NCBI RefSeq assembly: GCF_000003815.2
Contig: NC_049983.1
Coordinates: 17,390,746 to 17,454,745 of the forward strand
Direction of reading: 5' to 3'
DNA length: 64,000 nt
From: Branchiostoma floridae
Lineage: Eukaryota > Chordata > Leptocardii > Amphioxiformes > Branchiostomatidae
Positions within the stretch are counted from its first letter, which is position 1. Each line of letters opens with the position of its first letter. The notes beneath the pieces were generated by a model. That model made no database searches, had not been told where the DNA came from, and saw only the letters and a list, made by a program, of their open reading frames with translations. This document shows, piece after piece, positions 1 to 64,000 of the stretch. A program made the position numbers and the translations under genes.

Positions 1-258
1 ACGGGGAAGTGTACATAGCAGAGAACCAAGAACAAAGGACAACTACACGCAGTTCAGATGTAGGACATCTAGATTAAAAAATATTACCTTACCTTTTATT
101 ACCTTAACATTTTTGAATGAATTTTAATGCATTTTTAACAAATGTTTATGTCATATACCCCAATTCAGCCAAGTATGGCTGCAATGGTATGTATAAGTAA
201 ACTTCTTTGTTGCAAATGAACCAGTCATTAAGTCATTCATAACCTTATTAACGCTTGC
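1..258. other. No gene seen
   Basis: AT-rich sequence before the LINE remnant. I see no exon, repeat or RNA gene here. Confidence 0.5.
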
Positions 259-1516
259 TTGTTCTTTACAGTGTTCTTTGCAGTGGACAGAGAACTCCGG
301 GAACAGCAAGCTGGCTTTCGACCCAAACGATCCTGCGCTGAACAAATCTTCACTCTAAGACGCATTATAGAAAAGTGCAATGAACTTCAGACCCCACTCG
401 CTATCAGCTACATTGATTTTACTAAGGCATTTGATTCCATTCATCGGCCCTCATTGCGGAACATTATGCAGATGTATGGATTGCCTCCCAAGTTGATATC
501 TGCAATCAAGGGGATTTATGCCAACTCAAGATGCTGTGTAAGGACCAGTGATGGGTACAGTGACTGGTTTGAGGTTAAGCAACGGGGGTACGTCAAGGAT
601 GTGTGCTATCACCCATTCTCTTTGCCCTCGCCATTGACTGGGTCCTATCCAAGGCAACAGACAGAAAGGGTATACAGTGGGTACAAGAACAGAAACTGTC
701 GGATCTGGATTTTGCAGTTGACATCGCCGCCCTAACAGAAACCACCCAAGAGCTCCAGCCGTTAGTAAGCGACATAGGCTCCTCAGCAGCTAGTATTGGC
801 CTTGAGATCAGTACAAAAAAGACCAAGAACATGCTGTCAGGACCCCACCCACCGACAACAGCTGTATTCATCGATCAGTATGAAGTAGAAGTGGTTGAGA
901 ATTTCACTTACCTTGGAAGTTCCATAAACAACAACGGGGAAATAGATAAAGAATTGGACTGTAGGATTGGAAAGGCCTCAGCAGCATTTAACCAACTAGG
1001 AAAGATCTGGAGGTGTAAGAAACTTTCTATTAAGATAAAACTACGCTTTTACAATAGCAACGTCCTGTCCACACTCCTCTACGGCTCTGAATCATGGAAT
1101 TTGAAAACCAGCCATGAGAAGAACCTTGACGCCTTCGACAGCAAGTGTGTGAGGAGGATCTTGGGGATCAAATGGAGTGACTTTGTCTCAAACAAAGACG
1201 TAAGAGCACAAACAAGACAACAGCCAGTGTCATCAATCATATGTAAACGACGGTTAAGCTGGCTAGGACATGTGGAACGACTCCCACCCGAGGGATTTGC
1301 TCACCAAGTTCTTCAGTGGAAACCTCAAGGTCGGAGAAAGAGGGGACGTCCTAAGATGAACTGGCAGCAGACAGTTGACAGAGATCTCCTGCCAGTGGGC
1401 AAGAGATGGAAAGATGTGTGGAGACTGGCTGTAGACAGAGCGGGCTGGAACCTTCTAACTGCCTCATGCGTCACACGACGTGGGAGCCACTAAGTAAGTC
1501 TAAGTCTAAGTAAGTT
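259..1516 (+). mobile_element. Decayed non-LTR retrotransposon (LINE), reverse transcriptase 3' part
   Basis: Two overlapping reading frames encode one broken reverse transcriptase. The first (to about 600) holds the finger/palm start with QQAGFRPKRSCAEQI and motif A as YIDFTKAFDS. The second (from 603 to the stop at 1493) holds the rest, including the thumb, the LLYGSESW block and the RRKRGRPKMNWQQ tail typical of RTE/RTEX-like endonuclease-RT elements. A frameshift near 600 separates them. The catalytic motif C, normally YADD, reads FAVD, so a metal-binding Asp is lost. The 5' end is truncated near 275, with no endonuclease domain. The stop is followed at once by TAAGT/TAAGTC short tandem repeats (1491-1516), a usual 3' tail of this class. 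The remnant is dead. The clade assignment is from motif memory and is less certain than the LINE call. Confidence 0.88.
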
Positions 1517-1858
1517 CTTTAACATTTTTGCAGATTTTGTTTGGGTGCGGGCAGTAAAGTACGCAAGCCAACTGTGGCCACGCTTTGTGACCAAGTTTTG
1601 AAAAAAATCTAAAAAGTGCATACATTAATCAAGAAAATACAGTTATGTTACAGTATCATGATGTAACAAGATTACGTTTCTGGGAGCATTTGCCAGCATG
1701 TGCACACAAATGCTTGGGAAACATAATCTTCTCTGACAAAGGTAACAAACTGACAGCTATATACAAGTTCACCAGGGTACACTTATATAAATCACACTTA
1801 TATAAAAGGCACAATATTATTTTGCGCAAATTCATGTAGTTAAAAATTAGAGGAAGAA
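1494..1858 (-). other. Probable 3' flank or 3' UTR of the BAAT/ACOT gene
   Basis: Lies between the LINE tail and the stop codon of the thioesterase. No further exon is visible and no clear AATAAA was found on the minus strand. Confidence 0.4.
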
Positions 1859-3844
1859 TCAGAGTCTGCTTTGTGTATTATTTTTGTCTACATGTGTCCT
1901 GAAGAAACTGAGGATCTTGTGCCAAGAGTCCTCCTGGGCTGCGGCATGGCTTCTAGGCTCCCCACCAGCAAGCATACACCAGTCTAGAAAAATGTAAAGG
2001 TATGTGAAAGCTATAAATTCTACATACAGTCAGTATCTCAAAATGATCTCATTAAAAACAAGAGTTTGGCGACCTCACCCTTTAGTGAGATATTTACAGC
2101 ATTCACAAGTTTCTTCTATCATCTTGTCTCATTGAAATAGCCTCCATGGCAGGTTCTTAGGGGCCTTTTTTGGCTCATGATACACTTTTGCTGGCCATTT
2201 CTTTTTGTACTGGGTCGCTGATTGCCGGCTGTCGCTGATTACTGTCAAGCGACCCAGTACAAAAAACAATACCTCCATTTTCAAAGAAGAAACCTGCAGT
2301 AACTGTATAAAGTATTTTACTAACCGAAAACTCTGTGATAATACAGAGCACAGTGAGGCATGTATGGAGGCTCGATCAGGTGACCTGCCTTTGGGTACTG
2401 CAGCAGGGTGTAGTTCGTCTTCCCATGAGCCTTCATTCTACCAATGGCCTGTCAAGTGAAACATGAGAGTCATATTCTTACTGCAGGTAAGATGCAGTTA
2501 GGCCACACAGACTTGTTTTTGTGGATGACATCCTCTGGCGAATATAAAATGGGAAAATCCAGAAAAAATGTTGCTAAACCACGGGAGTAAACCTCCAGTC
2601 CATTCTTTCCCTGTCTTGGTTTGTCTATTTTCACCTCAAGTAAAATTACTCTGACCGTGTATCCCCTTACGGAGGCACGGTGGACGCATGTTGCCACTTG
2701 TGTTATTTTTTAAATTTTGCAAAAGGCATGTTGGAGTTCGTTGGAGGCATGCACATTGGACTTTGTTGAAGCCACGTTGGAGTTCGTTGGAGCGTTGTCA
2801 AAATCAACAGTACCTCAAGAGTACTCCAAGCCAGTGTGATAGGGGCTTAAACACTGTGAACCACCCAATGACTTATTATATCAATTACCCAGATTCAATC
2901 ATAGCTCACCTGATTCGCAAAGAAAACTGCTTTTGTGCTGAGATCATCCTCCCCTGCCACAAACATAATGGGACACTGTGCTTTCTCCACCTGAAAACAT
3001 AAAGAGGGACAGGTGCATATAAAGCTGCACATTTTATCGATGCCTCTGTCATCATTATATTGAAGCCCACGGGATACTCTCTCCTTTAGTTCAGGAACAG
3101 ACACAGGTCAGGACCTAAACCTCATCAGTACCTGTACCCGATGTTATGTTCAAGTACACAGCCTTGTTCTCTAGTACTGTATTCCCAGGTATGCATACTT
3201 CAGATATGCAAGAGTGCATTTATATATTGGGTGATGTTGCATTGGAGATCTCTTCAGATGAATTGTTCAGGGTATTACAGATTATAATACACGTACATAT
3301 AACTTGGCAGAGAAATATCTATAGAGATTAGTTATTCTTACCTGAACATATGCCTTTATACCTGGTTCTTTGGTGGTATCCAACACATTTCTTACGTCGA
3401 CATACCCCTCTTCCGTAAAAACAAGTCCTTCAGGCACCCATCTGTCGACAAGAAGAAAGGGTATTTCAAAGAGAGGATCATGTGTCGAAATTCTGTTGCA
3501 GTACCCTATAAAGTTGCTTGGGGGTCAGTGTTCCTCCCTGGTTTTTAAGAGATCTATTCTCACAATGATACTTAATATCATTAAGATACATTGACAACTT
3601 TTTTGAGATATGCTCCTCACAAAGTTACATAAACATACAAATGTTCATTTACACAAATTATGCATACTCACACATACACACATACAGACACACACATGTA
3701 AACACACACACATATACACACATACACATGCACACATGTAATTACACATACACACACAAATATAAGCACACACACATCCACCCACACACATCCATGTTAA
3801 CACACACACCAACACAAACACACAAGCACACATACACACACACA

Positions 3845-3875
<31 letters not shown>

Positions 3876-6800
3876 AGAAATACATATTAAGTGAACCAGC
3901 TCACGGTGCACAGGGGAAGACTGTGTCCTTGTAGCGCAGTGGAGCAGCAGTTACAGCCGTGTAGCCACTGATGCCTACTGCAGCAGCAACCTGTTTGTAA
4001 AATTTTATCTTTGTCATACCGAAAACTTGACTCTAAGTTAACAGGGCACTACAAAAGGCATACAGTACGTTAAATGGGTTTTAAACTCCAGAAGGGAGTG
4101 TTATTTTACATGTATGTACATTTGTATCAATAAATACATAATCAGCCGACTTCTTGCCTAGCCCCACTTGTGGTAAATTACACATCATGTACATGTACAT
4201 GTTTGTAAGACAATATGACACTCACCAAACCCATGCAGACATTACTCATTTATTTTCTGTGTATTGACACTTCCTTCATCATGAATATGCATAGTGAGGG
4301 GCGATAAGCACACCAATACAGCCAACAGTACACAGAATATCAAAGAACACATATCATTGAGACATTAGTTTTGTCTTATTGCCCCTCAGTTTGGTTTTAT
4401 AACCTGACTTTTTGAGATTACTCGAAATAAAGAATACTTGAGGACTTTTTAGCAGAGTCCCAAATGTTTTTTGTATCCGAACCACAGCATCCTGTTGCAG
4501 GGCTCGAAATACCACCTGCATATTCAAATAGTGCAGGTAAATTTGGAGCGGTGCAGGTATTTTTTATGTCTACCTGAACCTAACCTGTACTGGGCCATGT
4601 ACTGGGTTTTAAACTTTTATACATAAATGTCCTATGATGTAGGTGTATGTGGGTTGTTACTAGCTGCAATGACTGTTACCACCCATAAAAAAAGAGTATA
4701 GAAGAAAAAGTAGCAATGGCTCCTGAACAATTTTAGTTTGATCCATACTTCCTAAACTCAGAGTGGTGCAGGTAAAATTTGTCTGGTGCAGGTAATTTTC
4801 AATGTTTCCTGTACCAGTACAGGTATGCAGAAAAAAGTATTTCCAGCCCTGTGTTGTGTATGTTACTGACAGATTTATATATATACCGTACCACAACATC
4901 CTGTTGTGTATGTTACTGACAGATTTATATATATACCGTACCAGAACATCCTGTTGTGTATGTTACTGGCAGACCAGCTGTGAGTTTACATAGAAAAAAA
5001 CATGAGGCCAATTACCTTGTCCATGTGTGCTGCCATAGACAGAGCTATCTCTACTCCCTTGGAGGTGGCCACAACGCCCACCCCGTGGCTCTGGACATTG
5101 GGAAGACTAAGTAGCCAGTCGGCTGCTTCCTGCAGTGTCAAACATCCATATCTGATTATATATTATACATATACATGTACGTACCCCATGCACGTTAAAG
5201 AACCCCCCACACGTGCGATGGTGCGGTGTGGATGGAGCAAACCATTCTGTCTGGAGTTGGAGATTCACTACGATTCACCCGGGCGGAGGCCTGGCGAACC
5301 TTCGTGTCGTATCTGCCATACGGTGATTTACATCATTCATCATGCCCCGGAGAGGAGATAGGCGCCGCCAGGGGACTAAAATGCCTATTGATACAGCATA
5401 ACATGTTGTGCTGCCCCTACGGCTGATTAATACGGCTGATTAAAAGGCTGTGGGACGAACGAACGAACGATATACATGTAATACGTTTCATGCATTTAAG
5501 TTCATGAGGATTTGATTTCGTAGAAGGGAAATGGAGTGTTTTGGTTTTGAGTTCGCAGCTGCACCATCCCATGAACTTTAACGCATTTTTGCACAGTAGT
5601 CACATACTGTAATGGAAAACTGAGTACATCTACCAACTGCAAGGGTGCTACAAACGGACAGTGCTGGTGTTATCAATTGTCACTGATCTACCTGTATCTA
5701 GTCTCTGAATACTTAGTACAGTATTGCCTATCATGGTGTTAAGAAAAGCCGAGAGTAGGTGGTATGGAGAAAGGAATGAATTAAAAAAATGTGTATTTGT
5801 AAGCGTTTGTGTGTCTTCACAACACCTAAACATTGTAGAGTTTACATTGTAGAGTCGTGTCATCAAGTCCCATTTTTATACAACATAAGTTGACACTACA
5901 GTAACACTAAACAGTTATATTCTATGGCTAGAGCCCTACTGCACTGCATAATGAACCAGCTCAATACATAATTCTATCAAAAATACTTTCGTTATAAATG
6001 ATATTGTACCTCAAAATAATGAAGGTCAACGTTGACCATTTCTTTTGGAAGGTCATCATAGGCAAAGAAGGCCAGGGCAGCGCAGTACAGCGAAACCTCG
6101 TGATGCCAGCAGTGCCGCACGGTACTCCGCCAAACCTCCGGTGGACCCAAACATGTCGATGACTGCAGCAAAAGGACCGTCACCTATGGAAGGCATAGAA
6201 TACACAAGAAACGTGTGGTCAGTTAACTTTAACACAGGACAGAATACCATCACTGTGTCACTGAAAGGCTTTGATAGAGGTCTGCATGCCTTTTTCTGTG
6301 TGGTGTAGTGACCTATCTTCTATCATCGTTAATCATACTCCGGCTCACTCTAACTTAGTGTTTATCGTTGTTGGTGAGTCATTCCTGACGCATTATTGGT
6401 TGCTTTAATTCTAAGTAGCATGATATCTATTTTCATAAATTCAACACAACATTGCCCCTGAATGTGTGCTCACAAACTAGAGTTGATTCCGAGTCACCGA
6501 GAGAGTTTTGAAATAATATTTGTAATAAGTTTGAACTATTCAAAAGAATACTTCAGTCACTTAAGTTCTAATTTTTTCAAACAATTGAAAATGAAAGTTT
6601 AAACATGTTTGAACATATCTATACAAAGACAAGAAATACCCTCATGGTAATGTGGAATCGACTCTAGTTGTGTTTTTTACGAGAAAGTGGACTACAATTC
6701 ACCCGGAGGTAGAAACAGCGTCCCTCGGACACGCCCTTCTCTCACCGGTACCCTCTTCACTCCGTGTCCCAGGTACCATCTCTCCACAGTTGTAGTCGCC

Positions 6801-7895
6801 AGCCAGGGCAGGTTCTCTTCTCCCATCACATCCACATGGCCTTCATGCACCCGCACATCTACCAGGAATGGTGTGGAGACGTCTTTCTTCCTGAGACGGA
6901 GTCCGGGTCTCTGACCAGGTGAGGGCTGCATGCTCCAGAACAGACCCATCTGGTCAACATCTGAATATTTGAGATAATTCTTTCTGAAGTAAAAACTGAT
7001 GTTCCTACACTGCAAAGTCTGTCTGCCTGTGCTGTAGCCTTCATTGGGTCCAAATGACCAATCACTTGTCACTGATTTTAAAAAGGTGAGAAATATCAAT
7101 TGGAGATTCTTTATCATTTTGAAGATCTCAGACAGGACTCTTTAAATTTCTTGTTTGTATGATGTAGTTCATTGATAATGCAAATAAGGTGTCCATTACT
7201 ATCATGACGTGTCCATTCTTCACTTTCTTTCATTTTATGGTGAGCAGGACTAGCACACAGAAAATATACATCAAAAGACAAACCAAAAATAATAATTTAG
7301 AAGCCTCGACCATGGTCTGTCATGTCACAGATTAATCACTTATTCTACCAACTCTGACCTCTTTTTCCTGCCACTATGGCAAGTCAGACATTTGCAATCA
7401 TCTTCCTATTCACTTTGCCAATCTACTAAGTGCAGACGGTGTATTCAAATTACAACCTAGATACTGTGACAAAAACATTGAATCATTCTGTAAAAAGAAT
7501 CAACGACTTAACAATTAGATATACTGTACCAGTATACAGCCCTCCCAGTGAAGGCTGTTTGGCCACCACAACCCTTCCCGTGTCGTCAGCCCTGTAATGT
7601 GCGTATGACTGGAAGCGGGCGGGCCCTTCCACATGCTACATTATATACAACTGTATATAACATTGTAGTACATACCAGTATACAGCCCTCCCAGTGAAGG
7701 CTGTTTGGCCACCACAACCCTTCCTGTGTCGTCAGCCCTGTAATGTGCGTATGACTGGAAGCGGGCGGTCCCCTCCGACAGTCGTGCATGTAAGGTGACC
7801 GGTTGTCTGGGAGCCAGTCTCTCCACGGTGATGTCCACCTTGTCATCAACCAGGGCTGTGGCTGGACTCACCAGCAGTCGAGCCTGCGTGCTCAT
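1859..7895 (-). CDS. BAAT/ACOT-family acyl-CoA thioesterase or bile acid-CoA:amino acid N-acyltransferase, probably peroxisomal
   Basis: Nine coding exons in transcript order: 7895-7676, 6960-6703, 6183-6010, 5129-5016, 3990-3905, 3441-3342, 2990-2910, 2448-2325, 1983-1859. Together they give about 425 residues, against 418 for human BAAT. Exons 1-2 form the N-terminal beta domain ([15 protein letters not shown], then [11 protein letters not shown]). Exon 3 starts the alpha/beta hydrolase domain ([16 protein letters not shown]). The nucleophile elbow in exon 4 reads [17 protein letters not shown], with Ser as in ACOT thioesterases rather than the Cys of mammalian BAAT. The acid is in [10 protein letters not shown] (exon 7) and the catalytic His in [10 protein letters not shown] (exon 8). 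The C-terminus ends in SRL, a recognised PTS1 variant, so peroxisomal import is likely. Exon 3 is one base out of phase (174 nt where 173 mod 3 is required): about four extra bases near 6078-6090 shift the frame between SRGFAV and ALAFFAYDD. This is either an assembly error or a null allele. Thioesterase versus acyltransferase activity cannot be settled from sequence. Confidence 0.92.
2202..2265. repeat. Perfect 18-bp inverted repeat, 28-nt loop
   Basis: Arms 2202-2219 and 2248-2265 (TTTTTGTACTGGGTCGCT and its reverse complement) are identical. It lies in the last intron of the BAAT/ACOT gene. It may be a small fold-back element. Confidence 0.8.
3655..3880. repeat. (CA)n-rich microsatellite
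   Basis: Imperfect CA/CACATA/CACACC repeats of about 225 bp, ending in a pure CA run near 3838-3868. It lies in the BAAT/ACOT intron between exons 3990-3905 and 3441-3342 and produces spurious open frames on both strands. Confidence 0.95.
4088..4351 (-). mobile_element. Partial copy of a MITE family also present at 42674-43232
   Basis: The reverse complement of this stretch matches about 42955-43212 over its whole length, including CTGCATGGGTTT, GTGAGTGTCATATTGT and AATAACACTCCCTTCTG. The terminal repeat of the other copy is missing here. It lies in an intron of the BAAT/ACOT gene. Confidence 0.8.
4498..4851. mobile_element. MITE with 15-bp terminal inverted repeats, TGTTG target duplication
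   Basis: The ends CAGGGCTCGAAATAC and GTATTTCCAGCCCTG are inverted with one mismatch. The flanks 4493-4497 and 4852-4856 are both TGTTG. Removing the element and one TGTTG restores CATCCTGTTGTGTATG, which is exactly the sequence of the neighbouring 50-bp tandem unit, so the insertion point is fixed by an internal empty-site control. The body contains several GTGCAGGTA motifs. No coding capacity. Confidence 0.85.
4852..4974. repeat. 50-bp tandem repeat, about 2.4 copies
   Basis: The unit runs CTGTTGTGTATGTTACTGAC onward with period exactly 50 (4861, 4911, 4961). An earlier, diverged copy (about 4471-4497) lies on the other side of the MITE at 4498-4851. Intronic in the BAAT/ACOT gene. Confidence 0.9.
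5185..5475. repeat. Possible SINE-like dispersed repeat
   Basis: About 290 bp that starts near CATGCACGTTAAAGAACCCC and ends in a short ACGAACGAACGA tandem tail. The CGTTAAAGAACCC block and repeat tail resemble marine-invertebrate short interspersed repeats. There is no second copy in the window, so this rests on general appearance. Confidence 0.35.
7528..7630 (-). repeat. Duplicated 103-bp piece of BAAT/ACOT exon 1
   Basis: Positions 7528-7630 repeat 7674-7776 with only a few mismatches at an offset of 146 bp. The copied segment is the 3' end of exon 1, including the GGLYT codons and the splice donor (GTACAG here, GTATGT in the real exon). It lies in intron 1 just downstream of the real donor, so it is a decoy donor or a cryptic exon remnant. 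Confidence 0.9.
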
Positions 7896-9540
7896 TTTTC
7901 TAAAGAATTACAAGAAATTTAACATGATAAACCAAATGATAAACCACTACTTAACTACATGCATGGGCATCATGATATGTGGTTGGTAATAGTTGTCAAT
8001 GTTGAGGCCCCTGAGAAAAAACAAACATGCCTGGAGTCATGGTATATCAAGCCTTGTCTGGACGATAATTATACATATTATAATACATATTAAAATACTT
8101 ATACATATTATACATAATATCGTCTCTTAATAAGTCTCCATGGCCTTTGATTCTCTGCAAATTGTGCAATTTAACTTTGATTTTGCTTACTTTGAAAAAG
8201 GTTTAAAGAATTGAATATGAATTTATGAACTATCAAAAGAACTTCCTTGTATTTTTGACAATGGACTGACAGTGTGTTGAATTCTTCCCATATTTGTTAT
8301 ACCCAAGGTTTCATTGTACATTTGTTAGGGCCTTTAATAGTCAAACTTCCTCCTGGTGTCACCAACACCTACCCACCCCCCAACCCCAAAGCAATGCAAA
8401 TTTGGTGTCAAACAGTAATACCTTGTGAATATGAGATGCTGAAGGTAATATAACGTTATTGGTTGCCGCAAGGAGCTCCTTGGTTGCCGGTTGCAAATTA
8501 GATTAAAAAACAAAATGAATCCCAGCTAAGTTCAACTGTTTAAAACTAAGCTTGCTTGAAAATCACCTCACCTTACCTGTGCACTTAGTCCAATGTTATT
8601 TGCATAAGGTCAGAATTTGGCCTTAGTACTTGGGTCAAATTCTGAAGCTTGTACAAATAACATTGGACTTTGTACACTTGATGAGGTAAAGGCAGATTTT
8701 GGACACTCTAGCTTACCTGCATTGTATTCTGACAATCTGTAGCATATCGCTTCTGTAAAAGTTTTCAGTATACTAGAAGGAACGTCTTACAAAACATGAA
8801 ATTTTAAACTCTTCATTCTGCAGTACTTCGCTCTTGACCTCGGCTCCTTCTTGACCTCCAATAGTTTCTACGTACTTTGACCTCTGACCTACCATGTGTT
8901 CCCGATGACCACATTAGTGTCGCTCGTATCAGGTTTTGGGCCGCGCACTAGTAGCTGGATTTCAGGAAGGCGCATCTCTACAACGTTGTGAATACGCTCT
9001 AAATTTAGCGTGATGTTTCACGTTGACTTCAGGATGATGTTTTCTTCCATTTTTGTTGTTGTTTTGTTGAACATTTTACGGATAGCTTCAATTGATTTGC
9101 ACCAAACAATGTGATGACATTTGAGCAAACATCACGATGGGCTTACTTCCCATATTCCTTTCCAGTGGTAAATTCTGGTAATTCTTCAATGGTAAAAAGT
9201 TAAAATAAAGACAAAAAAGACCAGGTTTCTTTCCTCTGTTGTTACTTTATATACATTAATGTCATTACTAAAATGAGTGACACTGTAATCCTTAGCACGC
9301 TAATTAATGCCGACTAATGTAGAAGAGATACCAAGTGCTGCAGAACACTGAAGTTTACATGTTTCAGAAACAGAAGAAAAATTCAGAAGTGCAATTTCTT
9401 GTGTTTACAGTGATAGAGTACAAAATACATTGTGCTATCCAGTTGTAATAGAGTATGTGAATATCAACTACATGTGAACTAACCTCCGCTTGGTTTCTGA
9501 CAAATCCACAAAAATGAGAAACATCTTGTATTTAGCTATA
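7896..9540 (-). other. 5' flank of the BAAT/ACOT gene; no further exon recognised
   Basis: The promoter and any non-coding first exon should lie here. I see an imperfect stem at 8585-8672 (TCCAATGTTATTTG against CAAATAACATTGGA, with a second inner pair around TCAGAATTTG/CAAATTCTGA). There is nothing else I can name. Confidence 0.4.
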
Positions 9541-10579
9541 ACGAAAGGTACCCCCCCCCCCCCCCCAAGAGATGGTTAACGTTTCAATGGCCTCTGATGA
9601 GAAACTGTCCCCATTGTGTCAGCACCAGGCTAGGGGATGAAAAGGACATGGCTATATATAAAAATAATTAACCAGTCACCTTGAAGAAATGTGTTGAGGA
9701 TCTAATTGTGTCAGCACCCAGCTTATAGAGATGAAAAGGGTGATTTCAGATATTAGCAGGTCTGTCTGAAGACAGGGATACAGAGGAGAGGATATGACAC
9801 TATAGAATAAAGATCTTTCCTCAGCCATGGCAACTCTTCATCATAAATTATTACCAAACTGCCTCCTACATAGCTCGTGTTCTAATAATGCCGTATATAG
9901 ACAAGTTATACATGGATACGGTGATTATATACAAGTAAATGGTAGCATAAGTGAATGGAACAAAAGCATTCTCGTTCAAAGCAAGGATATTGAGACATAG
10001 CCAAACACTGAAGGACTCCACAGAAATGCCATATTTTCATCTCAAGTATGATACATGTAGTTGAACATTTAGGTGGAATGTACATTTGTATATCTTCACT
10101 GTGTATACTGTATAGAAACAAAACATTTATTGTGACTTTAAACAACACAACGTATATATGATAGGTTTTCTGCACTACCAACGTCTTATAAAATCCATAC
10201 AATGTCATACAGTCAAGTGATTCATCATCATGCAAATAAACTAAGTATAGATATTGAAAGAATCTTGTATTCCAACGGACATATATAGCCATATCTCAGA
10301 ATAAAGATGTCTCAGTCTGACTTGTGTAACTTAATGCCATTCCATACTAGCCAAGTGCCACAAATGAACAGAATCATATGATGCACAAAGTCGATCCATG
10401 ATAGAACTATTTTCTCTTCTTTAACTATTGACCAGTTACAAACAACCAAATACATGTGTAACAATTATCCGACTGCTGCCTACCCCTGTGCCAGGGATCC
10501 CAGCAGCAGCAATCAAATACTGGATACTACTACTACTACTACTACTACTGCTACTAGATGCAACAATAGTTACTGGTTG
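9541..10579 (-). other. Intergenic or BAP1 3' UTR, simple repeats
   Basis: Contains a 16-C run at 9551-9566, a twice-repeated block ATTGTGTCAGCACC...GATGAAAAGG (9613-9646 and 9704-9738), and a TAC microsatellite near 10525-10556. A minus-strand AATAAA at 10126-10131 could serve as the BAP1 polyadenylation signal. No coding exon seen. Confidence 0.4.
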
Positions 10580-11281
10580 TGTAGTCTTAGAATTTTCACA
10601 ACATGATTTTTCCTATGTGAGTTATGTCATGTTGCATGGCCTTTGTGTGCATGCCTGGCATTAATATTGTTTATGATGCAAAGACCAAGCTTCACTGCTT
10701 CTTCCTTCTGTACTTGTCCGACACGCGTACGCGTGCCCGCTTCTGCCGTCAGTCGGGCTTTCCCAATGTGACATATCTTATGTTTCATGGCCTGTGTGTG
10801 TGTGTGTGTGTGTGTGTGCCTGGCATTACTATTGTTTATGATGACCAAGCTTCACTGCTTCTTCCTCCGTACCTGTCTTAGAATTTTTAAAACATGACTT
10901 GCTGCCGGTCTGGCTTTCTCAATGTGACGCATCTTAAGTTGCATGGCCTATGTGTGTGTGTGGTATCTGGCATTAATATTGTTTACGATGACCAAGCTTC
11001 ATTGCTTCTTCTTTCTGTACCTGTCTTAGATTTTCACAACATGATTTTCCCAATGTGACTTAATATGTTATGTTGCATGGCCTATGTGTGTGTGTGTGTG
11101 TGGTATGTGGCATTAATATTGTTTAAGATGCAAAGACCAAGCTTTACTGCTTTTTCCTTCTGTACTTGTCGGACATGCGTGCCAGCTTCGGCCGTCAGTC
11201 GGGCTTTCCCGATCTTATGTTTCATGGCCTATGTGTGTGTGTGTGTGTGGCATTACTAGTATTATTCATGATGACTAAGCT
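10580..11281 (-). repeat. Degenerate tandem copies of the BAP1 stop-codon region with (GT)n tracts
   Basis: Four imperfect units of about 140-160 bp begin near 10659, 10821, 10969 and 11109. The fifth, genuine unit is the end of the BAP1 last exon from 11250. Each unit has GGCATTA...TATTGTTTA, then AGCTTCACTGCTTCTTCC(TTC)TGTAC, then CAATGTGAC, a CATGGCCT block and a GTGTGTGT tract. Units 1 and 4 still carry the complement of the final BAP1 codons and the CGTCAGTCGGGCTTTC block; units 2 and 3 have replaced part of it. A partial unit starts near 10580. Confidence 0.85.
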
Positions 11282-14200
11282 TCACTGCTTCTTCCTTCTG
11301 TACTTGTCAGACACGCGTGCCCGCTTGCGCCTGCGATCGGGCTTGCGCTGCTTGTGCAGCCGCCCCACGCTGACGCCCTGCCTGCGTCGCACCAGCACAT
11401 GCTGATCCACCAGCTTGGACAGCTGGCCCTGCTCAGCAAGCATGCGCAGGAACGTGCGGATGAAGTCGTCGTAGTTGTGGGTGCGGCGACAGTCGTCCAC
11501 CTGGGAAGAAGGGATATATTGTAAAAAATAAAGCCACTGTATTTGGTCATTTTTCTACATGATGAGTTGAATCTACCTTATTACACTGCACAGCAATACT
11601 CACAACATATGGATACGACTTTGTTGTGAGGACGTCTTGAATTATGTGAACTTCCCACCGCCGCTTGTGTTGTCTACCATTTTATTAAAGTTTCCAACGA
11701 ACCAAGGCAACGCCTTCAGCTCCTCCAAATCTTGTAAGCAAAACTAGAAGAAAACACCATGGCTAATACATGTGTATATCCTGTGAATAACAAATTATAA
11801 AGAGGAAACCATCTGCCCACCTTGTACTTCTTTCTCTTCTCTATCTCGTCCTTAAGGTGCTGTTCACAGATCTGAATCTCTGTCTCAACATTCTTCAGCA
11901 GTGCCAGAAGGTCCTGGGGAGACACAAAAAGGCAATGTTTCAGATTTACGTGACTAGTTTAAGATAAACAGACAAGACAGTAAAAACAGGGTTTACCAAT
12001 TTTGTTTGCTACATGCAAGCTTGGATCCAATAACTCCCATACTAGTACTAGTATCCTATATATAAAATGGCACCCCATAAGTCTAGGCACATATAACATT
12101 TCTGTATCTACATTACTATCAATTGGTACAACATACCTTTGGTGCAAAGGCATGAGCCATGTTTGGCCTTGCCCCGCCTGCCTGCAGTGCATGCTGGTCT
12201 TGCTGGGCATCTCCTGTGCCACTCCCAGCTTGCAGGGCCATGGGGTCACCTTCCACAGAGTCCCCACTCCCTAGTCTCTGCAACGCCATGTCCGCATCCC
12301 CCATGTGTAGCCTCTTGGCTGGAGGACCGCCCCCCTCCCCAGACAGCGATCTCTTCAGGCAGACTGTGATGATGTTGGCATCAGTTTTGGTGTCGCCTTC
12401 CTGCTTGGTGATGCTCCCCTCGGGGATGGTCTGCAGTTCCGAGGTTGCCCCTGGAGACCGGATAAACTCCATCCCCACCCTGTGACCCTCCTGGGCTGCC
12501 AGCAGTTTTGTCGCCGCCTCTGTGAACAGGTTGACGTTGTGCTGGTGGTGCTTGAAGGGGTTCGGACTGCTCACGGCGGACCTGTTTGCCGATCTGACAG
12601 GAGAGTTGAACGCGCTTCCGATTTCGGACGCAGTGTCCGTGCTCTCGTTGCTGGGGGCAGGGGAGGGAATCTTGGAGTACCCCGTGTGAATTGACAGCGG
12701 CCGAGCCTCGTCTGAGCGCCATGGCATCTCCAAAAAACCGACCCTCCTGCTGGCATCCGGGTGAAGGAATTCGTCAGGTTTCCTGGTGTCCGCCACGGCA
12801 GAGATGGCCCGCATAGCCTCTGAGAACGTGATCTCTCCGCTTTTCACTTCCGGTTCCACGGCCGGCTCGGTGGCAGACTCTGTCCCTTCTGTTGACGCAG
12901 AGCTGGTTCTCCCGCTCGTGACATCCCCGCCAGAAGACTCGTTTGTCTCTCCTTCATTTATTCCCTCCATTCCCGCTGTGGATGCCGCCACCTCATCATC
13001 TTCACTCTCTTCCTCTTCCTCGTCTGTATCGTCATCGGTGAAGGTTTCTGGGGGAACGTCCTGGTCATTCTCTTCTGTGAATTCCTCCAGTGGTGACTTG
13101 GCGTAGTTATGGCTGTCCAGGGCGGGGTGGGTGACAACAGGACTGGATGTGTTTCGCTTGGTCAGGGTGGCACTTTGTACCGTTGGCAATGCCTTGTGCT
13201 TTTTCTTTTTCTTCTTCTTCTTTTTGTGACGTCGTCTGTCGGACATCTCTGCTGGTTGAACGCCATCGGCACCGGCAGCAGAGGAGCTTGCAACAGCAGC
13301 TGACGATGTGACGGTGGAGGAGGCTTTGGACTTGTGGTGGGATTCTCCTCCAAATGCAGAGGGGATGAGAGAAGTCAGGTGTGGCTGGGTGAAACGAACC
13401 AGCTGAAAGACAAAATGCACAATTATATGTACATTCACTTTTTATAGGATCTAGTTTTGCAGGTAGGAGTTTTCAAGTTTGTGGTCAACATAATACTGAA
13501 GCACAACAAACACATATTTTGGTATCCTGAAACTATAGTAGTCACTACTATAGTTTCAGGATACCAAAATATGTGTTTGACAATGACATAATTATCTTGT
13601 GTGACTTTGTCACTTAATAAGATGATTATGCCAATATCAACAGTCATGACAACAGAGTGCTACCATCTCTCCTTGGGATGGAAGGATGTCTACTACACTA
13701 CTACTACAGCACTGTATTGTATTCAACATCAACTTCACAATCTCAGACAGTGAGACTAGTCTCTACCAGACTGACTACGCTAGTCATATTGGAAGAATAA
13801 TTTGCCAGGAGAGTATTATACCAGAGGAGTTGACTGGCCCCGCAGCCATTTAATGTTAGACTGACTCCCCTGCCCAATTTCCCTTTTTTTTTGCCGAATT
13901 ATTCTATGATTCCCGGTAGGAAGGCCTGGTGGAGGCTAATCTCAGACTGAGCTATGTCCCATCTTTCCTGTAAGAAGCAACCACACATGTCAGTCACCAA
14001 GAAATCAAACTGACTAAAACTTGTTGTTTTGTTTGTTCCGTGTTCAGATGGCCCCTGTGCTGGTTACTCTTCAGGACTCACAGCCCTGCTGTATCAGGGA
14101 ACACCTTAAAGTACTACTGTACCTCACGGCATCCCAGATGGCACAATCATCACTACATGGAACAAACACAATGCACTTCGGAGGATGGCAACAAACATGG

Positions 14201-17200
14201 CTCATTTCTGCACTACCCAGAATGCTTGTTGCCCTTCCAGTCACAAGGATGGAAATGGATTAGGTCAGAAACAAACACAGATGCACTAAAAATATTGCTT
14301 CACTACCTTGGGGTGAATCAAACATCAGTATAGACTTTTACATGTTTCTTGCTAAATACAACGTACAGGTATATTTGTAGCTATGGATTTTGGAAGCAAC
14401 TGTTGAGATGTGAGGTTTAACTTGTAAGGGGAGTTCGATGATCTACAAGACGTAGTACAAATAATATCTGTCATCTTGCTTTGACGGAGTTTGAGGCAGA
14501 CCAAGAAATGCACCAGAATGCAAGAAAAGTTATTCATTCATTTTAAAAAATCATACTGTAACTCTTGAAACAGGTTGTATAATCATGATTTTCATGTTGA
14601 CTCTTCCATCAAGAATTTGTGACACGGTGAACTTGACAACTTTTCTATTGCATTGCTTCAACCATGTGAATTAAACACTGTGGACATCTAACTTTCTCTC
14701 CTATCCAAAAATAAAACCACTGCAAAAGTAAACAAATTTTACAACAAGTTTCATTCCTTGTGATCTCATCAACATTTACAAAATAAAAGCTGCAGCAGTT
14801 CACAGCTCCCCCTACCTGCTGCAGTGCCTCCAGCACAATCTGCCTGTTGGTCTTCAGGGTGTTGAGTTTGGTCTCGTACTGCTGTCGTCGGTCTGCCACC
14901 ACCGCCATCAGGTTGAAACGAATGTCATGACCGTTTTCCCTGAGATGGTGAAGTGTGGCAAAAAATTTAACCATCAGCCTGTTAAGGTATCATTTGGCAC
15001 TAAATTTGTATACTGATTATGGGATAAGGAAGCAGGTTAATTTGCAGTTCCCAGCATAGGTTCATTATGGAGAAGTGTAACAATGACACAATTATATCAC
15101 TATTCTTTCAGTGGACCAGTTCTGGTTAAATGTCTTTCAAATATTAAAAATATCATGTTAGGTGGCCTAACACAATGGGACACAGTTGGTCAGATCTTCA
15201 ATATATCAAGAGACTAATATATAGACTCCGTTTTGTGGGAGGTAAATCCAGTAGGAAAAGAGCAGAGACATATTTTCTGGGCTCCACTGAAAACTGAGAA
15301 CAAACAAGTGCAGTGAGTATGAACATGACACCCACCCTCCAGTGGCATTCCCTATTCTCTCTGAGATGACCCGTCGGAACTTCTCTGTCCAGTCTTCCTT
15401 CTCTCCCCACGGACCTGAGTGGGAATGAAAATCAGTTTGTAATGTAACCAGGCTCTCTCTACGTTTTTGTCTGTTGTCTCCAGACCTCCACTTTATGACA
15501 TATGACTAAGGCCAAACCAATTTAGCTTGTTGGTTCACAGATTTTTCTAAGTGAAAATATAGCAAGAGCAATAAATACAACGGGCAGGGAGGAAAACTTG
15601 AATATGACCATGTCCACTCCATAAACCTGAGTGCACCAAGGCATACACCTGGTCCTCTGGCTTTATTTTCGTGGTGTTTTTCCAGTTAAGCAATTCTTTT
15701 TCTTTTTTTGAACATCCATGAACCAACAAATCAAACTGATGTGGCCTAATGGGCAAAGACTTTTTTCGCCCTGGTAGAGAGAGAAAATTTATTTATAGTG
15801 CCGTTCCAAAAGACACAATATTGGGTTGGCACAGAGGATTCCAACCCAGCACCTCTACTTCCAAGTAGTCATTCCTAACTACAAAGCCACACCATGCCAT
15901 GAGCGTAATAAAATAGGGACATACCATGATCGATCGGGTAGGGCTTGAGACCGTCCAGTTCAAACAGCCTGTCATTGGTCGTCACATAACTAACGAAGTG
16001 GAAAGCCTCGGCTGTTCGCACGGAGGAGATTCCTGTCTGCTTTTCAGGCAGATGGCGGGGTTCTGGCCTGCCAAGAACAAAACAACACAAACTTGTAACT
16101 TGTAACAGTAAGCCCTATTCTACAATATGGGCTTAATTCATTCCTTCTAGTCCAAAAAAATATGCAAACAAAATATGCCTGTTTGAAAGGCTTCAATATG
16201 TTTGTTTTTGCTTCAAATATCTGTTTTTTCTTAAATGATAAACTTTACAACTACAGTCTTATGACAAAAAGCAGTTACTCAAGCAACTGGATATGTCTCC
16301 AGTATCAGTGTCTCCAGTTGCTTGAGTAACTGCTTTTGGCATATTTATTACATGGATGTCATCGACGTAACTACAGTCTGACTCTTAATTTTATTTTAAA
16401 TCAATAACCACATTTCTATGAGGAAGTTAACTTCATATCTGCTATCCCATGACTAAGACCAGTAGTGATCTGTTGTTTTGTTTGTTCCGTGTTCAGATGG
16501 CCCCTGTGCTGGTTACTCTTCAGGACTCACAGCCCTGCTGTATCAGGGAACACCTTAAAGTACTACTGTACCTCACGGCATCCCAGATGGCACAATCATC
16601 ACTACATGGAACATATCTCATAGCTGAACTTGTGTGTAGGTGTGGCTGTGGTCATTCTTACAATGCAATTCAGGGAATAGAATAATTGTTTCTTCAGTCC
16701 ATTTTGTCAAAGATAATTCCATCAAGTTGCTAGTCTGTGAATACTGTGAAACTTACAATATTTCCTCTATTTTGCGTTCTTGGTTTTTGCTGTGCCTCCC
16801 TCCATCATGAAATGATGACTTCAGAAATGAGTGTTTTTGTACTAGAGTATTGTTTCAAGAACTAAAACTTCCCAAACATCCAGGACCATGATGAAAAAGC
16901 CATAAAAAAAAATTTTGATTGCAAACTTTAAACACTGCAAAACCATCTTTCTACTCCTACTGCAAAAGTAAATAAAGAAGCTTACTGCACCTTGCATGAC
17001 TGTTGTGAGCTCTGGCTATCTCTGGAACATTTCCAATGGCCCAGCCTTTGGACTGACAAGAAATGACAATAAAAGAAAACAGTGAATCATCACTTAGCAT
17101 TAGTGCAAAACATGCATCTCTAGATACACCCTTTACTCTAGACAAAGATTGCTGAGCTACCATACAGTGATCAAAACTGGACTTATGTGACCATTGCTTT

Positions 17201-20200
17201 CATAATTAGTTGCAATATCATACAAAATAATAAAACACTAAAACTGTAAAAAATTATTGACAAAGATGTTGGAATTTTTAATCCATTCTGTTGTTGCTTT
17301 CCCAACATGTTACTGGACGTTATGCCATGGTCCACTATTGATTGTGCTTCTCAAAAAGAGCTTGGGGAATTTCCCTGGTATGTGTAAATACTGTCCATAG
17401 CATCTGTCTTCTCTGCCACAACCAGCGGAAGATCAGCTTTTCAGTGAGCCAAACTGTTTGAGATCACTTCCAAACATCTTACCTCGGGACCCATCCCCCT
17501 GGTAAAGTATTTGAGTCTGGTGAGGGTGCTCCCCAGGCTGATCTGGGGACAGTTCAGTAACACACTCAGCAGGGCGTGGGTGGCACAGGAGTTGGGAATG
17601 AGCTGAATGGGTCAGACAAAAAAAAATGAAATATTGTAAAAGAGGAAATGTTCACAGTGCTTTATTATGTACATGTACTTCTTCTTGACCTCTTTACAAT
17701 AGCCTGATTAAATCTCGGCTTATAGCAGCTTGCCCAATATCCGCTGGCCTCCTACAACTACAGCCAGTTATAGCCCCGGACAGCAGAGTTTGTGTTACAC
17801 AGCCCCCAAACTTAAACCACAGCGACCATCTCCCCGTATTACAGTAATAACCTGCAAGGCAGTTTTAACAACAAATTTAAAACCACTCTATCTTCACTGA
17901 GCCACAAAATAAAATAACCATTGACATTTCCCTTTTTAGTTAAGGTTTTACACTGTTAAAGTAATCCCTGCCCAATTACTAATTAAGTTGAACCAATAAT
18001 CACAAATACAATATATGCAAAACTGTTTCAACCATGAACTTAAAACACAACCCAAAAACCCTTTCCCATACTGCATATTTACTGTATGTAACTAGGATGT
18101 TAGATTATTATTGTTGGACATCCATAATGACCTGTTGTGCAAAGAACATGTCGTTGACGATATCTTCATCCACGACGAAGGATTCCTCCATGCTGGGCCC
18201 CACCTTCCGACGCGACCGACGTTCCTCGCTCCACTTGAACAGGAAGATGAACCCATACACGGGCCTGAGGAAGAAGATAATACATAAGGATTAATCAAAT
18301 CTATTAAAGTTAAACCCACAACTATATCAAGACTAGCTATAGCTAGCACTGTTACAACTTAATCATTTTTGGTAAGACAACGTAGTACTAAGTAGCACCT
18401 TTTTGTATTGTCAATCAGTCAAATGAACGTAAAGACATGACACAAATTGTTTAGAGGCTCATCTGTAAAAATTTTGATGACCTTCTTCTTCTTCAAAGAG
18501 TTCTTGCCTACTCGTGTTTGCTCTGTTCATCATTATCAATACCATATTTCGTAGCTACATAGAAGTTAACAAACGGCCATCCTACCCTTCAATTGGCTTG
18601 GACAGGTCATAGATTTCTTCTACCTGGACTCCTTTCACCCCTGGAAAGGTAGAAAAAAATCCACATCAAAATAAATACTAGTATTGCTACGTTAGAGAGG
18701 AGGGTGAAAATGCTTTTGATCCTTTTCATCAACTGGTACCTTTTTTAATGAAAATTATCAGTTTCTGAGTGTTTGTTTCACATAACCAGTAACCTGCCTT
18801 AGTTATAAGTTCTCATAACTGTCACCACTGTAGGTAGAATCTGCATTTAGGAATCAGGACGACTCGGACCATTACCAAGTCGGCCCATTAGAAATCTGGT
18901 CAACTCGGACCACCCCCCTGGTCAACTCGGACGAATGTCGGACAGCTCGGACCATTACCAACTCGGACCAGTCAACTCGGCCCATCTGCCGGGACAACTC
19001 GGACCATCCCCCCCCCCCCCCGACAGCTATTTCATTGATTTTTTTTTCGAACATGTAATCCCCAACACTAGTTTTATATGTATATACTCTGAAATGAGAA
19101 AACTGTAGGTTGGATTGTGTAATTCATCAGAACTTTTCGGCATTCCATGCGACGCACATTAGGTCATTGACCCCGAAATACGCAGTGTGTGTGGACAGGT
19201 GGATATATGTGAGGCGCTTCTAATAGAGGACAGTAGTAAACTTTATCATTTCTTGCTCTTCGGAATAGCTGTAGACAAATAAGATGTCAGAGAATGAGTC
19301 ATTCTTGTTGAAGATTAATTGCTAATTAAGAATTTTTTTCAAGCCGACCGTGTCCACTTTGTTTTAATATCGCCGGCGCGCGCGGCACATATGATACTAG
19401 ATGAAGACCGCCACTCTGTATGACCAGGAGACTTCTGAAGTTCTAATAGTAGCAGCTGGGAAAATCTTTATAATACTAGTACAAATGTACCAAGAAATGT
19501 CAAAAAAAAATTTTTTCAAAAGATAAGTAATTTGGTCCGACTTGTACATGGGTGGTCCGAGTTGACCAGGGGGGCGGTCCGAGTTGACCAGATTTTCAAT
19601 GGGCCGAGTTAGTAATGGTCCGAGTCGTCCTGATTCCAACTCGGACCAAGGACGTCCTTGCTCGGACCATCCCCATGGACAAGTTGGACCATCCCCATGG
19701 ACAATATTTACACAAAATGTAGCAAAGCACTCGACATGTATATATTAAGCGACGAACTCGCCGGCAGGCCTAGTCACGTCACGTCGGCCGGCTGTGTCCT
19801 GCGCAAGTTGTACATAAGCTCAAAGATACATTTATACTTAGATATACCTGGTCTTTGTGAAATGTTCTGCTTACTGAGATGATTTCCCTCAACAAACTGT
19901 TCCTATACTAGTGTATGTAGTCTGGACAAAATAAAACACAACGTTTGTTTCCGCTCATTTGCTTTTTACCTTACGAACAATGGCGGATTTTTCTATCCAA
20001 GACAAGTTCCCAGCAGCATGCACTGGGTCTCTGACCGACAACTTCTAGCTGTTAACTTTGACGTTTTTGACGTCCCAAACCGCCGGCGCTAAGGCAATCA
20101 ACGTGATTTTGAATAGACTTTTAGAGACGGCGGCTTTTTGTCAGACAACTTCTAGCTGTGACTTTGACGTCCCAAACCGCCGGCGATGGTCCGAGTTGTC

Positions 20201-21031
20201 CCGGCAGATGGGCCGAGTTGACTGGGCCGAGTTGGTAATGGTCCGAGTCATCCGACATTCCTGCATCTATAGGCCAGACTGTAAGGTTCACACCAGGAAG
20301 GACCCCTAACTCTTTTCAATTTGTGTGGCAGGATCTTTAACATGCTCAAGGTGTAACTTTCAATATGGGACCTCTAGCTTTACACAGGATGAAGGGGGTT
20401 GAAGTATTGGGCCAGTGGAGTAGAGATACATGTAGTATAAAGCTGCTTTTTTTCAGCCGGCTTGTGGTGTCATAATTCCCTTGATCGCTCCTCATTACCT
20501 TTCACTTTCAGAACAGCCCATTCTATAATCCAAGCTGTCAGAGCTGAGCACATATCAATAGATGAACTTTAAGCAGATTGCTTCACGAACTTACCAAAGT
20601 CTTCTACTAGGAGAGTGAACAACCCTGTGGAGAACAAAAGCGGGATATGCATGTAAATATTGGAGTCATTTACAAGCACATCATGATAACAAAATCATCA
20701 GAACAATTTGTTTCGTCTTTCTGTTTTTTCTGCAATTTTCCACACAAATTATTTATTGTTTCAGAACGAATACTTCTTCACAAAAACAACGCTTCCAAAT
20801 CTGCTCTTGTGTATAAAGAATGGGTATTATGGGTGAACAGGGACTTCTACATGTGTTTCGGTTAGTTTAGCTAGCGAGCGTCATCTTACTTTTCTTAGCA
20901 TGCTCAGAAAAAAAATCTGACACATCAATAATGATAAGCTATTTTTCATCTCAAAATCGCGGATAGAAGGCAATGAAACAGTTCAAATGGTTACCTGGAT
21001 CGCTCTCCAGCTCTAGCCACCCTTTGTTCAT
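11282..21031 (-). CDS. BAP1: BAP1 ubiquitin C-terminal hydrolase (Polycomb repressive deubiquitinase)
   Basis: Twelve coding exons, all phases closing: 21031-20995, 20624-20595, 18640-18586, 18264-18132, 17602-17483, 17052-16991, 16067-15925, 15414-15336, 14939-14816, 13402-12137, 11913-11821, 11500-11282. The product is 786 residues; human BAP1 has 729. The start [13 protein letters not shown] matches the human N-terminus. The UCH domain (about 1-235) keeps the Gln before [12 protein letters not shown] with its catalytic Cys, the His in EAFHFVSYV and the Asp in LFELDGLK. The 1266-nt exon holds a Lys-rich run, an acidic run, the HCF-1-binding-type site DSHNYAKSP and the conserved [19 protein letters not shown]. 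The C-terminal ULD and basic tail ([14 protein letters not shown]) mediate partner and DNA binding in the family. With ASXL proteins BAP1 removes ubiquitin from histone H2A Lys119 in the nucleus. No broken residue seen. Confidence 0.98.
13507..13579. repeat. Perfect 73-nt palindrome (36-bp arms, one-base centre)
   Basis: Arms 13507-13542 and 13544-13579 are exact reverse complements around a single C at 13543. It lies in the BAP1 intron just upstream of the 1266-nt exon. It has no loop, so it would extrude as a cruciform or form a near-loopless hairpin in the transcript. Confidence 0.95.
13757..13938. mobile_element. MITE with TAGTCTCTACCAG-type inverted ends
   Basis: Ends TAGTCTCTACCAG (13757) and CTGGTGGAGGCTA (13938) are imperfect inverted repeats. 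A second copy at 42216-42497 shares GAATAATTTGCCAGGA, CCAGAGGAGTTG and GACTGACTCCCCTGCCCAA. No coding capacity. BAP1 intron. Confidence 0.75.
14022..14164 (+). repeat. 143-bp exact duplicate (copy 1) shaped like a + strand exon
   Basis: Identical to 16471-16613 at an offset of 2449 bp. It begins with a pyrimidine-rich tract ending in CAG, then an open frame starting [15 protein letters not shown]. Both copies lie in introns of BAP1 on the opposite strand. I do not recognise the encoded peptide. Flanking sequence is unrelated outside the repeat. Confidence 0.92.
16267..16337. repeat. Perfect 25-bp inverted repeat, 21-nt loop
   Basis: Arms 16267-16291 and 16313-16337 are exact reverse complements (core GCAGTTACTCAAGCAACTGG). 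The loop repeats the TCTCCAGT motif. BAP1 intron. It could be a small fold-back element; nothing in it identifies a family. Confidence 0.9.
16471..16613 (+). repeat. 143-bp exact duplicate (copy 2)
   Basis: See 14022-14164. Sequence identity is complete by eye, and the copy again starts at the splice-acceptor-like tract. After the repeat the two frames diverge and neither continues into a recognisable protein. Confidence 0.92.
17361..17469 (+). repeat. Dispersed repeat, copy 1 (second copy 26281-26386)
   Basis: Shared blocks are GGGGAATTTCCC, CATAGCATCTGTCTTCTCT, GGAAGA and TTCAGTGAGC, ending in ATCACTT. Copy 1 abuts a BAP1 exon donor and copy 2 ends 36 bp before EBP exon 4b. Family unknown. 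Confidence 0.75.
18851..20260. mobile_element. Interleaved inverted-repeat (fold-back) block with CTCGGACC motifs
   Basis: Arm A (18851-18931) is the inverse of A' (19556-19637). Arm B (18933-19008) is the inverse of B' (20185-20260). The order A-B-A'-B' is interleaved rather than nested. All arms are built from short AACTCGGACC/GGTCCGAGTT units. Between A' and B' a block of about 45 bp (GACAACTTCTAGCTGT to AAACCGCCGGCG) occurs twice, at 20036-20090 and 20141-20184. A poly-C run sits near 19008-19020. No transposase seen. The block fills much of BAP1 intron 2. Confidence 0.8.
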
Positions 21032-21522
21032 GGTGGAATTTGGAGAAAAACGACAAAAACTCAAACTAATTCACGGCATCGTCTCCAGTCTCCGTTTTGT
21101 CTGGTTGGGGTGGGGGGGCGGCTTGGGGTCACCAGACTTGACCCCAATTCAGACGAAACTACTACAGAAAAGGGGTGATAAAAATTAGTATATAAAGCTG
21201 ACTTCAAATAATTTTTTCATATTCCATACTGATATTTCATAAACTAAATCTATAAAAGGATAGTGTTTTCTAATATTTTGTTAAAATGTGTTGTTTGATT
21301 AGTCTTCTAATCTACTCTCTTGACTATCACCCCTATTTTTATGAAAGAAATATTCCTCATCCGATGAAGAATCAGCCAATCAGGAGCTAGGTACTCAGTT
21401 CGAACCACTTCCGCGTTTGCGACCTCTAGTCCAGATCTTTGAGGTTGCACTCTGCATGCAGAGTTTTGAGGATTGTTGAAAGGAAGACTTCTTAGGTTTT
21501 GTATTCTGTTTTTCGTCCCGAA
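21032..21522. promoter_or_regulatory. Bidirectional BAP1/EBP promoter region
   Basis: 491 bp separate the divergent ATG codons of BAP1 (-) and EBP (+), with no other gene between. It includes an ETS-type site CACTTCCGCG near 21401-21410 on the EBP side. Transcription start sites cannot be placed from sequence. Confidence 0.7.
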
Positions 21523-24500
21523 ATGGCGGAAAATGTCAGCACACACCCGTACCTCCCACAGGGTCTGAAGCTCCCGTGCCGATATGTGGAGAATGACAAG
21601 TCTATCCAGGAGCTTCTGGGCGTTTTCTTCGGGCTCACAGGTGAGCATGCCGGCATATAACTTACTATAGTACACATTATCTCCTGACAAGGTAAATATT
21701 ACCCATATCAACCACGCCACTAGCAAAGCTGGTAAGGTCCTAGGAGTCATTCGGCGCAACTTGACCCATTGTCCATCTAGGGTCAAGGCCACTTGTTACA
21801 AAGCGCTGGTACGGCCTCACTTGGAATATAGTGCCATCGTCTGGGACCCGTACACCAACAAAGGGATACAGGCGGTGGAGGCCGTCCAGCGCAGGGCAGC
21901 CCGAGTGACCCTAAATGACTACCGGCAGACTAGCAGCGTGACACAAATGCTTTCAGACCTGCAGTGGCGCCCTCTCTCCGAAAGGAGGAGGAACGCCCGC
22001 CTCACCTTTTTCTATAAAGTAGTCAACAATAATATTAACATAGACGCCAGCAATATTCTGAAGCCTGCCCAAGGGCGCACCCGGGGTAGTCACGACTTCA
22101 AATATCAACACATATTTGCACGCACCGATATCTACAAACATTCTTTTTTCCCACGCACAATACCCGAGTGGAATGCCCTGCCTGGCACGGTTGTAAGTGC
22201 TCCCAACGTTGAGCACTTCCGTGCCAGGCAGGCGGCCTGCCCGCCCTAACCCGGGAGCCTCAGCTCCCCCCCCCCTACTTTTGCCCCTCGCGGGGTCATT
22301 TGGGGGTACCCTATGCAGATGCAGATATTGGTAGTGCAGGGCAGATGTAGCTACTGTGGATGTAATCATAATTAGGGGCCGAGTATGCGACCTTGTGGTA
22401 CCCCATATGTGACCTGGCCCTGCTTTATAATAGAACAAAGCTTTGAAGCCCTGGACAACCCTCAGTTACAGTCACAAACCAACCATCACAGAGGGTCTGC
22501 ATGGGGGGTCCTGACGACGATTTATGCTGAATTCAGAAGAACCCCTACTAGTACGTATTACACTAAATCAAGGAAGGCAATTACGCTAGATTTGGTCGCC
22601 TAGCTACAAATTACGTAGATAAGATGGTTTTCCCTACGAATTACGGGAAATAAAGATAGGCTCACTACGCCTTACGTAAAAGAGCATGCAGACCCTCATC
22701 ACAGTCAGCTGATCACAGAGTCCAAGGAGTGGTTGAGGAGCAGTTCCCTTGATTACAAACTCCTACTAGTGCCTATTAAACTGACAATGTCTGCTCTACT
22801 CTACTCTTACTAGTGTTAATGACGTCACTGTTTCAGCTTTGGTGATGGTGAGCACCTGGATCTACTCGGGCAGCAGTGCAAAAGTGAAGCTGTCCACGGG
22901 ACAGCGCCTGACGGTCTGCTGGTTCGTGCTATGCGGATGCATCCACTTGATCCTGGAGGGGTGGTTCAGCGTGTTCCACAACAGCATAGCTGGGGACCAG
23001 TCCTTCCTCTCACAGTTATGTAAGTGGTGGGGTATGCACCAGACGAATAACATTAATCTTGAAATGTTTGCAGTGACCTACTACTAGTATGTATATACTA
23101 GTAGATGTATAGGTCACTATTTCGCATTTTCTTTTTCGCAACAGTGCCTAGCATAAAATCATTAATACTGGTATGTGTCTTCATTTCTAGAGTTGCTTTA
23201 AAAAGTTTAAGAACATCCTTTCTCCTACTACAACTACTACAAGTGCAAAAATATTAAGTTCCCATGAATATAAACTGAATTTATAGTATACTTTTTTTGT
23301 GTACATGTAAAATCAAGGCCTTTATTGCAAGACGTGTTAAGCTTTACGCAATCAGTGACCTGTATTAGATTTAAGCCTGCAGTAGTAAAACTAAAAGTAA
23401 TTACAATTTATGATAGGTCTCCAATTTTGTTAGCTTAAACTTGCAACTATTCTGTCAGTTTGTAACTTTCCTGTTTAAATCTGTTACAGGGAAGGAGTAC
23501 AGCAAGGCAGACAGTCGTTATGTCTCGTAAGTAACATTTAAGTTGGTATCATGTGGCTTATATTGTTACCGCAGCAGTCTGATTACACATGAAACATCCG
23601 GTGTTCCCCTCCTTATGCTCTCTCCTGGATTATTTTTTTACTCAATGTAAAACACAGTTAGGACTTGCTATTGGAGTGTTGGCAGAACTGGGACTTAAGA
23701 GGGAGTAAGGACACTCTGGCTGAGTTTGAGAATTTCGAGAAAAGTGTCATGTTGCTGTACTGCACTACATTTAGCCAATCAACTTGTGATGCTGTTACTA
23801 GTAGTGCTGCTACATGTAGTCAATTACATGTGTAGCTTTAGATACAGCAGCATATATTTCTTTGAAAATCATTCTGTTTGCCAATACTAATGCTAACTTT
23901 TAAAACTTGTTGTTTCTTCCTTCTAATACTTTTTACAGCTCAATCTTATCGCTAACAGCACTCTAACATTTTGGTGTTGTATGACAGTGGTAAATCTTCA
24001 ATAAGCACTCTAACATCATTTTTAGGTCAACAACATTCACAAAGAATGTCAACATCAGTTTTTCCTATGTTGAAACTTTTCTATGTGAGGACATGCTCTC
24101 TACGGCAACTCAACACTGAGATTAGAGACTGCAGCAAGCAAGAAAGAAGATTGAAGTGCTTCCTTTTTTTCATCTTTACCTTTACCTCCAACTTGTTCCA
24201 ACCTGTGTTACACTGCAACTGCTTTAAGAAGAACAAAAGCTTTGGCTTTGTTTTTCACTTGTTGCTGACCAGACAAACCCTCCCCTAGGGCAGACACCTT
24301 CACTGTCGTCATGGAAACCGTGACCGCCTGGCTGGAGGGTCCGGGATGTTTGTTCATCGCGATGGGGTACGTCAACAACAGCCCGAACCGCTACGTCCTC
24401 CAGCTGCTCGTGTCCACCGGTCAGCTGTACGGCACCGTCCTCTACGTCGGGAACGAGGTGAAGGACGGCTTCGTCCACGGCCGGATGTGGGATCCGCTGT

Positions 24501-24646
24501 ACTTCTGGTTCTACTTTGTGGTCATCAACAGCCCCTGGGTGATCCTCCCCACCCTCCTAATGGTACAGTCCTGCGGGAAGATGGTGCAGGCACAAGCACA
24601 GATGGACAAGGCAGCACAAGTGAAGGGCAAGAAGAAGAAGAACTGA
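21523..24646 (+). CDS. EBP: Emopamil-binding protein, sterol delta8-delta7 isomerase (isoform with exon 4a)
   Basis: Exons 21523-21640, 22837-23019, 23490-23526 and 24289-24646 join in phase to give 231 residues, against 230 in human EBP. The enzyme moves the sterol double bond from C8-9 to C7-8 in late cholesterol synthesis in the ER membrane. The start MAENVSTHPYLPQGLKLP matches the short N-terminal HPYWPQ region of the human protein. Exon 2 has CIHLILEGWF with the catalytic His and Glu. Exon 4a has VVMETVTAWLEGP with the second catalytic Glu and LYFWFYFV with the membrane Trp. The C-terminus is a lysine tail (KGKKKKN), fitting an ER-retention role. AATAAA signals at 25346-25351 and 26021-26026 could end this isoform before exon 4b. 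Confidence 0.96.
21687..22380 (+). mobile_element. 5'-truncated LINE (reverse transcriptase C-terminal part)
   Basis: An uninterrupted frame to a stop at 22249 encodes the end of a CR1/L2/Crack-like RT: ATCYKALVRPHLEY, VWDPYTNKGIQAVEAVQRRA, LQWRPLSERRRNARL and HSFFPRTIPEWNALP. About 120 bp of 3' UTR with GC-rich and GCAGAT repeats follows. It lies in EBP intron 1 in the gene's orientation. The clean frame suggests a fairly recent insertion. The final codons form a strong stem (22177-22232). Confidence 0.88.
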
Positions 24647-26421
24647 GAAGCAAACGAGATGTTACCGCCTGATGAGATTCTGTTGCTTCCATTATTGATG
24701 ATCTAGCTAGTCTGTGTGGAATGGAAAATTAAAGTGAAGTTTGTCAGAAGTGCCACTTAAATTTTTATACCTGATATTGCTGATATATGTTTTTTAAGAT
24801 TGTTTTTTTTCTACCGTTGCTGTCCTGTTTGCTAATTTTTTGCAGCACTTGTTTATACTATAATAATTCATGATCACAGGCCCTAAAGCAGCATTGTAAA
24901 GAGTCATGACCGAAGGACTGTGCAACAATGGCCCATTTGTAATACATGTGGTGGCAAAATGCTCAGTTAACAGCATATCAGTTAGTGAGTTGTAGATATG
25001 CTTGTTTGGAAATCATCACAATTTTTCAGATACATGTATGTACAACATTATGTGAGTTACCTCTGTAGCAGCATCTCCTAACCCAAAGTAAATATGCATC
25101 AAGCATTAAAGCAGCTATCATGATTTGAACTGAAGTTGAATGTTCTTATGAACAAGTACCACTGGTAACTGTTTATACTAGTACTATACAGGTAAGGATA
25201 TGTTTGATACGAGTTGTTTGAAGTGTGACAATTGGATTTTCATAGAATTTAGAATGTTCCAAGGACACAAAATATTTGTCTTGCTTTTAAGTGTCTGACT
25301 GGAAAGTTCAAAGACTATTGTGATGATTGATTAGTTGGCTGTATCAATAAACTTTATAGTATCTGTAGTCAATCAATGTTTGTACCAGTCTGTATTTGTC
25401 TTAGCCTACTAAAGTATGCATACAGATCTGAATAAGACTAAGAGCTTTTTTTCTTCATTTTACCAATATGGTCAACTGCATATCACTAATGTTGGTGTCC
25501 TGGCTTTAGTTGGATCAATACCAAACTTTCCTCTAATTCTTAACAGACCTTAAGGAACAGAGGGACAAAAGTATGCTTGTTCTAACTATGAAGGTGGGAG
25601 AAAGTGTAATAGGCAACATTTTATATACAAAGCTTGTCCTTGTTCTAACCTAAGGACAATTTTCATCTTGGGAGATTGTGTTGATTTTGATCACCTTACT
25701 GTAGTACCATACATGAACATGCCTCTGAACCTGAAGATCCAGAGTTTGAATCCCAGTTGCTCACCTGACACATGCACAACTTTAGGAGGTTTCAATTTCT
25801 GTTACCGGTATCCTTTAGCCCACAAAAGAGCCTGGAGTTGAACAAGGTAAATCTTATAACTTTTGCAGTGTCTTTATTTCCTTGCTTTCAGTGACACTGC
25901 AAATATTGATTTAGTATTCACAAAATGTTCCAACACTTCTGTCCTTTTCCCACCATGATCCCTTCTTTGGTCACATATTTGTAGCAGACTTTACGAAAGT
26001 CACTGTACTTTTGCTGTGTCAATAAAGATATCTAATACCTAACCAGTACCAAATGTAAACCTTACATCCTAGTTTGTTGGATTTTTTACTACAGTGTGAA
26101 GGTGTAATAGCAATTGGTTATATCAGGATGTCTTTCTTTTTATTTTACCAGTGCATTCTATTGATTTACTGGGGAAAAATTCCAAAACAGATGTATCAAT
26201 TTGGTGTGGCTGATTAAAAAAAATTAAAAAGACTTAGTTAACATGTTTTTCTTGCCTTATACAGTGCTAGTAGGGGAATTTCCCCGGTACAAGGAACCTG
26301 TAACTACTGTACATAGCATCTGTCTTCTCTGTCACGACCAGTGGAAGACTAGGTCTTCAGTGAGCTAAACTGGATCGATATCACTTTGAAATTCCCTTTT
26401 TTTTGCCTGTACCTTCTCCAG
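24647..26421 (+). other. EBP exon 4a 3' UTR and intron before exon 4b
   Basis: AT-rich, without coding signal. It holds AATAAA at 25346-25351 and 26021-26026, and the second copy (26281-26386) of the dispersed repeat seen at 17361. Confidence 0.55.
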
Positions 26422-26770
26422 TGCGGACAACTTCACGGTTGTGATGGAGAGCATCACAGCGTTCCTGGAGGGACCGGGGTCCTTCCTGGCAGCCTGGGCC
26501 ATCCTGGAGAACAAGCCGTCCCGCTACCTCCTCCAACTCCTGGTGTCTACGGGCCAGCTCTACGGGGATATCCTGTACTACACTATAGAGTACAAGGATG
26601 GCTTCATACACGGCCCCATGTGGCACCCTCTGTACTTCTGGTTCTACTTCATGTTCCTGAACAGCTTCTGGATTGTTATTCCCTTCTGTCTGCTGGTTCA
26701 GTCCTGCGGGAAAGTTAGCCAGGCTCAGTCGGCTTTAGACAAAACTGGTGCTGGGAAGAAACGAAAGTAA
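26422..26770 (+). CDS. EBP: EBP duplicated alternative terminal exon 4b
   Basis: Follows a TTCTCCAG acceptor and begins in the same phase as exon 4a, so exon 3 (ending TC) can splice to either. Joined to exons 1-3 it gives 228 residues. It encodes the same half of the enzyme: VVMESITAFLEGP with the catalytic Glu, RYLLQLLVSTGQLYGDILYY and LYFWFYFMF, and it ends in GKKRK. Identity to exon 4a is high in the membrane segments and low in loops, for example ILENKPS against YVNNSPN. The frame is intact with all expected catalytic residues, so this is a functional duplicate rather than a relic. The alternative is that it is the last exon of a separate, 5'-truncated copy, but no further exons 1-3 lie between. 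Confidence 0.9.
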
Positions 26771-29429
26771 TTTTGTGAGACACAGCATGGTCACATGTGT
26801 GGTGGCAGGCCATTGTATGAGTTTGATGTCATACAATTTCAAATTTTAAAACATTCTGTGACATCTAAGGATCGAAGGAACGAACCAACTGCTGACATTT
26901 AAGGATAACACTCTTTGATAAAAGACAGCTCAATTTGTATGACACATTCACTTAATCTCAGTTGCAAGAACCTGTTCAATTTGGTGGTACAGCAACTATG
27001 ACATGTGACCAGGGCCTAACATAAAATAAGGTGATAGAAAGCTAGCCTAAAGGAGTGCAATTTTACATTTTTACTGAATGTGTATCTATTGCAGAAGAAA
27101 TTTTACTTCATGATTAAAAGTCATGTTTCCAAGATGTAACTTTTACAGATAATCATTGTAATCAATGATGGTGTTGATGCATTAACAATGCACCAAGAAA
27201 ATTGGAAGGGGTATTTTATGGCTTACAAAGGACTCTATTATTGTTCATAGTGAAGTGAAGGCCAACTGTAATATTATGGTAGTGATTTTATACTATCATT
27301 TCAAAACTGAGATTGTTGATACCGTAGATCAATGAGTAGGAAATTTTACATGAAGACTTGATAATTTTGATGCCATTCCATTATTGGGTGCTCCTCACCT
27401 AAGAAATTACTATCTAGTCTGTATATCAGTATCACAATCTTTCACAAATGATGAAGAATGTATTCCTTTACTGCATTTTTGGCAATGCCTCGGGGGCGAG
27501 CCAAATGGTGTATTATTCAATATTGATGTCACTATTGTACCTACCTCATATTGTAGTATGAGTGCAATCGTGACGAGAAAGTATGGGATATCATCCGAAT
27601 AAATGATTGGATTAGCGAATATTGATGTCAAACTTTTTCTCTGCGCTGAACAATAGAAAACATCTAATTGACCACAAGACGTCACCAGGCGAATTTAGAA
27701 ATAGAATGGTGTAGCAGTGATACATGTTTGATACAATTCTGCATTGGATATTTTAACAGCCACCTCTAGCAAGCAGTAAAATAAATGCTGAAAACGCCAA
27801 GGTTGCTGCACATTGATTGGTCAATTAATGCTATAGGCTAGCCGATCAGCATATAGCAGTGGATGCTGTGTGGGATATCAATAGATTTATCCGTATGTCA
27901 CACCCATTGAATGGCAAGAGGCAATTAGTTAACCAATCAGAATTTAGACTTTGGAAATCCTTTGGAATTCGTCATTCAGCTGCCAATCAACTTTAAAACA
28001 GAAAGTACATACAGGTGTTAAATTTCGTATCATTTTCCAATTTTTCCTTACTGATAGGTCGATTTATTTCATAGGACCAAGGACCAATCAGCACCGCCAT
28101 AACGATGTTTATGATAGGCTTAGTTGCAGTTCTACTTCAATCCGCTGAGTGATAGTGGCGTCCTTATACCGGCAGTAAGTTTGAGATGAGCCTCAATACG
28201 GACAACAGACATGATTAAAGCTATCTTTGACAAAGGGACAAAAGCTTAAGAGAAACCTACATGGGCAACAGATCTACCAAATGTCCAACAGTCTATGATG
28301 ATCGCCCAAGTGCAAGTCCACAATGGTTGTTGATTCGAGGTCCACTAGATTACCTGTGACTGTTCACTTAGGTACGGCAATGTATGATTGTGCTATCCTA
28401 TTTGTGTGCAGCTGGCTGGCAATTCCCATAACCAAAGCTACTTGTCGAATCTGTAGGTACCGGATGTCGAGGAGGTGAAGACACTTATCAAATGAGGCCC
28501 TGGGAAATTATGTATATATCGTCAAGTAGTATCTATGATCTTCGGCAAGAGTCTCCAGTACCTTTAGAACCGACATCAAAAAGTAAAGTGTGTGGTTCGC
28601 CTTATTTTGACAAAATTCTGAAACGTGAGAAATGCAAACTGAAATTGCATAAACAAATACTTGTAAATACATGAGAACACAAAAGGTCTCAATCCCATAC
28701 CTTATTTCCCTCATCCCATACAACAAAAGTACGAAAATGTAGATAACACATGACATGTAAGAGTGTAACACATTTAATCAATGCATCATTTGAAGCAAGT
28801 GGAAACATGAAAATACATTTACCAATGAAAGCATCAATTATCCTATGTAATCCATTTAGAATTACCCCTTCTAAATTATTCTACACATGTGGGGTATCTT
28901 ATCTTACATCCTATATTGATTTCATACAATTGCTCAACCTTCGATGTTGATGGACCAAGAAGAAGAGAGGGAAGTAACGTTTTTAAAGTAAAATTTCTGC
29001 AGCATTGTCATTTATTTCTTTGATAAGGTTCAGCTTAGTCTAAAACAATGTTGTCTCACCAAATTCTAAACCAGAATGGCTTGCTTTAATAGCGCAGCTT
29101 AAGAGACTTTTAAGAGAATTTGAAATAGACCGGTACGTCGGCCGTCCAGGCTTTCTTTTCTTCCGAACCTTTTCTTCTGCTAACTTTTTGTGCTGCTATC
29201 ACAATTTTTCCATTACACCAATTGCACACTTTTGAATGTTTTCATTCATTTTTCCTCCCTCCAAACGATCTGTCTTGGTTCGTCAAGTCGAAGTTTTGAC
29301 CAGGAACAACGGTAGCAACAACCTACACATCAGAACGATTCAAACATTGACATTAACAAATACATGTAATGTACTAGAATGAAGCAAACCGAAAACACAT
29401 TGTATTGACGCATGGACTAACATTACACT
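26771..29429. other. EBP 3' UTR, intergenic, and 3' UTR of the next minus-strand gene
   Basis: No exon recognised. Possible EBP polyadenylation signals are AATAAA near 27595 and 27779. On the minus strand AATAAA at 29011-29016 fits the end of the convergent gene at 29430. Confidence 0.45.
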
Positions 29430-32400
29430 TCATCTATTAATGGCCCCTCCGACTCTCTCAATGTCACTGACAAATAGTCTGAGTCCGTCGGAGGGGGGCG
29501 GGGTAATCGACGGAGTAGCCCGTGGGGGGAGGGGGGTGGCACAAGTCATGGTGATCTTTGGCACGGAGATTGTGGACGTCGATTCCGTGTCGTCTGCATC
29601 GCTGAGAACTTTTGGCGCGGGCGTGTTAGCGCGTAGTGATTCCGTGTCGGGCACGGAGAGCAGACTCCTATTGTCAATGTCCTGATGAACCCTTCCGTAC
29701 CCGCCCCTATACAACTCTGTCGTCTCTGACGGCGTTGTGTGATGATGATGACTGTTGGGCATCTGTTGTTCGGACTGGTTGATGCTGATCATGGTGATGG
29801 GTTTGGGTATGGATTCCGTGTCGGACTCGCTAGAGGGCGATTCATCCTCGGTGACTCTCATCGTGAACGTTTCGTCCCAAATGGCAGGTGTTTTCATCGC
29901 GGGTTGTTTCCGGACTTCTGAGTGCACGCCGCTACTGTCCGTGCGTGCCGTACTGTCCGAGTTCCGCGTGGCCACCCCGCTATCCGGGCGACTGTACTCA
30001 ACCTGCCGTTTCGGTTTCACCTTAAAGTCTGTATCAACGGGACTGGGCGGCGGGTTACCATGGTTACGGTGCCCTGCGACCTGGCCCAAAATCCGCTTGG
30101 GCTCGCGATATCTCATCTGTGCGTCCGTGGCGCTGTCCCCGCTTTCTCTGCGCCGCCGGATGCTGTGTGTCTTCTGTACATACACGATGTGGTTCCCGCT
30201 CTTTCCCTTGTTAGGGTTCCCGTTGATTGTTCTCGTCAAGTAATCCTGGTCGGACTGCAGGACCGAAGGCAAGCCGGACCTGTATTTCTCCCTGTCTTGT
30301 TCTCCGAAGTATCTCCTTGCTACAGAGTATCCGTTTTTGGACACCATTTGCTGGTGGATGTGCGATTTGTCCACGACGTAACGTCTCTGTCCTGGCGACC
30401 ATCTCGGACGAGATCTTTCCTCAGTTGTAGATCCGTCCTTCAAACCTTCTAAACTGTCGCTACTCTCATTCCCGGAGTCGCGTCCTTGTCTGTCCTTCGT
30501 CCTTCTCATTTTCTGTTGCGGATGGGAGATTCTTTTCACACGGATGATGTTGCTATTACTATTGTTATTGTTGTTGTCCGCGCTTGATTTAGAGCTTGAT
30601 GAGTTTGACAACACTTTCCCCAGCTCGGACCGTATCGAGCTCGACGTGTCCTCGGAGGAAACGCCCGACAAGTTGGCGGGAAAGTCCCCGTTTAAAACGA
30701 CCCCGTTCTCGCTCATGACCGTCTTGATCTCGTCTGACCGGATGGAGGGAATGACGGGTAACGTGGGGATGTTGTTCCTGCCGCTGACGTTTAGAATCTT
30801 CTTGTCCTGCGTGGAAGCAATGGGAGCAGGTGCAAGAGGCGCTGCCTTGCGGGACTTGCTGCGCTGCAGGTACTGGCGGAAGTTGTTGAAGTGGCCGGCC
30901 CTGTGCTCCTGTGAAGGCCGCCGGGTCAGATATTTGCCGGTCAGCCGGCCAAAACTCTCACCCTGGATGGGCTGAATGGGAAGGACATACAGTGATTAGG
31001 AATCGTTCGAGAATGAAAATAATGCAATCACAAATCTAGCCGTCATCATTCGCGACGAGGGACCAGTAAACTCGAAACTCAATTCAGTTTTCTTCAGCAA
31101 AAAAGTTTCTTGGATTTTTTGAAACACTGTTAAATTTAACTACCCTATCTGACGACGCTAAACAACTTTAAATTTTACGTGAAATTATTATTAGCACAAT
31201 GAAAGCTACATTTATTATGGCAACTAAACAATCAAATGTACCCCCCCCCCGCCCCTTTACTTCATCAATCAGTACAATATCAAAGATAGAGCACAGAGCC
31301 ACGAGCACTAGTACTTTTACCTTGTACCAGACACAACCACAGACACACATGCTAACTTACCGGAGCCTGAGGTTGTTCGCTAGCCTTGCCGTCCACCATG
31401 ACCAGCTGTGTTTGCTTCACTGTTTTTCTCGGGGACTCCAGTGCTACTGACGGCACCACAACCACAATTTGCCTGCAATAACAACATGGCACATAATCTT
31501 AAAAATAAAGTATTTCAACTGGTTTTAACGAAAATTACTCTTTCTTAAATGATCGATTTTTTTACAACGATTTTTCCAGGGACACACAGCGCTGACCATT
31601 GAAACTAAAATATCAATGCTTCGTTAATGTATCAGAATATGCTACATATTTTTACCCCCGGAATGTAGAGTTTGGCACAATTTAGTGCAAACCATGACCT
31701 AAAATCAATATGCACGGTAGTTGAATGTTACGTACTGTTGGAATGGAAATCCCTGTCCGCAAAATGTACCGAGTACTGGCCAAAACTAAAAATCTAGTGG
31801 AGTACCAGGTCGAGGTCGGGGTGTAGGTACAAATGAACAAAACGAGAAGTGCAACAGATAGAGTGAAAATAGAAAAATACACGCAAAGGACAGTCAGCGG
31901 TGTACTAAGTTGTCACAAGAAGTTACTTATGGTCATCACCAGTGGCAACCAACCAGAGGCTAGGCAGAGACCAAACTTACCTCGGAGGTCTGAGGATTTG
32001 AGTCCCGTCTCCACCCTCGCCGTCACGGTAACTCCTGATGATGAACATTGAGAACATCTATTAACGATTGGGACTGGAACATTTGCCTTTCTGTGTACCC
32101 CATTTACCAGCTAGTAACTGTAGATTCAACAGCCGTTACACCTTAGTCCAGCTCGCCAGACGGCCTGCCTATACAGCTAGCCGTGTTCAGTTTTGTCCCG
32201 TTATTTTGTTAGACCAATAACAACGACGGAAGCTAATTAAGTCATGAAAAGACGGTGCAAATAGCGGGCCGCACAGACGATAGTACATAGAACAACAGCA
32301 CTTGTCCCACCTGTCACTGTGACTGATCACCATGAGCTAAACATAGACACACACAACACAATATTTAAACTTTGACAATCCCTTCTGTACCGTTTCTTCT

Positions 32401-35400
32401 GTATACAAGATAATGATATTCCGCTAATGACCCTTTAAGAGATTTTTAATTGAGGATCCAACAAAGCAGAAACGGTGGCATGCAGACAGTAACGCCGTAG
32501 TCAATTGTGATGTTCAAACAGTGCCCAATTGACCATTCAATGATACACGCGCTCAACTTAACGTACATAGAGCGACCCTGACAGCCGAGCAAACTTGACG
32601 TGTGACCTTTGACCTGTCTTGTTGCCCTGCTTGCAATGGCCACACTATGTTTACTGTGTGTTCGTTCGGTTGCTACCGAGTTGTATAGATGGAAACAAGT
32701 AGATGTTCTAATTGCGTAGAATCTATTGATTGTTTATTTTTTTGCTGTAGCAACCATGCGATACATACTACCCAGACATAGCAAACATCGTTAAATATTA
32801 ATGACATATGCGTGCTTTGATTTTGAATAGAAAATCTTAAGGTGTGGGTTTCCAACTGTATGTTCTTTGAGATTTAACTGACAGATTTATGAATCATCCG
32901 TCAGACATTTTGATCGTCCAATCATGTTTCTTTTCAAACGTGATACAGAGAATTGATTAGCAATCCAACTACCTACCATTTGATTTGTTCCATTTGATTG
33001 GTATATATAAAGATCATTTGCTTGAATAGTGTTTAAACACAAGTACAGGATTCATGTCTTAATTTCCTGAAGCATATACTTTGTTTCTATCGCTATTGTT
33101 TATTCCTAGCCTAGTACCCTTTGAAGCCTCTCTAAAAGTCCTTCGTTTTACTACCTTACTAATTCTTAGATGTTTAGGGACTGTGATGTGAATAGGTCCA
33201 CGATACCCTACTTGGTTTCTACTCTTAATTCTCTTTCTCAAATCAGTTTTATTGCCTACATCATGATATATATGTAAATGTAGTGAAGGGTTAGTGTCCC
33301 GCCCAAGAAACGATATTTGTCTGGTGGAGGCTGCAACACATGTATACTTTCGGATATTCCGAATTGGTATGATACTTACTTTATAGTCATGGGCAGGTCC
33401 TTTGGGATCCGCATGTTTTTGGCCGGGGGGCTGCGATGACTCCTGGCCATCACCATGTCTGGTTTCTGTTCGGGCAGGCTGTGGAGTTCCTTCTTCTTCA
33501 GGTTCAGAATCTCCACAATGCTGGGAGAAAGATGAAGAAAGTATGGGTAAAAAAAATAGCCCAAATGCAAAACTTTATGAATACAGATTTAGTAAGATCA
33601 AAGAGGCTATAGGCAATGACCTTCTTGGTAAGGTAAAGGAGGTTGTACCTAACGTTGCAGTGCTCATACACGTATGTTTTTCAGAAATTCTAATTATTAA
33701 CTACAATTTGTCACATCTTTTATGAAATAAATGCAGTCTGTGGGGCAATGGACCCTCACCAAAATGCATTTTGACCGTCCAGTGATTCTAATCGCAGAGA
33801 TATAACATTGAACTTGCGAAAATGTATGTAGAGTTGCCGGTTTTACAACTGCGAGCTGGTGTTTGGCACGGACAGTCTCATTCTTACCTGTGGAGTTCGA
33901 AGTCGTTGGGACTCTGTCTCTCTGCTCTGTTGGGCCGGGGCAGATGCGGCAGGAACGGCCCCTCTCTCGCCCTGAAGCCGCTGTTTGGATCTACGTCTAC
34001 TTGTACTCTGGAAAACAATGGATAATCCGGGTTGAAACGGTGCACCATTCTGACTGCATGAAGGTTGTTTGGAGGTCCTTACAGAAAGTGCCATAGCCAA
34101 AGCCGCCGTAAGTGTGCTTGACTATGTGGAGTGTTTTATCCAGGATGTGAGTGGTACTTGTTGGGGCGTTTGTGAGTTTCAAGTGTAGAAGTTATAGCTG
34201 TGAGGTGGTGTCGCCAAAAACGTAAATATACCTCCCCGTACCGCTTGTCTTTCGGAAGTCTTCTAACACTTGTACATAGAAAACCTGACGACCAAGAAAA
34301 CCATAAAAAGGACTGTTTTGCTAACATAAACCCCCCAACTTGCTATATTTCGGGTAGAACTTAAAGACAGCATTGCTGGGGACAGTGATGCACAGACTTG
34401 ATAACATACTAAGATCGACTGATCGGTTTAACTTTGTGCCGAAATATAACAGATTATTTAGTGTTGAAATGTGGTGAAGATTTGTTGGAACAAAGTTAAA
34501 TCTGTCTCATAAAGTTGCGTTATATTCTTACAAAAGAGGTACACTTGAAATGTACTTAAGCTTCAATGTACTTCAATCGAATCAACACGCTAGATTCTAT
34601 ATATCTAATATAGACATTCTTAATTCTATGATTGAATGTATACCAGACTTATTTCTACAGTGATGTTGTCTGTGTTAGTTGACCCAAAAAGGACTGAAAG
34701 AACTAAAAGAACCCGATATGGCGCAGAACTCGATTGGTGAACTTGGCATAACATAGTGTGAACTTGATCTCTATGAATTCAATGGCTATATAAATTTCCA
34801 TTGTTTTGCCGCCTCCAGGCTTTTCAGTCACCAGAAGTGGAGAGCTCTGTAAGTGATGGAGACGCTACTTGGTGACGATTATGTTCAGAAACGCTAGAGG
34901 TGATAGGGTTTCTATAATAGTCTATATATAGGCGTTATAGATTTTCTATGTAGTGCATGCAAAGAACAATTTCAGAAACCATGATAGGAAGATTTCTATA
35001 TCGTTTTCATTGTGATATGATCCTTTCCACTGCTATATATTGTTCTGCTATTTCCGTTCTTTTATAGCACTGTAAAGGAGGAAATGGTCTCAATGGTTTT
35101 CTGTTCGCGTTTTTTTTTCGCAGGGACGTCTTCATCGTAAACTTAAAACGCACCGCAAACACTCCATTTTGTCCCTGCCGCGAAATTTAATCCTCGCGAA
35201 CATGTCACCTTTTATAGTACAGTGTGCAGTGCATAGTAGTGTTAAGGTACATTGTACATTCACGATGGGAGGGGGTATAACTTAACACCTTGGACAAATC
35301 GATTTTCCATGCCATGCTTAAATTTTTCATCAATGTGTATGTATTGTGTAGCCGATATTGGCATCATCGGGTCTAAAGTTACTGCACAGGCGACTGCAAG

Positions 35401-38400
35401 TTTTATCCCCCCTGACGCCGGCAAGGTCTGAGATCTAGAGGTTACATACATGTGCACCAAATACGCAAATATCACCTATGAGAACATTTGTATATTAATT
35501 TCATCACTCAACTAAGGTGAAAATGAGTACCTAGCCAGTTCGGTTAGGTGCCCTCTTTCGGATAGGACGTCCAGTCGGAGGGCTGTGTTTGAGGAGTCAC
35601 AACTCGATAATTATAGATCACACCGCACTTATGAAAAGCAGTACCCTTAAGGTCCTTCCTGTGGTTAGTGGATCAAACCTTACAGTCAGGTCATATATAC
35701 ATTCAGCCGCTAGTGTACTTACTGTACAAAACTGGTGTTACGCTCCAAGGACGAAGCAAACAAACAAAGTCAACAGCGATTTTCAACAAGGTGTAAAATA
35801 CACACATCCAGTACCTGTGTCTGGGTCCCGGGATGGACGGTAGTGTTGACTTGGTGACCGCAGGTATCGCTGTCTTCTTCTTTGTTCTGGCGAATATCTT
35901 CTCTTGTAGCACCTGACGTCCCTGTGTGGACAAGAAGCGTACGTACAACCTTCAAGGCGTTTTCTTGGTGTACCACTAAGAGGTCACTACTATGGCTGAC
36001 GTTTTAAAACAATACCCATCCCACCTTTCTCGGACCCCCTTGGTCTGTGATGGTTTCATCAATCATGTTTGTAATGAAGCGCTGTTATAGAGATAAGTTT
36101 AAAGACTACTGAATGCACAGCCTATAAAAACAACAAACTGCCGTCTATAGACCCCGGACAGTTGATGAGGCACCCTTACTTTGTAGCATTCTTTAGACAG
36201 TACCCAGAGAATAATGGATCCATCAATTGGCTTTATGGAGAAAAAAGGGTAAACATGATGGAGGTAAAGATACACTATACAATCACACAGGTGACACGCC
36301 TGGCTTTATTTCTGTCAGCGGCGCCCGCTATGTGACACGGGGAAGGCCTGGAATATGGGACAGCGACGGCAAGTCTGCAATCTTAAGTAGTAGTCTCTCT
36401 TCTTCAAGTCTCATCCGCCACACTCAAAGTGCTGGCAAAATCTTTCAGGTGTATTTCAAGTATTTTGCAGTACATGTAGGTGGCTGGCATTCATGCTAGA
36501 TCTTTATGATTTATAATACCTATTACATGTAATATGTTCTATGACATTTTTCTGGCAACGGCTCTTGTGTCCTTCATCGGTATCTTATTCGGCGATGGCA
36601 TCAATCGGGTATAGTCCCGATCATCATAAATTACTATTCTTATTGTTCTATAAACGTGTCCGCTTGAAACTATCTACGAAATATTGAAAACTGGCTGAAA
36701 AGTGCATGTATGCCAACTTATATTATTACAATGCCCCCATATTGACGGAGGTACTAGTAACCAGACACCCCAGGTTATAAAGGCAGACGTTCATTGTCAT
36801 TCTTGCCTACGTGAGTATTTCAGCGTCAACTCTGAACCCAACCCCTGTCGATGTTAGCGCAGCCTTCAGTTTGCAATTCTTGGGGCAAAAGTGCTCGTCA
36901 CAAGGTAAAAATAATCTGCATTTCTTTGCGACAGCAGTCATCGCTGCTTTTGTTGGACGTCAATAAACTTACTACAGTACTGTAACCCGCTCTAAGCCAT
37001 CTGCTTGACTAGCCACTAACCCAAATCCCCCAAGTGCTACTTATCCAACAATGTGTTCCCACATGATGGCATGGACGTAATCGTCGAAAATGTCATATAC
37101 TGAGTACAACACACTAAGAGGCCAAGCGAATATTATTTTTCACGATGGGAAACGAACATTGGGAATATCATCAATGATAGCACGTCCCTGTGTGGACAAG
37201 AAGCGTACGTACAATCTTGAAGGCGTTTTCTTGGTGTACAACTAACAGGTCACTACTATGGCTGACGTTTAAAACAAGACCCGGTCCACTTTTCTCGGAC
37301 CCCCCTGGTCTGTGATGGTTTCATCAATCATGTTTGTAATGAAGCACTGTTATAGAGATAAGTTTAAACATTGGGAATATCATCAATTATAGCACCTTTC
37401 CAGATCGTACATGAGAACAATGGTGTCAAGAAACAATGGTGTCAAGGGCGTGTGACCGGAAATAGATAACGTCGCATGAGGTTTTATAAACAGTCAACGC
37501 CATGCTTTCGCCTAAAACCTCATTCTCCACACAAACACACATACATACAGTCATACACACACACATACAACACTGATTAATTTAAGGATTTGGCAGTAAC
37601 GTTATAGTCACACCACTGTACTATACAGTGTCGGCAAACCACGATAACTACCGGAATAACTACAAGATTCACCTGTCTGTGCATGATAGGAATCCCTTCC
37701 ATTTCCAACAGTATTCGGTCACAGTTCCCCTTCAGGTCTACCCCAGGCTTTACCGCAGCACGCTGTGGCCACATTGTCCTGGTGACCGTTCGATAGATCA
37801 CAACAAACGACCATTTCCCAAACGTACCATCACTTATCGAGTGTCAAGACATCTATAGTGTAAATCTTTGCATGTCCCTGAGAGAGACGTCCACACAAAG
37901 CAGCATTGGACAGGGCGAAAGGAAGAGATGTCTCAATAAGCCGTTTGTGTTTTTAATATCTTTAGAATATCATGATTTGTCGGGGTCCAATTTCCATGGT
38001 CTTCCAGTACATTTGACAAACCTTTAACGATGCAAATGTTTCAACCTAAAAGCTGTGCATTTGAAGTTTGCTACACACCCACGATAAGGGTATATACATT
38101 CGAAAGGACGACTAGGATAAACTATGAGGTGCTCCTCATGCACTAAAGCTTATGTAGGTCATTGACAATGTAGGTTGCTAACAATGTTTCTAAATCCGAC
38201 TTCAGCATTAGCTGACACAAAAGAGGTAAAACGGCTCTAGATGTAATGATAGATGTTACCCAGAGTAGATCTACGATTACCCAGCAGTAGTGTTGCCAAC
38301 CTTGTCTTTCCGGGTCTTCCCCACGAGGCCGCGGCGTCTGCGGTTCGACCGGGATTCCGGAGACAGGTCGAACACCTTATTGCACCTGATGGTCCTGTAC

Positions 38401-38668
38401 TCGGTCAGGATTAGCTGCTGCATGGATCAGATGATGCGCACATCGGTACCCAAGTCGTCTTCAGACGACAGAAATCTGTGCCACCTGCGGTGTTTCCTTT
38501 CGCTACCTGATCTCTCTCCCACCTACTTGCTGTCCTCTTTAGGTACATGTCCAGTAGTGACGTTTCGCGGTGAAGCAGTGTTTTGTAGAGACTGCAGATG
38601 AGCAAGACCTTCGCGGCACTTGATCAACCTCGCGCAGTTCACGGAGAAGTTTGTCGCAGCTGGAATAG
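29430..38668 (-). CDS. Unrecognised, mostly disordered protein; 5' end unresolved
   Basis: Nine exons join in phase: 38668-38629, 38417-38301, 37762-37673, 35921-35815, 34007-33888, 33520-33380, 32034-31981, 31472-31361 and 30971-29430, giving about 770 residues. I do not recognise the family. The N-terminal part looks helical and basic (CDKLLRELRE, QLILTEYRTIRCNKVFDL, SNRRRRGLVGK). The middle has FRAREGPFLPHLPRP and SIVEILNLKKKELHSLPEQK. The last exon (513 codons) is low complexity: Ser and Asn runs, HHHH, many SP/TP sites, and it ends RVGGAINR. No membrane segment or signal peptide is visible. The start codon is not fixed. A small exon at 39774-39748 (MQGQVKVQQ, then GTGAGT) would splice in phase directly to 38417. 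A possible exon ending at 41031 matches the phase of 38668 but has no ATG. Phase agreement over nine junctions makes the gene itself secure. Confidence 0.82.
35068..35224. mobile_element. Small MITE-like element with CACTGTA ends
   Basis: Begins CACTGTAAAGG and ends in the inverse TATAGTACAGTG. Inside, TGTTCGCG...CGCAGGGAC faces GTCCCTGCCGCG...CGCGAACA, making a stem of about 30 bp with interruptions. Intron of the unrecognised gene. Confidence 0.55.
37156..37395. repeat. Patch-like copy of 35916-36103 flanked by 28-bp direct repeats
   Basis: 37182-37368 repeats 35916-36103 in the same orientation with few changes and about one net indel. The copied piece is the first six bases of the exon at 35921 plus its acceptor and adjoining intron. 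It is bounded by direct repeats 37156-37183 and 37368-37395 (ACATTGGGAATATCATCAAT..., one mismatch). Confidence 0.88.
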
Positions 38669-41239
38669 CTGTAAATTTAACTACGAAGCCCCTTACCCGT
38701 TCAAATCATGCAGATTAAGTTTGAAAGCAATCCGGACTCCAACGGGACACCCGACACCGATTGTTTTGTTGTAGCGCTGCAAGGGAATCTGGTGGTAAGG
38801 AGGCGGTTGGTTTGGTTAGTCACCTGAGCCGGGCGGTAGCCATGGATCGGGTGGTGGTGGGTAAGGATCGTCAACAGGCAAACAAACTCCCCCCGCTGTT
38901 TATATCTCATGTTCAGCGGAAAACGTAAACTTGTCGCGACCCCCTGGACTAAACACACGCCTTCCATGTGCACCCCCGGTCATCCCAAACACAATCCCAT
39001 TCACACCCACTCAGCAAATACTTCAATTTGAAGAAACCGTACTTAATTGCTTTCAAATCGCCCGTAATATGCCCCATGTATTGACATTGCAGACACTGGA
39101 TGCTGTTTTAAGGCACCTGTCCCTTTAGGTATGCTTTGTCTCGTCACGGCTTAGATAAACTGTTTTGAACACTTCTAATGTGGCCTGTCTAACGTTTACT
39201 CACCATGCCTGATCGCCGAAAGTCAGGTCATGGGTGAGTTGGCCCAGTGTATACGTGGTAAGGATTGTATTCCGACAAACATACGCATAGGACCTCCCGT
39301 TTTCTGCCTTCCAAATACTAGTTCGATTAAATGGTGTATGCGATACGGCACACGCCCTTTCCGTACTTGTAAATGGAAGAAGATACTTACAAAATTTGCC
39401 ATTGGCATATAATTGTTATATCCTTTGTCTTTATCATGATTTGTGCCACGAATAATCGCAGTTCACAAATATCTTTGCCAGATTATAACCTTTCATTTTG
39501 TTTTTATTTCCTTGCGATGTACAAACAATCACTAGAATAAAACTGCTTCCAAAAGGCAACTTTGCTATGAATCTCTACCTTGCCATTTTTCAGTAAGTAT
39601 AGAAGGAAAAGAAGAACATAACTGCCTTTGCCTTTGGCTACTTTGGATGTGACATTCAATAATGTAAAAACTTTTAAAGTGAAGGACGTCTGGATAGAGT
39701 AATCTAAAAGCATACGAAGATCTTCATAATCCAACGAATCAACTCACCTGTTGTACTTTAACCTGTCCCTGCATGGCCCTCAGCGTGGCGGCTCCGTACG
39801 TGTGCGGGACTACTCAGGAGGTCAAGACGTAATGAACCACCATCAACCTACGCAGAGAAGTGAAACCTTAATTAAGCTACACGATCTGACCAAATTGACT
39901 ATGGTGGGACATTGGACATTCATATTGCCAGCCTTTCGTTATATTTTGTCAGGTTCCCTTTTTGTCTCCCAGCCAAACGTTTGACTTGGCAATAACAAAA
40001 CGACAAAATATAAAGCCCGACAAAAAATACCTAAAAAGACTTCAGAAACCAGCAAGAGATTCAACCTATGCTTGGAAACTGGAACATTAGCGGCACAGCA
40101 CAGGCAAGAATGTTAACGTTATAGCGTTGCGATCCGTCTGATAGTGTAGTTATCCAACAAAATGCCTGAATCTCGCTGTACTTATATGTTGCAGTTTTCA
40201 GGCACCAACCAATGACAGGAACGCTCACAACATCACAGGCCAGTATACCCTTTACCTTCATTACAACCTATAACACCATTGGCCAAAGAAACAGTTACCA
40301 TGATTCGCTATCCTAGTTGTCACATACAGGTGTCATTTGCCGTTTTCGAAGTTAGCGGTTCAAGTCTTTGAATGACCAACGCACCTGTCTCCGTATAGAG
40401 CGAGAGAAAGGATTGGAAGTTACATAAGATGGACATCTATTTTTCAAACTCACACAAAACAACAGCTGATGCCTCTGATGTCCCCTTCTGTTTTTGACAG
40501 TTCTTTATATAAGTCTACCTCACATTTCATTATATGTATGCCTGTCTTCTCGAAACTCATCATGTCAGAAGGGGAGAGAAAATGAGAGAATAAACGATCA
40601 CAAACATAGTAACGGGGCCAATGTACATGTATACCTTCAACAAGACAGTCAAGAAGGATATGGTACAATTTCCGACAACACATTTTACATCATAGGCCTT
40701 ATACAACTTTGAGTGCGGTAACATTCGTCGAACGGTTGGTTGCCATACAACTTTGATATCGTAGGCTTTTCAAGTAGGTTCTGACAGAAACCAAACGCAG
40801 ACATGTAAGAGTCGTTTTCTTTAAAAAGGCAGCTGAAATTTGTACAACATATGCACGACTTTCCAAGAATGCCTTCAGTTTGCAATCGTACGACTAACCT
40901 TACCACGAATGTTACGGCACCCTTAACTTAACATAACTTCTTGGATACATAACGACAGTGTTTCAAGGAAAATTCAAGCATCAAAGCTCGTCGTACAAAC
41001 CTGGGGATGAGAAACGGGGGTTGAGCTCACCTGTATAAAGTTCTTACGGCATCAGCGACGAGTTTGTTACCAAATATGTTGTTTTGCCCGCGAAATAGAC
41101 TTTACACTCGCGACCCTGACCCTTTCATTTGACAATTGTGATTTGGCATTGTTTGAGAAGTCTGTGAAATACTGATTTGTCTTCAGCGTGTACATTCTAC
41201 GTGTTCTCGTTGCCGAAATGCTGGAGGAGAATGACGCAG

Positions 41240-41640
41240 TGTAATAAGTCGCAGGGCGCGCCAGTTTCCCCGCCACGTCGCTATGGACTGGACTTGAACC
41301 GTAGAGCCTTGTTTTGCATTCTCGGCTCTATCCAGCCGTGCATCGCTCGAGGCTTGGTTACCGATGTGAGCGGCGTGCCGCGGGGGTCGAACAAACGGGG
41401 TTGCAGCGGGTCAGTTGGGCGGGGAGAATGATTTAGAGATTCGCTGTCGCGCCTATTCTCGTGTTCTGAGTGGACAAGCCGGGATTGGCCCGGCGTGAAT
41501 AGGATAAGATGTCGGGTATTGTTGGCGCGGTTGCCCCCCTGCCGTACGGAAGCAGTGATCCTCGCACCCGTCCTACTGTGGGGGCGGCGCGGCGGGAGGC
41601 CGGATGGACGGTGTGACTGTCGTGGATTAGGTTAGGATGT
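41240..41640 (-). promoter_or_regulatory. GC-rich block, probable promoter of the unrecognised minus-strand gene
   Basis: About 400 bp rich in CG dinucleotides (GGCGCGCC, CCGCGGGGG, GGCGGCGCGGCGGGAGG) in an otherwise AT-rich area, with a GATTGG/CCAATC box. It lies upstream of the minus-strand gene and 90 bp from the assembly gap. The role is inferred from composition and position. Confidence 0.5.
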
Positions 41641-41732
41641 CCTCATCAGGCATTCACAGGACAACAAGTGGCTTTAGGCTTAGGAAAAAGAGCCCTACCG
41701 GCAGTTCACGGCCTTTTTTCACTTTCAGGCGT

Positions 41733-41832
41733 NNNNNNNNNNNNNNNNNNNNNNNNNNNNNNNNNNNNNNNNNNNNNNNNNNNNNNNNNNNNNNNNNNNN
41801 NNNNNNNNNNNNNNNNNNNNNNNNNNNNNNNN
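41733..41832. other. Assembly gap of exactly 100 N
   Basis: A fixed 100-N spacer, normally used for gaps of unknown size, so the distance between flanks is not known. Confidence 0.99.
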
Positions 41833-42005
41833 AATAACCGGGACCGGCAGAAATAGACGCCGTGATCTACCGTGAGGTACACCGAGGGGTACCTCGGTAT
41901 CCGGCAGTCCACCGGGACAACTATGTGGCTTCGGAACCCGGCCGGGGCTACATCCCTGACGAACACCGGCGCAATTCGGACCAAAGCCGAATCAGAAACG
42001 TCTTT

Positions 42006-42029
42006 CCAAGGACGTTATAACGTCCTTGG
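42006..42029. repeat. Perfect 24-bp palindrome
   Basis: CCAAGGACGTTA followed by its reverse complement, no spacer. No function can be assigned. Confidence 0.9.
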
Positions 42030-42215
42030 TCTTTCAAACCCGGGGCTTGGTCACTTTCTCGCCTAGCTAACGGCCCTTATTGTCTCAGAAAATCCTCAGC
42101 CTCAGGTGCGAACATCGTAATAGTTGGCCAAGGCAGATATTGACATATACATATTCTAGTGTTTCGAGCACTTCACAAGAGATTACTAGTAACTTGTTCC
42201 CAGGCTGTATTTACC

Positions 42216-42497
42216 TAGTCTCTATCAGACTTACTACGCTGGCTATTATAGGGAGAATAATTTGCCAGGAAAGTTTTTCTACCAGAGGAGTTGGCCGGCC
42301 GCGCAGCCAGTCTGTGGTATTTCGGTATGATGAAAGGCAATAAAACTGATCCGCTCATTTTTCTCTACAAAGACCGTAGCTTTGGAGTTCAGATCCGAAG
42401 GGGAAACATTAACCTAAGCGTTGACTGACTCCCCTGCCCAATTTTTTTCTGAATTCTACAATCCCCGTACCCCCGTAGGTAGGCCTGGTGGAGGCCA
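42216..42497. mobile_element. MITE copy related to 13757-13938, interrupted
   Basis: The two halves match the copy in the BAP1 intron, but about 110 bp (roughly 42311-42419) without counterpart separates CGCAGCCAGT from TTGACTGACTCCCC. The ends TAGTCTCTATCAG and CTGGTGGAGGCCA are imperfect inverted repeats. Confidence 0.7.
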
Positions 42498-42673
42498 ATA
42501 TTTACCGCCGTTCAGAAAGACAAGAACCAAATGTAGCTGTTACTTTAACCTCCTTGTTTTTTCTTTTCAAAAAAGTTCGTCATCCGTTTTTTGTTGTTGT
42601 TGTTGAAAAGGTCACGTTCACTTAATCAGAAACGTCTGCACAAAGGGATGCACGTGAAAGTGTGGACACCATC

Positions 42674-43232
42674 TTTAAAGGGGCATTCCGGATCCACTCG
42701 AGACGACACTGTTATTTTCCGATAGATATTAATTGTAGGAAGTGACAAATGTATGCTACGTAACATCATACTATAAAGTACCCATTAGCCCCACGCGCAT
42801 CAAAAAGCATTCATTCTTCTACAAAACTCCACAAGCACCCTCTAATTAAATCAATCAATCTCAGCCTATGGCTAAATACATGTGCCTGCTAACGCCTGAC
42901 TTAAGTTTGGTTACAAAGCTTATTTCAGGGGAGCTTAGAAAAACACGTCATGTTATGTGTTCTTTGATATCTTGTGAACAACTGGCCTTCTTGGTTTTGC
43001 TAAGCGCCCCTCATTTTTGTCTAAAATATTCACGATGAAGTAAATGTCTTCACGTATAGGGAATACATGCGTAGGGTCTGCATGGGTTTAGTGAGTGTCA
43101 TATTGTTTTACAAACACACGTTGCGTAATTCGCCACAAGTGGAATCCCACCAAAGGTCGGCTGATCACGTATTAATTGATATATTATCTATTGGAAAATA
43201 ACACTCCCTTCTGGAGTGGAATGCCCCTTTAA
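42674..43232. mobile_element. MITE with TTTAAAGGGGCATTCC inverted ends
   Basis: 559 bp. Left end TTTAAAGGGGCATTCC and right end GGAATGCCCCTTTAA are exact inverses over 15 bp, with TTAA within the ends as a possible target site. A partial copy lies at 4088-4351. No coding capacity. Confidence 0.85.
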
Positions 43233-44682
43233 TAATGGAAGAACCTACAGACACGAACGCGCGCACCAGGTACACACACCTATATACATGCACGCATGCG
43301 CTCACACAGTCAATATCTTGCAATCTATCTACAATTACCTGCACTGTTATATACTTTGGTATACAATAGTATACTGATGCCCGGCCATAAAATCAAGATA
43401 ATCAGTTTGTCCACCTGATAAAAAGTTTATTTTCCAAGTAAATGATCAAATGATCATAAGTTTCACATAAAGGATTTTAAAATCACCATGTGTTATAAGT
43501 AAGGTATCTCGTGGTGTTATTAATGACAAATGATAGAATCTGCAAGTTATTTCTTGATTTGGAATAAAGATAATAAAGTTTGTTTCCCATACTGTAAAAG
43601 TTAATTTCTATCTAAAGTAGTCATGCAGAATTTGCTGGTTTGCAATGATTTAGTTGCATATAGTACGATTTTTCATATCTTTGCATATGTACAGAATGTT
43701 CCACCTACAACTACATCCATATAAGATGCAGGTTGCCTATGTTTCTATTGTTCAACTATCATTTAGCAGTTCCCTGACAAAGAATTTTTCTCCATCTATT
43801 GTTAAACATGATTAATCTAGACTTTGATAGAGATAATAAAAAGTTTTTTCTTGCACCAGAAGTTACAATAACAGTGTTACACATTTGTAGCATTGCATAG
43901 TGTCGTCACTCAATATACCAACACCAGCTCGAATGGGATAATGTACCCTTTTTGTGCTTTATCGGAAACCACGGTAATAACCATCTAAATGTCATAATGT
44001 TGTAAAATACTCTTCAGTTGTAACATACTAAAAATGAAACATGAGACAGACATACTACAAAAAGGCTGTGATCAACATATATCAGAAATACTAAAATCCA
44101 TAAAAACATAGAAAAGTCTAGAAATAGAAACTCTACACTACACTTGAACTCTAATTAATGTAGTAGTGCCTGCCACCTAGAAGTTACTTTAATTCTATAC
44201 TTCAGCAAAGAATTGTTTCTCTGTCTAACACAATGCCTTTGGAACATGGCAACTGTCTTCTATCTACATCTAAGGTAGTCTAAAAGGCACAGTAATTGGT
44301 ATTGACCACACGTCTAAAAGGTTACTGACTTGGTGTACCAAGGTGTAAATTGGCCATACAAGAACGTGCAAGTGATACAAAAAGGCATAGAAAACCACAG
44401 CCACTTATAAGGTCTGCTCGTGAGGCTAGGTTTGGCTTGCTCAAACACTTTAACTCCTTCATGTTAGCCATGCACCAAATCAGACAATATATTGGCCCAC
44501 TGCAGGCAAGGAGGTTACAGAGCAAAAGACTGGACTATCACCCCGCTGCCTGTTTTTGCTCAGATCCACCAGATTCCACAGTATCTTTTGTTTCCGCCCT
44601 CCAGCACCTTGATATTTGCATCTATGCCCAAATTCTATCTAAAAACTCCTTGCTAGTATGTAAGAACATGGTGATAGTCCTG
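43233..44682 (-). other. No gene seen; 3' flank and UTR of MBD4
   Basis: AT-rich with short CA repeats near 43260-43310. The open frame across 44350-44715 has no family features and lies over the MBD4 3' UTR. Confidence 0.4.
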
Positions 44683-55239
<10,557 letters not shown>

Positions 55240-55407
55240 AAAAGCTACCCCTCGCGGCGTCTGCTAAGTAGGCTAACCTAGTGACGTCATTATGGCCACG
55301 ACTTCACCAAGATGGCCGACAAGTGTCTGAGATTTTGATGTTCAGACGCTAATCTTCGATTCTCCGCGTCACACTTGAGTTTTTCCGGAGTTCCTGAGGA
55401 AAGCAGC
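55240..55407. promoter_or_regulatory. Compact bidirectional MBD4/TMEM115 promoter
   Basis: Only 168 bp lie between the divergent ATG codons. A perfect CRE, TGACGTCA, is at 55282-55289 and a YY1-type CAAGATGGCC is at about 55308-55317. Both motifs are common in housekeeping bidirectional promoters. Binding is inferred. Confidence 0.8.
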
Positions 55408-57318
55408 ATGTCTAATGCACTTGTGAACCGTTATCTGCCGGTGGCACGGCAGCATTTCGTCACCACGCTGACGAACACCAGTGTTGTCGTGAAGGCCGTG
55501 TGCGCTGTCGTCTGTCTCAGTTACCTGGTTTCCCTGGGAGTCGAACTTGTCGAACCGTTAAGCATAAACCCTGGGTTTCTCATCCCCTCCACCTTCAGGG
55601 TCTGGACTCTACTGACTCATGGCTTACTGGAGACGCAGATACTGCACGTCGCCATCAGTATAACGGCCGTGGTTGTGGCGGGAAAACTACTGGAACCCAT
55701 ATGGGGTGCTCTAGAACTCCTCATCTTCCTGACTCTCGTTACCATAGTAACTGGCATATTCTCTGCGTTCTTCTACCTTTTCGTGTACATGGCCACGTCA
55801 GATGACTCCTACATCTTTGAGGTACACATATACGGTTTGACTGGGTTCGCGGCCGGCGTCTGCGTAGCTTTGAAGCAGACGAGACCGGACCAGGTGCTAG
55901 TACCATCTGTGGACCTGCGTGTGAAACACATACCACTCCTGCTACTGGTCGGGTCCATCCTGCTGAAAGTGGCCACCCTCACGACCGGGACCTACCCCGT
56001 TATGACCGGCATGGGGATCCTGTCCAGCTGGATCTACCTGCGCTTCTACCAGCAGCACGGGAACCAGGGGAAGGGAGACATGGGCGACGTTTTCACCTTC
56101 GCCACCTTCTTCCCCGAACCCGTGCAGGCTCCGATCGCCATACTAGCGAACACGGTGTACAGCGGACTGGTGAAGATCAAGGTGTGTAAGAAAACGGTGA
56201 AGAGGTACGACGTGGGAGCGCCATCCTCCATCACCATCAGTCTACCCGGCACCGACCCTGCTGATGCTGAGAGAAGAAGGTGAGAGGTGAAGGGTGAGAG
56301 GTCATGTTGGTCTCAGTTCAAGGTGTTTGCTGGGGCTCTGGTACACTTTTTGAATAAGCTGGCTCATGATGTAGACTGTTCATGCACAGCAAGCTGCATT
56401 GAGGGTAATATGTAAAAGTTGAAGGTGCCCGAGACATAAACACCTCTGATTGCTCTGAACATCATAATGGTATCAAGCATGGTCTAGACAAATATTTACA
56501 AGTTAGGGGCCTTCACATTATATATTTTGCCACCTTGCTGCCATTAATCAGTTTCAACCACTTTCCAGTAGAGACAAACTCCTTCTAGTATTTATCAACA
56601 AAATCAGAACCGACTGAACGTGCCACGCCCTATCTGGGGAGGATACTTGTTACAGCTTACTCAATGAGCACATTTTTTTCTTCGCAAATATACATGTTTG
56701 GTATCAGCCTGGGAAAAAATTATTGCAGGAAACACACCAAATCAACAGGCACCACAGCACAATTCATTCCATAACACACCTTCCAGTTCTGAATGGCTTG
56801 CCCACTGTCAAGCACAGTGCCAAGATTTCTTCGAGAATTTTCCCCGCTTCTTTATTGTCTTACCTTGTTTCTACTATCCCATTCTTCTTGCAGTATTTCA
56901 AGAGCAAACCAACATCTAACCAGTCTTAAGCCTTGCCTAGTAAATTTGTAATTGGTCGTTTACAGCTAGCATTGCCATGGAGTTTGATTACATGTACTAT
57001 TTTCCTTTTTTCTTACTACACAGGAAAAAAGCCCTGCAAGCCCTGAATGAACGCCTGAGCAAGGTGCAACAGCCAGAAGAAGAGGAAGGGGATTGGCCTG
57101 CCATGGAAGAAGTTGCTCCCGACAGCGTAGTTGTAGATGTAGAGGCAGACAAGAAAAAGGTCCCCACGCCTCACAGAAGTCCGGGCTCTTCCCCACAAGT
57201 TACCCCCGCACGAGCTGCTAGTCCGGAGCCTGCAAACAGCCCCGCCAATATGCCCAACGGTCCCACCAATTTTAAAAATGGTGGAAACAAATCACCACCA
57301 GGGGAAGGCCCAAGTTAA
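55408..57318 (+). CDS. TMEM115: TMEM115, Golgi rhomboid-like membrane protein
   Basis: Two coding exons, 55408-56279 and 57024-57318, joined at AG/G, give 388 residues; human TMEM115 has 351. The start MSNALVNRYLPVARQHF is the first true ATG after a TTG-led extension. Several membrane segments follow (SVVVKAVCAVVCLSYLVSLG, HVAISITAVVVAGKLLEP, ELLIFLTLVTIVTGIFSAFF), and the signature KTVKRYDVGAPSSITISL with GTDPADAERRR is nearly identical to human. The C-terminal exon is acidic then Pro/Ser-rich and cytosolic. The family sits in the Golgi, has a rhomboid-like fold without protease residues, and affects retrograde transport. AATAAA at 57372-57377 lies 54 bp after the stop. Confidence 0.97.
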
Positions 57319-57914
57319 GGCAAATGGACATCTGTATGCCCGAGTAATGCTATATTTGTGAATGTATGTGAAATAAAAACTGAACAACAGTTGTATTATG
57401 TATATTTGGGAAGAAGCAATAGAAATGGATAACCATTTCACAGAGTATAATCTGTTGTTGTAAGACAGTCCTGGTAAATGAAAGACTTGTTAGAGGAAAC
57501 TAAGGCTGCCGGTATCAAAGGGTTGCAACTCTTTTTGTTATGCCAAAGTGAGGTGGTGGCCATAAGTTAATATATGTGAAAAAGTCATGCAGATATATAT
57601 CCTTTCTTTTTTTATGACATTCTGTGTACTTTGTAGTAGTGTTCATCATTCCTTTATTTGAAGGGTTGCTTGTCTTGTATTCCTCTTGTGAATTGTACCA
57701 ACTTGTTTTCTGAAAAAAAGGTTTCAGTTCATTACATACACTGGTAACTACAGCTGAATTTTTATCTCTTACAAAGCAGTCAGTGCAAATGAAATTTTTG
57801 AATGAGGTACTTGTAATTTGATTTAGAGCTGCATTCATCTGCAAGTTCACATGGTCATACCCCATTGTGATGGCCTATGGAGATTAATGTTGTGTTTCCA
57901 ATAACAGTTCTGAC
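57319..57914 (+). other. TMEM115 3' UTR and intergenic
   Basis: Polyadenylation signal at 57372-57377. Nothing else recognised before the hAT-like MITE. Confidence 0.5.
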
Positions 57915-58310
57915 TAGGGGTGGGTACCGGTACAGAAAATTCAGGTCCAGGTCCGGACCTGAACCTGATTCAGTATGACTCATACCAATGGTCCATTTCA
58001 CTACAATGAAATCTGTTTGGTGGAGTATTAGACTTACACTGGCGTTTTAAAATCCTACAACGCTAACTGCGCCTGTGTGATTGGCTGTAAAACGTGGTAG
58101 AAATTACTATAAACTCTACTGTACTTCACTCTTGTTATTTTCTTCCACCTGCAAGCGCCAAAACGTGTGAATGCCTGATGAAACAATCTGTTAATTTTCT
58201 AATCGGTCCAACATCTGGTCCGCCTAATTTTTTCAGGTCCGGTTTTTCTGGACCGGTCCAATAAGAAAAAACGGTTTTGTACCGGTACGGTGTACCGATA
58301 CCCAGCCCTA
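57915..58310. mobile_element. hAT-type MITE with perfect 8-bp target duplication
   Basis: 396 bp bounded by TAGGGGTGGGTACCGGTACA and the inverse of TAGGGCTGGGTATCGGTACA. GTTCTGAC is duplicated exactly at 57907-57914 and 58311-58318, the 8-bp signature of hAT elements. The interior has GGTCCGG/CCGGTCC inverted motifs and no coding frame. Confidence 0.93.
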
Positions 58311-59666
58311 GTTCTGACAAAAGTGTTGGCAAAACTTGGCCAGAATGATCTCACAAATAGTTACAATGATGCAGGGTGTCAACATAGATGGTTTGGTGGG
58401 TCTGTTCACGTCACTTCTTCTATTGCAGAAATGAGAACACATTGGAAAACGATTTTGTCCTTGCCAGCAGTTGACCTAAAAAAAGGACTAGTGTCGCTTG
58501 CAAAACCTGGAAACAAAACATTTTTTCCAGGCTTAATGCAGCTGAGTTGCATTATGTAGAAATAGCTGTATTTTCTGTATGTCTAAAGGAAATATTTGAA
58601 GTTCATGTGTAATGCAATTATATGAATGTACAGAGAGTAAGCTGCTCAGACCACTTTACTTTCTGGAACAAGTTTATTCCTAAGACACGTCGAGTTCTCA
58701 GAATTATACAACTTTCAAAAGACAACAAAAGTGCATAGTCTATAGGATAATCATTCAGCATATCACAAGATATACAAAATAGAATTTTTGCTTTAAAGTG
58801 AACATGTACATAGGAGAATTCAAAAGCATACACTTAATTCTTCTTCTTTTGAGGACAGATTGGAGAAAGGTTGCATAGATGCTTAGATTCATTGCATAGT
58901 ACAGGGAAAGCTCTTTGGTTATCAAATTAATAGTATTGCCTGTACATTCTTTGATTCCCAATAAATAGGTGTTATTTCTTAAACATCTTTTCTTTATGAG
59001 TATTATCCACAATCACGGATCTCCAACAATTTCGTGCATAGAATTCCACAATGTACAAAGCACTTATTATAACCATTGGTTAAGATTTTACCACAAACAA
59101 AAATCATGCTGCTTTTTTTCTTCTTTCCAAACATATCACTCTAGCTTTTCCTTACAATATAGTATCACAGCTCCTTTCTATTATCAGTAACTTCCAGTAC
59201 ATATACAAACACTTTTTGGGTAATTCCTTACATTCTTGCAGTCCACAAACACTGAGACATTTTTAATACTGAACTGAACAAAAAAGGATTGAGAAGAGAC
59301 CACAGATACAATTCCTGCACAGGTTATTACACTCAGTGCCAATCGCTAGCACTAACATGGTATAACATCCATCAGACATAGCCTATAAACAGTCCTCTGA
59401 AGTGGCCATTTCAATGCCTAAGCCATATCCCAGTGGCTGTTCCCCAGGCATATTTAAGTGGTCAACATAACAAAAGTGTAGTTACAGAAAAAGACAACAG
59501 TTTGTCAACAAGAGGCAAACACATGGCTTCTTCAGATGCCCACAAGTGCAGAGGTTTTCGGTGACGACAGCGCGTGCAATAAAAAAAACTGCGGAAGGCT
59601 CCCAGTCAGACAAAGGACCAGCCTTTCAACAACATTGTCCGTGAAACGCTCTCAATATCTAAGTTC

Positions 59667-60943
59667 CTAGTAGTTGTAGAGCTTGGTCTTGGGAACGTCC
59701 TTATCAGAGCACTCCCGTGCCTTGTTGTAGTAATAAAAGCACCCGTCCTTGCGTTGAAGCTTCTTGACAAATCCATTATCCCATTTCTCAGCCTGTAACA
59801 CAAAAGGGATAAAACCATTTAAAAACACTGAATGTTGTGCACTGTGGCCAAACTAGAATAAGCTTTTGCATGTTTTCAACTGTGTCCAAACTTAACACTG
59901 GGAGACAGATTGGTTAAGCCTGTCTACACACAGATAACAATTACGATACTGCATAACCTGTACAAGTGACCACATGGCCAACAGGTGTGACCACTTTGTG
60001 GTGGTCCCTCATAATTCTTGCCACTGAAGCCTGTCTACAGTGACAACCTGTTCACACACAAAGACCAGATTTTCCTGGGCAGTATTTAATCAAGGAATTT
60101 TAAAAATAAAACCTTAATTTAATTGAAATCACCACAGGGATTTGAAAGATGTACTTGATGGACAGTTGCAATTTGCAAATTTAATTTTTCATGTTAAAAG
60201 TAGATACTTTTAAAATGAAATTCACCAATAGAATCATGATGGAAATGAAGCACTGATAGAAGGAATGGAAATGCAACTATTGCATGGCAGTAGTTGCTGG
60301 TGTTGGTCAACTCCAAACAACAACAAACAATGGTGACATCATTGGTACTTCCTGTGGTGATGTCATTGTAACTTGACACCACCACGTCAGGTAGAGTGGG
60401 AGGGTCGCTAAGCTTTGGCTAAACCGACATAAACAAGTTTAAATCTACCAGATCCTTAGAACACAAACTGAGTGATTGTATATTATCTCAATCATTTTCA
60501 TTCAAAGTTTTCAAGACAAAACCAATGTACTTCAATTTCTAATGTTCTCAAAACAAGAGTTTGGTTGTAAAATAAAAACTATGTCCAAAGAAGCCCAAGT
60601 TTAAACTCTAACTCATGAAAAACGTAAACTTCCTTTAGACATCCACAGTAGCATTAATTTTTGACCGTTTCAAAAAAAAGGAGTTTTTGACCAAACTTTA
60701 AATCATTATATACAAAGCAGTTGCAAAAAGCGCAAATGATATGTTCCGTACTAGACTTCTAGTACATGTTGATTTAGGCAAGTAAAGTCAACTTACGCTG
60801 TCAACTTTTTTGACACTGCGGTACTCTTCCTCGTCCCGGTACCCAGCCAGCTGGAACCGGTATGCGTTTTCTACCACCTCGTCCCACTTCTTGGCCCGAG
60901 TCATGGACTTGGGCTGCATGGAGGCTGTCACTGCTGCTGCCAT
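59667..60943 (-). CDS. MEIG1: MEIG1 (meiosis-expressed gene 1 homologue)
   Basis: Two coding exons, 60943-60797 and 59792-59667, give 90 residues; human MEIG1 has 88. The body matches closely: [33 protein letters not shown], then [20 protein letters not shown] and [19 protein letters not shown]. In mammals MEIG1 works with PACRG in the spermatid manchette to build the sperm flagellum. The start at 60943 is preceded by a splice acceptor (CCCCCAG, exon from 60957), so a non-coding first exon lies upstream. The 3' UTR is about 1 kb, with a minus-strand AATAAA at 58673-58678. The donor is AGC then GTAAGT. Confidence 0.96.
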
Positions 60944-62212
60944 TGTGATATAACAGACTGGGGGAGGAAAGAAACGGACAGTATGTATAAGATTTTGTCC
61001 CAAAGATGGTGGAGCGTTGTTCAAAGAAAGATATCCAAACTGGACACAAAATGTGTTGGTAAATCATGGTTTTCTCTGACCCAACTGCATAATTTTTCAG
61101 TTTTCAGTAGTCTGTCCTGGGGCATTGCTCTAGGAGAAAGGCAGTAGACAGACTATTTTGGGAAAACCTAATGTGTTGGACACAGAATTTTTTGTCTGTT
61201 GTACTTTATGTTATTTGGAGCTATGAGTAGATCTATAACATCATATTCAAAAGGTATTCAAAGTTTTTCAAACAGTCAGTATTATTTGATCTAATACCAT
61301 AGCCAATACGTTTTGTAGAATATTTTTCTAGACATTACTAAGTTTTATATTCACTAAGCACAACCATTCTGTACTTTCAAAAAAAGCAACCTAACAAGCG
61401 ATCTAACAGGTGGTTGACTACCATTAGGGCAAGTGTATCCTTCTGATTCGACCAGCACTTGTTCAGTACTCGTGCAATAAGAATGGCGTATGGTTACGCC
61501 AGAAGTACCACAATATATTACAAAATGCAGTGAGTCGTACTAAACGTTACGTCAGTATTGAGATATTCAAGAGTTTCCATGGCGACAACAACAACCTGTT
61601 TCATAGCCCGGTAGTGGACCTTCAAGACTAGAGCCCTTTAGGACAGAAACCGCTTCTTTAATGTGAAATAAATATTTCATACTTCCTTTGTCTTCGAAAG
61701 ACAGTTCGCTATTAAAGGTTGATGATTCGGTCTCACGAAATATCTTTCTCAATACACGGCATGAAACCAGAAAAAAAAACATAAAACATGGCCGAACCAA
61801 CTTCTCTTTGAAAAATAAACCCTAAAAACACGACGAAAGTTTGATCCGCGCACCAAAATATCGACACGAACCTTTTCTCGACGTCGTGACTTCAGAAGAT
61901 CTCTTCAAGCGTCCCTTGTCAACGGTAGGATGGCTCAAATGAATGAAGCTGTGCAGAAACGTCTCCTTGTATACTTGTGTTTCCCTGTTGCCTGGCGCTG
62001 TTTAAAAATAAACACTCATTAAATATGCACGCATGCGCTCTAACCATTTGATATACTATCGTAAATTCTCGCGAGAAATAAATCTTGACCCTGAACGAAC
62101 TTTCACCTGTTGACCTCCTCGCGGTGCATGATGGTAGGTAAACAGGTGTTGTTCCGTTTGTTGCATGCATGCAGGTATGTCTGAGGTGTTGGCAGCTTGA
62201 TATTTCTTAAAG
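60944..62212 (-). other. MEIG1 5' region; divergent promoter likely
   Basis: No coding exon recognised. A non-coding first exon of MEIG1 is expected here, and a possible + strand gene begins near 62200, so this may be a third head-to-head promoter. CG dinucleotides rise between 61800 and 62130. Confidence 0.45.
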
Positions 62213-62286
62213 ACTCTGGTTTCCACGCCCTCTGGGAAGATGAGAAGGACAAGAAGGAGGTAGAGGATGGACCGGTAGACCCAGAG
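62213..62286 (+). CDS. Possible single exon of a further + strand gene
   Basis: After TTTCTTAAAG a frame runs SGFHALWEDEKDKKEVEDGP VDPE in sense and ends at a strong donor (GAG then GTGAGT). The charged, protein-like composition favours an exon. No start codon in frame, no matching next exon before 64000, and I do not recognise the product. Confidence 0.35.
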
Positions 62287-62796
62287 GTGAGTAGAAGAGA
62301 CAAATATTCCGTTTTTGAGTCGTTCATATTTGATACTACGGTTGGCTTGTTTTCTTATTCATCAGTTGTCATAAATTTTAGCATTTTACAAAAATATGGG
62401 TTTAAAAATTAAACAAAATAATGCTAGACCGTCTTTGGTGGTAAGGCTGCTTTTCCGCACTCTCTTTCCTATCGCGAAAAACCTTCATTTTTCCTATCTT
62501 TCAACAACAACAACGATGTATGTCCAAAACTCCAGATCAACCAGTTGAAATTCAAATTGAGCTACTATAAAATCCCAATTTTACAATCTCCTTGCATTTA
62601 TTAAAGATAATATTACTGTGTAGAGTATATAACTAGTACTATATCATCATAGCATACAATAGCAGACTTACTTGACTTATGAGGTCTATCGTATAGCACT
62701 GCAAAAATTAAGTATTTTTTTCATAGATTGTCATTAAAACATTTTCTGGAAGACACTGTAAGTCATTTTACTGATCAAATCTAATTCGTGGACATT

Positions 62797-62996
62797 GGAG
62801 GTGGTAGGTTGATTCGCGATTCTTAAAAAGCCGGGAAGTAAGATATGCAGAGAAAGGGAAAATGCCACGTAAGGAATATATGCTGCAAATCTTGTACTCG
62901 CTGGGGTCGAGTAAGTTTCCTTACCCGGCAATTTTCCTTTTGCGGCATATTTTCCTTCCCGGCGTATTCTCAGTTAAAAATTTCGAATCAACCTAA
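62797..62996. repeat. Imperfect long fold-back (about 95-bp arms)
   Basis: The left arm TAGGTTGATTCG...GCCGGGAAG...ATATGC...GGGAAAATGCC pairs with the right arm GGCAATTTTCC...GCATATTTTCCTTCCCGGC...CGAATCAACCTA around a short loop near 62899. Mismatches are scattered. It could be a fold-back MITE. Confidence 0.8.
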
Positions 62997-62999
62997 AGC

Positions 63000-64000
63000 A
63001 CCCCCCCTCCCAAAAAAAACACCTTCTGCCAATCGAATGCCCCCAGAGAGGCCAATGAAGGATTTATATCTGGGGGATGGGGGGGACGATGTATTTAACC
63101 TCTATATGTAACCCTAACTTAAAGGTATTAAGTGATCTTAGTATTACTACCTTTATTGTGTTGGTATTCCAGCTAATACTGTAATAGCTATTATGTTTTA
63201 CAGGTGAGTGTGACATGCTGGTATGGGTGCTTTCTTGTTGAGTTTGTGTTCATTGAATGAAAGATTTCCCAAGTGACAGTTTATGTGTAATGCCTGTAGC
63301 CATGTTATATACATTCTGCTATACATATAGAGATAGAAAAGTGTAGTCCATATTCAACACCCAATTGATACTTGCAGATACTAGCTTAGCTAACTATCAA
63401 ATTAAGGTCACTGGTAGCCTGGGACTAATAATGGAATTTCCTGAACAATGTCTCATGTCATTCGGACTCATGAATCATGACACATTTATCGTAGGACCTT
63501 TACCAAAACTGTTAGTTGAGAGTGACTGAGTCCAAAATGCCATGAGCGAAATGACATAGGCTGTTCCAAAGAGATCCTCTCAGTGACAAAATAGTAAGGC
63601 AGTCGCCAGTTTTGTATGAAACTGAGATTGACTATTGATTGGATTATGCCCTGCAGATAATGGGCACTATCCATCAACTCGGCTCCATTAGCTCAGTTAA
63701 TTGATTAACAGAAATAATAATTGCCTCTTACCAGGTACATGTGTCAAACCAGCATAACACAGCAGATATTTGGGCTCTAGGCGTTTTCGGCAGCAATACA
63801 AGCATTTGTTTAGAATCTACTTGATGCTATTTATGCTTTCTAGTAGAATTATTTCTATATGCATAGATGATACGTAACAGATATACATTTATATTATAAT
63901 CATCATGGTATACAGTTTTTTTCCAAAATGTCCTTTCTCTTTCCACCATCATATAGTATATAAAATTATCCATGTACATGTAAATGATGTAACAGTTGTG
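63000..64000. other. No gene seen
   Basis: AT-rich sequence with a short C-rich stretch at 63001-63008. No exon, repeat family or RNA gene recognised. Confidence 0.45.

Follow-up and report, generated by a model that had tools for sequence, protein, structure and literature searches.

The known system closest to the lancelet gene is human EBP (3-beta-hydroxysteroid delta8,delta7-isomerase; 6oht and 6ohu). The residues essential in the human enzyme have been listed (PMC4263179) and comprise the catalytic triad (His76, Glu80 and Glu122) together with 8 other residues from an alanine scan; D162H is listed in the same source as a CDPX2 mutation, and the dimer interface is formed by TM3-TM5 (PMC6549186). 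A Branchiostoma floridae EBP-family sequence is also stated to be included in a supplementary figure of PMC4263179.

As a splicing arrangement, the exchange of C-terminal exons that arose by tandem duplication is well known in type. C-termini are swapped in 77 of 236 human tandem-exon events (PMC9741552), and these share with the locus described here homologous tandem exons, alternative C-termini and ligand-binding residues that are conserved above the rest. They differ in that the lancelet swap takes in half of a membrane enzyme, including one residue of the triad and the equivalent of the human dimer interface, and in that for the lancelet gene we infer the use of both exons from the DNA. 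GNAO1 carries a mutually exclusive final exon pair (7-8) that likewise reflects a local duplication of the 3'-end of the gene and gives two C-terminal versions, although the unit there is two exons of a G protein, whereas in lancelet EBP it is one terminal exon of an enzyme (PMC5896119). As predicted for lancelet EBP, enzyme isoforms are produced by homologous exons in KHK, where the swapped part retains a catalytic residue, a conserved arginine (PMC9741552), and tandem, mutually exclusive terminal exons are found in the Drosophila sulfotransferase gene pip, which differs in having eight clusters, in being its authors' UTR example and in encoding an unrelated enzyme (PMC9013439). No description of amphioxus EBP or of its alternative last exons was found among the matches listed for titles and abstract beginnings of the open-licence PMC literature, and a search for an Anopheles GST precedent, including passages of PMC4195677, gave no confirmation.

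Layout of the gene and its two last exons

The window, i.e. the whole stretch of DNA that was analysed, is 64,000 nt long. It was confirmed to contain a single gene for EBP (sterol delta8-delta7 isomerase), in which exons 1-3 are followed by two homologous terminal exons, 4a and 4b. Its coding exons are as follows (residues in human numbering).

21523..21640, + strand: EBP exon 1, coding part from the ATG at 21523; 39 codons plus 1 base; donor CAG/GTGAGC; one match in the assembly
22837..23019, + strand: EBP exon 2; catalytic-triad residues His76 and Glu80; donor TAT/GTAAGT; one match in the assembly
23490..23526, + strand: EBP exon 3, 37 nt; Y104, D108, R110 and Y111; split codon TC at its end; donor CTC/GTAAGT
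24289..24646, + strand: exon 4a, alternative last exon; stop after 118 codons; TM3-TM5 as aligned with human EBP; KKKKN tail; T162, D181 and C133
26422..26770, + strand: exon 4b, alternative last exon; stop after 115 codons; TM3-TM5 as aligned with human EBP; KKRK tail; D162, H181 and S133, as in human EBP

Both last exons lie behind AG acceptors, CCCCTAG/GGCAGAC at 24289 and TTCTCCAG/TGCGGAC at 26422, and either join completes the split codon of exon 3 as Ser (TC + G or TC + T). The spliced frames were open to their own stops over 696 nt with 4a and 687 nt with 4b, giving isoforms of 231 and 228 residues, of which 118 and 115, respectively, come from the last exon. The portion exchanged is the terminal half of the enzyme, whereas the homologous exons of KHK are internal. 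Given how often stops occur in the DNA that separates 4a from 4b, a 115-codon open frame would be expected by chance with P ~0.0008. Both exons encode Glu122 and the YFWFYF segment and have a lysine-rich tail, and the pair shows the features of alternative last exons, being homologous and in tandem, with equal acceptor phase and separate stops. The sequence-only reading had described 4a and 4b as tandem, intact exons behind acceptors of the same phase, each with the catalytic Glu, an FWFYF segment, a basic tail and a stop, and had proposed that about half of the enzyme, including one catalytic residue, is swapped; this description of the coding sequence was borne out.

Both isoforms matched EXPERA (PF05241) well above its gathering cut-off of 25.7, at 90.4 bits for isoform a and 95.8 bits for isoform b, and the Pfam EBP profile matched even the single exons (E = 1.8e-20 for 4a and 2.5e-22 for 4b). 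Human EBP (6oht) aligned over nearly the full length (E = 5.6e-73 and 1e-75 for isoforms a and b, respectively) and was the only strong match of both among solved structures. By these matches among solved structures, and with the other PF05241 loci of the assembly scoring lower, the predicted proteins class as EBP rather than EBPL or TMEM97. As in the human enzyme, all 11 listed essential residues and the lysine-rich tail were found in both isoforms; unlike the human gene, the lancelet gene has two last coding exons. The alignment spans the five TM helices of human EBP, but a hydropathy scan gave 4 helix-like peaks above threshold per isoform, not 5. In the helix layout predicted from the alignment, exons 1-3 would provide TM1, TM2, helix H1 and His76/Glu80, and exon 4 would provide Glu122, Thr125, Asn193 and Trp196, the lysine-rich tail, and TM3-TM5, where the dimer interface would lie; the aligned TM3-TM5 also include part of the pocket in human EBP.

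The reading that we prefer, to which we assign a probability of roughly 0.77, is that of one EBP gene whose terminal exon was duplicated in tandem, with 4a and 4b chosen by splicing competition, 4b encoding the canonical isomerase and 4a a modified isoform. The gene is probably capable of giving rise to two enzyme forms with a common first half and different second halves. Should 4a and 4b both be in use, a single animal gene would encode two forms of a late cholesterol-synthesis enzyme. These would diverge across the dimer interface and at D162, a position of human disease, while retaining the known catalytic residues, and would constitute a natural experiment on the parts of EBP that matter outside the active site.

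Copy number of the upstream exons

Exons 1-3 had been taken in the sequence-only reading to be common to 4a and 4b, and the searches upheld this single-gene reading. No second set of exons 1-3 was found within the window, and exons 1 and 2 each matched one place in the whole assembly of 513,431,437 bases in 431 contigs (4 of 4 candidates scored; exon 3 is too short for a match of its own). In a family search of the same 513-Mb assembly, in which 8 of 8 candidates were scored, no EBP-type exon 4 was found besides 4a and 4b. The other PF05241 loci of the assembly, which we take to be EBPL-like and TMEM97-like, scored lower, at best 41.8 bits. Beyond this assembly, none of the 42 stretches of viral contigs or the 338 stretches of genome contigs that fitted the search pattern was an EBP relative.

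These results bear on the alternative that 4b is part of another, independent EBP gene whose exons 1-3 were lost or collapsed in the assembly. Tandem gene duplication is a frequent route, and near-identical exons can collapse in assemblies; nevertheless, we consider this very improbable, given that only 1.8 kb separates 4a from 4b, that there is no further copy of exons 1-3 in the window, that exon 1 and exon 2 each match the assembly at a single place, and that the open frame of 4b has no Met before residue 121, so that 4b on its own would be without His76 and Glu80. A haplotype or assembly duplicate was also considered as the origin of the pair and was rejected, the DNA of 4a and 4b being only 69% alike (302 aligned bases) and the similarity stopping ~10 nt upstream of the acceptors.

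Acceptors, candidate poly(A) signals and predicted exon choice

The signals around the two last exons were scored as follows, with a crude acceptor measure by which both AGs that outscore that of 4b (26151 and 25891) lie at no known exon.

24269..24288, + strand: 4a acceptor; weak pyrimidine tract; 47 of the 197 AGs in 23527-26800 equal or better, its own AG counted
26402..26421, + strand: 4b acceptor; strong pyrimidine tract; 3 of the 197 AGs in 23527-26800 equal or better, its own AG counted
25346..25351, + strand: candidate poly(A) signal for 4a, AATAAA; another AATAAA at 26021, ATTAAA at 24728 and 25105; count near chance
27598..27603, + strand: candidate poly(A) signal for 4b, the first AATAAA after it; another AATAAA at 27780, ATTAAA at 27113; count near chance

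The 4a acceptor region contains an additional AG 16 nt upstream. A weak proximal and a strong distal acceptor would suit competition between 4a and 4b, in which joins from 23526 to 24289 and from 23526 to 26422 would both be used. Joining of the exon 3 donor to 4a would lead to the stop and 3' UTR of that exon; where the weak 4a acceptor is skipped and transcription continues, the donor would be joined to the stronger 4b acceptor. Either choice would yield a full-length enzyme. The AATAAA hexamers at 25346 and 26021 both lie upstream of the 4b acceptor and could therefore serve 4a only. As evidence for 3' ends the hexamers are weak, with AATAAA seen 2 times between 4a and 4b (1.3 expected) and 2 times in the 1230 nt after 4b (1.4 expected), and ATTAAA 4 times between 4a and 4b (1.6 expected).

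No clear selector of 4a versus 4b emerged from regulator motifs or from flank complementarity. The flanks, scored for an RNA-pairing selector, paired at 16 of 20 positions, a level that 8 of 100 shuffles also attained. Within intron 3, upstream of 4a, (A/T)CTAA(C/T) was observed 4 times (1.5 expected) and YCAY 7 times (13 expected); the counts of the other splicing-regulator motifs scanned were near expectation.

A scan of the 200 GTs that lie between exon 3 and 4b gave two donor-like sites with a score of 8/9 (25192 and 25847), and from either of them 4b might be reached via an intron in the 3' UTR of the 4a transcript, leaving 4b untranslated and the mRNA a target for decay. Such an arrangement would leave both the selection on the 4b reading frame and its matching acceptor phase unexplained, and we regard it as extremely unlikely.

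Divergence between 4a and 4b

The two exons are an old duplication with both copies under selection, as judged from 71 identical residues among the 115 aligned (44 different), a dN of 0.30 and a dS of 1.76; dN/dS was 0.17, a value that is approximate since this dS is close to saturation. Over the first 107 codons, differences at the three codon positions numbered 31, 21 and 55. Had one copy been neutral throughout, a dN of at least ~0.88 would be expected, and of 2000 copies taken to the same depth by simulated neutral decay (substitutions only), 1% were stop-free, with a mean identity of 20%. The pairwise test would allow one copy to have escaped selection for as much as roughly one-third of the time since duplication. 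A relative-rate count gave no imbalance (11 sites versus 8; chi-square 0.47), so 4a is not faster evolving overall, and identity to human EBP was similar (56/117 for 4a and 58/115 for 4b).

Relaxed selection on either exon over the final third of that time would fit a history in which a single terminal exon, probably 4b, is in use and the second one is a duplicate that is turning into a pseudogene. The weaker acceptor of 4a and its departure from human EBP at D162, H181 and S133, where 4b does not depart, point the same way. However, neither frame is broken and each retains the 4 essential residues listed for exon 4, the low dN/dS at this depth and the neutral simulation oppose long neutrality of either copy, and the likeness to human EBP is equal; we therefore hold this history to be improbable.

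With human EBP as the sole comparison, 4b keeps D162, H181 and S133, and 4a has T, D and C at these positions. Since D162 is also the site of the human disease mutation, 4b looks canonical and 4a modified, and under the preferred reading the two would divide their roles in this way. The sequence-only reading had raised a possible difference in sterol or ligand preference between the isoforms. The catalytic and ligand residues listed for exon 4 (E122, T125, N193 and W196) are identical in 4a and 4b, so the known active site gives no reason to expect a different reaction; the 4a changes most likely tune activity, stability or dimer pairing, not the reaction. We advance only tentatively, as rather doubtful, the more specific proposal that the EBP encoded with 4a is non-canonical or of low activity and forms dimers with the 4b isoform via TM3-TM5, splice choice setting the dimer make-up; if this were true, dimer make-up would tune sterol isomerisation or ligand response. 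Redundant use of both exons, the difference lying only in control of expression by their distinct 3' UTRs, would agree with the sameness of the 11 listed essential residues and with the even rates, but sits poorly with the 44 of 115 residues that differ, D162 among them, and is in our view unlikely, if less than remote.

Orthologs of Chinese and Florida lancelets, which split ~120 Myr ago, have a mean identity of 81.2% in protein and 79.5% in CDS (PMC4284660). This exceeds the identity between 4a and 4b in both residues and DNA, and both exons are therefore predicted in both species.

Exon structure and copy number of EBP

The sterol delta8-delta7 isomerase gene EBP comprises three shared exons followed by two tandem, homologous last exons, 4a and 4b.

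Exons of lancelet EBP (window coordinates)
Exon 1: 21523-21640, start codon at 21523
Exon 2: 22837-23019
Exon 3: 23490-23526
Exon 4a: 24289-24646, with its own stop
Exon 4b: 26422-26770, with its own stop

Translation of the spliced frames gave a 231-residue protein from exons 1-3 plus 4a (isoform a) and a 228-residue protein from exons 1-3 plus 4b (isoform b), each running to the stop of its own last exon. Exon 3 ends with the first two bases of a codon, TC, and joining to either last exon completes it as Ser; the donors of exons 1, 2 and 3 match 8/9, 7/9 and 7/9 consensus positions, respectively. The splice anatomy proposed in the sequence-only reading, with exons 1-3 able to join either 4a or 4b and each frame open to its own stop, was correct.

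That reading's claim of alternative last exons in one gene also withstood a search for an independent set of exons 1-3 feeding 4b. No second copy of exons 1-3 was found within the window, and the exons 1-3 protein matched the assembly at two places, the window's own exons 1 and 2 (exon 3 is too short to match alone). Searching the 513-Mb assembly with Pfam EXPERA (PF05241) gave seven matches (8/8 candidates scored; for large families such counts are lower bounds), the top two being 4b and 4a. The other five were weaker and fell into two sites, one each on contigs C11 and C12, where the open reading frames are presumably TMEM97-like and EBPL-like.

Identity of the isoforms and residues that differ

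Both isoforms matched human EBP (6oht), isoform a over residues 7-231 (E 5.6e-73) and isoform b over residues 7-224 (E 1e-75), with EXPERA scores of 90.4 and 95.8 bits (cut-off 25.7). Residues shared with human EBP number 53/106 for exons 1-3, 56/117 for 4a and 58/115 for 4b. As a simple hydropathy scan gave four helix-like peaks per isoform, not five, the predicted five-helix layout of both isoforms rests on alignment to human EBP. By this alignment, transmembrane helices TM3-TM5 fall in exon 4; human EBP dimerises through these helices, and mutations at that interface slowed growth in a yeast complementation assay (PMC6549186).

Both isoforms retain all 11 residues that are listed as essential in human EBP on the basis of alanine scanning (PMC4263179), seven in exons 1-3 and E122, T125, N193 and W196 (human numbering) in exon 4. 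At positions 116, 133, 162 and 181, 4b carries the human residues (N, S, D and H), whereas 4a has T, C, T and D; human CDPX2 mutations include D162H and S133R (PMC4263179). For the 12 listed disease positions in exon 4, 11 are retained in 4b and nine in 4a, D206 being Gln in both. Across exon 4, human EBP agrees with 4b only at 11 sites and with 4a only at eight, an asymmetry that is not significant.

Selection, age and proposed splice choice

Exons 4a and 4b share 71/115 residues, with Nei-Gojobori values of dN 0.30 and dS 1.76; the ratio, 0.17, is approximate because dS is near saturation. Had one copy been unselected throughout, a dN of at least about 0.88 would be expected, and the value seen permits selection-free time on one copy of at most about a third. 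In a substitutions-only simulation of neutral decay to half of dS, 1% of 2000 copies stayed stop-free and mean identity was 20%. Judged from these comparisons, selection is acting on both exons.

DNA similarity between 4a and 4b stops about 10 nt upstream of the acceptors, so the duplication is old. Since the two exons are nearer each other than either is to human, it would most simply be placed in the lancelet line, after the split from vertebrates. The reported mean protein identity of Chinese and Florida lancelet orthologs, 81.2% (PMC4284660), exceeds that between 4a and 4b, an indication that the pair already existed when these two lancelets diverged.

At the 4a acceptor the pyrimidine tract is weak (of the 197 AGs in 23527-26800, 47 score equal or better, itself included), and a second AG lies 16 nt upstream; splicing at that AG would put a stop codon in frame no more than a few codons on. 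The 4b acceptor ranks in the top three of the 197, and the two AGs outscoring it sit at no known exon. Pairing a weak proximal with a strong distal terminal exon is a common arrangement, where the outcome depends on factors or elongation speed; the choice between 4a and 4b would most likely be decided in this way. AATAAA occurs downstream of both exons at near-chance frequency (2 versus 1.3 and 2 versus 1.4 expected). Between 4a and 4b, donor-like sites at 25192 and 25847 (+) each match 8/9 consensus positions; a 3' UTR intron in 4a transcripts, using these, is possible.

Known cases and other features of the window

Lancelet EBP would be a further case of a kind already described. Among human tandem duplicated exon events, C-termini are swapped in 77/236, and small-ligand-binding residues are more conserved (PMC9741552); in GNAO1 the final exon pair is mutually exclusive (PMC5896119), and the Drosophila sulfotransferase gene pip has tandem terminal exons, its authors' UTR example (PMC9013439). 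No report of EBP with such last exons appeared among the matches listed in open-licence papers, which is not proof of absence, and both isoforms may already be in public gene annotations.

The Pfam scan covered 6/8 of the window's long open frames. Other features are as follows.

Other features of the window
579-1493 (+): 304-aa frame with an RVT_1 reverse transcriptase domain (E 2.1e-11) and DUF6451; by its domains, it is a retroelement piece
19540-20260, upstream of EBP: repeated GGTCCGAGTTG-type motif, likely a repeat element
21671-22249 (+), within EBP intron 1: 192-aa frame that by eye looks like the terminal part of a LINE-type reverse transcriptase protein; no Pfam match at E 0.001
51002-52873 (-): 623-aa frame, its first part like a methyl-CpG-binding domain by eye; no Pfam match at E 0.001
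55339-56283 (+): 314-aa frame with DUF1751 (eukaryotic integral membrane family; E 1.3e-23), which we take to be TMEM115-like
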